From positions 1-62,490 of the forward strand of contig PEWV01000013.1 of assembly GCA_002780005.1 (NCBI GenBank): 62,490 nucleotides of DNA, written 5' to 3'. The position numbers were made by a program, and so were the translations under genes. Shown piece after piece: positions 1-62,490 of the stretch (within the stretch, counting starts at the first letter, position 1; the number at the start of each line of letters is the position of its first letter). Source of the stretch: Candidatus Aquitaenariimonas noxiae. GTDB taxonomy: Bacteria > Omnitrophota > Gorgyraeia > Aquitaenariimonadales > Aquitaenariimonadaceae. The notes beneath the pieces are model-generated. The model was not told where the DNA came from. It saw only the letters and a list, made by a program, of their open reading frames with translations, and searched no databases.

Positions 1-26
1 ATCGTCAGCATATAGATTATAAATCC

Positions 27-1184
27 ATGAAATCCGCGAGGGTTATAAAAGAGAAAAGCATACCGTTTATTAAGCCTTTTTATCCTAAGCCCCAAGCTTT
101 ATGTAAAAATTTTAGAGCATATTTTAAAGAAGGTACTTATAATGAACAGACTAATGCAATCTTGGAATTTGAAGAAAGACTTTCTAAATTTTTAGGAGTA
201 AAATATTGTGTAAGTGTCTGCAATGGAACGCTGGGCTTAATAATTGCACTTCGCGTTTTGGATTTAAAAGGAAATGTTATCCTACCTAGTTTTTCTTTTT
301 CTGCCACAGCCCATGCCCTAACATGGAACGGTATACGTCCAAATTTTGTAGATATCGATCCTAAAACTTTTAATTTAGAGCCTAAAAAAGTTAAAAAGGC
401 CGTTAATTCCAGAACTACTGCAATTTTAGCTGCACATATGTTTGGTAATCCCTGTCAGATAGAACAATTGCAAGATATCGCTAAACAGTATAATCTCAAA
501 TTAATTTTTGATTCTGCCCATGCCCTAGGATCGACGTATAAAAATAAACTCATAGGAAGATTTGGAGATTTAGAAGTTTTTAGCTTTCATGCTACAAAAC
601 TACTCCCCGTAGGGGAGGGGGGCGCCGTAGTAACTAATAGTAAAAAGCTTTACGAGAAATTAAAATACGTCAGAACCCAAGGCAACAGGGGTGACGGGAA
701 CTGTATTATTGTAGGGCTTAATGCTAAGATTAGTCCTTATGGCGCAATGATAGGGTTGGAGGGGCTTAAGAATTTTAAAGTAAAGCTTTCTGGCCGCATC
801 AAATTAGCGCAATACTATTTTGATTTGCTCAAAAAAATCCCAGGAATACATTTCCAAGAGATTACAGAATGTGCCGAGTCCAACTTTCAGTATATACCTA
901 TTGTAATCAATAAAAAACAGTTCGGATGTTCTCGCGACAGGCTTTTTGATATTTTGAAGCGAAAACACATTTATACCAGAAAATATTTTCATCCGCCTAT
1001 TCATAAATTTAGGTGCTATAAGCATATCTTTAATAAAGAAAACCTTAAAAACACCGAAGATATCTCCAATAACATTCTTTGCCTTCCATTTTATGATAAT
1101 ATTAAAAAATCCACCATAGAGACCGTCTGCAGCAATATTAAAAAGCTTGCAAACAGATTTACTTTGTCCGATGAGCATATATAA
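27..1184 (+). CDS. DegT/DnrJ/EryC1/StrS-family PLP aminotransferase
   Basis: Sugar-nucleotide aminotransferase family, fold type I PLP enzyme; members usually aminate a keto sugar nucleotide used for surface glycans. The 385-residue length is normal. Seen: the N-terminal substrate loop, the FDSAHALGS stretch (about 161-169) with the PLP-binding Asp, and FSFHATKLLPVGEGG (about 186-199), where Lys191 would form the Schiff base. There is no Shine-Dalgarno before the ATG and the frame stays open to the window edge, so the true start may lie upstream. It overlaps the next radical SAM gene by 14 bases, suggesting one operon. The family call is firm; the substrate is not knowable here. Confidence 0.9.
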   Translation: MKSARVIKEKSIPFIKPFYPKPQALCKNFRAYFKEGTYNEQTNAILEFEERLSKFLGVKYCVSVCNGTLGLIIALRVLDLKGNVILPSFSFSATAHALTWNGIRPNFVDIDPKTFNLEPKKVKKAVNSRTTAILAAHMFGNPCQIEQLQDIAKQYNLKLIFDSAHALGSTYKNKLIGRFGDLEVFSFHATKLLPVGEGGAVVTNSKKLYEKLKYVRTQGNRGDGNCIIVGLNAKISPYGAMIGLEGLKNFKVKLSGRIKLAQYYFDLLKKIPGIHFQEITECAESNFQYIPIVINKKQFGCSRDRLFDILKRKHIYTRKYFHPPIHKFRCYKHIFNKENLKNTEDISNNILCLPFYDNIKKSTIETVCSNIKKLANRFTLSDEHI

Positions 1185-2265
1185 ATTTCCTAAACTCATA
1201 TACGGACTTCTCGCTGGTAGAGGTCCTTATACGGGGCCTTATTCAATTCAGTTAGATCTTACTAACGCCTGCAATGCCCAATGTATATATTGCATGAATT
1301 ATTCACCGTTGGGTTTAGAAAAAGAATATGATAAAGATTGGCAAAAAATAAGGCTGTCTTTAGAAGACATAAAAAAGCTCATTCCAGAATTTCAAAAATT
1401 GGATGTAAGAATAGTTACTCTGTGCGGCAATGGAGAGCCTTTTATGCATCCCGACATATTGGAGATTGTACGGTTAATAAAAAGTTCTAATATAAGCTGC
1501 ATAGTGAGAACGAATGGGATTTTGATAAATAGAAAAATAATAAAGGAACTTTTTAATGTTGGATTAGATACTATCGATTTAAGTCTATGGGCAGGAACGG
1601 CAAAAGAATACCAACAAATGCATCCCCAGGAAAACCAAGATACTTTCCATAGAATAAGAGATTGGTTATATTATCTAAATGAATTAAAAAAGAATCTTAA
1701 AAGAAAGAAACCGGAAATTAGGGTTGTTAATGTGATTGGCGCCTATAATTATAGCAGTATAGGCGAAATGCTTTCTTTCGCTTATGATATGAATATAAAC
1801 TATGTAGTTTTTAAATATGTTGTTACCGGTAGTTTTAAAAACGAGGTAGCTAAAGGATTAGAACTTACCGAATCTCAGAAAAAAGAATTGCTTAGAATGT
1901 GGGACCTTTCATGTTATAAAAATAGAGTTAGGACTAATTTTTACTATTTCAGAAAAGAATTAAAAAAATCTTTCATACCCAAGAGATGTTACTTTGGTTG
2001 GTTATATACTCGACTAAAAGTTACCGGAGAGGTGAACCCATGCTGTGGATGCTTAGACCTTGAAATGGGTAATTTTAAGGAAACGCCGCTTTCTTTAATT
2101 TGGGGACAAAGTCGATATCAAGAATTCAGAAGGGAAACGATAGCCTCTTTGGATGGTGAATACTTTCGTCACTGTTTATGTACAAAAATCTGCCCACATT
2201 GGTATAGCAACAGTTTTTTGGATAGATATTTTAAGATATTTGCACCCATCAGGAATTTGTTTTAA
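1171..2265 (+). CDS. Radical SAM protein with SPASM-type C-terminus
   Basis: Radical SAM enzyme. The N-terminal part holds a CNAQCIYC motif (CxxxCxxC) for the 4Fe-4S cluster that cleaves S-adenosylmethionine, followed by a GNGEPF motif typical of the family. The C-terminal third has Cys-rich segments (PCCGC and HCLCTKICPHW) that fit a SPASM/twitch auxiliary cluster domain. The frame is open from a TTG at 1147, but the ATG at 1171 gives a normal N-terminus; either way it overlaps the aminotransferase end, so translation is probably coupled. Homologues in glycan loci modify sugars, lipids or peptides; the substrate is unknown. Cytoplasmic and presumably oxygen sensitive, which suits an anaerobe. 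Confidence 0.85.
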   Translation: MSIYKFPKLIYGLLAGRGPYTGPYSIQLDLTNACNAQCIYCMNYSPLGLEKEYDKDWQKIRLSLEDIKKLIPEFQKLDVRIVTLCGNGEPFMHPDILEIVRLIKSSNISCIVRTNGILINRKIIKELFNVGLDTIDLSLWAGTAKEYQQMHPQENQDTFHRIRDWLYYLNELKKNLKRKKPEIRVVNVIGAYNYSSIGEMLSFAYDMNINYVVFKYVVTGSFKNEVAKGLELTESQKKELLRMWDLSCYKNRVRTNFYYFRKELKKSFIPKRCYFGWLYTRLKVTGEVNPCCGCLDLEMGNFKETPLSLIWGQSRYQEFRRETIASLDGEYFRHCLCTKICPHWYSNSFLDRYFKIFAPIRNLF

Positions 2266-2273
2266 AGAAACTA

Positions 2274-3530
2274 TCATTTGTTTAATAAATTATTAAAGAT
2301 TTGAGATAACTTTCCCGTCAATTCTTTCCTTTGAAATTGCTTGGTTGTTTCTAAATTGTTGCATGCAGTCATGTTGCCCGATTTCCATTTTTGGTAAATA
2401 CTTAGTAAAGCCATCTTAATTTCAACTATATCATCGGGCTGTACTACAATCCCCGCGCCACATTCTTTTGTTAACGAAGCAAGTTCGCTCTGAAGGGGTA
2501 CTAAGGCCAGAATAGTTTTTCCAGAAGCAATGTATTCATAGGCTTTAGATGATATAAACATTTCTTCATCCCGCAGAGAAGATGTTATAAGCAACAGTAC
2601 ATCTGATTTTATAATTTCTTCTATGCATTTTCTGTGAGGAATGAGTCCCATATGACAAACAATGCTCTCAAGTTCTAATTCTTTAATCAACCTATCGAAA
2701 GATCTCAATTCCACTTCACCTATAAATCTTACTAAGATATGTTTGCTTATCTCTGGATTTTCTTTTAACATTGCACTTAATCCTTTTAGAAAATACGAAG
2801 GCGTACGACTCATATAAAAACTGCCGGTATATGTTATAAGCATTTTTTTTGAATAGAATTTATCATTTTGCTTCCAGGCATTAATAAAATCCTCATCGTC
2901 ATAACCATTAGGTATAACCTCTATTTTATCTTTCAGAAAACCGTATAAATTTAAATATTTCTCCTTTGTCAACGAAGAAGTACAAATCATAAAATCAGCT
3001 TTTCTTAATATTTTTTCTTCTATAACTCCTGCCTTAACACGATACTTAGCGCAGTTCCGGATTTCATAAGGATTCAGGCTCCACGGATCGCGGAAGTCCA
3101 ACACAATAGGTAGTCCTGTTATATCCTTAATTTTACTTGCAACTATAAAATTTACATATGGTTTTCCCGTTGCATATATAATATCAATGCCCTCCTTGTC
3201 TATAATATCGCAACCATGACTTACGGCGAAAGGAGTCCAAAATAATTTATGGTATTCTGAAGTTTTAATTGTTTGCCTTATTTTAAAACTTATCCATGGA
3301 GGTATAAGGGCAGCAGGATCAAAATCTAAAAAACGATATATTTTTATTGATTTTGGAACATCATTAAAAAAATAAAAATCTTTGCTTTTAGAATAAATAG
3401 TTTTAGCTGTAAAAACTATAGGATTCCAATTAAATGAGGGTAGATATTTAACAAACTTTGCAACCCTAAGAATCCAAGAAGTATTGCGAAACGGTGGAAA
3501 ATAGTATGATATTACCAAGACTTTTTTCAT
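2274..3530 (-). CDS. Glycosyltransferase family 4 (GT-B fold)
   Basis: Retaining GT-B glycosyltransferase, 418 residues. The N-terminus (MKKVLVISYYFPPF) is the typical GT4 opening. An N-terminal Rossmann half carries VVLDFRDPWSLNP-like residues, and the C-terminal half has ITYTGSFYM (about 233-241), GLIPHRK and the SSKAYEYIASGK donor-binding region with the family's Glu. It likely adds one sugar to a surface glycan precursor at the cytoplasmic face. It faces the radical SAM gene with only 8 bases between stops. A TATAAT-like box lies about 8 bases upstream of the ATG (3538-3543, minus strand) with no clear Shine-Dalgarno, so the mRNA may be leaderless. Sugar specificity unknown. Confidence 0.88.
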   Translation of the reverse strand: MKKVLVISYYFPPFRNTSWILRVAKFVKYLPSFNWNPIVFTAKTIYSKSKDFYFFNDVPKSIKIYRFLDFDPAALIPPWISFKIRQTIKTSEYHKLFWTPFAVSHGCDIIDKEGIDIIYATGKPYVNFIVASKIKDITGLPIVLDFRDPWSLNPYEIRNCAKYRVKAGVIEEKILRKADFMICTSSLTKEKYLNLYGFLKDKIEVIPNGYDDEDFINAWKQNDKFYSKKMLITYTGSFYMSRTPSYFLKGLSAMLKENPEISKHILVRFIGEVELRSFDRLIKELELESIVCHMGLIPHRKCIEEIIKSDVLLLITSSLRDEEMFISSKAYEYIASGKTILALVPLQSELASLTKECGAGIVVQPDDIVEIKMALLSIYQKWKSGNMTACNNLETTKQFQRKELTGKLSQIFNNLLNK

Positions 3531-3640
3531 CAGATATATTATACCAATATTATAGAAACTAAAAAAGCTTTTCGATAAAAAAATATCATATCAGCGGTCT
3601 TATTATTTATCAAGACCCTTTTCTTTTATGTGTCTCTATA

Positions 3641-4408
3641 TTAAACAGACTTACTTAAGACAACAATAATACCGTTGCCAAGAAAGCCGAAGAATAGGTT
3701 TAGAATTTTAACTAATAAGATATATACATAACACAGCGGACGATACCTGTTTATCAAATCGTGTATTGTTTTGTTCACATAAAGAAGAAGGAAAAAATGG
3801 TATTTTAGATAAACTAATTTTACGTTCGATGAATCTTTGATAAATTTAAAAAACCATTTTACATCTATCTCATTCGTATAGTAACCATCGTAATCCGGCT
3901 TGATTAATCCTAGGCGTCTGCCAATTTTTGAAATAAAGCATTTTCTTCTGTCAACAATGCACACGATTTTTCCAATTCTTAACGATTCTCTTAAACAAAG
4001 TTCCATGCTATCCATATGATGTGCAGAATTGATTAAAAATACTATATCAAAAATAGAATTTTTAAACGGCAAGGACATTCCGTCGCCCAATACGGGGGTG
4101 CACTGAATATTTATATCCCTAAAATAATATTTACAAATTCGCAACCTCTTGAGATTGATATCCAAATTTACTGCATAGAAATCCTTAGAGTTGTTTTTTA
4201 TATATAATATTTCGTTGCCTTCGCCACCCCCTACGAATACCACTTTCTTGCCATGTATGTTTCCCATTCTTTTTAGAACGGTTGCAAGAATTTGTGTGTG
4301 CATGGTATGGAATGAAAGACTATAGTATAAGCTTTTTTCCACAGTCTCTTTTAATTGACGGGGATAATTGTCTAAGTTTCTATTTTTGTTTCGTCTCTCA
4401 AAATGCAT
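3641..4408 (-). CDS. Class I SAM-dependent methyltransferase
   Basis: 255 residues. Motif I VVFVGGGEGNE (about 56-66) is the SAM-binding glycine loop, followed by an acidic residue after the second strand (NLDIN) and a D-x-V-F-L-like motif (FDIVFLINSAHHM, about 120-132), as in Methyltransf_11 proteins. The hydrophobic C-terminus (about 205-250) could contact the membrane. It lies on the minus strand upstream of the GT4 gene, 110 bases away, and may be cotranscribed with it. A role in glycan or lipid methylation is inferred only from the neighbourhood. Confidence 0.8.
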   Translation of the reverse strand: MHFERRNKNRNLDNYPRQLKETVEKSLYYSLSFHTMHTQILATVLKRMGNIHGKKVVFVGGGEGNEILYIKNNSKDFYAVNLDINLKRLRICKYYFRDINIQCTPVLGDGMSLPFKNSIFDIVFLINSAHHMDSMELCLRESLRIGKIVCIVDRRKCFISKIGRRLGLIKPDYDGYYTNEIDVKWFFKFIKDSSNVKLVYLKYHFFLLLYVNKTIHDLINRYRPLCYVYILLVKILNLFFGFLGNGIIVVLSKSV

Positions 4409-4743
4409 AATCTTAACTTATTTTTCTTTTATCAAGCATCTCTAACCCTCCCGCATTGGCTTTCCGATATGCCCACGCGGCATAAAATCAAAGTATCATT
4501 TTTTAGTAAAGTCTAATGTGAAATATGAAACTTTCGGAGTTATTATAGCACATTTTCTGTAGCATACATAGCAATGATGCAAAGCAATCTTAACGGATTT
4601 CTCTATTCGCAAAAACACACAAAAATGGTTGTTTAAAAAAATAGGCTTGTGTATAATGATATCCAGCATCAAAGGAGCGCGAGAAGGTGAAAGCTATATA
4701 TTCACATTAATTTCCTAGGGTTTGAAAAAAAGGAGAATAATGT
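4409..4743. other. Divergent intergenic region
   Basis: This 335-base gap separates two divergent methyltransferase genes. It is AT-rich and holds a good plus-strand promoter (4629-4657) and, on the minus strand, an extended TATAAT-like box (4542-4547) that could serve the 4408 gene with a leader of about 125 bases. A small inverted repeat (ATGCC and GGCAT around 4473-4484) is visible. I see no open frame with family resemblance here. Confidence 0.5.
4629..4657 (+). promoter_or_regulatory. Sigma-70-type promoter for the 4744 gene
   Basis: TTGTTT (4629-4634), a 17-base spacer and a perfect TATAAT (4652-4657). The expected start is near 4664, giving an 80-base leader before the ATG at 4744, which has an AAGGAG Shine-Dalgarno. 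Confidence 0.6.
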
Positions 4744-5706
4744 ATGAAGATAGTGGAAAGCTGCCCGGTTTGCGGAAATAGCAATATAAAATGCTTATAC
4801 AAAAAGACTTTTTTATACCCTGGTAATGGCATTCAGTCAAATCTGCTCGATATAAATTATGAACGGTTAAGGATATTATTTGATTATATGCTGAAAGGAA
4901 CCAAATCAGCTTGTTTTGCATTCATAATATGCAAAAATTGCGGGTTTGTCTTTCTTAATCCACGCTTTGAAGACAGGGAAATGGAGCTTAAATATGATGC
5001 CATCAGGCAGCTTGGGTTGGTGCAGGCAAGATTATCGTTACTATCTGTGCGAAGTTTAAAAAGGCGTTCAGAAATTATTTATAATACCATAACAAAATAC
5101 AAAAACAAGAAAGTCGCTGGATTTCGAATACTCGATTTTGGGGGCGGAGGCGGTTATAATCTGCGCTTATTTGCAAAAAATAACCTATGTTATATAGTGG
5201 ACTATGAGAAGCCCCATCTTCAGGGAGATGTTAAATATTTATGCCAGACGGCAGATGAAATTACACAAGAGATAAAATTTGATATAATTTTGTGTTGTCA
5301 CGTTCTCGAACATGTAGCTGATCCTGTAAAAATATTGCAGAAGTTAGCAAGCCACCTTGTTCCAAATGGAATTTTATATATTGAAATACCATTTGAATGC
5401 TTTCCTAGTAAGTTTAAAAATCTACAAAACCCGCTGACGCACATCAACTTTTTTTCGCCATCTTCACTGTTATATCTACTATCAAGCTGTGGTTTTGGCG
5501 TAAAAAAGAGGTGTGGTGTTTGGAAATGGTTAATTCAAAATCAGCACTTTTGGCTAAGCGTAATTAGCGAGAAAAATGGGCAGGGGCTTCCTAAATACGG
5601 CGCGGGCTACAGGGATACGGTTCGCTGTATGAGTAATCCCTTGTTATCTTTATGTGCTAGATTGGGCGATTTCAAAGGAGGGATTTACAGTAATCCAATT
5701 TACTAG
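4744..5706 (+). CDS. Zinc-ribbon class I SAM methyltransferase
   Basis: 320 residues. The N-terminus has a CPVCGN pair (Cys 8 and 11) and a second pair in IICKNCGF (about 61-68), forming a zinc ribbon as in sugar C-methyltransferase-like proteins of glycan loci. The methyltransferase core follows: ILDFGGGGGYNL (motif I, about 128-139) and DIILCCHVLEHVADP (about 180-194), the Methyltransf_23/11 signature. A good AAGGAG sits 10 bases before the ATG. The C-terminus ends abruptly next to a glycosyltransferase remnant, so the 3' end may have been altered by recombination. It probably methylates a sugar or glycan intermediate; no specific substrate can be assigned. Confidence 0.82.
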   Translation: MKIVESCPVCGNSNIKCLYKKTFLYPGNGIQSNLLDINYERLRILFDYMLKGTKSACFAFIICKNCGFVFLNPRFEDREMELKYDAIRQLGLVQARLSLLSVRSLKRRSEIIYNTITKYKNKKVAGFRILDFGGGGGYNLRLFAKNNLCYIVDYEKPHLQGDVKYLCQTADEITQEIKFDIILCCHVLEHVADPVKILQKLASHLVPNGILYIEIPFECFPSKFKNLQNPLTHINFFSPSSLLYLLSSCGFGVKKRCGVWKWLIQNQHFWLSVISEKNGQGLPKYGAGYRDTVRCMSNPLLSLCARLGDFKGGIYSNPIY

Positions 5707-5786
5707 TCAAAACAAAATGGTTCAGTTTTTGTCCATTGTTAAAATCCAAGATAAAATGGAATACCATATATTACCAAAGAGAAATT

Positions 5787-5957
5787 TCATTTTGGAGTCT
5801 TAGACCAGCCTTGTGGGGCCACGCTGCTCATATTTTTTTCATTGGCACTGATTATGCGTACCGAGAAATCAGCCCTAGCTAGATATTTCAAGAATTTGGC
5901 TATTCTTATGCTGCCTACTCCATCACCGCAGTACGAAATTGTTAATATTTTCTTCAT
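5787..5957 (-). pseudogene. N-terminal remnant of a GT4 glycosyltransferase
   Basis: A 56-codon minus-strand frame begins MKKILTISYCGDGVGSIRI and continues AKFLKYLA. This closely parallels the opening of the intact GT4 protein encoded at 2274-3530 (MKKVLVISYYFPPF, then RVAKFVKYLP). After about 43 residues the resemblance stops and a TGA follows, so only the first strand-helix-strand of the Rossmann half remains. It lies downstream of the 5990 sulfatase-fold gene on the same strand and next to the 3' end of the 4744 methyltransferase gene, which suggests a deletion joined the two. There is no clear Shine-Dalgarno. Seen: the frame and similarity. Inferred: decay. Confidence 0.6.
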
Positions 5958-5989
5958 AGATCGTAATTATTTAAAAAAGTGGTGCGTCT

Positions 5990-8080
5990 CTATTGGACAT
6001 ATTTCAACGCTTTAAGTTGTTGCATTAGTGCCTGGCCCCGAGTTTCTTTAAAAACATTAAGTCTTACCTTTTCACAATGGTTTTTATAAAAATCAAGTTT
6101 TTCCTGCATAAATTTTAAGATCCCAGGTTCTGCAGAAACTAAATTATTCAATTCGTACGGGTCGCTTGTCAGATTGTACAGCTCTTCACGGCCACTATTT
6201 TTTATATCTCTGCACTCTGATTTTATGGTGTAAATATACTTCCATCCGTCATTTTTTATTATACCCTTAAGCACAAATCTACTCCTGTCAAAATCTTCAT
6301 CAATAAACCCGTATTCAAAGAGTTCGGTATCGATCTCGTTTTCCATCAATTGTAAAAAGCTTACCCCGTCTAAATATGATTTGCAGGGTACATTTAGAAA
6401 ATCTAATATTGTGGGCATGATATCAATGCTTCTTACCCATTGGCTGATAACCTTTCCTTTAGGATGGGCTTTGCCATATTTTATAATCAAAGGTATGCTT
6501 AGCACTTCTTGATATATAGTTTGTCCGTGTCTCCAATTGTTATGTTCTCCAAGAGACTGGCCATGGTCTGCAGTGATTATAATCAAGGTTTTATTATAGA
6601 TCCCCAACGTTTTAAGTTTTTTTAAAAGTTCGCCTATATAAGTATCTGCAAAATGTATCTCAGCGTCATATAATGCGACATAATCCTCCTCATCGCTGTT
6701 TGAATCATAGGAAAACAAATTTCTATAAGGCCGTGGAAGTGAAAACGGCCAGTGCGGTTCCATGCAGTGTATGAACATAAAAAAGTTCTGATCTTTATAT
6801 TTCTCAAGCCACCCTATTATCCTGTCATTGTCGGCTTTTGCGTTCTTTCTATCAAGCCAGGTGAAACTCTTGCCGGTCACCTTTTGCATAAAAGATAAAT
6901 TTTGCAAGATAACGTGATGTATCTTGTCTCTCATTCTATAATCATCAAAAAAGTCAAAACCCTGATCAAAATTAAATATTTTTTTAAGTACTGGCGTAGC
7001 TACATACCCGTATGTTACATATCCCTCTTTTTTTAGTATCTCAGGAAGCGTAATCACTTCATCGGGCAGAATACTATTGTCATAAACAGCCATATGTACG
7101 CCGGGATACAGTGAAGTCAACAACGAAGCGACCGAAGGTCTAGTCCAAGATGCCTGGGCGTAACAATTTTTAAATAAGATTCCCTCTTTTGCGATAGAAT
7201 CTATGTTGGGGCTTGTCTGCCTTTCATAACCGTAACACCCAAGATGGTCGGCCCTTAAACAATCTATTACGATCAACAGTATATTCACATCGTTTTTGAC
7301 GCTGGAAGATATTTTTCTATAACCAGTAGTCGATTTTTTAGCAGCCCAATCAAATCCAAAAATAGCAATACAGGTAATAAGTACCACGGAAAGCAAGGCA
7401 ATCAATTTTAAATGAAATTTTATGCGCCGTCGGGTATAAAACCAAAATAAGGCTATATATAAAACACTGTAAATTAAAATTATGGCTAAACCCAAGACGA
7501 TTAAAATAAAAATGAAATGCAAAGAATTTCCTTTACTTATGATGTTAGACGAAACATCAAGCGGCTCGTATAAATTAAAAAAGACTATGAAAACAATAAA
7601 CGAAAACAAACTTAATACAGTGCATTTCTTGGCCATTCCTGCTTTGCTCATAAAAAAGTATACGGAATAAAATGCTATAAAAACCAAAAGACATAGGAGG
7701 GGTATTAAAAGCTCGGATAAAAAGACAGGTGTGCTTAATATTTGGATACCTGTTAAAGAAATCCAGGATGTTATTAGCAGTATGCAACATAAAAAAAAGT
7801 ATTTTTGAAGGTTAGTTTTTGATCTTACGAAAACATCAAAAATTTTATTAATAGTAAACAAAAATATAGAAACGGAAACGGAAAATAGTAAGAAAAAAAG
7901 AAAAACAGGATGGTTAACAAGCGGGTACCTTTCTAGTATGACTATTAATATAGAATGTTGATAAGATGTTATCTTTTTAATGACAGAGAGAAAGAAATGT
8001 GTGAAATTTGAATTGTTGATTAAAGATATAACCGGAATAATACCTAAAGCGCTAAACGTATATTTTTTTGTAAACCTCAT
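5990..8080 (-). CDS. Membrane-anchored sulfatase-fold (alkaline phosphatase superfamily) enzyme
   Basis: About 696 residues. The N-terminal 240 residues hold six or seven hydrophobic segments, followed by a sulfatase-type domain outside the cytoplasmic membrane. Seen: the metal-site strand NILLIVIDCLRADHLGC, the active-site segment ASWTRPSVASLLTS (near residue 310), ITADHGQSLGEH and HWPFSLPRPYRN. Aligning WTRPS with the sulfatase CxPSR motif puts Thr at the nucleophile, as in LtaS/EptA-type transferases, rather than a Cys or Ser matured to formylglycine. It may therefore be a phosphotransferase or hydrolase instead of a true sulfatase. The ATG at 8080 is chosen; a GTG at 8089 is in frame. A TATAAT box at 8101-8106 sits very close to the start. 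Confidence 0.8.
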   Translation of the reverse strand: MRFTKKYTFSALGIIPVISLINNSNFTHFFLSVIKKITSYQHSILIVILERYPLVNHPVFLFFLLFSVSVSIFLFTINKIFDVFVRSKTNLQKYFFLCCILLITSWISLTGIQILSTPVFLSELLIPLLCLLVFIAFYSVYFFMSKAGMAKKCTVLSLFSFIVFIVFFNLYEPLDVSSNIISKGNSLHFIFILIVLGLAIILIYSVLYIALFWFYTRRRIKFHLKLIALLSVVLITCIAIFGFDWAAKKSTTGYRKISSSVKNDVNILLIVIDCLRADHLGCYGYERQTSPNIDSIAKEGILFKNCYAQASWTRPSVASLLTSLYPGVHMAVYDNSILPDEVITLPEILKKEGYVTYGYVATPVLKKIFNFDQGFDFFDDYRMRDKIHHVILQNLSFMQKVTGKSFTWLDRKNAKADNDRIIGWLEKYKDQNFFMFIHCMEPHWPFSLPRPYRNLFSYDSNSDEEDYVALYDAEIHFADTYIGELLKKLKTLGIYNKTLIIITADHGQSLGEHNNWRHGQTIYQEVLSIPLIIKYGKAHPKGKVISQWVRSIDIMPTILDFLNVPCKSYLDGVSFLQLMENEIDTELFEYGFIDEDFDRSRFVLKGIIKNDGWKYIYTIKSECRDIKNSGREELYNLTSDPYELNNLVSAEPGILKFMQEKLDFYKNHCEKVRLNVFKETRGQALMQQLKALKYVQ

Positions 8081-8089
8081 TTTTATCAC

Positions 8090-8444
8090 GTCTTTTTTAT
8101 ATTATATACTTTTTTTCAGATTTAAAATAGTTAATTTATACAAATATTAAGGAGTACAATAGCCAGCAGAAAGGCATTGTTTAAAACGGGAAACTGTTAT
8201 ATAATATAAAAAAATGTTATAAAACTCTTAACCCAGAACAACATATTAGGGTGATGCTTATTGTTTCAAATAACCACAAAAGACAGATTAAATCCCCTTA
8301 AACATAAGAAGTAGTAACTTTTTAGTTTGATAAGTTTTATTAAGCGGGGTAACTTAACGATTCTATTAGCCTATTTTTTGTCAGATGTAACCCTGACAAC
8401 ATGTTTCCAGCACGGCAGTTACTATAAGAAGGCGGATTTTTTAA
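8090..8444. other. Divergent intergenic region with long leader
   Basis: A 355-base AT-rich gap between divergent genes. It contains a minus-strand TATAAT (8101-8106), a strong plus-strand promoter (8177-8205) and a leader of about 230 bases before the lyase ATG. In the leader I see the perfect hairpin TGTCAG/CTGACA (around 8380-8399) and an imperfect CCCCTTAA/TTAAGCGGGG pairing (around 8296-8350). I do not recognise a known riboswitch. Confidence 0.5.
8177..8205 (+). promoter_or_regulatory. Sigma-70-type promoter for the 8445 lyase
   Basis: TTGTTT (8177-8182), a 17-base spacer, TATAAT (8200-8205). Expected start near 8212. It probably drives the 8445-16119 plus-strand series, as the following intergenic gaps are short. 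Confidence 0.6.
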
Positions 8445-10343
8445 ATGAAGATTCTCGATTTATGGTGCAGTCTTAAGAAAATAAAAACAGAGAGATCGGA
8501 CGAGTGTTTTTGTGAGCCGGAAACGCCAAGATTTTTTATAGATTTTAAAAAACGAAATGAAGTCGTATCGGTTGTAAACAAGTGTTTTCCGAGTGTTTTA
8601 GGTGAAATCAGCGGTCATGCCGACAAGATTTGTGAGCACACTTTTAATTTACTCGGTTCTGGCGACGTCTATTTGGGCGAGACAATTAACTGGCATTGTG
8701 ATTTTAAAACAGGCTATTGCTGGGACCCCAAACAACAATATGGGCGTATAAAAATACCTTATGGAAAAGCAGACATAAAAGTACCCTGGGAACTTTCGCG
8801 ATTTCAACATCTGACTATTCTGGGGTATGCCTATTGGTTGAGCGGCGATGAAAAATATACAAAAGAGTTTATTGGTCAGATAAATAGCTGGATTGAAAAT
8901 AATCCCCCCCGACGTGGCGTGAATTGGACCTGCACAATGGATGTTGCTATACGAGCCTGCAACTGGATCGCGGGGTATCATTTTTTCAAAAATTCATTCG
9001 AAATTGCCCCTAAGTTTCTAGATAGATTTTTAGATTCTCTTTATAAACACGGAAAGCATATTATGGCGAACCTGGAAGGCAGCATGCGATTAACCACAAA
9101 TCATTATCTTTCCAATATTGTAGGTTTGATTTATCTAGGTATGATGTTTTCTAAACTTAAAGAAGCAAGAAAGTGGCGAGAATTTGGTTTTAAAGAGCTT
9201 ATAAAGGAAATGGAGAGACAAGTTTATTCAGATGGCTGCGATTTTGAAGCCTCTACTTGTTACCACCGTCTCGTTTTGGAGCTTTTCTTTTTTGCTACAC
9301 TGCTTATAGTAATAAATGATAAGGAGTTTAAAGGAGAAAATTATAGTGAAATTGCCGAAAAGACCTTCGGTCGCATATATACTGAAAAACTTTACAAAAT
9401 GTTCGAAGTAGTCTTACATCTCTTAAAACCTAACGGACAGATGCCTCAGATAGGGGATAATGATTCGGGTCAGCTTGTTAACCTATACTACAGGGAAGTT
9501 TTGGATATGCGATATTTGCTTGCCCTGGGAGCAGTTTTTTTTAAGGAGCCAAAATGGAAAATTAAGGAATTTTTTAAGTCCAATGAGGAAATCCTTGAGG
9601 TTTTAATCACCTATGGAAAAAATGGAATACAAGTATGGAATTCGTTGGAATGGAATTCCATTGAAAATATAGGATCAAAAGCGTTTATAAACGCCGGTTG
9701 GTATGTGATGAGAAATAATAAAGATTATTGCTTGATTTCTTGCGGACCCAATGGAGAAAATGGCCTAGGGGGCCATTGTCATAATGATAAACTTTCTTTT
9801 GAGTTAAACATGAATGGGCATGATATAATAGTTGACCCTGGTACTTATGTCTATACTGCTTTGCCGGAAGCAAGAAATAGATTTCGAAGTACAGCACGCC
9901 ACAATACAGTGCTTATAGATGGCAAAGAGCAGAATAAAATTAATAAGCATAATATATTTAAAATGGGCAACGGGTCCCATTCAAGGTGTTTAAAATTTGA
10001 AACCGGAAAAGATACGGATATTTTTGTCGGCGAGTATTATGGATATAAACATTTTTTGAGCCAAGTAATTCATCAAAGAGAAATAAAATTTCACAAAAAA
10101 GAGAAGAAATTAGAAATAATAGATAGATTTAAAGGAAAAGGAAAACACGATTTAGAATGGAATTTTGTTTTATCGCCCCATCTTAGTAAAGATATAGAAA
10201 TTCACTCTGAAGAATTGGCATTCTATAAAGAATTTGCCAGCTATTCTTCCGAATATGGTAAAATTGAAAAAACAAAAAAAATTACTTCGAGATTAAACGC
10301 AACAATTCCTCTGGAAGTAAAAATTTTTATAAAGAGTATGTAA
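8445..10343 (+). CDS. Heparinase II/III-family polysaccharide lyase-like protein
   Basis: 632 residues with the two-part heparinase II/III layout. An N-terminal alpha/alpha toroid (about 60-400) has the family's ITTNHYLSN-like segment (here LTTNHYLSNIVGLIY, about 217-231). The C-terminal beta domain (about 420-632) holds GGHCHNDKLSFEL (about 444-456) and VDPGTYVY, followed by RSTARHNTVLIDG. The His and Tyr residues in these segments are the ones usually used for beta-elimination or metal binding. No signal peptide is seen, yet homologues in exopolysaccharide loci act in the periplasm; export is uncertain. The neighbours suggest trimming or degradation of a uronic-acid-containing surface polysaccharide. 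Confidence 0.85.
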   Translation: MKILDLWCSLKKIKTERSDECFCEPETPRFFIDFKKRNEVVSVVNKCFPSVLGEISGHADKICEHTFNLLGSGDVYLGETINWHCDFKTGYCWDPKQQYGRIKIPYGKADIKVPWELSRFQHLTILGYAYWLSGDEKYTKEFIGQINSWIENNPPRRGVNWTCTMDVAIRACNWIAGYHFFKNSFEIAPKFLDRFLDSLYKHGKHIMANLEGSMRLTTNHYLSNIVGLIYLGMMFSKLKEARKWREFGFKELIKEMERQVYSDGCDFEASTCYHRLVLELFFFATLLIVINDKEFKGENYSEIAEKTFGRIYTEKLYKMFEVVLHLLKPNGQMPQIGDNDSGQLVNLYYREVLDMRYLLALGAVFFKEPKWKIKEFFKSNEEILEVLITYGKNGIQVWNSLEWNSIENIGSKAFINAGWYVMRNNKDYCLISCGPNGENGLGGHCHNDKLSFELNMNGHDIIVDPGTYVYTALPEARNRFRSTARHNTVLIDGKEQNKINKHNIFKMGNGSHSRCLKFETGKDTDIFVGEYYGYKHFLSQVIHQREIKFHKKEKKLEIIDRFKGKGKHDLEWNFVLSPHLSKDIEIHSEELAFYKEFASYSSEYGKIEKTKKITSRLNATIPLEVKIFIKSM

Positions 10344-10358
10344 AATTAACATCAAAAT

Positions 10359-12026
10359 ATGCAATCGAAAGTTATAGTAATAGGTCTAGACGGTGCAACT
10401 TTTAAGATTATAGAACCCCTTCTAGCCCAGAATGCCCTGCCCGGCATCGGAAAACTTGTTAAAAATGGGACGAAGGCCACTCTTTTAAGCACCATCCCTC
10501 CAGCCACCATACCGGCTTGGCCTTCTTTTATGACAGGCATGAATCCGGGAAAACATGGCGTATTTGATTTTTTTAAATATGATAAAGGACGAAATAGGAT
10601 TATTACGGGTGACGATATTTGCGCTAAGACAATTTGGGAAGTTTTAAGCGACTTTGGCAAGAGAAGCATCGTTATGAATGTCCCTGCGACTTATCCTCTA
10701 AAGAAGATAAATGGAATAATTGTCAGCGGGTTGTTAACCCCCGAAGGCGAAGAATTTATAAGCCCTCCCGCAGAAAGAGAATTTATTGATAGCGCTGCGG
10801 ATGGATATAGAATTAATGAGAATATATGTTTATTATCTGACAAAGAAATCCTTTCAGATCTTTACTTAGTTACTCAAAAACAAAGAAAGGCCTTTTTAGC
10901 ATTATTGCAACAAAAAGAGTGGGACTTTGCTATGATAATGTTTCGAGGAACAGACGTAGTGCAGCATCTCTTTTGGGAACAGCAAGAAATTATAAAACAA
11001 TTTTATCGGTTCGTGGATTCGACAGCGGAAGAATTAATCGATATTTTTCCAGATGCTATGATAGTAGTTATATCCGACCATGGTTTTCAGTCCCAAGAAA
11101 AAGATTTTCATATTAATAAATGGCTTGTTGATAATGGGTTTATGAGTATAAAAAGAGGCGGCAAAGATAAATTACAGATATATCAAGAAATCGAAAAACT
11201 TTCCGGGAGGAAAGGTTTTATTTTGAGAACGATGCCGCGGCTGCAATGTCTTGGAAAGTTTTGCAGATGTCTTGGTATCAATAGGGATAAAATTGAAAAT
11301 TTTCTTTCGGGGATAGGAATAAAATGGGCTAAGATGAATATCCCCGATTGGATAAGGAGACTCGTAGCTTCTAAAGATTACCAAATAGATTGGTCGCATA
11401 CAAAAGCCGCGACTTCTCAGTTTTGGACACCCGAATCCAAAGCTATTAGTATCAATGTTAAAGAAAAATTTATGCAAGGAACCGTAGAATCTCATGAATA
11501 TGAAAACATAAGAAAAAAAATATTGGAACAACTTTGTAGATTAGAAGATCCCGAAACAAATAAGCCTATCGTAAAAAAGATTTGGTTAAAAGAAGAATTA
11601 TATTGGGGCCCCTGCCTAGAAGAAGCGCCGGATATGATTTTAGAATTACAAAATGGGTATAATATAACCGATATTTTTACAGCTGAAAGTTATGTGAGTA
11701 AACGAAAGAACTTAAAGGGATGCCATCATAGGGAAGGTATACTTGTAATAGCAGGAAAAGACATTAAGAAAGAACAAATATTGGCAGAAAAGAATATTTT
11801 ATTATGGGATCTGGCTCCAACTATTTTACATTACTTAAATATTCCTATTCCGCAAGATTGCGATGGACGTGTGCTATTAGAACTTTTTGACGAAAACTCA
11901 GATGTTAAAAAAAGGAAAATACAGAAAATACAGATGAATGTCAGCAAGCCTAAACAGGGACCCTATATTTCCAAAGCTCAACAAGAACAAATCAAAGAGC
12001 GTTTACGGGCCTTAGGGTACATTTAA
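10359..12026 (+). CDS. Type I phosphodiesterase/nucleotide pyrophosphatase-fold protein
   Basis: 555 residues, alkaline phosphatase superfamily. The N-terminus VIVIGLDGATFKII carries the first metal-binding Asp, the segment IPPATIPAWPSFMTGMNPG (about 46-64) holds the nucleophile region, and VVISDHGFQ (about 231-239) holds the Asp-His metal ligands. No signal peptide or membrane segment is evident. Such proteins are common in uncultivated bacteria near glycan genes and are annotated only as alkaline phosphatase family. It starts 15 bases after the lyase gene with no strong Shine-Dalgarno and is probably part of the same operon. Together with the 5990 enzyme it makes two phosphatase/sulfatase-fold proteins flanking the lyase. 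Substrate unknown. Confidence 0.82.
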   Translation: MQSKVIVIGLDGATFKIIEPLLAQNALPGIGKLVKNGTKATLLSTIPPATIPAWPSFMTGMNPGKHGVFDFFKYDKGRNRIITGDDICAKTIWEVLSDFGKRSIVMNVPATYPLKKINGIIVSGLLTPEGEEFISPPAEREFIDSAADGYRINENICLLSDKEILSDLYLVTQKQRKAFLALLQQKEWDFAMIMFRGTDVVQHLFWEQQEIIKQFYRFVDSTAEELIDIFPDAMIVVISDHGFQSQEKDFHINKWLVDNGFMSIKRGGKDKLQIYQEIEKLSGRKGFILRTMPRLQCLGKFCRCLGINRDKIENFLSGIGIKWAKMNIPDWIRRLVASKDYQIDWSHTKAATSQFWTPESKAISINVKEKFMQGTVESHEYENIRKKILEQLCRLEDPETNKPIVKKIWLKEELYWGPCLEEAPDMILELQNGYNITDIFTAESYVSKRKNLKGCHHREGILVIAGKDIKKEQILAEKNILLWDLAPTILHYLNIPIPQDCDGRVLLELFDENSDVKKRKIQKIQMNVSKPKQGPYISKAQQEQIKERLRALGYI

Positions 12027-12095
12027 ATTCTGTGCAGTTTTTGCGATATTGATCAGTACAATAATAAAAGGCAAAAATATCAAGAAAAAACTCAT

Positions 12096-13106
12096 ATGCA
12101 TAGAAGATATAATAAATACAAGATTTTCGCAGTTATAGTTGTTTTTGTAACAGCAGTTGTGGGGTGCTGTATATATAGCCACCGCGTAGCCTCTTTGACG
12201 AGTCTTCAGAAAGAAGTTTATAATTATCTATGTCTGAATTCTTATGTGGGTTCAAAAAACTGGAAGAAGTATCAATATAATCCAATTATAAAATTTGAAG
12301 GAACTGCCGCTGACCCATGTGTGGTGTGGGTAGAGAATGGATATGTTATATTTTTTTGGCACAGGGATTCCAAAGGCATGTTTACGATAAAACGTGCAGA
12401 ATCCAAAAATGGCTTAGAGTGGGAGAATTTTGAAAATGTGCTACTTCAAGGCAGACAGAACGAGTGGGATTCCATTAGTGTAGTGTCTCCAAGCGTAGTT
12501 ATATATAATGGGATATGGTACATGTGGTATCATTCGGGTAAATATCCCCATTATCAAATAGGTTTGGCCACCTCTAAAGATGGTGTTTATTTTGAGAAAT
12601 ATAGAAATAACCCAGTATTAAAACCAGGACTTATGGGCTGTTGGGATTCGCTTGCAGTAAATGCTCCGGAGGTAATTGTAATTGATGGGTTATTTTATAT
12701 GTATTATTCAGGTTATGGGTATTTGAAAAAATCGATCGGACTAGCTATATCTAGAGACGGAATTACATGGAAAAAATTTCCTGGCAACCCGATACTTAAC
12801 CCAGAAGAGAGATGGGAGGGTAACCGCCTACAGTCACCCACCATTTTAAAACATGGAGAGACTTTATATATGTGGTATACAGGCACAAATAGAGTCCGCC
12901 GGATTGGAATAGCGGTGTCAAAAGACGGACTTAATTGGTACAAATGCCCAACTAATCCAGTTATTGAACCTTCTCAAAAGTGGGAAAAATTGCGTAACGG
13001 CGGCATGGCTGTCATGGAAGAAAAAGATAGAATAATTATGTGGTATCACGGAGATAATGATGCATGTTTCAAAATAGGAGTTATGTTTCTAGAGAAAAAC
13101 CCTTAG
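12096..13106 (+). CDS. Exported five-bladed beta-propeller (GH43/GH32/GH130-like)
   Basis: 336 residues. The N-terminus is a signal anchor or signal peptide (hydrophobic run about 9-24). The rest is a repeated unit: an NPI/NPV segment (YNPIIKF, NNPVLKP, GNPILNP, TNPVIEP), then a D-x-x-W or ERWEG turn, then MWYHSG, MYYSGYG, MWYTGT or MWYHGD. Four to five copies give a glycosidase-type beta-propeller as in GH43, GH32 or GH130 proteins. Several acidic residues (for example AADPCV, NAPEV) lie where catalytic acids occur in such folds, but I cannot confirm activity. It likely acts in the periplasm on a glycan. It is spaced 69 bases from the phosphodiesterase gene. Confidence 0.75.
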   Translation: MHRRYNKYKIFAVIVVFVTAVVGCCIYSHRVASLTSLQKEVYNYLCLNSYVGSKNWKKYQYNPIIKFEGTAADPCVVWVENGYVIFFWHRDSKGMFTIKRAESKNGLEWENFENVLLQGRQNEWDSISVVSPSVVIYNGIWYMWYHSGKYPHYQIGLATSKDGVYFEKYRNNPVLKPGLMGCWDSLAVNAPEVIVIDGLFYMYYSGYGYLKKSIGLAISRDGITWKKFPGNPILNPEERWEGNRLQSPTILKHGETLYMWYTGTNRVRRIGIAVSKDGLNWYKCPTNPVIEPSQKWEKLRNGGMAVMEEKDRIIMWYHGDNDACFKIGVMFLEKNP

Positions 13107-13167
13107 CAAGCTGATCGTGCATGCCGCACGCTTATTGTTGTCGCTGCTTATTAAAAAAGGCTACCGC

Positions 13168-14217
13168 ATGGAAATAGCGTTAATAGGTCCGTATCCGCCA
13201 CCCATGGGAGGGGTTTCCGTTCATATTCAAAGGTTGGCCATGCGCTTAATAGAGAACGGAATTAATTGCACTGTTTATAAAACAAACCGCATTGGCTATA
13301 AAAATAATGCGGATAGTTCAAAAAACCGTTTCTTTAAGTTCTACTTCGTGCCAAAAGAAAATATTATTCATTTCCATTCTTCCGGGTATGAGCTTAAGAT
13401 TTTGATAATAGTACTATATTATATAATTTTAGGCAAAAAACTCGTAATCACATATCATAGCCTAAGAAAAACACGCAAGATTATAGAACTATTAGGCAAA
13501 GTTTTAATCAATTGCATATCAAAATTCAACATTTGCATTATCGCCGTTAATTTTCACATTAAAGAAAATTTTATTAAAATGGGAGTAAACGAAGGGGATG
13601 TTAGACTTATTCCGGCATTTATTCCACCCGTCGTGAACAAAGAGGAAATGACAGCAATTCCTAAAGGAACAAGGGATTTCATCGATATACATAAACCAAT
13701 AATCTCGACAAATGCGGCTAATTTAGTCTATTACAACAACGAAGACCTTTACGGTATTGATATGTGTATAGATTTGTGCACTTACCTTAAAGACGGATAT
13801 CCCAAAATAGGTTTTATCTGCTGCTTGCCGTATATTAAAAACGATTGCTACATAAACATGCTGAAAGAAAGAGTAAAAAAGAATAACATAGAAAATAACT
13901 TCTTATTTCAAGTAGAATCTTGCCAGCTATACCCCATCCTTATGGAGAGTGATATATTTTTGAGACCGACTAATAACGATGGCGATTCGGTATCGCTTAG
14001 AGAAGCGCTCTATTTTTCTATCCCATCGATAGCAAGCGATGTAGTTTCTCGTCCTAGCGGAGCCGTAGTGTTTAAAAATAGAAATATAGATGATTTTATT
14101 TCGAAAGTTAAAAATATGTTAATTGATTATGAAAAGTATAAAGAGAAATTAAAAGGCCTAGAATACGAAGACGGTTTTGATAGTATTCTCAAAAGTTACC
14201 AAAAGTTAAACGGATAA
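13168..14217 (+). CDS. Glycosyltransferase family 4
   Basis: About 349 residues from the ATG at 13168. The opening MEIALIGPYPPPMGGVSVHI is a classic GT4 start; the frame is also open from a GTG at 13117, but those 17 extra codons are atypical. The GT-B halves are visible: acceptor half about 1-170, then the donor half with RPTNNDGDSVSLREAL (about 268-283), the glutamate-containing donor nucleotide site, and PSIASDVVSRPSGAVVF. It likely builds the surface glycan made by this locus. The gene is followed 14 bases later by a methyltransferase. Donor and acceptor sugars unknown. Confidence 0.87.
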   Translation: MEIALIGPYPPPMGGVSVHIQRLAMRLIENGINCTVYKTNRIGYKNNADSSKNRFFKFYFVPKENIIHFHSSGYELKILIIVLYYIILGKKLVITYHSLRKTRKIIELLGKVLINCISKFNICIIAVNFHIKENFIKMGVNEGDVRLIPAFIPPVVNKEEMTAIPKGTRDFIDIHKPIISTNAANLVYYNNEDLYGIDMCIDLCTYLKDGYPKIGFICCLPYIKNDCYINMLKERVKKNNIENNFLFQVESCQLYPILMESDIFLRPTNNDGDSVSLREALYFSIPSIASDVVSRPSGAVVFKNRNIDDFISKVKNMLIDYEKYKEKLKGLEYEDGFDSILKSYQKLNG

Positions 14218-14231
14218 TCGTTTGCAAAAAA

Positions 14232-14957
14232 ATGCATATATTCAATAATGTTTTAAAAACTCCAAAATGCCCTGACCCTAGAGCGCGATGGAGATGGAAG
14301 TTGCCTCGCGTAAAAGTGATAAACAACCATGATTTCTACTGTAGCATTGTAAAAGGGCGAAGTGTTTTACATGTCGGTTGCGCAGGTCACAAAGAAATGG
14401 TAGATATAAGAATGCACAATAACACTTTTCTTCACAAAAAGTTAATGCCTTATGCTAAAATAACGCATGGGGTAGATATAAACAAGGAAGCAATAGAGTA
14501 CCTGAAAGAAAAATATAATATAAATAATATATTTTATAGTGATATTACGCAAGGAGATCAGCCGGTCGAATTGCTCAAGTTTTATGATATTATTCTTGTT
14601 CCGGAAGTTGTAGAGCATGTTTTAGATGTAGGTATTTTTCTAAAATCAATTAAAAAATTCATGTCCGCACAAAGTGTTTTATTAATAAGTGTTCCTAATA
14701 GTTTTAAAATTCACAATACGCTCACAACATTAAGAGGTTATGAGGAAGTTAACCCAGACCATAAATATTGTTTTAGTTATTCGACCTTGAAAGGCTTGAT
14801 GGAAACAGCAGGTTTTACTGTCGACAGATGGTATGTGACGTTATACGGAAACAAAATAAACGGATTGTTTAAACGATTGTTTATAAAAATCAATCCTTGG
14901 TTTGCCGACGGGATAATAGTTCAATGTAGAACAAATACGGAACAATTTGTGAAATAA
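14232..14957 (+). CDS. Class I SAM-dependent methyltransferase
   Basis: 241 residues. Motif I is VLHVGCAGHKEM (about 45-56), followed by HGVDINKEA with the ribose-binding acidic residue (about 78-86) and DIILVPEVVEHVLD (about 117-130), the Methyltransf_23-type signature. It could methylate a sugar or lipid intermediate of the glycan locus, or cap chain growth. It lies tightly between the GT4 and WecB-type genes, so it is probably cotranscribed. No membrane segment is seen. Confidence 0.8.
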   Translation: MHIFNNVLKTPKCPDPRARWRWKLPRVKVINNHDFYCSIVKGRSVLHVGCAGHKEMVDIRMHNNTFLHKKLMPYAKITHGVDINKEAIEYLKEKYNINNIFYSDITQGDQPVELLKFYDIILVPEVVEHVLDVGIFLKSIKKFMSAQSVLLISVPNSFKIHNTLTTLRGYEEVNPDHKYCFSYSTLKGLMETAGFTVDRWYVTLYGNKINGLFKRLFIKINPWFADGIIVQCRTNTEQFVK

Positions 14958-14991
14958 GTACTTGTTTATACATAATTCTGGGCTGATAAAA

Positions 14992-16119
14992 ATGAAAAAA
15001 ATTAAAGTAATCAATGTTGTTGGATGCAGGCCAAATTTCATCAAAATTTTACCCATAATGAATGAAATGAACAAACATCAAGAGCAATTCAAACAGATTT
15101 TAGTCCATACGGGACAACATTATGATGGCGCTATGTCGAAAACCCTTTTTGAAGATATTTACCTTCCCCAACCGGATGTTTATTTAGGTATTGGCTCAGG
15201 AGCACATGCCGAACAAACGGCAAAGATTATGATTGAATTTGAAAAAGTTTGTATTGACAAAAAACCGGACCTGGTTTTGGTGGTAGGCGACGTTAATTCT
15301 ACCTTAGCGTGTAGCTTAACCGCAGCAAAATTATGCATTCCCATTGCGCATGTAGAAGCAGGTCTTAGGAGCTTTGATCGCTCTATGCCTGAGGAAATTA
15401 ATAGAATAGTTACAGATTCTTTATCCAGTTTTCTTTTTACTACTTGCAGGGATGCAGATAAAAACTTGAAACGAGAAGGCATTTCCGGAAAAAAAATTTA
15501 TTTTGTAGGAAATATAATGATCGATACGCTTATTAAATTTAAAGCAAAAGCTGCAGCAAATACTTGGAAAAAAATGAAAAATATAGATTACGTGCTCTTA
15601 ACCTTACATAGACCAAATAATGTCGATGATAAACACGCGCTTGAAAATATACTTGAGGCGCTCCATGAAATATCAAAGAGGATGCCAATCATATTTCCAG
15701 CCCATCCAAGGACGCAAAAGCAAATCAAAGTCTTTGGTTATGAAAAATATTTTAGACCTTTTGATTTAAAGCAAATAAATTTTATTAACTCTAAAAACTT
15801 AATAAATCTAACAAACCCACTTCCTTATCTTGAATTTTTAAATTTAATGATTAATGCAAAATTTGTCCTTACAGATTCAGGGGGAGTGCAGGAGGAAACA
15901 ACATTTTTAGGCATTTCTTGTTTGACCATTCGTGAAAGTACCGAACGGCCCATTACAGTAGCAGAAGGAACTAATATATTGGTGGGGACCGATAAGGAAA
16001 GAATAATTAATGAAAGTTTGAAAATTATAAGCGGTAGAGGTAAAATGGGTAAAGTACCAAAATTTTGGGATGGTAAAACTGCAAAAAGAATTGTGAATAT
16101 TTTTAAAAAAACACTTTAA
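14992..16119 (+). CDS. wecB: UDP-N-acetylglucosamine 2-epimerase, non-hydrolysing
   Basis: Interconverts UDP-GlcNAc and UDP-ManNAc, the entry to ManNAc-derived sugars in surface polymers. About 375 residues from the ATG at 14992; an upstream TTG at 14962 is in frame but less likely. Seen: GCRPNFIKILPIM at the N-terminus, TGQHYDGAMS, GDVNSTLA, the strongly conserved HVEAGLRSFDRSMPEEINR (about 117-135), and LTDSGGVQEE near residue 290. All are hallmarks of the family's GT-B-like fold. It closes the glycan locus, directly before tRNA-Thr. The enzyme family is sure; the alternative of a hydrolysing epimerase is less likely by sequence style. Confidence 0.92.
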   Translation: MKKIKVINVVGCRPNFIKILPIMNEMNKHQEQFKQILVHTGQHYDGAMSKTLFEDIYLPQPDVYLGIGSGAHAEQTAKIMIEFEKVCIDKKPDLVLVVGDVNSTLACSLTAAKLCIPIAHVEAGLRSFDRSMPEEINRIVTDSLSSFLFTTCRDADKNLKREGISGKKIYFVGNIMIDTLIKFKAKAAANTWKKMKNIDYVLLTLHRPNNVDDKHALENILEALHEISKRMPIIFPAHPRTQKQIKVFGYEKYFRPFDLKQINFINSKNLINLTNPLPYLEFLNLMINAKFVLTDSGGVQEETTFLGISCLTIRESTERPITVAEGTNILVGTDKERIINESLKIISGRGKMGKVPKFWDGKTAKRIVNIFKKTL

Positions 16120-16151
16120 TTTAATTTTGCTAAAAGTGGTTACACGAATAT

Positions 16152-16227
16152 GCTGGCGTAGCTCAATTGGTAGAGCAGGGCTTTCGTAAAGCTCAGGTCA
16201 TCAGTTCAAGTCTGATCGCCAGCTCCA
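16152..16227 (+). tRNA. tRNA-Thr (CGT anticodon)
   Basis: Full cloverleaf: acceptor GCTGGCG/CGCCAGC, D stem GCTC/GAGC, anticodon stem GGGCT/AGCTC with loop TTCGTAA (anticodon CGT, reading ACG), T arm ATCAG-TTCAAGT-CTGAT, and an encoded CCA. The last 12 bases recur at 16338-16349 at the end of a foldback element. Confidence 0.95.
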
Positions 16228-16237
16228 TAGTTCAAAA

Positions 16238-16349
16238 AGCTGGGGGGTGGTTTCCCGCCTATGCTAGACTTTAAACATGCATGAGCGGGACCCCGCGCAC
16301 GAGTTGCAAAAAGGAAGCGTAGGCGGGGCAACTCCACTCGCCAGCTCCA
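16238..16349. repeat. Foldback element ending in a copy of the tRNA-Thr tail
   Basis: The left arm starts AGCTGG (16238) and runs through CCCGCCTATGCT (16254-16265). The right arm holds AGCGTAGGCGGG (16316-16327) and CCACTCGCCAGCT. The arms pair over about 28 bases with few mismatches. In the middle lies the inner palindrome GCGGGACCCCGC. The right end TCGCCAGCTCCA (16338-16349) is identical to the 3' end of tRNA-Thr (16216-16227). Confidence 0.65.
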
Positions 16350-16362
16350 CTATTCCACAAAA

Positions 16363-17619
16363 ATGGCTAGATTTCGGCATGTCTTAAAAAATAAGAACTT
16401 TTTTTGCCTCTGGGTAGGCCAGATCATATCTCAGTTCGGCGACAGGCTGAACCAGATGGCGCTGATAGCTTTAGTTTATCACAAATCTCCCGGTTCCACG
16501 ATTGAACTCGCCAAGCTTTTATTTTTTATAGTAATCCCGGTATTTGTAATAGGCCCAATAGCTGGGGCCTATGTCGACAGGTGGAACAGAAAATATACAA
16601 TGATCGTGTCTGATATTTTAAGAGGCGTTTTAGTCCTTCTTATACCTTTCTCTATTATTTTTTTAAAACAAACCGTTTTCATTTATCCACTTGTTTTTAT
16701 AATATTTTCGGTAACCCGTTTCTTTCTCCCCAGCAAAATGGCTATAATTCCGAGTATAGTGTCGCCGGATCAACTTCTTGTAGCGAATTCATTATCGGAT
16801 ACAACCAGGATGATCGCGACAGTTATAGGCTTAGGGTTCGCCGGTATTTTGGTAAAGTGGGTTGGCGTGATCGGGAGTTTCTATATTGACTCAGTATCAT
16901 TTTTTATATCAGCGCTATTAACAGCTGCGATAGTTGTTAAAGAAGCAAAGCCAAAATTTAAAAACGGGCTTTTAGTCGCTGAAGAAGCTATAAAAAATGC
17001 AATGAAAAGATCTATTTTTGCTGATATAAAAGCTGGGTTTGAGTATCTGATAAAATTGGAAAAGATACGCTTTGTCGTTTCTATTTTGTTTTTGCTCATG
17101 TCCGGTATAGGAGCTATATTTTGCGTTATTATAGTATTTATACAGAATTCATTTGGTACAATAACAAGCGATATAGGCCTTTTAGGAATGTTTTTGGGGA
17201 TAGGGCTTTTTGCAGGGACTGTTTTTTATGGCAGGGTTATGCAGAACTTCACCAAAAGTAAGGTTATATTTACAAATCTTGCTATAATAGGTGCGTCGAT
17301 TGTTGCGTTTACAGTTTTTGTAAAAGAATTCCAGTCGTTTCTATTCGCTTCGATATTAAGTTTTACAATAGGGTTCTTTGTCGGGCCCATTATTGTCCTA
17401 TGCAATACCCTGGTTCAAGAGGCCTTGCCGGAAGACGCCAGGGGAAGGGTCTTTAGTTCCGTGGAGGCAATTATGCATTTGGGTTTCTTGGTGTTTATGC
17501 TTCTTACTTCTTTCTTAGCTGAATTTATAGGTAACGCTTGGATATTGATAATAATAGGCGGAATATTTAGTCTCTTTGGGATAGGGGGGATTATCTTAAA
17601 ACTAAAGGCAAAGAATTAA
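16363..17619 (+). CDS. MFS transporter (12 membrane segments)
   Basis: 418 residues with about 12 hydrophobic helices, major facilitator superfamily, in the style of MFS_3/enterobactin exporter-like proteins. Seen: the N-terminal FCLWVGQIISQFGDRLNQ (about 14-31), the loop 2-3 motif GAYVDRWNRK (about 67-76), and DARGRVFSS in the C-half. The polar loop at about 190-215 is the central cytoplasmic linker. It probably exports a small molecule by proton antiport; the substrate is unknown. It starts just after the tRNA-tail foldback with no visible Shine-Dalgarno. The stop faces a small Cys-rich gene on the other strand only 4 bases away. Confidence 0.88.
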   Translation: MARFRHVLKNKNFFCLWVGQIISQFGDRLNQMALIALVYHKSPGSTIELAKLLFFIVIPVFVIGPIAGAYVDRWNRKYTMIVSDILRGVLVLLIPFSIIFLKQTVFIYPLVFIIFSVTRFFLPSKMAIIPSIVSPDQLLVANSLSDTTRMIATVIGLGFAGILVKWVGVIGSFYIDSVSFFISALLTAAIVVKEAKPKFKNGLLVAEEAIKNAMKRSIFADIKAGFEYLIKLEKIRFVVSILFLLMSGIGAIFCVIIVFIQNSFGTITSDIGLLGMFLGIGLFAGTVFYGRVMQNFTKSKVIFTNLAIIGASIVAFTVFVKEFQSFLFASILSFTIGFFVGPIIVLCNTLVQEALPEDARGRVFSSVEAIMHLGFLVFMLLTSFLAEFIGNAWILIIIGGIFSLFGIGGIILKLKAKN

Positions 17620-17623
17620 TATG

Positions 17624-17800
17624 TTATCTGTCAGATAGATTTTTTTGATTTGGTTTTGTCGGACATTCGTTGTAATAATTGCACACTATGCAGCAGAGAT
17701 TTTCTTCATTTCTTTCGCCTCTGTACCATTTAGTTTCGCAAGTCCAGTATACCTGGCATTTTTCGCAGCAGTTTAACTTTTTTTCGTTCCGTATACTCAT
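17624..17800 (-). CDS. Small Cys-rich protein (58 residues), putative metal-binding
   Basis: An ideal Shine-Dalgarno AGGAGG lies 5 to 6 bases before the ATG. The 58-residue product has eight cysteines in CCEKCQ, TCETKW, CCIVC and ECP arrangements, which looks like a zinc ribbon or a small Fe-S-like site. It has a soluble, charged N-terminus and many Tyr/Trp residues between the Cys clusters. I do not recognise a named family; I have the impression of similar short proteins in Omnitrophota-like genomes but cannot verify it. It is convergent with the MFS gene and divergent from the ASKHA gene. Confidence 0.65.
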   Translation of the reverse strand: MSIRNEKKLNCCEKCQVYWTCETKWYRGERNEENLCCIVCNYYNECPTKPNQKNLSDR

Positions 17801-17869
17801 TATTCCTCCTACTGTAATTATAATTCTTTTTGACCATATGTCAACCTCTTTTTAAAATATGTAATTATT

Positions 17870-17897
17870 TTGACAAAATCTTTTATTTGGGTATAAT
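17870..17897 (+). promoter_or_regulatory. Strong sigma-70-type promoter
   Basis: Perfect TTGACA (17870-17875), a 16-base spacer and perfect TATAAT (17892-17897). Expected start near 17904. It drives the ASKHA protein gene at 18067 and a short frame before it. Confidence 0.7.
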
Positions 17898-17919
17898 AAT
17901 TTCTGACGATAGAGATAAA

Positions 17920-18054
17920 ATGATGGCGATTACAGTATTTCTCGAGCAAGGCTTGCCTGCCCATATTCAAAAAGTTTACCTTAACGAATTCCATAAAGAC
18001 AAGAACTCCGCAACATATATTACCGGACATTCTGTCCGTTGTAAGAAAGGCTGA
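17920..18054 (+). CDS. Possible short leader ORF (44 codons)
   Basis: It starts MMAITVFLEQG 16 bases after the expected transcription start and ends in TGA 12 bases before the ASKHA gene, in the same frame as it. It has a plausible composition but no good Shine-Dalgarno and no recognised family. It could be a leader peptide, a decayed N-terminal extension of the downstream gene, or chance. Confidence 0.25.
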   Translation: MMAITVFLEQGLPAHIQKVYLNEFHKDKNSATYITGHSVRCKKG

Positions 18055-18066
18055 AAAAATCAATAA

Positions 18067-19257
18067 ATGGCTAACCTCGCTGCCGCGTTAGATATAGGAA
18101 CTACAAATATAGGCGGAGCCTTGATAGATCTCGATAAAAAAAGAGTGATTTCAAGCCTCGATGTTCCTAATGAACAGATAGCTTATGGCGATGATATCAT
18201 AAGCAGGCTGAAATTTGCCGGCGCTAAAGATGGAATAAGAGAGCTGAATAAAAAAGTATTAAATTCTATAAACAATATCATCGATTCTTTAATCAAGAAA
18301 TCAAAGGCGGATAAAGGCGATTTAGTGCGCATCTTGGCGGTTGGAAATACAGCAATGTACCATTTAACCCTTCTTTTTCCTGTCGAAACCCTTGCCACCG
18401 CACCTTATGAGGCCTTTGAGTCAAAACTTATCAAAAAAGAAGCAAGCGGACTTGGGCTAAAAAAATTTTCGAAAACAGAGTTTATATTCCTACCAAACAT
18501 AGGAGGATTTGTCGGTTCAGACGCACTAGGTGTAATTATCGCAACAAATATGCATAAAAACGGACCCGTGAAGCTGGCAATTGACTTAGGCACTAACGGA
18601 GAAATCATTTTAGGAAATAAAGATAAAATATTAGTGACTTCAACGGCCGCCGGTCCGGCATTTGAAGGGTGGCACATAAGCTGCGGCATGAGGCCTGCGC
18701 CGGGCGCCATTATACACTTTGATATAAAAAACTCCAAAACATCGGTAAAAACGATCGGAAATCTCCTGCCGAAAGGAATAGCCGGAAGCGGCCTGATTAA
18801 AATTATAGGCAAATTGGTAGAAAACGGCCGCATAGATAAGACAGGCAGGTTAACGCCGGACGTATTTACTGTTTATGAGAAGGGTAAAAGAAAAATATAT
18901 CTCAACCAGAAAGACATAAGGGAAGTTCAGCTTGCTAAATCAGCGATTTTTACAGCCATAACTTTTCTAAAAATAAATTACGATTTGGATTATCAAAATT
19001 TATACGAGACAATTGTTACAGGAAGGTTTGGCGGGGCATTAGATGCCAAGGACTTGCTGAGGATAGCTGCCGTTCCGAGAGAAGCCGGAGGAAAAAAGTT
19101 TAATTTTATAGAAAACCTTGCGCTCAAAGGGGCTTCTATTCTTCTGGCGGAAAACAGAATCGAAGAGATAGAATCTATTTTAAAGATCACAAAGCATGTC
19201 GAACTGCAAAAGGAAAAGGCATTCCAAGAGGAGTTTGCTAAAGGATTAGCGTTTTAA
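18067..19257 (+). CDS. ASKHA-domain protein, DUF4445/RACo-like
   Basis: 396 residues matching the middle and C-terminal part of corrinoid-protein reductive activators (RACo/RamA type). Seen: the phosphate 1 motif ALDIGTTNIGGALIDL (about 7-22), YGDDIISRL, LAVGNTAMYHL, then the second ATPase lobe with AIDLGTNGEIILGN (about 171-184), STAAGPAFEG and GSGLIKIIGK. Full activators carry an N-terminal 2Fe-2S ferredoxin domain; this one starts directly at the ASKHA fold, so electrons would have to come from a separate protein. No corrinoid methyltransferase is nearby. Probable role: ATP-dependent reactivation of a corrinoid or related metalloprotein; unproven. Confidence 0.78.
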   Translation: MANLAAALDIGTTNIGGALIDLDKKRVISSLDVPNEQIAYGDDIISRLKFAGAKDGIRELNKKVLNSINNIIDSLIKKSKADKGDLVRILAVGNTAMYHLTLLFPVETLATAPYEAFESKLIKKEASGLGLKKFSKTEFIFLPNIGGFVGSDALGVIIATNMHKNGPVKLAIDLGTNGEIILGNKDKILVTSTAAGPAFEGWHISCGMRPAPGAIIHFDIKNSKTSVKTIGNLLPKGIAGSGLIKIIGKLVENGRIDKTGRLTPDVFTVYEKGKRKIYLNQKDIREVQLAKSAIFTAITFLKINYDLDYQNLYETIVTGRFGGALDAKDLLRIAAVPREAGGKKFNFIENLALKGASILLAENRIEEIESILKITKHVELQKEKAFQEEFAKGLAF

Positions 19258-19265
19258 ACCTTGCG

Positions 19266-19295
19266 TTGACTTACAAGTCGTATATATGCTAAAAT
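19266..19295 (+). promoter_or_regulatory. Candidate promoter for purN
   Basis: TTGACT (19266-19271), an 18-base spacer and TAAAAT (19290-19295), 31 bases before the purN ATG, which is preceded by AAGAGGG. Confidence 0.5.
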
Positions 19296-19326
19296 TAGTA
19301 TCCTAAGAATAGCGTAAGAGGGTTAA

Positions 19327-19938
19327 ATGATAAATATAGCGGTATTATGCTCCGGAAACGGCTCCAATTTCCAGGCGCTGGCAGAATCTATAAATAAGGG
19401 GTATATAAAAAATGCGAAAATAGCTGTCATGGTAACCGATATCCCGGGTTGCTTTGCCAGAGAACGAGCTAAAAAATTAGGCATTGATACGCTGATTGCA
19501 GAGCGGAAAAATTTCAAGACTAAAAAAGATTTCGAAAAATACATTATAGACGAACTGAAGAAAAAGGATATAGGTCTCGTTGTGCTTGCAGGCTACATGA
19601 GGATGCTGGGCCAGGAATTTGTAAAAGAATACAGAAATAAGATCCTCAATATTCATCCGGCCCTCCTGCCTTCTTTTAAAGGCACGCAAGGAATAAAGGA
19701 TGCCCTGGACTATGCCGTCAAGGTGACAGGCCCTACAGTTCATTTTGTGAATGCAGAAATGGATCAGGGCCCTATTATAATTCAAGAAGCTATAGAGATT
19801 GAGGATACCGACACAGAAGGAACGCTTGCCCCGAGAATTCACGAAATCGAGCATAGAATTTATCCGAAGGCTGTAAAATTATTTGTGGATGGCAAACTGA
19901 AGATATCCGGACGAAAGGTAATTGTAAAAGATGAATAA
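19327..19938 (+). CDS. purN: Phosphoribosylglycinamide formyltransferase
   Basis: Transfers formyl from 10-formyl-tetrahydrofolate to GAR, the third step of purine synthesis. 203 residues, standard length. Seen: the N-terminal GNGSNFQAL phosphate loop (about 9-17), the catalytic Asn-His pair in ILNIHPALLPSF (about 106-117), and VHFVNAEMDQGPII with the catalytic Asp (about 138-151). It is the first gene after a promoter, and its stop overlaps the following reductase gene by 8 bases. Other purine genes occur 5 kb downstream, so the pathway is split between two places in this window. Confidence 0.95.
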   Translation: MINIAVLCSGNGSNFQALAESINKGYIKNAKIAVMVTDIPGCFARERAKKLGIDTLIAERKNFKTKKDFEKYIIDELKKKDIGLVVLAGYMRMLGQEFVKEYRNKILNIHPALLPSFKGTQGIKDALDYAVKVTGPTVHFVNAEMDQGPIIIQEAIEIEDTDTEGTLAPRIHEIEHRIYPKAVKLFVDGKLKISGRKVIVKDE

Positions 19939-21160
19939 TAACGACATGGTGGACGTTTCTATAGTCGGAGGCGGTCCTATAGGCATCCACACCGCGATCA
20001 GGCTCGCAGACGCTGGTATAGGGGTGACAATAATAGAAGACGATTCTATCATTGGAGAACCCAGGTGGTGTACCGGGCTTATAAGCGAGGATGTATTTGA
20101 TATATTTGATATTTCAAGGGATTCCCTGCAGAATAGGCTTTTTTCAGCACGTGTAATATCCCCGCTGGGAAATGAAATGAAATTTGTTAACAGGCGGATG
20201 AAAGCATGCATCATAGATAGGACAAAATTTGACCAGGAGCTTTACAATAAGGCTAAGAAAAAAGGAGTAAGATTTTTATTAAGCACTCACTGTTTTGACA
20301 TAGAAAAGAATTCTTCACATATCAAACTATCCCTTAAATCAAACAATGAACCCTCTTATCTTTACGCAAAACTTTGCGTTTTGGCCACCGGGATAAAGTA
20401 TGATCTACACAGCAAAATTGGTCTGGGACAACCGAGCCAGTTCTTAGATTCTATACAATCGGAATTTTCTACAAAAGATGTTGAAAATGTCGAAATATAT
20501 TTAGGAAGCGTTTTTGCCCCGCAGTCTTTCGCATGGGTTGTCCCAGTAAATTCCGGCGTGTCAAGAATAGGAGTGAGCACAAGTTCGAATTCATATAGTT
20601 ACCTTATGAAACTGTTAGAATCAGATTACCTTAAAGACCGGGTTGTTAAAACAGATAAGCCAAAAATGGTTAAACGGCCTATTCCCGTGGGCACTATAAG
20701 GAAAACATTTGCCGATAGAATATTAGTTATCGGCGACGCTGCCGGGCAGGTTAAACCTATAAGCGGCGGGGGTATTTATTACGGGTTGATCAGCTCAAAC
20801 ATAGCATCGGAAGTTATTATAAATGCGTTTAAAAAAAGCCGCTTTGACGAAAACTCCTTGTCAACTTATGAAACCCGCTGGAAAAAAAAAATAGGTTTTG
20901 AACTAACGATAGGGCTGTGGTTGAGGGATTCTTTTAGCAATTGCACCGACGAGCAGATAGATTCTTTGGTGCAGTTATGCAGCCAGCCGAATATTTTGAG
21001 TGTTTTTCAAAAATATGATTATTTCAACAGTCACTCGAAGCTTTTCAAGACACTTATAAAAAAGCCGGCATTTTGGAGCACTATTTATAAAATATACAAA
21101 ATTTTGAGCGGTGAAAGCAATATAAACATGGAGCAACAGATGGAAGCAATTATAAAATAA
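19931..21160 (+). CDS. FAD-dependent oxidoreductase, geranylgeranyl reductase family
   Basis: 409 residues. A dinucleotide fold opens the protein: VSIVGGGPIGIHTAIRLA (about 8-25) with the acidic residue at IIED. The C-terminal FAD motif RILVIGDAAGQVKPISGGG (about 260-278) matches the geranylgeranyl reductase/FixC class of flavoproteins. Such enzymes reduce prenyl double bonds of lipids or quinones. It overlaps purN by 8 bases and precedes eno by 18, so it is cotranscribed with metabolic genes that give no clue to its function. Substrate unknown; a role in lipid or quinone side-chain saturation is a guess from the family. Confidence 0.82.
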   Translation: MNNNDMVDVSIVGGGPIGIHTAIRLADAGIGVTIIEDDSIIGEPRWCTGLISEDVFDIFDISRDSLQNRLFSARVISPLGNEMKFVNRRMKACIIDRTKFDQELYNKAKKKGVRFLLSTHCFDIEKNSSHIKLSLKSNNEPSYLYAKLCVLATGIKYDLHSKIGLGQPSQFLDSIQSEFSTKDVENVEIYLGSVFAPQSFAWVVPVNSGVSRIGVSTSSNSYSYLMKLLESDYLKDRVVKTDKPKMVKRPIPVGTIRKTFADRILVIGDAAGQVKPISGGGIYYGLISSNIASEVIINAFKKSRFDENSLSTYETRWKKKIGFELTIGLWLRDSFSNCTDEQIDSLVQLCSQPNILSVFQKYDYFNSHSKLFKTLIKKPAFWSTIYKIYKILSGESNINMEQQMEAIIK

Positions 21161-21175
21161 AAAGGAGGAGAGTAA

Positions 21176-22716
<1,541 letters not shown>

Positions 22717-22724
22717 AAAAAGAG

Positions 22725-22753
22725 TTGCATCACGCAATATATAGTGTTATAAT
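22725..22753 (+). promoter_or_regulatory. Promoter before structured RNA and tRNA-fMet
   Basis: TTGCAT (22725-22730), a 17-base spacer and perfect TATAAT (22748-22753). Expected start near 22760; the transcript would contain the multi-helix region (22805-22934) and then the initiator tRNA. Confidence 0.6.
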
Positions 22754-22804
22754 GACACTGGTTACACACAGGGGGATGTAAAATTTAGAAGCTTAGTTCT
22801 TTGA

Positions 22805-22934
22805 TTATAAATACCTTTTAGGAGAGGATGAATATTAAGAAGGAAAACGACGTTTTCTTTCTTAAGAAAAACAAGGTCACTAAGACCTTTGTAGCCAGTG
22901 TGCACATAGTACACCCCCTAAAGGTATCGTATAA
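22805..22934 (+). ncRNA. Candidate structured RNA: closing stem plus three hairpins
   Basis: The ends pair: TTATA (22805-22809) with TATAA (22930-22934), ATACC (22811-22815) with GGTAT (22923-22927), and, across a bulge, TTT plus AGG with CCTAAA (22917-22922). Inside lie three hairpins: a 13-15 bp stem TTAAGAAGGAAAACG/CGTTTTCTTTCTTAA (22835-22865), AAGGTC/GACCTT with loop ACTAA (22873-22889), and GTGTGC/GTACAC with loop ACATA (22898-22914). The layout is a four-way junction. A promoter precedes it and tRNA-fMet follows by 36 bases. I do not recognise a known RNA family; it is not an obvious SRP RNA, 6S RNA or tmRNA. The structure was worked out by eye. Confidence 0.45.
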
Positions 22935-22970
22935 ATTAACAGATTATTCAGTAGCACCGACGTTTTTCAC

Positions 22971-23047
22971 TGCGGGGTGGAGCAGCCTGGTAGCTCGTCA
23001 GGCTCATAACCTGAAGGCCGTCCGTTCGAATCGGACCCCCGCTACCA
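22971..23047 (+). tRNA. Initiator tRNA-fMet (CAT)
   Basis: Cloverleaf with an encoded CCA. The first base pair of the acceptor is a T:T mismatch, while positions 2-7 GCGGGG pair with CCCCGC; a broken 1:72 pair is the bacterial initiator hallmark. The D stem has an A:T pair at 11:24. The anticodon loop is CTCATAA. The anticodon stem is TCAGG/CCTGA, so only two of the usual three consecutive G:C pairs are kept. Confidence 0.93.
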
Positions 23048-23109
23048 ATTTTTTATTTTATTATATTGTAAGCTATATAACGTGAACCAAATGAAGGAGG
23101 TGGAAAACA

Positions 23110-23511
23110 ATGACATTTGAAAGGATATTGAAAGAAAAAAAGGTTTATTTTGTAATGTTACTCTTGACATTGTGGTTTAGCTGTATCCCTTCCCCGTCAT
23201 TTGCTCTTCCGGTCAGCTCATGCGAGCAAGGAGTAAACCTCTCGCAAGATAAGGAAATTATAAATTCATTTCTCGAGCAAGAGCTGGTGGTTAAAAAATT
23301 AACCGACATGGGCCTATCTAAAGAGGAAATAAGTTCTCGATTAGATAAATTATCAGACACGCAAATTCATGCCTTAGCCATGAAGGTGGAGAGAATAAAG
23401 GCCGGCGGCGATGGTTGGGTGATACTGATCGTAATTATAGCACTTATCGCTGTAATCTTCTTCCTTCTGACACATGAAGTGACGGTAGAGCGCAAGGATA
23501 CCCGTAGGTAG
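23110..23511 (+). CDS. PA2779-family membrane protein
   Basis: 133 residues. A signal peptide or anchor (about 10-32) is followed by a polar helical part (about 45-98) with LTDMGLSKEEISSRLDKLS, then a GGDGW turn and a C-terminal membrane helix (about 104-121) with a positive tail. This matches the PA2779 family (DUF6627 type), which is found next to the C39-like PA2778-type peptidase, exactly as here. A strong AAGGAGG stands before the ATG. The pair is probably periplasmic and envelope linked; the biochemical role is unknown. Confidence 0.75.
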   Translation: MTFERILKEKKVYFVMLLLTLWFSCIPSPSFALPVSSCEQGVNLSQDKEIINSFLEQELVVKKLTDMGLSKEEISSRLDKLSDTQIHALAMKVERIKAGGDGWVILIVIIALIAVIFFLLTHEVTVERKDTRR

Positions 23512-23530
23512 AAACATCCGCTTTTGAAAC

Positions 23531-24700
23531 ATGCAAAAAGGATCGCCAAAGATATTGCTTTGTCTCGTGTTATGTCTCCTTGTTACCAGCGGGTGCGGAA
23601 CATATACAAAAACAAAAGCATCTTCAGCCGCTTATCTTATAAACGGCTCTATAGGTAATGCGGATTCGCATTACTACATACAAAACATCCCTTTTATTAA
23701 GCAAAAGGGCAACTTATGCGGTCCGGCCGCGTTAAGCTCAATCCTTAAATACTATAACAAAGACATATCGCAGGAAGAGATAGCGCGCAGCATATATCTT
23801 ATTCCGGTGCACGGCGTATTGAATATAGACCTTGAGAATTACGCCAAAGACAGAGGATTCTGGACGAATGTATCTTACGATAAGGATTTTACAAAACTAA
23901 AAGAAAATATTAAAAGAGATCTCCCTGTATTGGTCCTGGTAAGGTCTTCCCATATCCCATTTAAGAAAACGTATCATTACCTGGTAATTTTAGGTTACGA
24001 AGACGCCGAAGAAATATTTATCGCCCACTCCGGAGACCAGGCGAACGAGTCGCTTCACTATAAAGATTTCTTAAAAAATTGGGCAGAAGCTGATTATTGG
24101 TCTTTGGTAATATGCCCCAAAGAAAAGGTGAATTGGGATTTAGACGCTCAGGAGTATAACAACCTGGGCTTGATCTTTGAGCAGGAAGACCAGCTGGATA
24201 CCGCTATAGAAAAATATAAAAAATCTCTCGAGAAGTTTGAAAAACCTGAAACACTTTTTAATTTAGGGAATGCGTATCTAAAGAGCAAAAAATACGAAGA
24301 CGCCATTTTTTATTACAAAAGAACCCTAGAACTAGACCCAAACTTTGCCGATTGCTATAACAATCTGGCTTATACATACATGGAAAAAGATCTGGATCTC
24401 GACGAAGCCATAAAATATGCAAATCAGGCGCTGCAACTAAAGCCGGCAAATAAGATGTATTACCTGGACACCCTTGGCATGATTCAATTTAAGAAAGGCC
24501 TCTTTAACGATTCTATCAAGTCTTTTGAAGACGCCTCGGAGTTTGCAGCCGATAAAAAGATAGGCTCTATGATTTATTATCACCTGGGTATGGTGAAGTT
24601 AAAAGCCGGTTTGAATGAAGAAGCTAAAAAGGCTTTGCAGAAATCTTTAGAACTGGACCCGCAAAGCGAGGCGCAAGAAACTTTAAAGGGCTTACTATGA
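23531..24700 (+). CDS. PA2778-type lipoprotein: C39-like cysteine peptidase plus TPR
   Basis: 389 residues. A lipoprotein signal peptide ends in a TSGC lipobox (Cys22). Residues about 50-195 form a papain-like C39 domain: QKGNLCGPAALSSIL with Cys63 as nucleophile, YHYLVILGYED with the His (about 137-147), and FIAHSGD. Residues about 208-389 hold four or more TPR units with NLGNAYLKSKKYEDA-type helices. C39 domains cut after double-glycine leaders in bacteriocin export, but this stand-alone lipoprotein form is uncharacterised. It follows the PA2779-family gene by 19 bases. Probably lodged in the membrane facing the periplasm. Confidence 0.8.
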   Translation: MQKGSPKILLCLVLCLLVTSGCGTYTKTKASSAAYLINGSIGNADSHYYIQNIPFIKQKGNLCGPAALSSILKYYNKDISQEEIARSIYLIPVHGVLNIDLENYAKDRGFWTNVSYDKDFTKLKENIKRDLPVLVLVRSSHIPFKKTYHYLVILGYEDAEEIFIAHSGDQANESLHYKDFLKNWAEADYWSLVICPKEKVNWDLDAQEYNNLGLIFEQEDQLDTAIEKYKKSLEKFEKPETLFNLGNAYLKSKKYEDAIFYYKRTLELDPNFADCYNNLAYTYMEKDLDLDEAIKYANQALQLKPANKMYYLDTLGMIQFKKGLFNDSIKSFEDASEFAADKKIGSMIYYHLGMVKLKAGLNEEAKKALQKSLELDPQSEAQETLKGLL

Positions 24701-24734
24701 ATAAAGTAGTGATTTTAGAGAAACGAGGTAGGGT

Positions 24735-26027
24735 ATGATCGAAAGATATACGTTGCCAAAGATGGGAGAAATTTGGGGCGAAGAGAATAAATTTAAAAAG
24801 ATGTGTGAGATCGAAGTTCTCGCGTGCGAAGCCCTCTCTAAACTAGGCAAAATTCCTAAAACTTCATTATATAAAATTAAGAAAAATGCCCGCGTTGACA
24901 CCGACAGGATAAAAGAGATAGAAAAAAGCACAAAACACGATGTGGTAGCATTTTTAGTTGATCTATCCGATAAGATAGGCCCCGAGGCAAAATATCTGCA
25001 CATGGGGCTTACATCTAACGATATATTAGATACCACTCTCGGTTTGCTTATGAAAGAATCAAGCTCTCTTCTTTTGGATGACCTTAAGCAATTGGCCAGG
25101 GCTTTAAGAAAGAAAGCGAAGGAACATAAATATACGCTTATGATCGGCAGGACGCACGGGATCCATGCCGAACCTATTACCTTCGGGTTAAAATTAGCTT
25201 TATTTTATAGCGAAATGGAAAGGAACTACGAACGTCTTTTGAATGCCAGAGATGCCGTAAGCGTCGGCAAAATATCCGGCGCGGTCGGTACGTATGCGAA
25301 CATAGACCCTTCCGTGGAAAAATACGTGTGCAAAAAATTAGGCATTGAAGGGGCTAAGATTTCAAATCAGATCATCCAGAGAGACAGGCATGCCTATTTT
25401 TTATCAGTTTTAGCGCTAATAGGGTCATCGCTTGAAAAGATAGCCGTTGAGATCAGGCACCTGCAGCGCACAGAGGTCGGTGAGGCTGAAGAATATTTTT
25501 CAAAAGGACAGGCGGGATCAAGCGCCATGCCGCACAAAAAGAATCCGATTACATGCGAAAGGATTGCCGGACTTTCAAGGATCTTGAGAGGCAACGCTAT
25601 GGCCGCCTTTGAGAATATTCCGCTCTGGCATGAAAGAGACATATCCCACTCATCCGTAGAAAGGATAATAATACCGGATAGTACGACATTGCTGGATTAT
25701 ATGCTTAACACAATGACGGATTTAATAGAAAAATTAGTCGTGCATGAGGATGTCATGTTGAAAAATATCGGCAAAACAAACGGTTTGATATTTTCTCAGC
25801 AATTTCTTATTAAACTGATGGAAAAAGGATTTCCCAGAATGGTCGCCTATGCGATAGTGCAAAAATGCGCCCTTAAGGTATATGAGGAGAAAAAACATTT
25901 TAAGGAAATTATTTTGGAGAACGGGGATGTTTTAAAAGCGTTGTCTCCGGACGAGATAGAAAGTTGCTTTGATTTGAAACATCACACGAAATATGTGGAT
26001 AATATTTTCAGAAAAGTAGGCATATAA
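24735..26027 (+). CDS. purB: Adenylosuccinate lyase
   Basis: Cleaves SAICAR to AICAR and adenylosuccinate to AMP, with release of fumarate. 430 residues, normal for the short PurB type. Seen: MGLTSNDILDTT (about 95-106), GRTHGIHAEPIT with the catalytic His (about 138-149), and the fumarase/aspartase superfamily signature GSSAMPHKKNP (about 261-271), whose Ser acts as base. The gene has an AACGAGGTAGG region before the ATG. purC follows after only 2 bases. Confidence 0.96.
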   Translation: MIERYTLPKMGEIWGEENKFKKMCEIEVLACEALSKLGKIPKTSLYKIKKNARVDTDRIKEIEKSTKHDVVAFLVDLSDKIGPEAKYLHMGLTSNDILDTTLGLLMKESSSLLLDDLKQLARALRKKAKEHKYTLMIGRTHGIHAEPITFGLKLALFYSEMERNYERLLNARDAVSVGKISGAVGTYANIDPSVEKYVCKKLGIEGAKISNQIIQRDRHAYFLSVLALIGSSLEKIAVEIRHLQRTEVGEAEEYFSKGQAGSSAMPHKKNPITCERIAGLSRILRGNAMAAFENIPLWHERDISHSSVERIIIPDSTTLLDYMLNTMTDLIEKLVVHEDVMLKNIGKTNGLIFSQQFLIKLMEKGFPRMVAYAIVQKCALKVYEEKKHFKEIILENGDVLKALSPDEIESCFDLKHHTKYVDNIFRKVGI

Positions 26028-26029
26028 AA

Positions 26030-26752
26030 ATGGGCCCTGAAGCGAAAAGAAGTGAATTGATTTACGAAGGAAAAGCAAAAAAACTTTATAAAACAGACGA
26101 TCCAAATCTCTTGGTGCAGGAGTTTAAGGACGACGCTACGGCGTTTGGCGCCACAAAGCACGGCATAATAAACCAAAAAGGCGTTATTAATAACAGGATC
26201 TCGGAAATTGTTTTTAAACTTTTGGAATCAAAGGGTGTAGCGACACATTTTGTGCAAAGATTAAGCCCGAGGGAAATGCTCATAAAAAAAGTGAAGGTAA
26301 TCCCTCTCGAAATTACCATACGCAATATTGTCGCCGGAGGCATGGCGAAGTTACTCGGCCTTGAAGAAGGCCTCATATTAAAAGAACCCGTTTTAGAATA
26401 TCATTATAAAGAAGACAACCTTCACGATCCAATGATCAACGAATATCATATAAAGGCTCTCGGGTTAGCCAATACGGCGGATTTAAAAGTTATTAATTCC
26501 GTGTCTTTTCAAATAAATAATATACTTAAAAGCTTTTTTGACAGAAAGCATCTAATTCTGGTGGATTTCAAATTGGAATTCGGCAAGCATAAAGGTAAAA
26601 TTCTTCTGGGAGATGAAGTATCTCCCGATACATGCAGATTGTGGGATAAGACTACAAAAGAAAAACTCGACAAAGACAGGTTTAGAATGGATCTTGGCGG
26701 AGTAGAAGACGCTTATCATGAAGTCTTGCGAAGATTGGAGGTCGGTAATTAA
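26030..26752 (+). CDS. purC: SAICAR synthetase
   Basis: Joins CAIR with aspartate using ATP, the step before PurB in purine synthesis. 240 residues, standard. Seen: LIYEGKAKKLYKTDD at the start, FKDDATAFG, the signature PLEITIRNIVAGGMAK (about 92-107), and LILVDFKLEFGKHKGKILLGDE with the metal-binding acids near residues 176-197. It sits 2 bases after purB, and its stop overlaps the purM start in a TAATG, so the set is translationally coupled. Confidence 0.96.
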   Translation: MGPEAKRSELIYEGKAKKLYKTDDPNLLVQEFKDDATAFGATKHGIINQKGVINNRISEIVFKLLESKGVATHFVQRLSPREMLIKKVKVIPLEITIRNIVAGGMAKLLGLEEGLILKEPVLEYHYKEDNLHDPMINEYHIKALGLANTADLKVINSVSFQINNILKSFFDRKHLILVDFKLEFGKHKGKILLGDEVSPDTCRLWDKTTKEKLDKDRFRMDLGGVEDAYHEVLRRLEVGN

Positions 26753-27759
26753 TGGGAAAAGTTATAACTTATAAGAAGTCCGGAGTCGACATAGATAAAG
26801 CGGATAGATTTATCGACGCCATAATACCGATTATAAAAACTACCAAAAGACCCGAACTTTTAGGAGATATAGGCGGATTTAGCGGTTTGTTTAGACCGAA
26901 TTTTAGAAAATTTAAAGATCCTGTCCTTGTAGCCTCAACAGACGGTGTGGGCACTAAGGTCATGCTTACAAATGTGATAAAAAAATACGACACTGTCGGG
27001 ATAGATCTGGTCGCTATGTGCGTTAATGACATTATAACCTGCGGCGCCGAGCCGCTGTTCTTTCTCGATTATTTCGCTACAAGCGCGATCGAGCTTACTA
27101 AATCAGTTGCGATAATGAGAGGGATAGTTGAAGGCTGCAGGCAGGCAAATTGCGCCCTCATAGGAGGCGAAACGGCCGAGATGCCGGGATTATACCCAAA
27201 AGAAGAATTCGATCTGGCCGGATTTTGCGTTGGGATTGTGGATAAAAATAAGATCATAACCGGGGACTCGGTTAAAATAGGCGATGTTATTTTAGGCATA
27301 GAGTCAAGCGGCCTGCATTCAAACGGCTTTTCCCTCGTTAGAAAGGTATTCACAAAAAATGAAATTTTGAATACGTCTTTAAAAAGAGAATTATTAAAAC
27401 CTACTATAATATATGTAAAACCAATACTTGATATTTTGAAAAAGGTAAATGTAAAAAGTATCGCTAATATAACAGGCGGCGGGTTTTATGAAAATATACC
27501 CCGGGTTATCCCAAAGGGCGCGGCCATTATTATAAATAAAAATTCATGGATGATGCCAGCTATATTTAAATTGATCCAGCGAAAAGCAGGTGTTTCGGAT
27601 AGGGAAATGTATAGAACGCTTAATATGGGGATCGGAATAGTCCTTATCTTGAGCAAAAACGACGTATCTAAAACAAAAAATATACTTTTAAACCACAAAC
27701 TAAAGTCTTGGGTTATTGGTGAGGTCATTCGGGGTAAGCAGGAAGTAATTATAGAATGA
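26752..27759 (+). CDS. purM: Phosphoribosylformylglycinamidine cyclo-ligase
   Basis: AIR synthetase: closes the imidazole ring from FGAM with ATP. 335 residues. Seen: the N-terminal YKKSGVDIDKAD, VASTDGVGTKVM (about 61-72), MCVNDIITCGAEPLFFLDY (about 90-108), GGETAEMPG (about 139-147), and GGGFYENIPRV near residue 242. Dimeric cytosolic enzyme of the PurM/SelD/HypE fold. It overlaps purC by one base. An AT-rich palindromic repeat separates it from purD. Confidence 0.96.
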   Translation: MGKVITYKKSGVDIDKADRFIDAIIPIIKTTKRPELLGDIGGFSGLFRPNFRKFKDPVLVASTDGVGTKVMLTNVIKKYDTVGIDLVAMCVNDIITCGAEPLFFLDYFATSAIELTKSVAIMRGIVEGCRQANCALIGGETAEMPGLYPKEEFDLAGFCVGIVDKNKIITGDSVKIGDVILGIESSGLHSNGFSLVRKVFTKNEILNTSLKRELLKPTIIYVKPILDILKKVNVKSIANITGGGFYENIPRVIPKGAAIIINKNSWMMPAIFKLIQRKAGVSDREMYRTLNMGIGIVLILSKNDVSKTKNILLNHKLKSWVIGEVIRGKQEVIIE

Positions 27760-27761
27760 AA

Positions 27762-27893
27762 ATCACAAATTACAATATACAAGCCACAAACAATATACGA
27801 TACCAAATGACTGAAACTACAAATAGGTGTTTTGGTAATTGGAATTTCGAATTTGTGATTTGTTTGTAATTTGGGATTTATGGTTTGTGATTT
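27762..27893. repeat. AT-rich palindromic repeat, copy 1
   Basis: The left half reads ATCACAAATTACAATATAC and similar; the right half reads AATTTGTGATTTGTTTGTAA and ends TTTGTGATTTATGA. The two halves are imperfect inverted repeats around an unrelated centre. A second element of the same type lies at 33072-33200, between the dCMP deaminase gene and nrdR. Confidence 0.6.
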
Positions 27894-27908
27894 ATGAAGG
27901 GTTTTTCT

Positions 27909-29249
27909 ATGAAAGTATTAGTTATAGGTTCAGGCGGCAGGGAGCATGCGATAACCTGGAAAGTTTCACAGTCAAAAAAAGTTAAAAAAATATATTGCGC
28001 CCCTGGTAACGGAGGCATGGCCCAGATTGCGGAATTGGTAAATATAAACGCAGAAAATATCGAGGGACTTTTAAAATTCGCTAAAGAGAACAAGATAGAC
28101 CTCACCATTGTCGGGCCTGAGACGCCTCTTGTCTTGGGGATAGTTAATAAATTTACAGCAGCCGGCCTGCGCATATTCGGACCCACTAAAGAAGTAGCCA
28201 GGCTTGAAGGCAGTAAGGTATTTTCTAAAAAGATAATGGCGGAATTGGGCGTCCCGACCGCAGATTTCCAAATTTTTAATAATACAGAGGATGCGATCAA
28301 GTATATTGAAAAAAAAGGCGCCCCGATCGTAATAAAAGCAGACGGATTATGCGGCGGTAAAGGCGTTATTGTGTGCAAGACTATTGCTGAGGCAAAAGGG
28401 GCCGTAGAGGCGATTATAAAAGATAAAAAATTCGGCGCTGCCGGAGAACAGATTGTTATAGAGGATTGTTTAATAGGGGAAGAGGCTTCAATAATAGTTA
28501 TAAGCGACGGGAAAAATGTGGTTCTCCTAGCTTCAAGCCAGGACCATAAAGCTATATATGACGGTGACAAAGGGCCTAATACGGGAGGAATGGGCGCGTA
28601 TTCGCCGGCGCCTGTGATTACGGATGATTTGTTTAAAATTATCATGAAAGATGTTATCTATCCGGTTATAAAAGGACTCGCGGATAAAAGCACTCCTTAT
28701 AAAGGCACTCTTTACGCCGGGCTCATGGTCACAAAAGACGGCCCAAAGGTCTTGGAGTTTAACGCTCGATTCGGAGATCCCGAAACGCAGGCTATATTCC
28801 CGCGGTTAAAAGATGATATAATAGAATTGATGGAAGCTTCTATCGATGGGACCTTAGGAAAAAAGAAATTAAATTGGAATAAAAAACCTTGCGTAAGCGT
28901 AGTTGTTGCCTCCGGAGGTTACCCTGAAAAATATGAAAAGGGCAAAGTGATAAATGGCCTCGAAGAGGCCGGCAAGACCAAGGATGTAGTTGTTTTTCAT
29001 GCAGGAACGGTGCTAATAGAAGACAAGAAAAACGGAACCAAAAATTTTATTACAAACGGCGGTAGAGTTTTGAATGTTACCGCCTTGGGCAATAATGTTA
29101 AAGATGCGATTGAGCGCGCGTATGCAGCCCTTGACAAGATAAAGTTTGACAAAATGTATTATCGTAGGGATATAGGCTATCGTGCCATGAATAGGAAAGG
29201 CGGGGATGGTTATGAGAAAGAATCTTGTCTCAGTAATTATGGGAAGTGA
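27909..29249 (+). CDS. purD: Phosphoribosylamine-glycine ligase
   Basis: GAR synthetase: ATP-dependent joining of phosphoribosylamine and glycine. The ATG at 27909 is chosen because MKVLVIGSGGREHAI is the family start and a GAAGGG precedes it; an ATG at 27894 is in frame. ATP-grasp features: IKADGLCGGKGVIV (about 140-153), the signature GDKGPNTGGMGAYSPAP (about 221-237), and EFNARFGDPETQ (about 281-292). The YYRRDIGYRAMNR end is the usual C-terminus; 14 more residues follow because the frame runs on over the start of purE, a 44-base overlap. Confidence 0.95.
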   Translation: MKVLVIGSGGREHAITWKVSQSKKVKKIYCAPGNGGMAQIAELVNINAENIEGLLKFAKENKIDLTIVGPETPLVLGIVNKFTAAGLRIFGPTKEVARLEGSKVFSKKIMAELGVPTADFQIFNNTEDAIKYIEKKGAPIVIKADGLCGGKGVIVCKTIAEAKGAVEAIIKDKKFGAAGEQIVIEDCLIGEEASIIVISDGKNVVLLASSQDHKAIYDGDKGPNTGGMGAYSPAPVITDDLFKIIMKDVIYPVIKGLADKSTPYKGTLYAGLMVTKDGPKVLEFNARFGDPETQAIFPRLKDDIIELMEASIDGTLGKKKLNWNKKPCVSVVVASGGYPEKYEKGKVINGLEEAGKTKDVVVFHAGTVLIEDKKNGTKNFITNGGRVLNVTALGNNVKDAIERAYAALDKIKFDKMYYRRDIGYRAMNRKGGDGYEKESCLSNYGK

Positions 29250-29712
29250 TTCTGATTTACCTGTTTTGAAGGGAACGATAGAAACATTGAAAAATTTCGG
29301 CGTAGGATGCGAAGTAAAAGTTCTATCGACCCACAGGACGCCCGACGACGTTATAAAATATATAAAAGGTACCCCAAAAAAAGGCATCAAATTGATAATA
29401 GCCGCAGCCGGAGGCGCGGCGCATCTCGGCGGAGTGATCGCGAGCCATACTATTTTGCCCGTGATAGGGATACCGATCGAGACAGAATCTCTAGAAGGGC
29501 TGGATTCTCTACTTTCAACCGTTCAGATGCCGGTCGGGATACCCGTAGCGACCATGGCGATAGGGAAAGCCGGTGCAAAAAATGCCGCGATTTTCGCTGT
29601 TCAAATACTCGCGATAGAAGATAAAACTTTAGCAAAAAAAATTGTCTCTTTTAGAGGAAAATTAAGAGAATCCGTGTTGTCGAAAAACAAGAACTTAAAA
29701 ACCAAGATATAA
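29206..29712 (+). CDS. purE: N5-carboxyaminoimidazole ribonucleotide mutase
   Basis: Class I PurE interconverts N5-CAIR and CAIR; class II fixes CO2 on AIR directly. 168 residues. Seen: IMGSDSDLPVLKGTIE (about 11-26), VLSTHRTPD with the catalytic His (about 40-48), AAAGGAAHLGGVIASHT (about 66-82), and LSTVQMPVGIPVATM. ATG at 29206 or 29212. No purK lies nearby, so I cannot tell which class it is, or whether purK is elsewhere. It overlaps purD by 44 bases. Confidence 0.93.
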   Translation: MVMRKNLVSVIMGSDSDLPVLKGTIETLKNFGVGCEVKVLSTHRTPDDVIKYIKGTPKKGIKLIIAAAGGAAHLGGVIASHTILPVIGIPIETESLEGLDSLLSTVQMPVGIPVATMAIGKAGAKNAAIFAVQILAIEDKTLAKKIVSFRGKLRESVLSKNKNLKTKI

Positions 29713-29714
29713 AA

Positions 29715-30788
29715 TTGATCCTAAAAACAGAAATTCTAAAATTTGATCCGAAAAACCCAAAGGCTGTCGGCATACGAAAAGCGGCCCAGGTATTAAAAGA
29801 CGGCGGGCTGGTGGCTTTTCCTACCGAAACAGTATATGGTCTCGGCGCGGATCTCTTGAATACGAGCGCTTTAAGCAGGTTATATGACATTAAAAAAAGG
29901 CCGAAGGATAAACCTTTTACGGTGGCTATAGCGGATCTAAGGCAACTTGCAGCCCTTGACTGTGAGGTCTCCCCGTATACGTTTAGATTTATGAGCCGTT
30001 TTTGGCCCGGACCCTTGACCATTATATTATGGACGAAAAAGGAAGAAAAACTCGGCATTAGGATGCCGGATGATAATATAGCATTGAGTCTTTTAAAAGA
30101 ACTGTCAATACCGGTAGCGCTGCCAAGCGCCAATATATCAGGTAACCCCGCACCTACAACGGCCGAACAGGTTTTAAAAGACCTAGGGGGAAAAATAGAA
30201 ATGATTTTAGACGGCGGCAGGACAAGGATAGGGATCGAGTCCACGGTTCTTGATCTGACCATATCTCCGTATCACGTTCTTAGAGAGGGGGCCATAAAAG
30301 GAGAGGAATTTAAAAAGGTACCTAAAAAATCCGTCTTGTTTGTATGCACGGGCAATAGCTGCCGGAGCATGATGGCAGAGGGACTTTTTAAACACCTGCT
30401 TAAAGAAAGAGGGAGAAATGACGTAGAGGTCATATCGGCTGGGATAATAGGCCTGAATGGTTCTCCCCCTACCGGCGAAACAATACAGGTTATGGATGAA
30501 GCTGGGGTTAACGTAAGGGGCTTTAAGACGAAAGGAATAAATACGGATTTTATAAACCGCGCAGATCTTATTCTGGGAATGCAGGAAGTTCATAAAAGGG
30601 AAATTTTGGCCTTGGTCCCTCAGGCCGAAAAAAGAGTACATTTATTAAGGGAATTCACAAAGGACGAGGTGACAAACGACGGTTTTGCCTCAGAAGTACC
30701 CGACCCGATATCAAAGCCCTCGGAAGTTTATAAACGAGTTTTCGAAATCATAAAGCGAAATTTAGAAAAATTGGTGGATATGATATAG
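29715..30788 (+). CDS. Fusion: YrdC/Sua5 threonylcarbamoyl-AMP synthase plus low-MW protein phosphatase
   Basis: 357 residues from a TTG start. Residues 1-200 form a YrdC/Sua5 domain, which makes threonylcarbamoyl-AMP for tRNA t6A: GLVAFPTETVYGLGADLL (about 31-48), KKRPKDKPF, and VALPSANISG (about 134-143). Residues about 205-357 form a low-molecular-weight phosphatase: the P-loop CTGNSCR (Cys211, Arg217), and VPDPISKPSEVYK with the general-acid Asp near the end. In Bacillus the separate genes ywlC (Sua5), ywlE (arginine phosphatase), ywlF (rpiB) and glyA are neighbours; here the first two are fused and rpiB-glyA follow. The phosphatase could be phosphoarginine or phosphotyrosine specific. 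Confidence 0.88.
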   Translation: MILKTEILKFDPKNPKAVGIRKAAQVLKDGGLVAFPTETVYGLGADLLNTSALSRLYDIKKRPKDKPFTVAIADLRQLAALDCEVSPYTFRFMSRFWPGPLTIILWTKKEEKLGIRMPDDNIALSLLKELSIPVALPSANISGNPAPTTAEQVLKDLGGKIEMILDGGRTRIGIESTVLDLTISPYHVLREGAIKGEEFKKVPKKSVLFVCTGNSCRSMMAEGLFKHLLKERGRNDVEVISAGIIGLNGSPPTGETIQVMDEAGVNVRGFKTKGINTDFINRADLILGMQEVHKREILALVPQAEKRVHLLREFTKDEVTNDGFASEVPDPISKPSEVYKRVFEIIKRNLEKLVDMI

Positions 30789-30894
30789 TCCCGTTAGAAC
30801 TCTTAAAAAATTGTTCTAATAGGGTGTAGCAATGGAAGGAATGGCAATAAAACGCTTCAAAACAAATAAATGCTAAATAGGAGTTCTAACGGGA
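30789..30894. repeat. Perfect 14-base inverted repeat around rpiB leader
   Basis: TCCCGTTAGAACTC (30789-30802) is exactly complementary to GAGTTCTAACGGGA (30881-30894). The right arm covers the GGAG Shine-Dalgarno and the first base of the rpiB ATG. A degenerate direct copy of the right arm, TTGTTCTAATAGGG, lies at 30812-30825. In the mRNA the arms could hide the rpiB ribosome site; the left arm starts right after the preceding stop codon. Confidence 0.7.
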
Positions 30895-31349
30895 TGAAAA
30901 TAGCGATAGGCTCAGATCACGGTGGTTTTGAATTAAAAAAAGAATTAGTGGAGTTTTTAAAAAATAACGGTCACAACGTTAAAGATTTCGGCACGCACAC
31001 TGCGGAATCCTGTGATTATCCAAAATTTTCTTATTGCGTCGCGAACGCCGTGACGAAAGGAGAATTTGCAAGAGGTGTACTTATATGCAAAAGCGGCATA
31101 GGTTCGAATATAGTCGCAAATAAGGTTCCCGGTATCAGGGCTGCCGTTTGTAATTCCGAAGAAGAGGCGCGCCTTAGCCGTGAACATAACGACGCGAATA
31201 TTATTGTTTTCGGAAGCAAGTTCGTTTCAGCCCAGGATGCCAAGAATATCTTAAAGATTTGGCTGTCAACAGAGCATGTGGGAGAAAGGCACAAGAGGCG
31301 AATAGATCAAATAACGGAGATTGAAAGAAAAATTTTGGAGGGTGAATAG
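30894..31349 (+). CDS. rpiB: Ribose-5-phosphate isomerase B
   Basis: Interconverts ribose 5-phosphate and ribulose 5-phosphate, supplying ribose for nucleotide synthesis. 151 residues from the ATG at 30894 ([15 protein letters not shown], the normal family start); the frame is also open from 30870. Seen: DHGGFELK with the phosphate-binding residues, [23 protein letters not shown] with the catalytic Cys region (about 63-85), and [12 protein letters not shown] (about 100-111). An AGGAG lies 10 bases before the ATG within an inverted repeat. glyA overlaps by one base. Confidence 0.95.
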
Positions 31350-32611
31350 TGCGTAGCTTAAAAAGGGCAGATCCAAAAGTTTATAGGGCCATATTGAGAG
31401 AACTGGAAAGAGAGAACGGGAATATAGAATTAATAGCCAGCGAAAATTTTGTATCGCTTGAGGTATTAGAAGCCCAAGGCTCGATCATGACAAATAAATA
31501 TGCCGAGGGATACCCCGGAGCCCGCTGGTACGGCGGATGCGAATATGTCGATGAGGTCGAAGAATTAGCTATAAAAAGGGCAAAGAAAATCTTTGGCGCC
31601 GAGCACGCAAACGTCCAGCCGCATTCAGGCTCACAGGCTAACATGGCTGTATATTTTTCCGCGCTAAAATTAGGCGACCCTGTCTTGGCCATGGATCTGG
31701 CTTGCGGCGGGCACCTAACCCACGGGCATAAGCATAATTTTTCGGGTAGATTGTTCAATGTATCCTCGTACGGCGTTAGCGATAAAAACGAAATGCTTGA
31801 TTATGACCAGATTTTGAGTATCGCTAAAAAACATAAGCCCAAAATGATCCTGGCAGGGGCATCCGCTTATCCGAGAAATATAGATTTTAAAAAATTCAGG
31901 GAAATCTGCGATAAAGTTGGAGCCTTCCTTTTTGTAGATATGGCGCACTTTGCTGGCCTTGTTGTAGCGGGTATTCATTCCAATCCCGTTCCTTATGCCG
32001 AATTTGTTACTACAACTACGCACAAGACCTTAAGAGGTCCTCGCGGAGGGATGATACTTTGCAGAAAAGAGTTTGCCTCTAGAATAGATAAAGAAGTGTT
32101 TCCCGGGATCCAGGGCGGCCCACTGATGCATGTTATTGCGGCTAAGGCGGTTGCGCTTAAGCTCGCCCAGACTAAGGCCTTTAAGGAGTACCAGAAAAAG
32201 ATAGTCGAAAATGCTAAAGCGTTAGCAGAAGGGTTAGCAAAAAGAGATTACAGGATAGTGTCGGGCGGCACAGATACGCATCTTCTATTAGTAGATCTTT
32301 CTTCAAAAGGAATAACAGGGTTGGAGGCGCAAGAAACGCTGGACAAAGCAGGGATAACAGTCAATAAAAACTTGATCCCCTTTGATACAAAAAGTCCCTC
32401 CCTGACAAGCGGCATCCGTTTAGGCACGCCAGCTGTTACAACACGCGGAATGGGTAAAAAAGAAATGGAGCTAATTGCCTCATATGTCGACGAGGCTTTG
32501 AGCTCTTCAAAAGATGAGAAGATTCTCCAGAATGTCAGAAAAGAAGTCACAAAGCTTATAAAAAAGCACCCTTTATATAAAGATATAATCAGAAAGTTTA
32601 AAAATGAATAA
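31349..32611 (+). CDS. glyA: Serine hydroxymethyltransferase
   Basis: PLP enzyme converting serine and tetrahydrofolate to glycine and 5,10-methylene-THF, the main one-carbon source for purN and thymidylate. 420 residues, GTG start overlapping the rpiB stop. Seen: [11 protein letters not shown] (about 26-36), [20 protein letters not shown] (about 195-204), the PLP Lys in [15 protein letters not shown] (about 219-233), and [15 protein letters not shown] near residue 350. The downstream dCMP deaminase gene overlaps by 8 bases. Confidence 0.97.
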
Positions 32612-33071
32612 AAAGAAAAAAACTATACGGCCTTCCTGGGATGAATATTTTATTGATATAGCAAAGCTTGTGTCAAAAAGATCCACCTGTTTAAGACGCA
32701 AGGTTGGGGCTGTTATTGTAAAAAATAGAAGGATACTCGCAACAGGTTATAACGGGACCCCGAGCGGCATAAGGCATTGCGAGGAAGTAGGATGCCTTAG
32801 GGAAAAATTGAAAATACCATCGGGCGAAAGACATGAACTCTGCAGAGGACTGCATGCGGAACAGAATGCGCTTCTTCAAGCTTCTCTTTATGGAATTAGC
32901 CTGGAAGGCTCAAGTTTATATTGTACTAATCAACCATGCCTGATATGCGCGAAGATGCTTATAAACGCCGGCATAAGAGAAGTTGTAATTGTCGACGGAT
33001 ATCCGGATAAATTAGCGCAGGAGTTTTTAAAAGAAGCTAAGATCAAGGTCAGAAAAATAAATAATTTTTAA
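32604..33071 (+). CDS. Deoxycytidylate deaminase (ComEB type)
   Basis: Zinc cytidine-deaminase fold enzyme that converts dCMP to dUMP, supplying thymidylate synthesis. 155 residues. Seen: [19 protein letters not shown] (about 9-27), GYNGTPSGI (about 48-56), the zinc site HAE (His84 to Glu86) and PCLIC (Cys112 and Cys115). The HCEEVGCLR segment may bind a second zinc, as in dCMP deaminases. The ATG overlaps the glyA stop by 8 bases, so translation is coupled; placing it after glyA links the nucleotide and one-carbon functions. ComEB in Bacillus is a close homologue. Confidence 0.92.
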
Positions 33072-33200
33072 ATTACAAATTCCAAATCACAACTCCAAAA
33101 TTACAATAACCAAAAATTTTGATATTAGATTTGATACTTTGTGTATTGGAATTTGTATATTGTTTGTAATTTGTAGTTTGTATATTGTGATTTATTATAT
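33072..33200. repeat. AT-rich palindromic repeat, copy 2
   Basis: It starts ATTACAAATTCCAAATCACA and ends TTGTAATTTGTAGTTTGTAT followed by ATTGTGATTTAT. The halves are imperfect inverted repeats. The right arm resembles the reverse complement of the left arm of the copy at 27762-27893, so both belong to one family. Confidence 0.6.
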
Positions 33201-33217
33201 CATATTGAGGTATTGCA

Positions 33218-33679
33218 GTGAAATGTCCATATTGCGGTAAAGATAAAGATAAGGTCATAGATTCGCGTGTCAGCGGCAAGGGCAAGAGCATCCGCAGGAG
33301 AAGGGAATGCCTTAAATGCAAGAGGCGTTTTACAACCTATGAGCATGTCGAAGAAATTCCGCTTATGGTCATAAAAAAAGATGGGCGCCGTGAACCTTTT
33401 GACAGAAATAAAATAATAGCGGGTGTTATTAAAGCTTGCGAGAAGCGGCCCATAAGCATCGATAAGCTAGAAGATATGGCGGATAAGATAGAGCAGCACC
33501 TGCAAAAAAATTTTGAAAAAGAAGTCAAAACAAAAGATATAGGCGAACTCGTCATGAAAAAATTGGCGGAACTGGACGAAATAGCTTATGTTAGATTCGC
33601 CTCCGTGTATCGCCAGTTTAAGGACATAAACCAGTTTATGAAAGAATTAAGGCAGTTGCTGGGCCGGGAGGGATTCTAA
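33218..33679 (+). CDS. nrdR: Transcriptional repressor NrdR
   Basis: Zinc-ribbon/ATP-cone repressor of ribonucleotide reductase operons, sensing ATP and dATP. 153 residues. GTG start. Zinc ribbon: CPYC at 3-6 and CLKC at about 31-34, with [18 protein letters not shown] between. The ATP cone follows from about 49 ([20 protein letters not shown]). The family's 150-residue length is matched. It follows the dCMP deaminase gene across the repeat. No ribonucleotide reductase gene is in the window. Its 3' end overlaps the convergent SurA-like gene by 33 bases. Confidence 0.96.
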
Positions 33680-35104
33680 ATCTATCTCTAATTTAGAGTT
33701 TTTAGATATTTCCTCAAACCATTTATTAAACGTATCAGCCCTTTTCTGAGCAAGCAGATTTTCCTTTAGTTTCCCTTTTTCTTCTTCAAATTTCTTCTCA
33801 TCGGGAGATATTGTTTCATCCGCCCTTGATATTATAAATCCTTTTTCACAATTAATAGGCGAATTTATTTGCCCTTTCGGAGAGGCAAATATTATTTCTT
33901 TCAATAATTGGGCTTGTCCGACGCCTTCGATATATGAACTTCTAGAAAAAGGCTTACTTTTTTCGACTATAAGGCCTAGTGTTTTTGCGGCTTCTTCAAA
34001 AGCAGCGCCTTTTTGAACAGCATCGTTTACTTTATTGTATATTTCAGAAGCAGCCTTTTCCGCCGATGTCGTGGCAAAGATCCTGGTTAATTCTTTACTC
34101 AGCAGGGGTTCTACTTCCGCAAAAGTCGGCAAGTAACCCGACCTTTTTTGGGTTAAATTTATTATGTAATACCCCTTTTCTGTGTATATCGGAAAGCTGG
34201 TCATTCTTTTATCCAGAGAAAAGGCAGCTTTAGCAACCTCGTACGATAAACCTATGCCTGGGATTTCGTCATTCATTCCGAAAAACCCGGTCTCTTCTAT
34301 TTTAAGGCCGTTTTCTTCCGCAATTTTTTCAAAATTTTTGTTGTTTCCGATCTCATCATTTAATTTATACAGAAGCTCTTTATTGTTCACATCTATATAT
34401 AGATATCGTATATTAGCTTCTTCGTTCCTTCGTAAATTTTCTTTCTTTTCGTCGTAAAATTTTTGTAGTTCCTTCTGGCTTATTTGTAAATCTTTTATGA
34501 AATCCTCGGACTTTATCAGAATATACGATATCTTTACCTGTTCATTGTCTTTCTTGTATGTATTCAAAACTTCCTCATCCGTTACTGACACATTTTTCAA
34601 AATCTCTTGTTTTAGTTTGCCTATTGCTATATCTTCTCTAACCATCTCTTCAAAATCCCTTGGAGAAGTTTTTAAATTATTTCTTATCATATAATCATAA
34701 AACATCTTGTCGAAAGAATTTCCTCTCCTAAAAAGAGGTTGTGAAGCTATCACGTTTACTATTTCGTTGTCACTGACATTTATTCTTTGTCTTTTTATTT
34801 CTCCAAGCAATATAAGCCTGTCCCATGCCATTATGTTTATGTTCATGGAGCCCATCAATTGTTCAAGGGCCTTAGAATCGCCTCCGGATGAAAGCACCAG
34901 CTCACTATAAGAGTTTTGGTAGCTTTTAGCAAAGCTCTTAAATGTTATTTTTTTGTTATATATTTTCCCGACATACGCAGGGGTGTTGGATGTTTCTCGC
35001 GAGCCGCTTCCTGCGCCCCAGAGAACAAACGCGGGCACGATCAATATCGCTAATGCCCATAGAATTCTTTTCATTGTCTTCTTTTTTCTTAATATTTTAA
35101 GCAT
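33647..35104 (-). CDS. SurA/PpiD-like periplasmic peptidyl-prolyl isomerase
   Basis: 485 residues. One N-terminal membrane helix (about 12-30) anchors it; a SurA_N chaperone domain covers about 50-200, with a PpiC-type rotamase-like domain at about 220-330 ([18 protein letters not shown] and [11 protein letters not shown]). The layout matches PpiD, a membrane-anchored foldase for outer-membrane and periplasmic proteins. AGGAGG lies 8 bases before the ATG at 35104, supporting that start over the Met at codon 11. A good promoter lies at 35136-35164. It probably works with the BamA/Skp machinery encoded at 52-55 kb. Confidence 0.82.
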
Positions 35105-35135
35105 GCGGAATTCCTCCTAAATGATTTATAGGTGT

Positions 35136-35164
35136 ATTATACATATACTCTGACTTTTATACAA
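35136..35164 (-). promoter_or_regulatory. Promoter for the SurA/PpiD-like gene
   Basis: On the minus strand, TTGTAT (35164-35159), a 17-base spacer, TATAAT (35141-35136). Expected start near 35129, 25 bases before the ATG, with AGGAGG in between. Confidence 0.65.
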
Positions 35165-35342
35165 GGGAATTTTACTTTAACTATTTTTAAAATTAACTTA
35201 ATTTTGCAGTTGCCTAATATAGGGGAAGAATGAATTTTAAGAAGAAACCTTAAGAATAGCATAAATAATGACGCAATTGTATTACATATTAGCATTACAC
35301 ATAGCAAATAGCGTTAAGTTATAAAAAAGTTTAATTTTCTAA
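35165..35342. other. AT-rich divergent spacer
   Basis: Very AT-rich gap between the two divergent promoters. I see short A/T tracts and a weak TTAAG/CTTAA pairing (around 35236-35253), but no gene, RNA or repeat that I can support. Confidence 0.4.
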
Positions 35343-35371
35343 TTGTATTTATCATAATCATGATATATACT
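35343..35371 (+). promoter_or_regulatory. Promoter for the c-di-GMP riboswitch transcript
   Basis: TTGTAT (35343-35348), a 17-base spacer, TATACT (35366-35371). Expected start near 35378, 36 bases before the riboswitch P1 stem. Confidence 0.6.
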
Positions 35372-35413
35372 TATATTAAGAGAATACAAAGCTAAATTAA
35401 GCTATTTTATAAA

Positions 35414-35492
35414 CTTTAGAAAAAGGCTAACTGCTGGGGACAGCAGGGCGCAAAGCTTTCAGGTCTAGAACAGACGGTTGGGCTGCCTAAAG
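35414..35492 (+). promoter_or_regulatory. c-di-GMP-I (GEMM-I) riboswitch aptamer
   Basis: P1: CTTTAG (35414-35419) with CTAAAG (35487-35492). Then AAAAAGGCTAAC, the P2 hairpin CTGCTG-GGGA-CAGCAG with a GNRA-type loop (35431-35446), the core GGGCGCAAAGC (35446-35456), then TTTCAGGTCTA and a short arm, and GGTTGGGCTGCC (35476-35487). Order and motifs match the GEMM-I consensus (core GGGACGCAAAGCC, GNRA loop, terminal GGNUGCC-like strand). Expression of the gene downstream is therefore probably controlled by cyclic di-GMP. Confidence 0.78.
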
Positions 35493-35507
35493 GAAGGCGG
35501 CCCTTTT
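35480..35507 (+). terminator. Riboswitch-controlled intrinsic terminator
   Basis: GGGCTGCC (35480-35487), loop TAAAGGAA, GGCGGCCC (35496-35503), then TTTT. The 5' strand is also the 3' strand of the aptamer and the loop holds the P1 strand, so aptamer and terminator exclude each other. This suggests that ligand binding allows read-through (an ON switch). Confidence 0.7.
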
Positions 35508-35548
35508 CCATAAAGGAACAGAGTGCTTTCCTAATGAAAGGGGTTGGA

Positions 35549-36232
35549 ATGAGGCCTTCTGTGCGAAAGACGATAATTATCGACTGGATCGTGTTGATTA
35601 CATATTATATGTTGATAATCTCAACATTATATGTGTTCCCAAAATTATGGGATTTTTGTATTAGTGTCTTCGGAACCCCATTCCATTTGGTTGCTGACCT
35701 CGCTGTTTTTGTAATATTCTTTATATTTTTTGTAGCTGTAGTATATGATGACATATTTCATAAAAGCGTGAAAGATCTGATCCGTTATGCGTGGTTAATT
35801 ATCCTGGGATGGGCCATGCTAATAACGTTAAAAAGAATGCCTTTTCTTATGGAAGAAGTATGCATCCCCGAATACGCCTTAGTTTGTTATATTTCTTTTA
35901 GGGTGGTTTATCATTATGTTAAGACAAGGGCCCTGTATCCGATTCTGTTTCTTATAGTTGTAGGCTTTGCTTGCCTGGAAGAAGGGCTGCAATTCTTTAT
36001 TCCTACAAGATTTTTTAACCCGATGGATATTGTGAAAGATGTCTGGGGCGGAATATTGATAGTATTAGTAATAAATTTAGTGATACAACCTGAGTTTAAA
36101 AGCGGTGTAATCGAAAAGACTATTAGACGGATTGTAAAGAGAACAAAGTTCAGTACAGAAGATATTTTGGTAAATATAAGAGATTTCTGGTTTGATCTAG
36201 GGACCAAAATCAACGATTTCCTATTTTCTTAG
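35549..36232 (+). CDS. VanZ-like membrane protein under riboswitch control
   Basis: 227 residues with five to six hydrophobic segments (about 10-32, 45-66, 77-95, 105-120, 133-150, 165-185). The C-half holds LEEGLQFFIPTRFFNPMDIV with GGILI, resembling the conserved E-x-x-Q-x-x-x-P-x-R and D-x-x-x-x-x-x-G pattern of VanZ-like proteins. These are small membrane proteins of unknown biochemistry, one linked to teicoplanin resistance. The ATG at 35549 has an AAAGGGG 5 bases upstream; an in-frame ATG at 35534 lies before it. The c-di-GMP riboswitch points to a role in surface or lifestyle switching. Confidence 0.72.
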   Translation: MRPSVRKTIIIDWIVLITYYMLIISTLYVFPKLWDFCISVFGTPFHLVADLAVFVIFFIFFVAVVYDDIFHKSVKDLIRYAWLIILGWAMLITLKRMPFLMEEVCIPEYALVCYISFRVVYHYVKTRALYPILFLIVVGFACLEEGLQFFIPTRFFNPMDIVKDVWGGILIVLVINLVIQPEFKSGVIEKTIRRIVKRTKFSTEDILVNIRDFWFDLGTKINDFLFS

Positions 36233-36264
36233 TTACTCTTTATTAGTGCCATCCAAATGAGTAA

Positions 36265-36293
36265 TTGACAATGTCTTCAGTCTGTGATAAGCT
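36265..36293 (+). promoter_or_regulatory. Candidate promoter for the class II aldolase gene
   Basis: Perfect TTGACA (36265-36270), a 17-base spacer, a weak TAAGCT (36288-36293). The start codon (GTG 36303) would be within a few bases of the transcription start. Confidence 0.4.
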
Positions 36294-36302
36294 GAACCCG
36301 CC

Positions 36303-36902
36303 GTGAATAAAAAATCAATCATATTGAAGGATTTAGTCAATTTTGGCAAAGCCTGCTATGGTAATAGCCTTATTATATGCGGAGGCGGGAATATAAGCGC
36401 CAAGGCCGGCAGCAAAATATATATAAAACGAGAAGGTGTCTCTCTGCAACATGCGGCCCCTAGAGATTTTATGCCCATATCTATAAAAGAAGCGTCTGCA
36501 GTTTTTACCGGAAACTTCAGGCCAAGCAAGGAATTTCGTATGCATCTAGCCTGCTTTAAAGTAAGACCTGATATAGGGGCTGTAATCCATACGCATCCTG
36601 TATTTTCAACGGCCATGGGGAACGCAAGCAGGTCTCTTCTCAAAGATTTTACATATGAACTTAAATACACTATGAACTCAGAAGTACCGTGCGTGAAGAA
36701 TATAGAGCCGGGGACCGGTGTACTAGCCGAAGAAGTTGGAAAAAAAATAAAGAACGCTAATGGTGTAATTCTTTCAAATCATGGAATCGTGACCGTGGGG
36801 AAGACTCTTGAAGAGGCCTTTAATAGGAATCTTGCCCTAGAAAGGGCGGCAAAGGTGTATATACTTACCAGGATTTTACGCTTCATAGAGTCGAAAACTT
36901 GA
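36303..36902 (+). CDS. Class II aldolase/adducin-family protein
   Basis: 199 residues, GTG start. Fold of L-fuculose-phosphate aldolase: GNISAKAGSKIYI (about 28-40), the zinc ligands in VIHTHPVFSTAM (about 94-105) and SNHGIVTVGKTLEEAF (about 159-174). Members are zinc aldolases, epimerases or dehydratases (for example methylthioribulose-phosphate dehydratase). The catalytic acid position near residue 73 reads SKEFRMH, with Glu followed by Phe-Arg-Met-His. Its substrate cannot be set from context; it stands alone between a VanZ-like gene and hisG. Cytosolic. Confidence 0.85.
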   Translation: MNKKSIILKDLVNFGKACYGNSLIICGGGNISAKAGSKIYIKREGVSLQHAAPRDFMPISIKEASAVFTGNFRPSKEFRMHLACFKVRPDIGAVIHTHPVFSTAMGNASRSLLKDFTYELKYTMNSEVPCVKNIEPGTGVLAEEVGKKIKNANGVILSNHGIVTVGKTLEEAFNRNLALERAAKVYILTRILRFIESKT

Positions 36903-36927
36903 CTTTTACAGGCTTATTTAGTACAAT
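36899..36927 (+). promoter_or_regulatory. Promoter for hisG
   Basis: TTGACT (36899-36904, overlapping the aldolase stop), a 17-base spacer, TACAAT (36922-36927). It leads to hisG at 36983, which has an AAGGAGAAG site. Confidence 0.5.
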
Positions 36928-36982
36928 TAACTAGAAATTACAATATAACACAAATATATAATAAGCAAATTAAGGAGAAGAA

Positions 36983-37852
36983 ATGAAACTTAAATTGGGC
37001 ATTCCAAAGGGCAGTCTTCAAGACGCCACTGTAGCCATCTTTGCAAAGGCTGGTTTTAAAGTATCGGTTGATAAAAGGTCCTATTTTCCTGATATCGACG
37101 ACCAGGAAATAGAACTAATGCTTTTCAGGGCGCAGGAGATGTCCAGGTATGTCGAGAACGGAGTTTTGGATTGCGGCATAACAGGCGCTGATTGGATAAT
37201 AGAGAACAACTCAAAAGTTGTTAAGGTGGCGGATCTTTCTTATGCCAAACAGACGCTCTCGCAGGTTAGATGGGTATTGGCAGTACCCCACGATTCAAAG
37301 ATGAAATCCGTAAAAGATTTAAAGGGTAAACGGATAGCGACAGAGCTCGTAAAAGTTACGGAGAAATATTTAAAGAAAAACAAGGTAAACGCAGAGGTCG
37401 AATTTAGCTGGGGAGCAACCGAGGCGAAAGTCGGAATAGGCGTAGATGCGATTGTCGAACTTACAGAAACAGGAAGGTCTTTGAGGGCGAACAACCTGAA
37501 AATAATAGATACCATATGCTATTCCACAACCGAATTTATCGCGAATAAAAAATCTTGGGAAAATCCGTGGAAAAAAGATAAAATCGAAAACTTAGTGCTT
37601 CTCGTAAAGGGGGCGATAGCAGCCCAAGAAAAAGTAGGTCTTAAAATGAACGTTGCGGAAAAAGATCTTAAAGCAGTATTGAAACTATTACCAGCCATGA
37701 AACGGCCTACTATTTCAGCGCTGGCGCAGGAAGGCTGGCTTGATGTTGATACTATAATTGATGAAAAAACAGCCCGCGTTCTAATACCACAATTAAAAAA
37801 AGCAGGAGCTCAAGGTATAATCGAATATCCGTTAAATAAAGCTATTTATTAA
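36983..37852 (+). CDS. hisG: ATP phosphoribosyltransferase, long form
   Basis: First step of histidine synthesis: ATP plus PRPP to phosphoribosyl-ATP. 289 residues, the HisG long form with a C-terminal ACT-like regulatory domain (about 215-289, ending [19 protein letters not shown]). Seen: LGIPKGSLQ at the start, [14 protein letters not shown] (about 61-74), and the signature-like [19 protein letters not shown] (about 153-171). A long-form HisG does not need HisZ. No other his genes are nearby, so the pathway is scattered. AAGGAG precedes the ATG. Confidence 0.95.
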
Positions 37853-37868
37853 AGAAAGGAGCAGACTG

Positions 37869-37964
37869 ATGCCTTGTGGGAGAAAAAGAAAACGCCGCAA
37901 GATGGCAAAACACAAAAGGAAAAAAAGACTCAGAAGAGATAGACATAAGAAAAGAATAAGATAG
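37869..37964 (+). CDS. 31-residue basic protein, COX24/AURKAIP1 (bS22-like) family
   Basis: MPCGRKRKRRKMAKHKRKKR opens a 31-residue protein made almost only of Arg, Lys and His. It matches the AURKAIP1/COX24 pattern (R-R-K-K-M-x-K-H-K-x-K-K), a small ribosome-associated protein family that includes bacterial bS22-like subunits. The Shine-Dalgarno AAAGGAG is 8 bases before the ATG, and the frame ends in TAG. It is too short for most gene finders. It follows hisG by 16 bases and probably shares its transcript. Confidence 0.78.
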   Translation: MPCGRKRKRRKMAKHKRKKRLRRDRHKKRIR

Positions 37965-37993
37965 TTAACCAACATAGAAAATAGATACCAGAC

Positions 37994-39544
37994 TTGAAAA
38001 AATATAAATTTATAATAGTAGAGGGCGTTTTTGTCTGTTGCCTTTTAATTTATTGCGTGAAAGGCTCTTTCGCAGCCCTAAGCCTTGGCAACTCCAAATG
38101 GGGTGAGATATTGCCTAAAAAGATGTCTCAAGAGGACAAGGCATTTTCGAAGTCATTAGCCCATTATACAATGGGCCTAATTTATGACAGGGAAGGAAAC
38201 CTCGAAACCGCGATAAAAGAATATAAAGAGGCCGTAGGATACGACTATAATAACACGCAGGTACACCTAAGGCTGGGTTCTGATTATATTATAGTAGGAA
38301 ACCTCCAGAAGGCGATAGAAGAGTTCAAAAACGTAAAGAAGATAGACCCGGAAGACACTAAATCCAGGTTTCTCCTCGCCCTTATATATACTGCTCAAAA
38401 AAAATTTACCGAGGCAAACAGCGAATATCAGGAAATTATCAGCATAAAACCCGGCGATTTGAACGCACTCACTTCTTTAGCGGACCTTTATGTTATTCAG
38501 GAGAACATGGTTGAGGCCGCGAAGGTTTACGAAAAACTCCTCCAGACAAATAAAGATTCGGCCCTCATGCATTTCAATCTTGGAATAATATATTCAAGGC
38601 TGAATAAAATAGACGAGGCTGTAAAAGAGCTTAAGGAAGCTATAAGGCTGAAAGATGATTATGTTGAGGCTCATTTAGCGCTCGGTGTATTGTATGAACT
38701 CAAAGGGCAAAAAAATGAGGCAATAGCCTGTTATGAAAAAGCCCTTCTTTTCGACCCGTTGAACGTTCGGATATACCACCATCTGGGCGAAGTTTACTAT
38801 AGGAACGATAAGATAGACGAGTCTATACATCAATACGAACTGATACTTAAACTGAACCCGAAAGACCTAGAAGCCTATGTAGGCCTGGCGTATGTATATT
38901 TAAAAAAGAAGGACCCCGAAAGCGCGATCAATATTATTCGGCGCGCTCAATCGTTCGGGCTTGATGATTTTAAATTATTGCTTGCCATAGGTTTCGCCTA
39001 CTCTTTGAAAGAAGATTACGAAAAAGCTATCCAGGCGTATAATGATGTCTTAAAGAAAGAGCCCACTAACGCCAGGGCCCATTTTTATTTAGGCACGGCG
39101 TATGAAAGAGTTAATAAAAAAGAGGCAGCGATACGCCAATTCAGGGAATCCATAAAATTTGATCCCGAGATGGCGGAGGCATATAATTATATAGGCTATA
39201 TGCACGCGGAAGAAGGGACAAATTTAGATGAAGCGATGGGCCTTATAAAAAAAGCTCTTGAATTGGAACCTAACAGCGGCGCGTACCTCGATAGCCTGGG
39301 ATGGGTATATTATAAAAAAGGCATGATAGACGAAGCGATTATATATTTAGAAAAAGCAAGAAAGATAGTCGGAGACGATCCCGTTATTGTCGACCATTTG
39401 GGCGACGCGTATGACAAAAAAGGAGAGTTCGATAAGGCGATCAAGATTTGGGAGGAATGTTTAAAATTTAACGGCGATCAGGCGGAACTGAAAGAAAAAA
39501 TAAAAAAAGAGAAAGAAAAACTTAAGGTAAAAAATGGAAAATAA
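37994..39544 (+). CDS. Exported tetratricopeptide-repeat protein
   Basis: 516 residues from a TTG start. Signal peptide about 1-27 (hydrophobic core, cut near SFA). Then about 13 TPR units (about 54-500) with the 34-residue spacing and A/G-Y-P pattern, for example AHLALGVLYELKGQKNEAI and ARAHFYLGTAYERVNKKEA. The C-terminus is Lys/Glu-rich. TPR proteins bind other proteins; the partner is unknown. It is probably periplasmic. It overlaps the transketolase gene by 11 bases, so translation is coupled. Confidence 0.82.
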   Translation: MKKYKFIIVEGVFVCCLLIYCVKGSFAALSLGNSKWGEILPKKMSQEDKAFSKSLAHYTMGLIYDREGNLETAIKEYKEAVGYDYNNTQVHLRLGSDYIIVGNLQKAIEEFKNVKKIDPEDTKSRFLLALIYTAQKKFTEANSEYQEIISIKPGDLNALTSLADLYVIQENMVEAAKVYEKLLQTNKDSALMHFNLGIIYSRLNKIDEAVKELKEAIRLKDDYVEAHLALGVLYELKGQKNEAIACYEKALLFDPLNVRIYHHLGEVYYRNDKIDESIHQYELILKLNPKDLEAYVGLAYVYLKKKDPESAINIIRRAQSFGLDDFKLLLAIGFAYSLKEDYEKAIQAYNDVLKKEPTNARAHFYLGTAYERVNKKEAAIRQFRESIKFDPEMAEAYNYIGYMHAEEGTNLDEAMGLIKKALELEPNSGAYLDSLGWVYYKKGMIDEAIIYLEKARKIVGDDPVIVDHLGDAYDKKGEFDKAIKIWEECLKFNGDQAELKEKIKKEKEKLKVKNGK

Positions 39545-40373
39545 AAAACCGGATATAAAAGAGTTAAAAGAAAAGGCAATAGAGATAAGAAAAGATATAC
39601 TTACTATGTTAAACGCCGCCGGAAGCGGGCATACGGGCGGCTCTTTATCTATGGTTGAAATACTTATTACCCTTTATGGGTATGCCATGAGACACAATCC
39701 CAAAAAACCGGATTGGCCGGATAGGGATAAACTGATCCTTTCCAAAGGCCATGGTTGCCCGGCTCTTTACACGGTATTGGCTCATTACGGCTATTTTCCG
39801 AAAGAAGAGCTCATGACCTTAAGAAAATTAGGCAGCCGTCTGCAGGGGCATCCGCAGCGCGGCCTGCCCGGCATCGAGACAGCAAGCGGCTCTCTAGGGC
39901 AGGGGTTATCTATATCAAACGGGTTAGCATTAGCGGCGAGACTTGATAAGCGGAATACAAGAATATATTGTATCATGGGCGACGGCGAATTGAACGAAGG
40001 CCAGATCTGGGAAGCTGTTATGACGGCCTCTCAGTATAAGTTGGATAATATCTGCGGGATCGTAGACCATAACAAATATTGCATAGACGGCCTCTTGAAA
40101 GATATTAAATGCATGGATCCTCTTCCGGAAAAATGGTCGTCATTTGGTTGGAACACGATAGATATCGATGGCCATTCTTTTAAAGATCTGATGAGTGCCT
40201 TCGATAAAGCAAAAACCCTTAAGGGGAAGCCCACCGTTATAATAGCGCACACTATCAAAGGAAAAGGGATTTCGTTTATAGAATGCCAGAACAGATGGCA
40301 TGGGACAACGCCTAAAAAAGATGAACTGGAACGCGCCTTAAAAGAGTTGGACGAAGAGCGGAGAAAAATATGA
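39534..40373 (+). CDS. Transketolase N-terminal subunit (TPP domain)
   Basis: 279 residues covering the thiamine-pyrophosphate domain of a split transketolase. Seen: GSGHTGGSLSMVEILITLYG (about 31-50), LSKGHGCPALY (about 71-81), ETASGSLGQGLSISNG (about 109-124), and the TPP/Mg signature GDGELNEGQIWE...N (about 144-173). Its partner with the pyrimidine-binding and C-terminal domains is at 42988. In most split systems the two genes are adjacent; here a protease gene and an exported-protein gene lie between. It joins pentose phosphate and glycolytic intermediates. Confidence 0.93.
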   Translation: MENKKPDIKELKEKAIEIRKDILTMLNAAGSGHTGGSLSMVEILITLYGYAMRHNPKKPDWPDRDKLILSKGHGCPALYTVLAHYGYFPKEELMTLRKLGSRLQGHPQRGLPGIETASGSLGQGLSISNGLALAARLDKRNTRIYCIMGDGELNEGQIWEAVMTASQYKLDNICGIVDHNKYCIDGLLKDIKCMDPLPEKWSSFGWNTIDIDGHSFKDLMSAFDKAKTLKGKPTVIIAHTIKGKGISFIECQNRWHGTTPKKDELERALKELDEERRKI

Positions 40374-41989
40374 CACCTAGAATATGGATAATGTATCTCA
40401 AAATGTATTGGGTCAGGCTTCTGGTGACATTTACTATAATACTCTTGATAATACTTTCCATAATAGGACTCGCCTCGCTCGAGTCATTTTATAGAAACAT
40501 AAGCATAGCCCAGATGCCGTTTAATATACTTATGGCGGGACTTAACGCGAGCGTATTTGTGTTTATGTATCTTGTATTTATGAGAGGCGGCTTTTCTAAA
40601 ATGGAGCGTTCCAGGATAAAAAGCAAGAACGTGAACATAAAGTGGGACGATGTTATTGGCATGGACGACGTAAAACGGGAAGCATGGGAAGTTGTAGAGC
40701 TGATAAAAGACAGGGCGTCATTAAGGCGCATAGGAGGAAAGATCATCAGGGGAATACTTATGGTCGGGCCTCCGGGATGCGGCAAGACGTATCTCGCGAA
40801 GGCAATAGCAACCGAGGCGAGCATCCCTTTTATTTCTATGTCCGGCAGCGAATTTACCGAAATATTTGTCGGGGTCGGCGCCAGCCGCGTGAGGCAATTG
40901 TTCAAAAAGGCAAGGGCGCTTGCTTATGGTTACGGTGCGTGCATTATTTTTATAGACGAATTGGACGCGATAGGACGGAAAAGGACTTTTAGTGTATTCG
41001 GAGGGACAGAGGAAACAAATTCTACCCAGAACCAGTTGCTCGCCGAGATGGACGGATTAAAAGAAAAGCAATACGATATAATAGTTATCGGCGCGACGAA
41101 CGCGGTAGAGGATATTTTGGACACGGCGCTATTGCGGCCGGGCAGATTTGACCGCAAGATCTATGTTGACAGGCCTAGTCTGGAAGACAGGGAGAGACTT
41201 TTTAAGTACTATTTGGATAAAATAAAGTATGATCCGTCTATAGACGTTGGGAGGCTTGCGAGAAAGTCGGTTTATAAAACGCCGGCAGATATAGAAAACA
41301 TAGTCAAAGAAGCAGCCCTCATTGCCATGCGAAATAAGAAAGACACGATAAGCCTAAAGGATATTTCAGAAGCGATAGAGCGTATAGATATGGGCATAAA
41401 ACATAAACGCACGATGACGAACCGCGAGAGACAAATGGTAGCTTATCATGAGACAGGGCACCTGGTAGTTCTTTATATTCTGCATCCTACGGATGATGTT
41501 TTCAAGGCCTCCATTATTTCCAGGCGCGATTCGCTTGGAGCGGTCTACAGACAGCCCAGGGAGGAGATCTTTACGTCAAATGAGGAAAGAATACTCGCTA
41601 ATATAAAAGTCTCCCTCGGAGGGTATGTCGCGGAGAAGATCAAATTCGGCGTGACAAGCGACGGAGTAGCCGCGGATTTCAAGCAGGCGGTCATATACGC
41701 GCATGATATGGTATGGAAATACGGCATGGGTAAATCCGGGTTTATTGGGGATTATACGATCGTGCCCGAAGGCCAACTCTCGGAATCGCTAAAAGAAAGA
41801 TTGAATAACGAGACCAATCGCATTATAGTTGAATGCGAAAAAGAAGTTCAAGAACTCTTAAAGAAAGAGTCGGAGATATTTGAGCATATCGCCAGCGAGC
41901 TTTTAAAAAGAGAAGAGTTAGATTACGACGAAGTCGAAGAGATATTTAAAAAATATGGCAAGAGTCGAACTTGGCTTAAAACGGAATAA
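40370..41989 (+). CDS. FtsH-like membrane AAA+ zinc metalloprotease, short periplasmic loop
   Basis: 539 residues. Two membrane helices (about 17-37 and 52-71) with only about 15 residues between, against roughly 70 in E. coli FtsH. AAA+ domain: Walker A GPPGCGKT (133-140), pore loop IFVGVG (165-170), Walker B IIFIDE (192-197), second region of homology RPGRFDR (256-262). M41 protease: HETGH (360-364) with the third zinc ligand in AADFKQA (Asp436). All catalytic residues are kept, so it should be an active ATP-dependent protease. It overlaps the transketolase N gene by 4 bases (ATGA), and the next exported-protein gene overlaps it by 35. Probably a second FtsH-type enzyme with its own substrates. 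Confidence 0.9.
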
Positions 41990-42944
41990 GAGAAGAGCAG
42001 TAACATTATTTTTATTTTTTACACTTTGTCTTCTACTTTTTAATCCGCTCGGCTGCAACCCCACCTATCCGAAAGAGCGCGTTGATAAGAGCATAATAAA
42101 CCTCTGCAAAAGAGAATACAAGGTAGACGTAGAGATTAAGGTGGTCGGGAAAACCATAGGTGTATATATCCCTATAGAAGATTTGATCGGTATAAACCTT
42201 GCTATCAATCCTGACAAGATCGGAAAAGTTGACGATGTTATTATGAGCGTGTCGCGAGTGGCCTTGAGCACGGACGCAAAGTTTAATTTTTATGTTTTAG
42301 TCGCTCAAGATCCCATAGTGCCCGATATAGAGCTAATAATAATAAGAAACGTTACGGATGTTAAAAGATTTTTAGTAACCGATATCTCGCAGAGCGAGTA
42401 CCTCAATAGGATGATAATACAATTAAAGCTTACGCCTCAAGCAGAGAAAGAAAGAGTCATCCGTGAGCTTTTCGCAAGGACCGGGGTCGATGTGTCAGAA
42501 GAGACCATAGAGGATTATTTTAAATCGGGTTACATAGATACGATCTCGGATATCGGGTATTGGAACGGCAAGTTCTTTTTGAAAGATGTAACGATGGGAG
42601 AATTTATCGCTAAACAGGTTGAAGAGCGGATGCGCAAAGATTTTACAACGGATAATTCTCTAAAGATATTCAAACTGAATTTTGTCGACAGCGCATACAA
42701 AAACGGCAATTTTAATTTTGACTTTGAAGTTAACTCACCCGATGCACCCGCTGACAGCTCTAAGGCAAACAGAAGTGTTGTGTTAAAATATATATACGGG
42801 GTTGTTTCAAAAGTCCTACATGGATATGGGTTCCAGGATTATTCTTATATAAACCTTTCTTATAACGGAGAAAAAGTAGTATTTACAAAAGAAAACCTCC
42901 AGGATATTAAAAAACGAAAACTAAAGGTAGAAGATATCATATAA
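41955..42944 (+). CDS. Exported protein of unknown function (possible lipoprotein)
   Basis: 329 residues. The N-terminus is basic, then one hydrophobic segment (about 16-33) ending NPLGC; the Cys could be a lipidation site, but the lipobox is poor. The rest is soluble, alpha/beta in character, with no motif I recognise; segments such as EDLIGINLAINPDKI and EFIAKQVEERM recall no family. It overlaps the FtsH-like gene by 35 bases and precedes the transketolase C gene by 43. Being cotranscribed with the protease suggests that it may be an adaptor or substrate, which is only a guess. Confidence 0.7.
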   Translation: MARVELGLKRNKRRAVTLFLFFTLCLLLFNPLGCNPTYPKERVDKSIINLCKREYKVDVEIKVVGKTIGVYIPIEDLIGINLAINPDKIGKVDDVIMSVSRVALSTDAKFNFYVLVAQDPIVPDIELIIIRNVTDVKRFLVTDISQSEYLNRMIIQLKLTPQAEKERVIRELFARTGVDVSEETIEDYFKSGYIDTISDIGYWNGKFFLKDVTMGEFIAKQVEERMRKDFTTDNSLKIFKLNFVDSAYKNGNFNFDFEVNSPDAPADSSKANRSVVLKYIYGVVSKVLHGYGFQDYSYINLSYNGEKVVFTKENLQDIKKRKLKVEDII

Positions 42945-42987
42945 AAAATCAAATAACAATTTTTATGAAAGGCTAAAGGTAAACATA

Positions 42988-43941
42988 ATGGAAAAAAACA
43001 AGTTGCAGATGGTACCCACAAGAGACGGCTTTGGGAGGGGCGTTGTGGAATTAGGCAAAACCGATGAAAGAGTCGTTGTATTATCAGCCGACCTTACAGA
43101 TTCTACCAGGGCCGGTTGGTTTAAAAAAGAACTGCCGGAGCGTTTCTTTGCATTTGGCGTATCCGAGCAGGACATGTTCGGCGTTGCCAGCGGATTCGCC
43201 CTGGCCGGGAAGATACCTTATGCGTGCACATTTGGCGTATTCGCTACAGGCAGGGTTTGGGACCAGATAAGGGTATCCATAGCTTATATGAACTTAAATG
43301 TTAAAATTATCGGCACACACGGAGGAATAAGCGTCGGAGAAGACGGCGCGACGCACCAGGCATTGGAAGAAATAACGCTTATGAGGGTGCTTCCTAATAT
43401 GACCGTTATAGTGCCGGCCGATGCCGTTGAGGCCAAAAAGGCCACTATCGAGGCAGCGAAACACAATGGCCCGGTATATATAAGATTGGGCAGAAGCGAA
43501 GTTCCCGTGATCACAAAAGAGAGCGACCGCTTTGAGATAGGAAAGGCAAATGTTTTAAAAGAAGGAAACGACCTTGCCATATTTGCCTGCGGTATGATGG
43601 TTTATTATGCCTTGGAAGCGAGCGAGATTCTGTCTAAAGAAGGCATCAAAGCCAGGGTAATAAATTTGCATACCCCAAAACCCATAGACGCGGATACGGT
43701 AAAAAAGGCCGCAATTGAGACGAAGGCTATAGTTACCGTTGAAGAGCACACCTTAAGCGGCGGTTTCGGTAGCGCCATAAGCGAGATAGTTTCTCAAAAT
43801 TGCCCGGTTCCTATGAAAATGATAGGTATAAATGACAGATTTGGAGAGTCAGGGTCCCAGGAAGAGCTCCTTAAAAAATTTAATTTAGAGACAAAAGATA
43901 TTGTTAAAGCGGCAAAAGAAGTCCTAAAGGTAAAGAAGTAA
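42988..43941 (+). CDS. Transketolase C-terminal subunit
   Basis: 317 residues covering the pyrimidine-binding and C-terminal domains of a split transketolase, similar to the DXS/pyruvate dehydrogenase E1-beta fold. Seen: VLSADLTDSTRAGWF (about 32-46), GVSEQDMFGVASGFALAG (about 58-75) with the catalytic Glu, TFGVFATGRVWDQIR (about 81-95), GGISVGEDGATHQALEEI (about 112-129), and the C-domain TVEEHTLSGGFGSAI. It pairs with the 39534 subunit. ispE follows with no spacing. Confidence 0.93.
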   Translation: MEKNKLQMVPTRDGFGRGVVELGKTDERVVVLSADLTDSTRAGWFKKELPERFFAFGVSEQDMFGVASGFALAGKIPYACTFGVFATGRVWDQIRVSIAYMNLNVKIIGTHGGISVGEDGATHQALEEITLMRVLPNMTVIVPADAVEAKKATIEAAKHNGPVYIRLGRSEVPVITKESDRFEIGKANVLKEGNDLAIFACGMMVYYALEASEILSKEGIKARVINLHTPKPIDADTVKKAAIETKAIVTVEEHTLSGGFGSAISEIVSQNCPVPMKMIGINDRFGESGSQEELLKKFNLETKDIVKAAKEVLKVKK

Positions 43942-44829
43942 ATGCTCCGAAACAGCATGGATAGCATAACACTTAAGGCCCCCGCCAAACTTAACTTATT
44001 TTTAGAAGTCCTAGGCAAACGCCGAGACGGTTACCATAATATTATTACCATATTTGAACGTATTAATCTTTGCGATGATATAGTAATTTCCATCGTAGAC
44101 CGTGGTATTAAGGTGTTTTGCGACCAGAAAATCCCCGAAAAAGAAAACCTCGCCTATAAAGCCGCAAAATTAATACTTTCAAGAAGTAAGGTGAATCAAG
44201 GGGTTTTCGTTAAAATTACTAAGAATATACCCATAGCCAGCGGCATGGGTGGCGGCTCGAGCGATGCAGCATATACCCTCATAGGTATAAATAAGCTGTT
44301 TAAGCTTGGTTATAAGAAAGACGGTTTAATAAGGCTTGGAAGGCTTCTAGGCTCTGATGTGCCGTTTTTCATCCTGGAACGCAGTTTTGCTATAGGTAAA
44401 GGCCGTGGCGACAGTGTAAAAGGTCTAGATTTCACTCCGCCAAAAATATGGCATCTACTTATGTTTCCTGGGGTTAAGAAGCTTACCAAGGATATATATA
44501 GGGCTCTAAAATTAGACTTGACAAAAAAAGTTCATAATGTTAAAATGCTCGAGCATGCTTTGAAGATGGGTGATTTTGACTTGATGAAAGAAACAACTTA
44601 TAATCGTCTTGAAGGCCCTGCCTTTGATAGGGAACCAAGGCTCAGTGCTATAAAATCTAGTTTAATAAAATTAGGTATAAAGGGTGCAAGCCTTACGGGA
44701 AGCGGCCCTACTATTTTTGGTATAGTGAAATCAAGAAAGGAGGCAATTTCGCTAAGTGCGGAGGTCCTAAAGAAGAGGACCGGGTTCGAAAAGGAAGGCT
44801 GGCGATTATTCATCGCGCATACATTGTAA
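43942..44829 (+). CDS. ispE: 4-diphosphocytidyl-2-C-methyl-D-erythritol kinase
   Basis: GHMP-family kinase of the MEP isoprenoid pathway; phosphorylates CDP-methylerythritol. 295 residues. Seen: APAKLNLFLEVLGKRRDGYH (about 12-31), the GHMP ATP loop IPIASGMGGGSSDAA (about 95-109), and the C-terminal GASLTGSGPTIFGIV (about 251-265). The ATG at 43942 follows the transketolase stop directly; an ATG at 43957 is also possible. Other MEP genes are not in the window. Cytosolic. Confidence 0.94.
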   Translation: MLRNSMDSITLKAPAKLNLFLEVLGKRRDGYHNIITIFERINLCDDIVISIVDRGIKVFCDQKIPEKENLAYKAAKLILSRSKVNQGVFVKITKNIPIASGMGGGSSDAAYTLIGINKLFKLGYKKDGLIRLGRLLGSDVPFFILERSFAIGKGRGDSVKGLDFTPPKIWHLLMFPGVKKLTKDIYRALKLDLTKKVHNVKMLEHALKMGDFDLMKETTYNRLEGPAFDREPRLSAIKSSLIKLGIKGASLTGSGPTIFGIVKSRKEAISLSAEVLKKRTGFEKEGWRLFIAHTL

Positions 44830-44855
44830 AACTTAAGTGAAAGGAGCACGCTAAG

Positions 44856-45368
44856 ATGGAAATTACAGAGGTAAGGCTTTTCTTAAAAGACGGTAATGAT
44901 AAGAAACTCAAGGCATATGCAACCATTACAATTGACAATGCCTTTGTAGTTCGGAACGTAAAAGTTATTGAAGGTAACAAGGGTTTATTTGTTGCCATGC
45001 CTTCAAGGAAAATAAAAGAATCTTGCCCCAAATGTAATTTTAAAAATACAGTAAGGAGCAAATTCTGCAATCAATGCGGTAGCGTTCTGCCGCCTCCGAA
45101 AAAAATTGAGACAACAAACCCGAAAAACAGAGAATCAGAGCATAAGGATATCGCTCATCCGATTTCTTTTGAGTGTAGGGATTATATCCAAAAGAAGGTT
45201 TTGGAAGCTTACGATATTGAGAAAAAGAAGCAAGGATCTCAACCCGTATCTCAACCCGTATCTGGGCCCGGAACGCAACCAAGCAGCATTTCCAGAGAAA
45301 AGCCCAAATTTGAAACTCCCGGGGCAGCAAGTCCCAATGCGGATATGGAAGGGGATCTGGCGCTCTAA
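44856..45368 (+). CDS. spoVG: SpoVG-family protein with inserted zinc ribbon
   Basis: 170 residues. Residues 1-52 match SpoVG strand by strand (MEITEVRLFLKDG and NKGLFVAMPSRK), and the family's DIAHPI with the closing helix resumes at about 98-120 (FECRDYIQKKVLEAY). Between them is an insert of about 45 residues holding CPKC (57-60) and CNQCG (71-75), a double-CxxC zinc ribbon. A Gln/Pro/Ser-rich tail ends the protein. SpoVG proteins bind DNA or RNA and regulate division and cell wall genes. The insert is outside the usual 85-100-residue length. Good AAAGGAG before the ATG. Confidence 0.85.
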   Translation: MEITEVRLFLKDGNDKKLKAYATITIDNAFVVRNVKVIEGNKGLFVAMPSRKIKESCPKCNFKNTVRSKFCNQCGSVLPPPKKIETTNPKNRESEHKDIAHPISFECRDYIQKKVLEAYDIEKKKQGSQPVSQPVSGPGTQPSSISREKPKFETPGAASPNADMEGDLAL

Positions 45369-45459
45369 ACGGGATTACTCTCTAGCTATAAATTAGCTTA
45401 AAGAGGAGCTTTTCTATTTGAAATTACAGTCAAAGACTGGCGACTGGTAACTTTTAGAA

Positions 45460-45534
45460 TGCCCGGTGGTGTAATTGGTAACACACCAGCCTTTGGAGCT
45501 GAGGTTCCTGGTTCGAGCCCAGGCTGGGCAGCCA
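45460..45534 (+). tRNA. tRNA-Gln (TTG anticodon)
   Basis: Cloverleaf: acceptor TGCCCGG/CTGGGCA (one G:T wobble), D stem GTGT/ACAC, anticodon loop CTTTGGA (anticodon TTG), T arm CCTGG-TTCGAGC-CCAGG, encoded CCA. The anticodon stem CCAGC/GCTGA has a C:A mismatch at its outer end. The U1:A72 start is typical of tRNA-Gln. Confidence 0.93.
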
Positions 45535-45661
45535 TCCTGCTTCGCTCAACAGTGTGGAAGTTGCAGTAGAGCTTCGCAGGGATTCGACCATTATAAGTAA
45601 GATAGCAGCGCCATTTAAGAATATATAAAAAGTATATAAACGTAAAATAAGATATATAGAT

Positions 45662-46945
45662 ATGAAAGAACGTGAAACAGTAGCCATAATACTGGCGGCA
45701 GGCCAGAGCACCAGGATGAATTCCAGTTTTTCAAAGGTCTTGCACAAGATCTATGGAAAACCCATGTTAGAGTATGTGTTGGATGCCATAAAACCTCTTG
45801 GTGTAAAAAAAATTATACTCATTACAAATAATAAAGATGACATAAAGAAGAACTGCGCTTTAAGCAAGAATATGCATTTCATCCCGCAGAAGAAACTTTT
45901 AGGTACCGCGCATGCGGTCATGCAGACAAAAGATACTCTTATAAAATTCGAAGGCGACTTGCTGATCCTCTACGGAGACACCCCTCTTTTAAAAACCCAC
46001 ACATTGCAAAGATTACTCGAAAAACACAAAGGCAGCCTTGCTGCATGCACGCTTCTGACGACTTTTTTAAAAGAACCAGGTAGCTATGGAAGGATAGTCA
46101 GGGATTCGGATGATAATATAAAAAAGATCATAGAGGCAAGAGATGCGTCTGCATATGAAAAGACTATAAGAGAAATAAATGCCGGTGTGTATTGTTTCAG
46201 GTCAAAGGAATTATTCAAAGCAACAGAAGAAATAAAACCGGACAATAAAAAAGGCGAATACTATCTTACAGATACGATAGAGATCCTGTCAAAAAAGGGT
46301 TTTGGCATAGAAAGCCTGCAAACCGATGTAAGTGAGGAGATCACAGGGGTAAATTCGCGCCAAGACCTGGCCAGGGCCCAGGAATTCACAAAGAATAGGA
46401 TCCTAGACGAAATGATGTCAAAAGGCGTTGGTATAATAGACCCGATCACGACGCACATATATAATGACGTAGAGATCGGGCAGGATACTATTATATATCC
46501 GTTTACTGTAATAGAAAGCAACGTGAGTATAGGGAAAAAATGTAAAATAGGACCTTTTGCCAGGATCAGGCCGTATACCGAGATCAGCGACGAGGTAGAA
46601 ATAGGTAATTTTACCGAGATCACGCGCAGCAAAATAGGAGAACGGACACGAATAAAGCATCGTACGTTTTTAGGTGATGCCGAAATAGGCTCGGAAGTCA
46701 ATATAGGCGCGGGTACCACAACGGCTAATTATGACGGTATAAATTTTAGCAAGACCAAAATAGGAAATCGCTCATTTATCGGAAGTGGTACAACGATAAT
46801 AGCGCCTGCCGTTATCGGAGACGATGTAACTACCGGGGCAGGTTCTGTTATAGCGAGAGGAGAAAAGATCCCTCATAACTCTACGATACATGGAGTTCCG
46901 GCGAAGGTTTATAAAAAAACCAATAGGAGAAATTCACATGAGTAA
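45662..46945 (+). CDS. glmU: Bifunctional UDP-GlcNAc pyrophosphorylase / GlcN-1-P acetyltransferase
   Basis: Makes UDP-GlcNAc, the shared precursor of peptidoglycan, lipid A (LpxA substrate here) and the WecB product. 427 residues, about 25 shorter than E. coli GlmU. N-terminal nucleotidyltransferase: ILAAGQSTRMNSSFSKVLHK (about 10-29), YGDTPLL (about 101-107). From about 240 a left-handed beta-helix of hexapeptide repeats follows, with NFTEITRSKIG, TKIGNRSFIGSGTTIIAP and the acetyl-CoA region. It overlaps the prs gene by 8 bases. Confidence 0.95.
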   Translation: MKERETVAIILAAGQSTRMNSSFSKVLHKIYGKPMLEYVLDAIKPLGVKKIILITNNKDDIKKNCALSKNMHFIPQKKLLGTAHAVMQTKDTLIKFEGDLLILYGDTPLLKTHTLQRLLEKHKGSLAACTLLTTFLKEPGSYGRIVRDSDDNIKKIIEARDASAYEKTIREINAGVYCFRSKELFKATEEIKPDNKKGEYYLTDTIEILSKKGFGIESLQTDVSEEITGVNSRQDLARAQEFTKNRILDEMMSKGVGIIDPITTHIYNDVEIGQDTIIYPFTVIESNVSIGKKCKIGPFARIRPYTEISDEVEIGNFTEITRSKIGERTRIKHRTFLGDAEIGSEVNIGAGTTTANYDGINFSKTKIGNRSFIGSGTTIIAPAVIGDDVTTGAGSVIARGEKIPHNSTIHGVPAKVYKKTNRRNSHE

Positions 46946-47891
46946 GAAACCTAACAATAATATATCCGTATTTACCGGTAATGCGAACCCGGGCCTGGCT
47001 GGTAAAATATGCGATTTTCTCGGAGTGAAGCCATCGGCAATAGTTGTGGATAGGTTCAGCGACGGCGAGGTGCACGTAAAAATAAACGATAACGTAAGGG
47101 GGCAGGATGTGTTTGTCGTGCAGCCCACATCCCCGCCGGCAAATGATAATGCTATGGAACTTTTTATTATTATAGATGCGTTAAAAAGAGCTTCCGCGGA
47201 CAGAATTACGGCTGTGGTGCCGTATTTCGGATATGCCAGGCAGGATAGGAAAGACCAGCCCAGAGTCCCCATCACGGCAAAATTGATTGCTAACCTTTTA
47301 ACGGTTGCGGGAGCTAACCGGCTTCTGACGATTGATCTGCACGCCGGCCAAATACAGGGCTTTTTCGATATTCCGGTCGATAACCTATACGCGGCGCATT
47401 TATTCGGCGAGCATATTCAAAATATGAAATTGAAGGACATAGTGGTTGTTTCGCCCGATGTCGGCGGGATAAAAACGGCGAGGTCCTATGCGAAACGATT
47501 AGGGGTAGAACTCGCGATAGTCGACAAGCGGAGGATCAACGACAAACAGGCAGAGGTTATGCACATAATGGGGGAAGTGAAAGGTAAGAATGTCGTGATT
47601 GTCGATGATATGGTTACCACCGCAGGGTCTCTTGCCGAAGCGGCAGGCGCCCTGGGCAAAGCCGGATGCAAAGACATCTACGCCGCTATTACGCACCCTG
47701 TTCTTGCCGGCCCGGCTATTGAAAGAATAAAGAAATCCGCATTAAAAAAATTATTTACAACAGACACGATCGCTTTGGATGAAAGCAAAAAAATAGATAA
47801 GATAGAAGTGCTTTCCGTTGCCCAGCTATTAGGGGAAGGCATAAAGAGGATACATAACGAGGAATCGATTAGCACATTGTTTGATTTTTGA
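46938..47891 (+). CDS. prs: Ribose-phosphate pyrophosphokinase
   Basis: Makes PRPP from ribose 5-phosphate and ATP, for purine, pyrimidine and histidine pathways (pur genes and hisG here). About 317 residues from the ATG at 46938, which has AGGAGA 7 bases upstream. Seen: FSDGEVHVKINDNVRGQDVF (about 35-54), AVVPYFGYARQDRK (about 92-105), the class I signature DLHAGQIQGFF (about 130-140), and the PRPP loop VVIVDDMVTTAGSLAEAA (about 217-234). Hexameric cytosolic enzyme. The glmU-prs-rplY-pth order is common in bacteria. Confidence 0.97.
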   Translation: MSKKPNNNISVFTGNANPGLAGKICDFLGVKPSAIVVDRFSDGEVHVKINDNVRGQDVFVVQPTSPPANDNAMELFIIIDALKRASADRITAVVPYFGYARQDRKDQPRVPITAKLIANLLTVAGANRLLTIDLHAGQIQGFFDIPVDNLYAAHLFGEHIQNMKLKDIVVVSPDVGGIKTARSYAKRLGVELAIVDKRRINDKQAEVMHIMGEVKGKNVVIVDDMVTTAGSLAEAAGALGKAGCKDIYAAITHPVLAGPAIERIKKSALKKLFTTDTIALDESKKIDKIEVLSVAQLLGEGIKRIHNEESISTLFDF

Positions 47892-47915
47892 TCGATTAAG
47901 AAAGGGATTTGAACT

Positions 47916-48647
47916 ATGGAGAAAGTATTTTTAGACGGAAAAATCAGGGAAGAATTAGGAAAGAACGCCGTAGGCAGGCTTAGAAAAGAAGGTTTTATCC
48001 CGGCGGTTGTTTATAAAGGCGGCGGTAAGGCTGCAGCGATCAAGGTAGGGAAAAAAGACCTTTTCAAGACATTGCATACAAAGGCCGGAGAAAACGTAAT
48101 TATCACGCTCCGGATCGCCAAAGATAAGGCTAAGTCAAAGGCAGATGAGAGGACCGCCATTATAAAAGAAATACAAATCGACCCGGTAAAAGATGAGATT
48201 ATACACGTAGATTTTAACGAGATCTCCCTTACTGAGAGACTGAAGGTCAAGGTACCAGTAACGGATAAGGGCGAGGCGATCGGTGTGAAACGCGACAGCG
48301 GAGTTTTAGAGCATATACTTTGGGAAGTAGAAATAGAGTGTTTGCCTACCCAGATACCAGAGAAACTGGAAGTGGATGTGTCCAATCTGGAAATCGGCAA
48401 GGACATATTTGTTAAAGATATTCCCGCTTTGGAAGGCGTAAAAATATTAGCCGACCCGGAAGCTATAGTGTTTTCAGTAAAACCGCCTAGGGCTGAAGTC
48501 GTTGTGGAAGAAGCCGCACCTGCAGCCGAAGAGCCGGAAGTCATACGAGAAAAGAAACCTGAGGCCGAAGGAGAAGAAGAAGCAAAAGAAGAGACGCCGA
48601 AAGAGAAGGCCAAAGAGAAGAAAGAAGAAAAAGAAGCAAAAGCATAA
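47916..48647 (+). CDS. rplY: Ribosomal protein bL25 (CTC type)
   Basis: Binds 5S rRNA in the large subunit. 243 residues, the long CTC/TL5 form: an N-terminal L25 domain (about 1-95; LDGKIREELGKNAVGRLRKEG and VVYKGGG) and a C-terminal beta domain (about 100-190, VSNLEIGKDIFVKDI). The tail (about 195-243) is nearly only Glu, Lys and Ala, low complexity. Shine-Dalgarno AAAGGG before the ATG. pth starts directly after its stop. Confidence 0.95.
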   Translation: MEKVFLDGKIREELGKNAVGRLRKEGFIPAVVYKGGGKAAAIKVGKKDLFKTLHTKAGENVIITLRIAKDKAKSKADERTAIIKEIQIDPVKDEIIHVDFNEISLTERLKVKVPVTDKGEAIGVKRDSGVLEHILWEVEIECLPTQIPEKLEVDVSNLEIGKDIFVKDIPALEGVKILADPEAIVFSVKPPRAEVVVEEAAPAAEEPEVIREKKPEAEGEEEAKEETPKEKAKEKKEEKEAKA

Positions 48648-49220
48648 GTGAAACTTATAATAGGTCTCGGCAATCCTACACGGAAATATAAGTTTACAAG
48701 GCACAATATAGGATTTTTAGCTATCGACAGGATAGCTAAAGATTTTTCTATAAAATTACAGGAAGCACCTTTTAGTTCTTTGATAGGGGAAAAAAATGTA
48801 AGCGGTGAAAAAATAGTACTCATGAAACCCCTTACATTTATGAATCTTTCCGGTGAAGCGGTCAGGGCAGCTAAAGGCAAAACAAAGGCGAAATTTGAAG
48901 ATATAATTGTCATATGCGACGACGTGAACCTCGACCTGGGAAGGCTTAGAATAAGGAAATCCGGATCGAGCGGAGGCCATAATGGGCTTAAATCGATAAT
49001 AGAGCATCTCGGGACGAATGAGTTCGCACGTTTGCGCATAGGCATAAATACGGGGAAAAAAATCTGTGATCTTTCGGAATATGTGCTGGAAGAGTTTGGA
49101 GAAAAAGAGTTGAAAGTTGTTGATAAGATTTTAGATGTAGTCTCGGACGCGGTTAAGGTATATATCGGAAAAGGCGCCGAAACAACAATGACAAATTTTA
49201 ACAAACTTCTTATTTCTTAA
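48648..49220 (+). CDS. pth: Peptidyl-tRNA hydrolase
   Basis: Recycles peptidyl-tRNA dropped by the ribosome. 190 residues, GTG start. Seen: IGLGNPTRKYKFTRHNIGF (about 4-22) with the catalytic His in RHN, KPLTFMNLSGEAV (about 61-73), ICDDVNLDLGRLRIRKSGSS with the catalytic Asp (about 90-109), and GGHNGLKSIIEHLGT. Follows rplY with zero spacing. Confidence 0.96.
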   Translation: MKLIIGLGNPTRKYKFTRHNIGFLAIDRIAKDFSIKLQEAPFSSLIGEKNVSGEKIVLMKPLTFMNLSGEAVRAAKGKTKAKFEDIIVICDDVNLDLGRLRIRKSGSSGGHNGLKSIIEHLGTNEFARLRIGINTGKKICDLSEYVLEEFGEKELKVVDKILDVVSDAVKVYIGKGAETTMTNFNKLLIS

Positions 49221-49231
49221 AAGGGGGATAA

Positions 49232-49522
49232 ATGGAAAAATACGAAGGAGTGTTTATAGTAAGGCCGGATCTTAATGCAGAAAACCTAAAAGGGCTTATC
49301 GGCTCCGTGGAAGATGAAATTAAGAAAGGCAAGGGTAGCGTTGATAAGTTGGAGAGCTGGGGGAAAAAGAACATGGCTTATTCTATAAAAAAATTTCCGG
49401 AAGGTGTATATTATAAGGTAGATTTTAACATTGCACCAGCCGCCTTACAGGATATGGAAAGAAAATTCCGGTTGAATGAAAACATATTACGGTTTATGAT
49501 AATAAAGAAAGATAAAAAGTAG
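49232..49522 (+). CDS. rpsF: Ribosomal protein bS6
   Basis: 96 residues, small-subunit protein pairing with bS18 (encoded at 50071). Start YEGVFIVRPDLN, middle SWGKKNMAYSIKKFPEGVYY (about 42-61), end LNENILRFMIIKK. AAAAGGGGG precedes the ATG. First gene of the classical rpsF-ssb-rpsR-rplI-dnaB series. Confidence 0.97.
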   Translation: MEKYEGVFIVRPDLNAENLKGLIGSVEDEIKKGKGSVDKLESWGKKNMAYSIKKFPEGVYYKVDFNIAPAALQDMERKFRLNENILRFMIIKKDKK

Positions 49523-49531
49523 AGGTATCTT

Positions 49532-50011
49532 ATGGCGATGAGTCTAAACAGAGTTTTTTTGATAGGTAATCTCACAAGAGATCCGGAGCTTAGGTATGTG
49601 CCCAGTGGAACGGCGGTCGCTTCTTTTACCGTTGCGGTAAATCGTTTTTATAGCAGCGCGGCAGGCGAAAAAAAAGAGGAAACCTGTTTCGTGAGGGTTG
49701 TCGTATGGGGCCGCCGCGCCGAAGTCTGCGGCGAATATCTTTCCAAAGGGAGCCCTGTCTTCATAGAAGGAAGATTACGCTCCAGGACGTGGGAAGGTAC
49801 GGATGGCCAAAAGAGAAGTACTATTGAGGTTATAGCGTCTAGCGTTCAATTCTTAAGGTCGTCATCAAAAACAGCGTTACCGCCGGACGAAAGCGGGGTG
49901 GATGAAAAGGTACCGGAAGATGCAGCTGTGGATCAAGGCGCAAAGGGGCAGGAAGCTAAAGGCGCCGAAGGCGAAACGCCTGCCGTTCCGGGAGAGGAAG
50001 TTCCGTTTTAA
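49532..50011 (+). CDS. ssb: Single-stranded DNA-binding protein
   Basis: 159 residues. OB fold about 1-110: NRVFLIGNLTRDPELRYVPS (about 6-25), FTVAVNRFY, FVRVVVWGRRAEVCGEYLSKG (about 53-73), VFIEGRLRSRTWEG. A disordered Gly/Glu/Ala-rich linker follows, with the acidic tip GEEVPF at the very end that recruits partner proteins. Its place between rpsF and rpsR is typical. Confidence 0.97.
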   Translation: MAMSLNRVFLIGNLTRDPELRYVPSGTAVASFTVAVNRFYSSAAGEKKEETCFVRVVVWGRRAEVCGEYLSKGSPVFIEGRLRSRTWEGTDGQKRSTIEVIASSVQFLRSSSKTALPPDESGVDEKVPEDAAVDQGAKGQEAKGAEGETPAVPGEEVPF

Positions 50012-50070
50012 AAGTAAACCCTTCTAAGAGATTTTGCGATCTCTAACCGAGGTGTAAATGAGGAGAGACA

Positions 50071-50328
50071 ATGCGAAAGAAGATAGAAAGAAAAAGAAGA
50101 AATCCTGACAAGCGGCGTTTTATGCGCAAAAAGGTATGCGGATTCTGCAGGGCCAAAGCTACCGATATAGACTATAAGGAGATAGAGAGACTCCGAAAGT
50201 TTTTAACCGAAAGAGGCAAAATTGTCCCGAGCAGAATCTCAGGTAATTGCGCCAAACATCAAAGGCAGCTCGCGCAAGCTATTAAAAGAGCGCGCGTTAT
50301 AGCTTTATTGCCGTTCGTGGCTAAATAA
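50071..50328 (+). CDS. rpsR: Ribosomal protein bS18
   Basis: 85 residues, longer at the N-terminus than the usual 75. [15 protein letters not shown] (about 24-38) shows the Cys-containing C+ form, possibly zinc binding. [19 protein letters not shown] (about 42-60) and [20 protein letters not shown] are the family signature. The ATG has AGGAGAGA before it. Confidence 0.97.
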
Positions 50329-50329
50329 C

Positions 50330-50773
50330 ATGAAAGTTATCTTAATAAAAGATATTGAAAATTTGGGTGTGGTCGGCGATGTGATAAACGTTTCCGACGG
50401 TTATGCCAGGAATTTCCTTATTCCCAGAGGGTACGCGAAGAACGCCACCCCTTCAAATTTAAAAACCGTTGAAGAGGAAAAAAGGAAAGCCCTTCGCCTC
50501 AAGGAAAAGGAAAAAGAAGGAATACTCTTATTGGCCGAGAAAATATCCAATAGTTCTTTTACTATCCCCATGCGCGCCGGCGAAGAAGATAAGCTCTTCG
50601 GCGCCGTTACAACAGAGATGATAGCAAAAGCTTGCGAAGCCGAAGGCATAAAGGTGGATAAGCATAATATCCAAATCGACGAGCCGATCAAGAAGCTTGG
50701 CGTATACCAGGTGAAGATAAAGCTGCATCCCGAAGTGAACGCCACATTGAAACTCTGGGTCGTGAAGGAATAA
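50330..50773 (+). CDS. rplI: Ribosomal protein bL9
   Basis: 147 residues: the N-domain opens MKVILIKDIENLGVVGDV, with the signature VSDGYARNFLIPRGYA (about 22-37), then the long connecting helix rich in Lys/Glu and a C-domain ending LHPEVNATLKLWVVKE. Binds 23S rRNA at the L1 side. It follows rpsR by one base. Confidence 0.97.
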   Translation: MKVILIKDIENLGVVGDVINVSDGYARNFLIPRGYAKNATPSNLKTVEEEKRKALRLKEKEKEGILLLAEKISNSSFTIPMRAGEEDKLFGAVTTEMIAKACEAEGIKVDKHNIQIDEPIKKLGVYQVKIKLHPEVNATLKLWVVKE

Positions 50774-50796
50774 AAAGAGCCGAAAAAGGAATAAAA

Positions 50797-52146
50797 ATGG
50801 CAACTGCTTCCGTAGAGAACACAGAAAAAATTCCTCCGCAAAGCACAGAGGCGGAAACAGCCGTCTTAGGTTCCATGCTTATTGAGGAAGAGGCGATAGC
50901 CAAGGCGATAGAATTATTGGATGAGAATTGTTTTTATAAAGATGCTAATAAAAAAATATTTTCGTCTATTCTATCCCTCTATGAAGAACGCAAAGCGGTA
51001 GATCTCATTACATTAATAGATAAACTGAAAAAAGACAATATATTAGACGAAATCGGTGGGTCGTCGTATCTTACGTCTCTTACAACGGCAGTGCCTACGG
51101 CGGCCAATATAACCCACTATGCTAAGATAGTAAAAGAAAAAAGCCTCCTCAGGAATTTAATAAACACAGCTACGCAGATAGTTACTGAAAGTTATGAAAA
51201 TCAAGGCGAGATAGACAATCTTCTGGATAAGGCAGAGCGCCTTATCTTTGATATAACGAACGATAAGGTAGAAACCAAGTTCGTTCCGCTTAAAGAAATT
51301 ATAAAAGACAGCATAGAAGTCATAGACTCCTTGTACCAGAGAAAAGAGAATGTTACGGGTATCCCTACGGGTTATCACGATCTTGATGTTATGACGGCTG
51401 GGCTTCAGTCATCGGACCTGATAATAATAGCCGGCAGGCCCTCAATGGGTAAAAGTGCTTTTGTCACCTGCATAGCGGAACATATAGGGATCATTGAAAA
51501 AATCCCTGTAGCTTTTTTTAGTTTGGAAATGTCCAAAGAACAGCTTGTTCAAAGGATGCTTTGTTCTCACGCGAGGGTCGACGCGCATAAGGTAAGAACA
51601 GGTTTTTTATCTCAGAGCGATTGGCCGCGTCTTACAAATGCCGCCGGCAAGCTTTCCGAGGCGCCCATATTTATAGATGATAGCCCCGGACTTTCGGTAT
51701 TGGAGTTGAGGGCTAAGGCGCGACGCCTTAAATCTCAGCATGATATAAGACTTGTAGTTGTAGACTATATGCAGCTGATGCAGGGTCCGCCCCGCTCCGA
51801 AAGCAGGCAGCAGGAAATTTCGGAGATATCCCGTTCGTTGAAGGCGTTGGCAAGGGAGTTGAACGTCCCGCTAATAGGCGTAAGCCAATTGTCCCGCGCC
51901 GTAGAACAAAGATCCGACCATAGGCCGCAACTTTCGGATTTAAGGGAATCCGGAGCCATAGAGCAAGACGCAGATCTGGTAATGCTTCTTTTAAGAGAGG
52001 AATACTATACGCCTTCAGAGGAAAATAAAGGGTTAGCCGAAGTTATAATCGCTAAACAAAGAAACGGACCAACAGGCAATATAAAGCTCACATTTATTTC
52101 GGAATACGCGAGATTTGAGTCTATTGCCAAAAGGAGCGTATTATGA
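50797..52146 (+). CDS. dnaB: Replicative DNA helicase
   Basis: Hexameric 5'-3' helicase of the replication fork. 449 residues. N-domain about 10-110 (PPQSTEAETAVLGSML), linker helix, then the RecA-like domain from about 180: IPTGYHDLDVMTAGLQSSDL, Walker A AGRPSMGKSAF (about 207-217), Walker B VVVDYMQLM (about 315-323), and SQLSRAVEQRSDHRPQLSDL with DLRESGAIEQDAD. Its stop overlaps the bamA start by 4 bases (ATGA-like). Confidence 0.97.
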   Translation: MATASVENTEKIPPQSTEAETAVLGSMLIEEEAIAKAIELLDENCFYKDANKKIFSSILSLYEERKAVDLITLIDKLKKDNILDEIGGSSYLTSLTTAVPTAANITHYAKIVKEKSLLRNLINTATQIVTESYENQGEIDNLLDKAERLIFDITNDKVETKFVPLKEIIKDSIEVIDSLYQRKENVTGIPTGYHDLDVMTAGLQSSDLIIIAGRPSMGKSAFVTCIAEHIGIIEKIPVAFFSLEMSKEQLVQRMLCSHARVDAHKVRTGFLSQSDWPRLTNAAGKLSEAPIFIDDSPGLSVLELRAKARRLKSQHDIRLVVVDYMQLMQGPPRSESRQQEISEISRSLKALARELNVPLIGVSQLSRAVEQRSDHRPQLSDLRESGAIEQDADLVMLLLREEYYTPSEENKGLAEVIIAKQRNGPTGNIKLTFISEYARFESIAKRSVL

Positions 52147-54644
52147 AGAGAGGTCTTTTTATTTTTCTTATTATGAGTTTAATTTTAATATACTCGGATT
52201 GCAAGGGTTTTTCTCAGGATGAAGAAGCCGCAACCGCAGGATCAGCGAACGCTGATAGCGCGAATAAGGAAGAGACCTCCGTTACCAATGAAGCCGCGAC
52301 TAAAGAAGAAACCCCAACGCCTGAAGAGATAACCCCGCAGGAAAACGCCGCAACCGCGCCGGAAGCTTCTGTTGGCGAAGAAAAGCCTGTAGCGGAAACC
52401 GTACCTGCCGACACGCTTCCCGAGAAAGAAAAATTGGTCAAAATCATACGCGTCAAGGGGAATAAAGTCATAAGCACGGCTTCCGTGCTCTCAAAAATCA
52501 AATCAAAACCGGCCGAAAAATTTTCTTCCGAAATATTGAACGACGATTTAAAACGGTTGTATACATTAGGATATTTTACAGACGTCGCTATCGATATAGA
52601 AAACGCCCAGGACGGTGTCATAATAACGTTTGTTGTGGAAGAAAGGCCGTTGGTCTCAAAGATAGAATTCAAAGGAAATAAATTTGTCAGGACCGCGAAC
52701 CTCCAGAAATTGATGAAAATAAAAGAAGGAGAATTGCTGAATTATACGCAACTGAACGAAGACATGCAGGAAATGAAGAAATTTTATGAAAAAAAGGGTT
52801 TTCCGGCGACAGACATAAAATACGAAACGGCTGTGGATGAAAAAACGAACGAGACAAAGCTCGTCATAAATATAGAAGAAAAGGCTAAGTTGAGGATAAA
52901 GGACATCAAGGTAGAGGGCAATAAGGCGTTTCCCACAAAGAGGCTCCTCAACACCATAAGCACAAAAAAGGGCAATCTTTTCAGATCGGGCTATCTTAAA
53001 GAAGAAGAATTTGAAGAGGATATAAAAAAGATAAAAGACCTTTATAATAACTCGGGATATCTTGACGCCGAAATCACGCCCGAAAGAAGCTATAGTGATG
53101 ACGGTAAATTTCTCTTTATTACCATAAAGATCAATGAGGGCAAGAAATATCTTGTCGGTAGTGTTTCTATGAAGGGAAACATGCTTTTTCCTGAGCAAGA
53201 GATACGCGAAAAACTGGGCATGGTCAAAGATTCTCCCTTCAGCCATCAGGGATTAAGGAATGATATTTTTGGCATACAGCAATATTATTATCATAAGGGC
53301 TATATGTTCGCTCAAATAGATGCGGAGACTATTTTCAACGAATCTACAGGCATGGTCGATATAGTGTACAAGATCGTCGAGAACGAGCTTACCTATGTCG
53401 ATAAAATTAAAATAAAGGGAAACACCAAGACCAAAGATGTGGTGATAAGAAGAGAGCTTAGGGTATATCCAGGCGAACGTTTCGACGGCGATAAAATAAG
53501 AAGAAGCAAGGAAAGGCTTTATAATTTAGGTTTTTTTGAAGAAGTGAACTTTGATACCGAGCCTTCGGAACAACCGAACAAGCAGAACCTCTTAGTCGAG
53601 GTTAAGGAAGCAAAAACAGGCGAATTTAGTTTTGGCGCGGGATATAGTTCGATCGATCAAGTAATAGGTTTTGTAGAAATAGTACAGAAAAACTTCGATT
53701 TAATGAATGTACCCGATTTTACGGGTGACGGCCAGAGGCTCAGAATGAAGGCTCAACTCGGAACGGTCAGAAGGGATTACGAGATCGGATGGCTGGAGCC
53801 ATGGATATTCGATTACCCTCTTGCGTTTGGGACCGATGTGTACCAAAGGACCCACCAGAGGACCAGTAAGTCAGGGTATGGATTTGATGAAACGCGAAGA
53901 GGATTTGATCTGACCCTCGGAAAGGAGTTTACGGAATATACGAAGGGCGATCTCATCTATAAATTCGAAGACGTAAGGATTTCAGACGTCCCTTCGGAAT
54001 CTTCAGTCGACCTTAAAAGCGAGGAAGGAACAAATACCCTTAGTACGGCCGAATTCGCCTTGACGCACGATATGCGGGATAATGTATATAATCCTACCAA
54101 AGGTTATTTGTTAAGAGGTTCGATCGAGAACGCCGGAGGGGTTTTAGGGGCAGACAAGGACTTTTTGAAATATATAGGCATGGGAAGTATATATTTTACT
54201 CATTTTACAAAGCTTCTTTTAGAATTAAGAACAACGGCGGCCGTTGCCAACGCGTACGGAAACACGGCAAAAGTCCCGATATATGAGCGGTACTACGCCG
54301 GAGGCACCAACACGATAAGGGGTTATAGAGAAAGAGGCGTAGGCCCGAAGGATCTTTTATCGGGCGATGCAATAGGAGGAAATGCCCTGCTTGTCGCTAC
54401 GGCAGAATATACCTTCCCTGTAATAACGGATGTTATAAAAGGAGCGGTCTTTTACGATATCGGAAACGTGTGGGAGAAGATGAGCGATTTCGGAACGGGC
54501 GGTTATAAATCCGGAGCAGGTTTAGGCGTAAGGGTAAAAACGCCCATAGGCCCGGTTAAAGTGGACTATGGTTATCCGCTTAACGATATCCCCGGAGATA
54601 AGAAAAAAGGGAAAATTTATTTCACTATAAGTCAAGGGTTCTAA
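52143..54644 (+). CDS. bamA: Outer-membrane assembly factor BamA
   Basis: Omp85-family barrel that inserts outer-membrane proteins. 833 residues. Signal peptide about 1-25, then a Glu/Ala/Thr-rich linker (about 26-95), five POTRA domains (about 97-440; LVKIIRVKGNKVISTASVL opens the first), and a beta-barrel (about 450-833) with IRGYRERGVGPKD (about 722-734), the RGY form of the RGF loop 6 motif, and the FTISQGF end typical of outer-membrane proteins. The low-complexity linker before the POTRA series is unusual. The skp gene follows. Confidence 0.95.
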   Translation: MKRGLFIFLIMSLILIYSDCKGFSQDEEAATAGSANADSANKEETSVTNEAATKEETPTPEEITPQENAATAPEASVGEEKPVAETVPADTLPEKEKLVKIIRVKGNKVISTASVLSKIKSKPAEKFSSEILNDDLKRLYTLGYFTDVAIDIENAQDGVIITFVVEERPLVSKIEFKGNKFVRTANLQKLMKIKEGELLNYTQLNEDMQEMKKFYEKKGFPATDIKYETAVDEKTNETKLVINIEEKAKLRIKDIKVEGNKAFPTKRLLNTISTKKGNLFRSGYLKEEEFEEDIKKIKDLYNNSGYLDAEITPERSYSDDGKFLFITIKINEGKKYLVGSVSMKGNMLFPEQEIREKLGMVKDSPFSHQGLRNDIFGIQQYYYHKGYMFAQIDAETIFNESTGMVDIVYKIVENELTYVDKIKIKGNTKTKDVVIRRELRVYPGERFDGDKIRRSKERLYNLGFFEEVNFDTEPSEQPNKQNLLVEVKEAKTGEFSFGAGYSSIDQVIGFVEIVQKNFDLMNVPDFTGDGQRLRMKAQLGTVRRDYEIGWLEPWIFDYPLAFGTDVYQRTHQRTSKSGYGFDETRRGFDLTLGKEFTEYTKGDLIYKFEDVRISDVPSESSVDLKSEEGTNTLSTAEFALTHDMRDNVYNPTKGYLLRGSIENAGGVLGADKDFLKYIGMGSIYFTHFTKLLLELRTTAAVANAYGNTAKVPIYERYYAGGTNTIRGYRERGVGPKDLLSGDAIGGNALLVATAEYTFPVITDVIKGAVFYDIGNVWEKMSDFGTGGYKSGAGLGVRVKTPIGPVKVDYGYPLNDIPGDKKKGKIYFTISQGF

Positions 54645-54671
54645 GACTTAAAAAAAGAAAAGGAGGAGAAA

Positions 54672-55187
54672 ATGGTTAAAAAAATATTTGTGACATTATT
54701 GTTAGGGCTATTTTTATGCGGAAGTTTTGCCCCCATAGCCCAAGCTAAGGAGCTCAAGTTAGGCTATGTGGACATGCAGAGGATATTTACGGAATACTCC
54801 AGAACAAAAACCTCTGAAGCCAAGCTCGAGACTGAAGGTAAGGCTAAGAGTGATGAAAGGGAAAAGATGGTAGCGGTTGTAAGACGCCTAAAAGACGAAA
54901 TGGAGCTTTTGAGCGATAAAGGCAAAGAAGAGAAACAAGCGCAGATAGACGCGAAAATAAAAGAACTCCAGGAGTTTGACAGGGTTGCTAGGAACCAGCT
55001 TGGCCAGCAAAGAGAAAATATGATCAGGGATATCTCAAAGGATATAGAAAAGGTCATTACAGAATACGGTAAAAAAGAAGGCTATGACCTGATATTCGGC
55101 AAACAATTATTGCTTTTCCAGACAGAGACCCTTGACATAACCGAAGCTATACTGAAGACACTTAACGCGAACGCCCCGAAACAATAA
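54672..55187 (+). CDS. skp: OmpH/Skp-family periplasmic chaperone
   Basis: 171 residues. Signal peptide about 1-26 (cut after AQA). Then [17 protein letters not shown] (about 31-47), long helical arms (about 45-125, coiled-coil, Lys/Glu-rich) and a closing [15 protein letters not shown] strand. A trimeric jellyfish-like holdase that escorts outer-membrane proteins to BamA. AAGGAGG before the ATG. The bamA-skp-lpxD order is conserved in Gram-negative bacteria. Confidence 0.93.
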
Positions 55188-55221
55188 ACACGGCCGTTTC
55201 GCCCGTCAAAAAATAGGAACA

Positions 55222-56286
55222 ATGAAAAAAACAGTTAAGGAAATCGCCGAACTTATAAACGGAGAAGTCGTCGGCGATAAAAATATCGTTATAACAGGGA
55301 TCTCAGGCATAAAAGAGGCTAAAGAGGGGGATATCACGTTTTTAGCGAACCCGAAGTACGCCCCTCTTATGGAGACTACAAAGGCGTCCTGTATAATAGC
55401 TCCCAAGGATGTAGAGCCTAAAGGGAAGGCTACCTTGATAAAGGCAGACAACCCAGATCTGGGATTTGCAAAAGTAGTTTCGCTTCTTTCCCCGCTTGGG
55501 CCTGTCCCGGTAAAGGGAATCAGCAGCCTGGCTTCTATCAGTAAAAATGCCAAACTCGGGAAAAATGTCTCCGTGGGGCCTTTTGCTGTTGTAGAAGACG
55601 ATGCGGAAATAGGCGACAATACGATCATTTATGCCGGAGCATATATAGGCAATAACGCGAAAATAGGCAAAAGCACGATCCTTTATCCCCACGTTTCTAT
55701 CAGAGAAAAATGCGTGATCGGCGATTCTGTTATAATGCACAGCGGTGTGGTGATAGGCAGCGACGGCTTTGGGTTCGCCACTGTCGCGGGCGTGCATCAT
55801 AAAATTCCGCAAATAGGAATAGTGATCGTAGAAGATAATGTTGAGATAGGTGCCAATGTAACTATAGACAGGGCAAGATTCGGCAAAACCGTCATAGGTA
55901 AAGGCACAAAGATAGATAATCTTGTCCAGATAGCCCATAACGTCGTAATAGGGGAGAATTCGATAATAGTGGCCCAAGCCGGCATATCAGGATCGACAAC
56001 CATAGGTAAAAATGTTATCATGGCCGGCCAATCAGGCATAGTGGGGCATGTCGAGATCGGAGACAACACAATAATAGCGGCTCAGTCCGGCATCTCGAAA
56101 TCGCTCGATAAAAATATCTTTGTGATAGGCTCTCCTGCGAGACCTCAAAATATATGGAAGAGGATAAACGCGTCCATGGGACATTTACCGGAATTATTAA
56201 AAACGGTCAGCAAATTAAGTAAAAAAGTCAAAGTTCTTGAGGAGAAGGTGTATGGAAAAACAGAAGACAATAAAGAACGAAGTTAA
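55222..56286 (+). CDS. lpxD: UDP-3-O-acylglucosamine N-acyltransferase
   Basis: Third step of lipid A synthesis: N-acylation of UDP-3-O-acyl-GlcN. 354 residues. N-domain about 1-100 binds uridine ([20 protein letters not shown]), then left-handed beta-helix repeats. Seen: [18 protein letters not shown] (about 172-189), VHHKIPQIG with the catalytic His, and [19 protein letters not shown]-terminal helix trimerises it. The lpxC start lies 35 bases inside the end of this gene. Confidence 0.95.
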
Positions 56287-57574
56287 TTTTAGTGGCATAA
56301 GCCTTCACAACGGTAAGGTAGTGCACGTTACCATAAAGCCGGCTCTCCCGAATAGCGGCATAAATTTTGTAAGAACCGACCTATCGGAACGCCCGGTCCT
56401 TAATGTCGAGACGAGTAAAATAGCCGATTTACACCTGACTCCCAGGCGCACTTCAATAGCCCGCGGTGAGGTCGAAGTCCAAACCATAGAGCATATTATG
56501 GCCTCTTTATCCAGTATGGGCGTTGATAATATAAGGATAGAGCTGGACAGCGACGAATTGCCGGGGCTCGACGGGAGTGCGATACAATTTTGGGACATTT
56601 TAAAAAAGGCGGAAGTTATCGAACAAGACGCGACGAAAAAACATTTTGATGTCAAAGAACCCCTGTGGTGTACCGACGGAGAAGCGTTCATAATGGCCCT
56701 GCCGAGTTCAAAATTCGAGGTCTCTTATACGTTAAGCTATAATCACCCCCTTCTTCAGTCTCAATATCTAAAGGTAGTCCTTAACGGAGATCAGCTAGTG
56801 TTCGAGAAAGAGATCGCTCCGGCACGGACATTCTGCATGGAAAGAGAAGTTAAACCCTTAAGAGAAATGGGCCTTGGCAAGGGCGCTGACTATGACAATA
56901 CGCTTGTCGTAGGCAACAGGCGCGTGATAAAAAATAGAGTGCGATTTCCCGACGAGTTCGTAAGGCATAAAATCCTTGACCTGATAGGTGACATGTACCT
57001 TTTAGGATGCCCGCTTCGGGGACATATAATAGCTATAAAAAGCGGACACGCCTTGAACGTAAAACTTATTTCAAAACTAAGACAACAGCGCGCGAAATTT
57101 TTGGAACCCGGCATAAAAGCCCCAGATGTCCAGATAGGCCTGGGCGAACTTGATACGAGCATGATCCAAAAGATCTTACCGCACAGGTATCCGTTCTTGT
57201 TGGTAGATAAAGTGATCGAGCTCGTCAGGGACAAACGAGCCGTAGGTATAAAGAATGTCACTATGAATGAAAATTATTTTACAGGGCACTTCCCCGGCAG
57301 GCCGATCATGCCAGGGGTGTTAATAATCGAAGCAATGGCCCAGACAGCAGGCGTACTTTTATTGAGCAAGGAAGAAAATATGGGAAGGCTCGCCTTCTTT
57401 TTGGGAATAAAGGACGCTAGATTCAGAAATCCTGTCGTACCCGGCGACCAACTGATCTTGGAAATCGATGTCATAAGGATGAAGTCGAAGACCGGGCAAG
57501 TCAAAGGTGTGGGAAAGGTAAAAGATAAAGTTGTTTGCGAAGCGGAATTAATGTTTATTCTTGTCGAAGGATAA
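56252..57574 (+). CDS. lpxC/fabZ: LpxC-FabZ fusion: UDP-acyl-GlcNAc deacetylase plus acyl-ACP dehydratase
   Basis: 440 residues from the ATG at 56252 (AGGAG upstream; an in-frame TTG at 56237 is less likely). Residues 1-285 are LpxC, the committed lipid A step: [18 protein letters not shown] with a zinc His (about 72-89), [14 protein letters not shown] (about 94-107), and [16 protein letters not shown] with the second His and the Asp (about 233-248). Residues about 300-440 are Fab[15 protein letters not shown] (about 304-317), then the catalytic [19 protein letters not shown]. FabZ supplies beta-hydroxyacyl-chain synthesis. This fusion is known in Bacteroidota and some PVC-type bacteria. Confidence 0.96.
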
Positions 57575-57601
57575 GGGTTTAAAAAATAGGTTATTTGTAG
57601 C

Positions 57602-58372
57602 ATGAAAATCCACCCCACGGCGATAGTTCATAAGAACGCGAAATTGGCCGACGATGTTGAAGTCGGCCCTTATTCTATTATAGAAGAGAATGCCTCTATC
57701 GACAGCGGTACGATCGTGGGTAATCATTGTTTTATAGGTTCATTTACGACAATCGGTAAAAACAACAGGATATTCACGGGTGCGGTAGTGGGCAGTATAA
57801 GCCAGGATCTAAAGTTCAAAGGCGACGAGTCATTTCTCCAGATAGGTGACGAGAACTTGATCCGGGAATACGTGACGATGAATAGGAGCTCAGAAAAAGG
57901 CAAGAAAACCGTCGTCGGGAATAACAATCTTTTTATGGCGTATGCCCATATCGGCCACGACAGCGTTATTGGCAACGGCACAATTATTGCGAATTGCGGC
58001 ACCTTGGGCGGCTATGTGACGATCGAAAATAAAGCTATAATGGGAGGCTTAAGCGGAGCGCACCAGTTCACTAAGATCGGCAGGCTTGCCATTATCGGAG
58101 GATGCTCCAAGGTAGTCCAGGACATTCCTCCTTACTGCATGGCTGACGGCCACCCTGCGGCTGTAAGGGGCATAAATCTCGTGGGCTTAAGAAGGGCTGA
58201 ATTCCCGTCGGCAAAGATCGAGGCGATAAGAAAAGCCATAAAACTATTATTTTTCTCGAAGCTTACCATAAAAAGCGCTGTTGAAAAAATCATATCCGAT
58301 ATCCCCCCCTCTCTAGAAATAAATAATATCATAGATTTTATAAAAAGCTCAAAAAGAGGCCTTTCCAAATGA
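57602..58372 (+). CDS. lpxA: UDP-GlcNAc O-acyltransferase
   Basis: First lipid A step: transfers a beta-hydroxyacyl chain to UDP-GlcNAc. 256 residues, full length. Hexapeptide beta-helix from the start (IHPTAIVHKNAKLADDVEVG), QDLKFKGDESFL (about 65-76), IREYVTMNRSSEKG (about 84-97), MAYAHIGHDSVIGNGTIIAN with the catalytic His (about 109-128), then the helical C-terminus. It is 27 bases after lpxC/fabZ and overlaps lpxI by 4. Confidence 0.97.
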   Translation: MKIHPTAIVHKNAKLADDVEVGPYSIIEENASIDSGTIVGNHCFIGSFTTIGKNNRIFTGAVVGSISQDLKFKGDESFLQIGDENLIREYVTMNRSSEKGKKTVVGNNNLFMAYAHIGHDSVIGNGTIIANCGTLGGYVTIENKAIMGGLSGAHQFTKIGRLAIIGGCSKVVQDIPPYCMADGHPAAVRGINLVGLRRAEFPSAKIEAIRKAIKLLFFSKLTIKSAVEKIISDIPPSLEINNIIDFIKSSKRGLSK

Positions 58373-59172
58373 AGAAAATAGGCCTGATAGCCGGAGGCGG
58401 GAAATTTCCTATTATATTCGCGAAAGCCGCGCGCGAGAAAGGCGTCAGCATCGTAGCTGTCGCTTTTAAGGAAGAGACAAGTTTAGAGCTCGAGAAAGCC
58501 GTCGATAAGATCTACTGGATAAGCATAGCCGAATTAAAGAAGTTGATAGGCATATTTAAATCTGAAGGCGTAAAAAAGGCTGTAATGGCCGGCAGGGTAA
58601 CAAAGACCCGGCTTTTCAAAGATACTCCAAAACCCGATCCCGCCCTCGAGAGCCTGTTAAAGAACGTATCGGATAAAAGCGACATATCTCTTTTAAGAAG
58701 CGCGGCGCGGGTATTAAGATTTTTCGGCATTACTTTAATAGATTCGACTATTTTTTTAAAAGACATTCTTCCGGCAAAAGGGATCCTCACAAAAAGGGTG
58801 CCCACAAAAGAAGAATGGGATGATATAAAATTCGGTTTTTCTTTAGCCAAGGCCACAAGCAGGCTTGAGATAGGGCAGACCGTTGTCGTGAAGAATAAAG
58901 TGATCCTGGCGATAGAGGCTATAGAAGGAACGGATAAGGCTATACTAAGAGGTGGAGAACTCGGCAACGGAAGCGTCGTAATCGTAAAGACCGCAAGGCC
59001 GAACCAAGACAGAAGATTCGATATCCCGACGATAGGACCTGACACTATCAGGTCTTTGAAAGAGGCAGGCGGAAGCGTGCTTGCCATTGAGGCGAGAAGC
59101 ACGATATTTATAGATAAGGATGAGTGCGTAAGCCTGGCCGACTCGAATAATTTAAGCCTCGTGGTAGTTTAG
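58369..59172 (+). CDS. lpxI: UDP-2,3-diacylglucosamine pyrophosphatase, LpxI type
   Basis: Cleaves UDP-2,3-diacyl-GlcN to lipid X and UMP; LpxI replaces LpxH in many alphaproteobacteria and other phyla. 267 residues. The start LIAGGGKFPIIFAKAAREKG is the DUF1009/LpxI opening. Further: MAGRVTKTRLFK (about 73-84), GFSLAKATSRLEIGQTVVV (about 157-175), IEGTDKAILRGGEL (about 186-199), and VKTARPNQDRRFDIPTIGP. It overlaps lpxA by 4 bases, fitting the pathway. Confidence 0.93.
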   Translation: MKKIGLIAGGGKFPIIFAKAAREKGVSIVAVAFKEETSLELEKAVDKIYWISIAELKKLIGIFKSEGVKKAVMAGRVTKTRLFKDTPKPDPALESLLKNVSDKSDISLLRSAARVLRFFGITLIDSTIFLKDILPAKGILTKRVPTKEEWDDIKFGFSLAKATSRLEIGQTVVVKNKVILAIEAIEGTDKAILRGGELGNGSVVIVKTARPNQDRRFDIPTIGPDTIRSLKEAGGSVLAIEARSTIFIDKDECVSLADSNNLSLVVV

Positions 59173-59181
59173 GAGGGATGA

Positions 59182-59961
59182 ATGACTGAAAAAGGATTAG
59201 CGATAAACGCGGCTTATGTAGAAAAAAAACTCACCGGATTCATAAAGAGGGAGTTTAAGAAAAAAAATTTTAAAAAAGCCGTTTTTGGACTATCCGGCGG
59301 AGTAGATTCGAGCTTGGTCGCATTCTTACTGGTCAAGGCGTTAGGCTCAAAAAACGTAACGGCGTTATTTATGCCTTATAGAACTACGGCCCAAGAAAGC
59401 AAGAGAGACTTCGACGCTATCGTAAAAATTTTAAAAATAAAACATAAAATAATCCCCATAACCTCTATGGTAGATTGCTACTTTAAAAAATTCCCGGAAG
59501 CCGACAAGGTCCGACGAGGGAATAAAATGGCCCGCGAAAGGATGTCTATTCTTTATGACCAGTCAAAAGTAGAAAACGCCCTGGTTATAGGAAGCGGCAA
59601 CAAAACAGAAATTCTTTTAGGTTACGCTACATTATTTGGGGATACCGCCTGTGCCATAAACCCTATAGGCAGTCTTTATAAAACTCAAATACGCCAACTC
59701 GCGCGTTGCATAGGTATGCCGGAGCGTATTATAAAAAAACCTCCGACAGCGGACCTTTGGCCTGGCCAGACAGACGAGTCGGAAATAGGCATTACATACG
59801 AAGAAGTCGACAAGATCCTTTATCTTGCCGTCGATAAAAAGTACAAACTTCCACGATTGGTAAAATTGGGATTCGGTAAAGATTCCATAGATAAGATATT
59901 GAAGAGAGTAGATAAGTTTAAGTATAAACGCGAACTTCCGGTAATAGGTAAGATAGATTAA
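59182..59961 (+). CDS. nadE: NH3-dependent NAD+ synthetase
   Basis: Last step of NAD synthesis: amidation of deamido-NAD with ammonia via an adenylate. 259 residues, no glutaminase domain, so it uses free ammonia. Seen: the PP-loop GLSGGVDSSLVAFLL (about 38-52), GSGNKTEILLGYATLFGD (about 138-155), NPIGSLYKTQIRQLA, and KPPTADLWPGQTDESE (about 188-203). Placed after lpxI with a 9-base gap. Its stop codon bases overlap the stop of lpxB on the other strand. Confidence 0.95.
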   Translation: MTEKGLAINAAYVEKKLTGFIKREFKKKNFKKAVFGLSGGVDSSLVAFLLVKALGSKNVTALFMPYRTTAQESKRDFDAIVKILKIKHKIIPITSMVDCYFKKFPEADKVRRGNKMARERMSILYDQSKVENALVIGSGNKTEILLGYATLFGDTACAINPIGSLYKTQIRQLARCIGMPERIIKKPPTADLWPGQTDESEIGITYEEVDKILYLAVDKKYKLPRLVKLGFGKDSIDKILKRVDKFKYKRELPVIGKID

Positions 59962-61094
59962 TTTTTAGAGATAAAATCCAAAACCGCAGCCGCTGCCCTT
60001 TCATTTGCCCCGCTCTCGCCGAGATTTGTCTTCACAGCATTAAGAGACCTCCTCATTTCATCTGCAGCTTTCGGATCTTTTAAGAGATTCAGTACCTCTT
60101 TGGCTATCAGGTCTGGTCTTGCGTCGTATTGCAAAAATTCAGGGACGACCATTTTCCCGGCTATCACATTTACAAGGCCTAGGTACGGCAGCCTTATAAT
60201 GATCTTCGTTATAAAGTAAGTCAGGAACGAAACCTTGTAAATTATTACCATAGGTTTTTGTAAAATGGCGGTTTCAAGGGTCGAGGTGCCGGACTTAACG
60301 ATGACCGCGTCCGCCACGCTTATAACGTCGTATGTTTTATTTTCTACGACGCGAATACCGGCTTTATTATCTTTTAAAACCTCGTCGAAGATGTCCATTT
60401 TTAAAGAGGGAAGCTTTGCCACCAGAAATTGCGTGTCAGGATATTCTTTTTTTATAAGTTCAGCGGCCTTCTTCACGATCGGGAGGAGCAGTTTTACCTC
60501 GAATTGCCTCGAGCCCGGCAGGATGGCTATTGTTTTTTTATTCGAGGTTAGGGAGAAATATTTATAAGCCTCTTCTCTTGAAAGATCGGGCTTTACTATG
60601 TCCAAAAGAGGGTGCCCTACGAACGCCACATCCATTCCGGCCTTCTTATAGAACTCCTCTTCAAATTTAAAAAAGACCACCATTTTATTTACCACTTTTT
60701 TTATAAGCTTGATCCGGCCTTTGCCCCAGGCCCAGACCTGTGGGCTTATGTAATACAAGAGAGGGATATTTCTTCTTTTAACTTGCTTCGCGAACCTTAA
60801 ATTAAAACCTGGATAATCTATCAAGATGACGCAATCGAACTTTTCCTCGTCCAACTTTTTTACTGTGTCGCTGAATATCTTTTTAAAAAATGAACATTTT
60901 TTCAATACTTCGAATAAACCCAATACCGCTACGGTGGCAAGGTTATAGTAGAGTTTTACGCCAGCTTCCTCCATCTTTTGCCCGCCCAGCCCGTAGAATT
61001 TGACATTTTTGGTTTTGGTTCTTATAGATCGGACCAGGTTTGCGCCATGTATATCGCCTGAGGCCTCACCGGCTATGATGAGTATCTTTTTCAT
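59958..61094 (-). CDS. lpxB: Lipid-A-disaccharide synthase
   Basis: GT19 glycosyltransferase joining UDP-2,3-diacyl-GlcN and lipid X. 378 residues. Seen: IIAGEASGDIHGANLVRSI (about 5-23), IDYPGFNLRFAKQ (about 93-105), YYISPQVWAWGKGRI (about 115-129), LPGSRQFEVK (about 192-201), and the C-terminal SGTSTLETAI (about 266-275) near the donor site. It lies on the minus strand, converging on nadE with a 4-base overlap, so the lipid A series is split into two transcripts. The Gfo/Idh/MocA gene lies 4 bases upstream. Confidence 0.96.
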   Translation of the reverse strand: MKKILIIAGEASGDIHGANLVRSIRTKTKNVKFYGLGGQKMEEAGVKLYYNLATVAVLGLFEVLKKCSFFKKIFSDTVKKLDEEKFDCVILIDYPGFNLRFAKQVKRRNIPLLYYISPQVWAWGKGRIKLIKKVVNKMVVFFKFEEEFYKKAGMDVAFVGHPLLDIVKPDLSREEAYKYFSLTSNKKTIAILPGSRQFEVKLLLPIVKKAAELIKKEYPDTQFLVAKLPSLKMDIFDEVLKDNKAGIRVVENKTYDVISVADAVIVKSGTSTLETAILQKPMVIIYKVSFLTYFITKIIIRLPYLGLVNVIAGKMVVPEFLQYDARPDLIAKEVLNLLKDPKAADEMRRSLNAVKTNLGESGANERAAAAVLDFISKN

Positions 61095-61098
61095 TTTT

Positions 61099-62013
61099 TT
61101 AAGGGTTTATTTGTTTTGTGATTTCCAGCGCCATTCTCAGCGCCTCGCGCGCTTCCTCGCCGGATACAAGAGGTTTTTCGTTATTTTTTACGCAGTCCAC
61201 AAAGGCTTTAAGCTCTGATAAGAGGGATTCTTCTTTTTTTATTCTTATTTTTTTTCTGGTGATCTTCGAACCGGCCTTTCTGTAGATGTAGGCTTCCTGT
61301 TTTTCGTAATCGAGCGATATATAGGCGTCTTCCTGAAAAATCCTTATTTTTCTCATTGTCTTATTTGCTACACGGCTGGCGGTAATATTGGAGATCGTAC
61401 CGTTTTCGAACTGAAGCCTTACGTTTGCCAAATCTTCGTGAAGAGTAAGAATCTTTACGCCCAACGCGTCCATTTTTACGACTTTCGAATTCACCAAATC
61501 AAGTATTATATCTATATCGTGTATCATCAGATCCAGTACCACCCCGATATCAAGGGATCTTTTTTTAAACAGGCTCAAGCGGTGGCATTCTATGAAGACA
61601 GGCTTGTTAATTATAGATTTTATAGCCCTTATACCTGCGTTGAATCTTTCTACATGTCCGACTTGGATGATGAGATTCTTGTCCCGTGCCTTTTTTAATA
61701 ATTCATCGGCATCCTCCAGGGTTTTGGTGATGGGTTTTTCTACGAGTATATGGACGCCTTGCTCTAAAAATGCCTTCCCGACCTCTGCGTGCGTGTTCGT
61801 CGGGGTGACGATGCTTACGCCATTTACCTTCCCGAAGAGGTCTTTATACCTTGTGAATGCCTGGGTCCGATATTTGCGGGCTATTTGATTTGCCTTTTTG
61901 ACGTTTATATCGCAAACTCCGACCAATTCCACACCATCCAACCGCGAGTAGATCCTTGCGTGGTGCACGCCCAGGCTCCCTACGCCTATAACCCCTATTC
62001 TTACCTTTTCCAT
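61099..62013 (-). CDS. Gfo/Idh/MocA-family oxidoreductase
   Basis: About 304 residues from the ATG at 62013 (MEKVRIGVIGVGSLGVHHAR). An N-terminal Rossmann fold binds NAD(P) (VIGVGSLG, about 8-15; VGVCDINVKKA), then the EKPITKTLEDADEL segment (about 89-102) with the conserved EKP Lys, and MIHDIDIILDL (about 168-178) with catalytic His and Asp. Members oxidise sugar, UDP-sugar or inositol substrates. Next to lpxB, a role in lipid A or UDP-GlcNAc modification (as in UDP-GlcNAc 3-dehydrogenases such as GnnA) is plausible but unproven. An alternative ATG is at 62031. Confidence 0.85.
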   Translation of the reverse strand: MEKVRIGVIGVGSLGVHHARIYSRLDGVELVGVCDINVKKANQIARKYRTQAFTRYKDLFGKVNGVSIVTPTNTHAEVGKAFLEQGVHILVEKPITKTLEDADELLKKARDKNLIIQVGHVERFNAGIRAIKSIINKPVFIECHRLSLFKKRSLDIGVVLDLMIHDIDIILDLVNSKVVKMDALGVKILTLHEDLANVRLQFENGTISNITASRVANKTMRKIRIFQEDAYISLDYEKQEAYIYRKAGSKITRKKIRIKKEESLLSELKAFVDCVKNNEKPLVSGEEAREALRMALEITKQINP

Positions 62014-62021
62014 AGATATGA

Positions 62022-62050
62022 AGTATAGCATTTAGGGGGTGTTTTTACAA
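62022..62050 (-). promoter_or_regulatory. Promoter for the Gfo/Idh/MocA-lpxB pair
   Basis: On the minus strand: TTGTAA (62050-62045), a 17-base spacer, TATACT (62027-62022). Expected start near 62015, directly at the ATG at 62013, so the mRNA may be leaderless. If the ATG at 62031 were used, the promoter would lie inside the gene. Confidence 0.55.
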
Positions 62051-62061
62051 GGTAAAATAAC

Positions 62062-62236
62062 TATGGTAGTAATAGGGGCTCGCGGCTTTAAGTAAATTTT
62101 TCCCGTGGTTTTGAACTTACTCCTCGCGCCTATGCGCTATTCATTCTGTACACCCCTCTCGGCACTCGTCGTAAGTTCGAAAACCACATTTGGGAAAAAT
62201 TTACGATTTCGCCGCTCACCCCATATTGCTACCATA
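62062..62236. repeat. Large imperfect inverted repeat (foldback)
   Basis: The left arm (62062-62120) starts TATGGTAG and ends GTGGTTTTGAACTTAC, with AAATTTTTCCC inside. The right arm (62171-62236) is its reverse complement with small gaps: it starts GTAAGTTCGAAAACCAC and ends GCTACCATA. About 50 bases lie between. No coding frame fits. Confidence 0.7.
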
Positions 62237-62337
62237 TGCACCAGCCGCCGACAGGTGTTCTTGGTTCCTGTTTTTGCCTGCCCTTAAGTGAAGTTCCAAA
62301 ATTTTTCCCGCTTATACCTGACTTTACGCAACACATG

Positions 62338-62349
62338 GCGGGATCCCGC
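62338..62349. repeat. Perfect palindrome with CATG flanks
   Basis: GCGGGATCCCGC is a perfect 12-base palindrome, flanked by CATG on both sides (62334-62337 and 62351-62354), followed by CATGCC. The motif pair CATGCATG and GCGGG-CCCGC also occurs in the foldback after tRNA-Thr (16274-16296). Confidence 0.6.
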
Positions 62350-62385
62350 ACATGCATGCCTAGATATTAGTTTAGACGGGAAGTT

Positions 62386-62490
62386 TTTTACGAGGAGGAA
62401 ATCGGTTTCAAAAAGGATGGGCATTGTCCGAACCCGCCATTGCATCAGTGGCGGGTGAGTTATGCCCATCCCCGATTTCTGACGAGTAAA
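62386..62490. repeat. Long palindromic element at window end
   Basis: Nested stems: GAAATCGG (62398-62405) with CCGATTTC (62472-62479), GGATGGGCAT (62415-62424) with ATGCCCATCC (62462-62471), and ACCCGCCA (62432-62439) with TGGCGGGT (62449-62456). The outer bases TTTACGAG and CGAGTAAA at the edges also roughly pair. It may extend past the window. Confidence 0.65.

Follow-up and report, generated by a model that had tools for sequence, protein, structure and literature searches.

The window, by which we mean the whole stretch of DNA analysed, is a single 62,490-base contig from a draft genome of 1.93 Mb in 81 contigs; in what follows, G000 denotes this genome, other G numbers further genomes, C numbers contigs, and L numbers loci. 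An intact tRNA-Thr(CGT) gene with an encoded CCA lies at 16152..16227 on the forward strand (ARAGORN; Rfam RF00005, 66 bits), and the ORF list places a transporter-like gene of 418 amino acids, MFS-type by eye, at 16363..17619 on the same strand. Tail sequence of the tRNA-Thr is repeated between these two genes, as the first-pass annotation reported: there are exactly two copies of TCGCCAGCTCCA in the 62,490-base window, one at 16216 and one at 16338, and none of its reverse complement. The annotation was also right that the intervening DNA forms a foldback. On the tRNA strand, its folding energy is -57.3 kcal/mol versus -39.4 +/- 3.3 kcal/mol for shuffled sequences (z -5.4), and none of 200 shuffles matched its stability. 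A search of 16100-16500 against Rfam returned the tRNA only, with no other known RNA family.

The anatomy of this foldback differs from that first proposed: the fold is strong, but its outer arms are a split tRNA relic that is separate from the element inside. The inner part is a 76-nt dispersed palindromic element (16253..16328, forward strand; recognised by BLAST copies and by the covariance model R1 described below) that starts with TCCCGCC and ends with GGCGGGG, while the outer part comprises a tRNA T-arm, acceptor strand, and CCA. The near side of the relic (16246..16252, forward strand; GGTGG TT) corresponds to the T-stem 5' strand and the start of the T-loop of a second tRNA-Thr, with the same T-arm as the tRNA-Thr genes of loci L019 and L017. 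The far side (16329..16349, forward strand), recognised by joined-flank identity, supplies the remainder of the T-loop, the T-stem 3' strand, the 3' acceptor strand, and TCCA, and includes the 12-nt tail copy at 16338-16349. When the two sides are joined, 26 of 28 positions are identical to the last 28 nt of the L019 tRNA-Thr(CGT), compared with 23/28 for the L017 tRNA-Thr and 20/28 for the intact neighbour; the relic is thus closer to a gene in another Omnitrophota genome than to the one beside it, which may not be its exact source. The element sits between T55 and C56 of the relic T-loop. These sequence comparisons put the outer arms (16246-16252 and 16329-16349) outside the element, and such arms vary among the places where it occurs. 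The 12-nt tail closes a 28-nt relic that retains the T-arm, 3' acceptor strand, and CCA of a second tRNA-Thr gene. Upstream of the relic, GCTGG at 16239..16243 (forward strand) is identical to tRNA-Thr nt 1-5 and may be what is left of the second gene's 5' acceptor strand, although a match of only 5 nt could arise by chance.

Relatives of the transporter ORF were found at four loci in the genome collection (L017-L020), three from Candidatus Omnitrophota and one from an uncultured bacterium. In L017 and L019, a tRNA-Thr(CGT) gene precedes the same transporter gene, and the palindromic element is absent from both of these orthologous loci. L019 carries a different insert, ending in an exact 20-nt copy of its tRNA-Thr tail, while L017 carries other repeats with no tail copy. 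Since what lies there differs among L017, L019, and the window, separate lineages have had the same site struck by different inserts. At L018 (1-300), two tandem units precede the transporter gene, each ending in the tRNA-tail-like sequence CGAATCCTCTCATCGGCTCCA.

The palindromic element is not unique to this locus. BLAST within the own genome gave 11 matches at ten places, query included, and the covariance model R1, built from nine copies, found 21 distinct places (40 matches with both strands counted). The nine-copy alignment has a consensus hairpin of 28 pairs, and the shared part (16253-16328) consists of two similar halves, oppositely oriented and pairing with one another. Most copies have terminal inverted repeats, starting with TCCCGCC and ending with GGCGGG(A/G). 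R1 matches occur in 7 of 59 genomes, own included (E 0.01), and in 20 of 384 genomes of the class (1e-4). A second model, R2, built from 41 copies, has matches in 102 of 384 genomes of the phylum, although it is looser and possibly includes other double hairpins. Many of the source copies of both models lie in tRNA relics, and the models hold just 2-3 nt of flank.

At four own-genome places, the element lies 3' of an intact tRNA with the tRNA 3' end repeated beyond it (Thr in the window; Pro on C2; Leu on C25; Leu on C11), so the tail copies that the annotation proposed to look for at other tRNA 3' ends do recur there. Two further copies split the 5' part of a tRNA, upstream of the intact gene (tRNA-Glu on C18; tRNA-Asn on C78). 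By their flanks, the other 15 places fall into one larger repeat (5), another larger repeat (8), and two single sites; with 13 of the 21 places within two larger dispersed repeats, independent non-tRNA events must be fewer than the count of places. The second window copy (62304..62383, reverse strand) is of this kind, lying in a larger dispersed repeat with no adjoining tRNA. A larger repeat holding the palindromic element was seen at window positions 62304-62383 and at L059, L053, L061, L058, L062, L063, and L065; the element-bearing larger repeat falls several times at contig ends, which suggests that the assembly breaks there. The palindromic family is dispersed across these genomes and looks mobile. 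The original proposal of a small mobile foldback element is supported by dispersed copies, by exact insertions in tRNA sequence, and by the lack of the element at the orthologous L017 and L019. The absence of both other copies and an empty site would have counted against that proposal; copies were found at 21 own-genome places, and two orthologous loci are without the element.

Insertion of the element into tRNA sequence appears to be precise to the base. When the element is excised and its flanks are joined, uninterrupted tRNA is restored over 42/42 nt for tRNA-Glu (L057), 32/32 nt for tRNA-Val (L104), 26/26 nt for another tRNA-Glu (L047), 20/20 nt for tRNA-Gly (L046), and 35/35 nt for tRNA-Pro (L179). 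Because the joined flanks at L057, L104, L047, and L046 are plain tRNA, insertion occurred without added duplication and without loss, which rules out a target-site duplication. The "target-site-like duplication" of the first-pass annotation accordingly holds in one respect only: tail copies recur at other tRNAs, but the element itself makes no target-site duplication. The tail copy belongs to a partial tRNA copy, of which it is the far portion, and at many other loci it is the 5' head that is copied. The junction motif, TTY|RAA, is alike at tRNA sites and elsewhere, and tRNA T-loops offer such sequence: T occurs at -2 in a fraction of 0.90 of 52 tRNA sites and 0.73 of 62 other sites, and A occurs at +2 in 0.85 and 0.89 of these sites, respectively. 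Hairpins were considered as a general target and set aside, as their excess at non-tRNA sites is weak (p 0.009, not motif-matched).

Partial tRNA copies are a strikingly frequent setting of the element. We read 118 elements, from loci that included 59 of a larger list of R2 matches, and dropped four that were cut by contig ends, leaving 114 testable elements. Of these, 52 sit in a partial tRNA copy that has the intact gene on the same strand within 700 nt, equivalent to 52 of the 64 elements with any tRNA within 700 nt; only 21 of 2000 random nearby sites in the same neighbourhoods reached the partial-copy score. The 52 divide evenly: in 26, the intact gene comes first with a 3' copy behind it, split almost always in the T-loop, and in 26, a 5' copy comes first, split in the D-arm, anticodon arm, or T-loop. 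The remaining 62 of the 114 are not in a recognised same-locus tRNA copy, a result that we count against the explanation favoured below.

From the perspective of the tRNA genes, 13 of 38 in the own genome have a partial self-copy within 700 nt (score at least 11), or 14 of 38 once the sub-score tRNA-Pro on C2 is added by eye, and 24 of 38 have no recognised copy. At a score of at least 13, partial copies accompany 7 of 38 tRNAs in the own genome, 3 of 38 in G023, and 0 of 26 in G004, where the fetched regions cover 26 of 45 listed tRNAs. As G023 has no R1 match, partial copies are not confined to R1-bearing genomes. By eye, the own-genome partial copies are all interrupted or ended by hairpin-forming sequence, weakly so at the tRNA-Val on C18, and the inserts do not belong to one family. 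At the tRNA-His of L052 (C2, contig position 6110), a 22-nt palindrome lies in a unit of ~59 bp (tRNA-His nt 1-14, palindrome, and spacer) that is repeated twice, with no differences, directly before the intact tRNA-His; a palindrome similar to this one is present at the tRNA-Pro on C53. In 26 relics, 108 of 130 T-stem pairs still pair, including 29 in which both sides differ from the intact neighbour; put differently, 29 of 64 changed pairs are altered on both sides yet pairing. Compensatory evolution of the relic arms was considered, but the window case is explained by the T-arm of another tRNA-Thr, and we do not use these pairs as evidence of selection.

A second insert family, ~150 nt long and marked by GAGGAAAAGCG, GGTGGCCGACCCGAA, and GGGCGCC blocks, was observed at tRNA-Gly, tRNA-Lys, and tRNA-Arg genes, where it terminates in the portion of the tRNA between T-loop and 3' end, copied exactly or nearly so (L067, G000:C43, 451-690; L071, G000:C35, ~423-570; L206 and L216 in another genome). 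Within the own genome, it is found at two tRNA-Gly genes only. Both G023 tail copies of tRNA-Lys and tRNA-Arg are separated from the tRNA by this family, as judged by eye. A comparison of the family with Rfam gave tRNAs and two matches far below the gathering score that overlap tRNAs, and nothing else.

Small GIY-YIG nuclease genes recur beside the tRNAs and their relics. The own genome has eight GIY-YIG matches, six of them in small genes, and five of these six have a tRNA no further than ~130 nt away; four of the five stand immediately 5' of that tRNA, in the same orientation. At eight loci in seven genomes, a GIY-YIG ORF lies between a split head relic and the intact tRNA (L057 and L064 in the own genome; L099, L047, L161, L164, L172, and L183), filling a relic-to-tRNA gap of 244-278 nt at tRNAs for Glu, Asn, Arg, and Asp; all eight ORFs were assigned to PF01541 by Pfam. 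The nuclease ORF of L064 begins directly behind the relic and runs into the intact tRNA, which contains its stop codon. Among small GIY-YIG loci in relatives, which were mostly the best per genome out of many, 10 of 29 have a tRNA within 200 nt, versus ~0.4 expected by our own arithmetic from tRNA density. Two of these, L136 and L138, which were found independently of the element, show the following tRNA's head as a relic that other palindromes have split, and in L127 the GIY-YIG gene is followed by a 3' relic. In L138 (G043:C34), the duplication takes in the head of tRNA-Ser along with ~80 nt upstream of it, and the GIY-YIG gene lies between the copies. There is no GIY-YIG gene at the window tRNA-Thr, nor at most relic loci, and all 59 relatives searched carry GIY-YIG genes whether or not they have the element, which we also count against the favoured explanation.

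The explanation that best joins these observations, and that we consider probable, is a non-autonomous palindrome that enters the loops of tRNA genes and survives only where an intact copy remains. The palindrome would insert as a single unit, precisely and without target duplication, at TTY|RAA, with what seems to be a strong preference for tRNA arms. Insertion into the sole working copy of an essential tRNA would presumably be lethal, so the surviving insertions would be those in extra partial copies. The partial copies probably come from local duplication during repair of a break in the tRNA gene, and the small GIY-YIG nucleases at many such loci, by analogy with phage SegB, are the likely cutters. 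The relic beside the window tRNA-Thr would then be a scar, for which no function is needed. Against this explanation also stand the partial tRNA copies of G023, a genome with no R1 match, the closer likeness of the window relic to the L019 tRNA-Thr than to its own neighbour, the weakness of the hairpin excess at non-tRNA sites, and the lack of a transposase tied to the element, no R1 copy lying in the stretches read around the five Y1 genes. A more far-reaching version, which we regard as conceivable but hold with clearly less confidence, is a tRNA-gene parasite of Omnitrophota in which the palindrome moves between tRNAs along with the tRNA relic and the nuclease while the host is not killed: the GIY-YIG enzyme may cut a tRNA gene, repair may leave a partial copy plus a regenerated intact gene, and palindromic units may lodge in the partial copy, in its T-, anticodon-, or D-arm.

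Alternatively, the split relic and palindrome, with or without a GIY-YIG gene, could be one composite selfish unit, which is copied into tRNA genes after their cleavage by the nuclease, whose carried intact tRNA sustains the host, and whose nuclease-free forms are non-autonomous offspring. This possibility, about as tentative as that of the parasite, is consistent with the recurrence of the 244-278 nt relic-to-tRNA distance in eight loci, the abutting nuclease ORF of L064, and the proximity of 10 of the 29 small GIY-YIG loci in relatives to a tRNA, but palindromes are also present at a distance from any tRNA, the same relic position is taken by several unrelated ones, and GIY-YIG genes stand at tRNAs without a recognisable relic in L116, L117, L121, and L107. 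The segment of a tRNA from the T-loop to the 3' end is a known kind of attachment segment, and tail copies of just this extent at the C35, C43, C55, and G023 loci and in L019 could point to an integrase having inserted an element at the tRNA 3' end; the tail copy would then be the far attachment site left by an element that has since shrunk. We consider this unlikely for the palindromic element: the near side holds the other half of the T-arm (in L048, ~45 nt of tRNA-Pro extend across both sides), half of the cases are head copies, many of them split in the D- or anticodon arm, and inserts of ~80 nt are far too short for an integrase element. The annotation's relic of integration at a tRNA 3' end is compatible with the second insert family at tRNA-Gly, tRNA-Lys, and tRNA-Arg but is disfavoured for the element in the window.

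Somewhat less plausible still is that the tail copy and hairpin form a functional RNA device, for example one that acts as a decoy or guides the processing of the upstream tRNA. For the decoy pairing suggested in the annotation, base complementarity is the sole support. The strong fold on the tRNA strand and the frequency with which relic arms still pair are in keeping with such a role, but the two-sided changes in the window belong to a different tRNA-Thr, such as that of L019, and another isoacceptor may equally be the source of other relics. Furthermore, head relics comprise only the 5' part of the tRNA and lack the tail, making decoy pairing impossible there, and the 24 own-genome tRNA genes without a recognised copy would have to do without the device. 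The least probable of these alternatives, in our judgement, is reverse transcription of a mature, palindrome-bearing tRNA followed by integration beside its gene. In most of the fresh cases, as read by eye, copy identity does stop no more than a few nt from the ends of the tRNA, but relics of tRNAs without encoded CCA (L097, L098, and L101) are also without CCA, and the copies in L138 and on C35 extend ~80 and ~50 nt, respectively, beyond the tRNA.

Short palindromic repeats are common in bacteria, and for many of them, the choice of target and the moving enzyme are unidentified. With a readable target, TTY|RAA in the arms of tRNAs, insertions reversible to the base at dozens of sites, and a recurring nuclease neighbour, the present family makes both target choice and mobilisation testable. 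The palindrome in partial tRNA copies also offers a route by which tRNA genes may gain or lose neighbours, and it calls for caution, since a partial tRNA copy in a genome of this kind may be no tRNA-derived regulator but a scar that mobile DNA has left. The palindromic repeat as such is of a known kind. As far as our searches of the open-licence literature show, what is new is the tRNA target, the base-precise insertion, and the partial tRNA copies with their GIY-YIG company; no account of this arrangement was found in those searches.

Mobilisation by a RAYT was considered and set aside for lack of evidence: the own genome has five Y1 genes, but no R1 copy lies beside them (0 matches in 15,403 bases around the five), and other repeats occupy their flanks. 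Several of these RAYT-like transposase genes (L012-L016) lie among GGGACAGGTC-type inverted repeats, with which they apparently constitute a separate REP-like system. REP and REPIN sequences of the GTAG and CGTC superfamilies are short palindromes, and the CGTC types are described, in the relevant part of PMC3733652, as having no dedicated transposase. The element resembles them in being a short dispersed palindrome, present singly or in pairs of opposite orientation, with no coding capacity, but it prefers tRNA-gene copies at TTY|RAA and has no linked Y1 transposase. Many copies have GTAG or TTAG overlapping the first bases of their final GGCGGG, the ends of the element being TCCCGCC and GGCGGG(A/G). 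Of the features of a MITE of a DDE transposon, terminal inverted repeats are present, while a fixed-length target-site duplication is absent. A tRNA 3' segment at both insert ends, as in a tyrosine-integrase element, was not found, with 26 of the 52 copies being head copies. With regard to a SegB-like homing cassette, the window locus has no GIY-YIG gene, while eight other element loci have one.

Phage T6 SegB, a GIY-YIG enzyme, cuts tRNA-containing DNA and is required for tandem amplification of tRNAs with segB, according to the excerpted account (PMC13096335). A GIY-YIG nuclease beside tRNA genes is common to both systems, but SegB belongs to a phage in which full segments are amplified, with no palindromes mentioned in that excerpt (PMC13096335), whereas the predicted nucleases here are of ~80 amino acids and are encoded on bacterial chromosomes. 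Mitochondrial repetitive hairpin and double-hairpin elements are two-hairpin units that look mobile, as portrayed in part of PMC2800124; the present element differs in its bacterial chromosomal setting, its tRNA-arm target, and the partial tRNA duplication. Dada elements code a transposase. These eukaryotic DNA transposons insert in tRNA genes around the anticodon and nt 8-13, produce target duplications of 6-7 bp, and rely on many tRNA copies, according to sections of PMC8869645. The tRNA-gene target is alike, but here there is no target duplication and a local partial copy is found instead. Rickettsia palindromic elements (RPEs) are palindromes inside genes that are tolerated by the host, and they are known mainly within protein genes. 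RPE ends are noted in a portion of PMC3733652. A palindrome lodged in a gene is common to RPEs and the element described here, the hosts in our case being tRNA relics.
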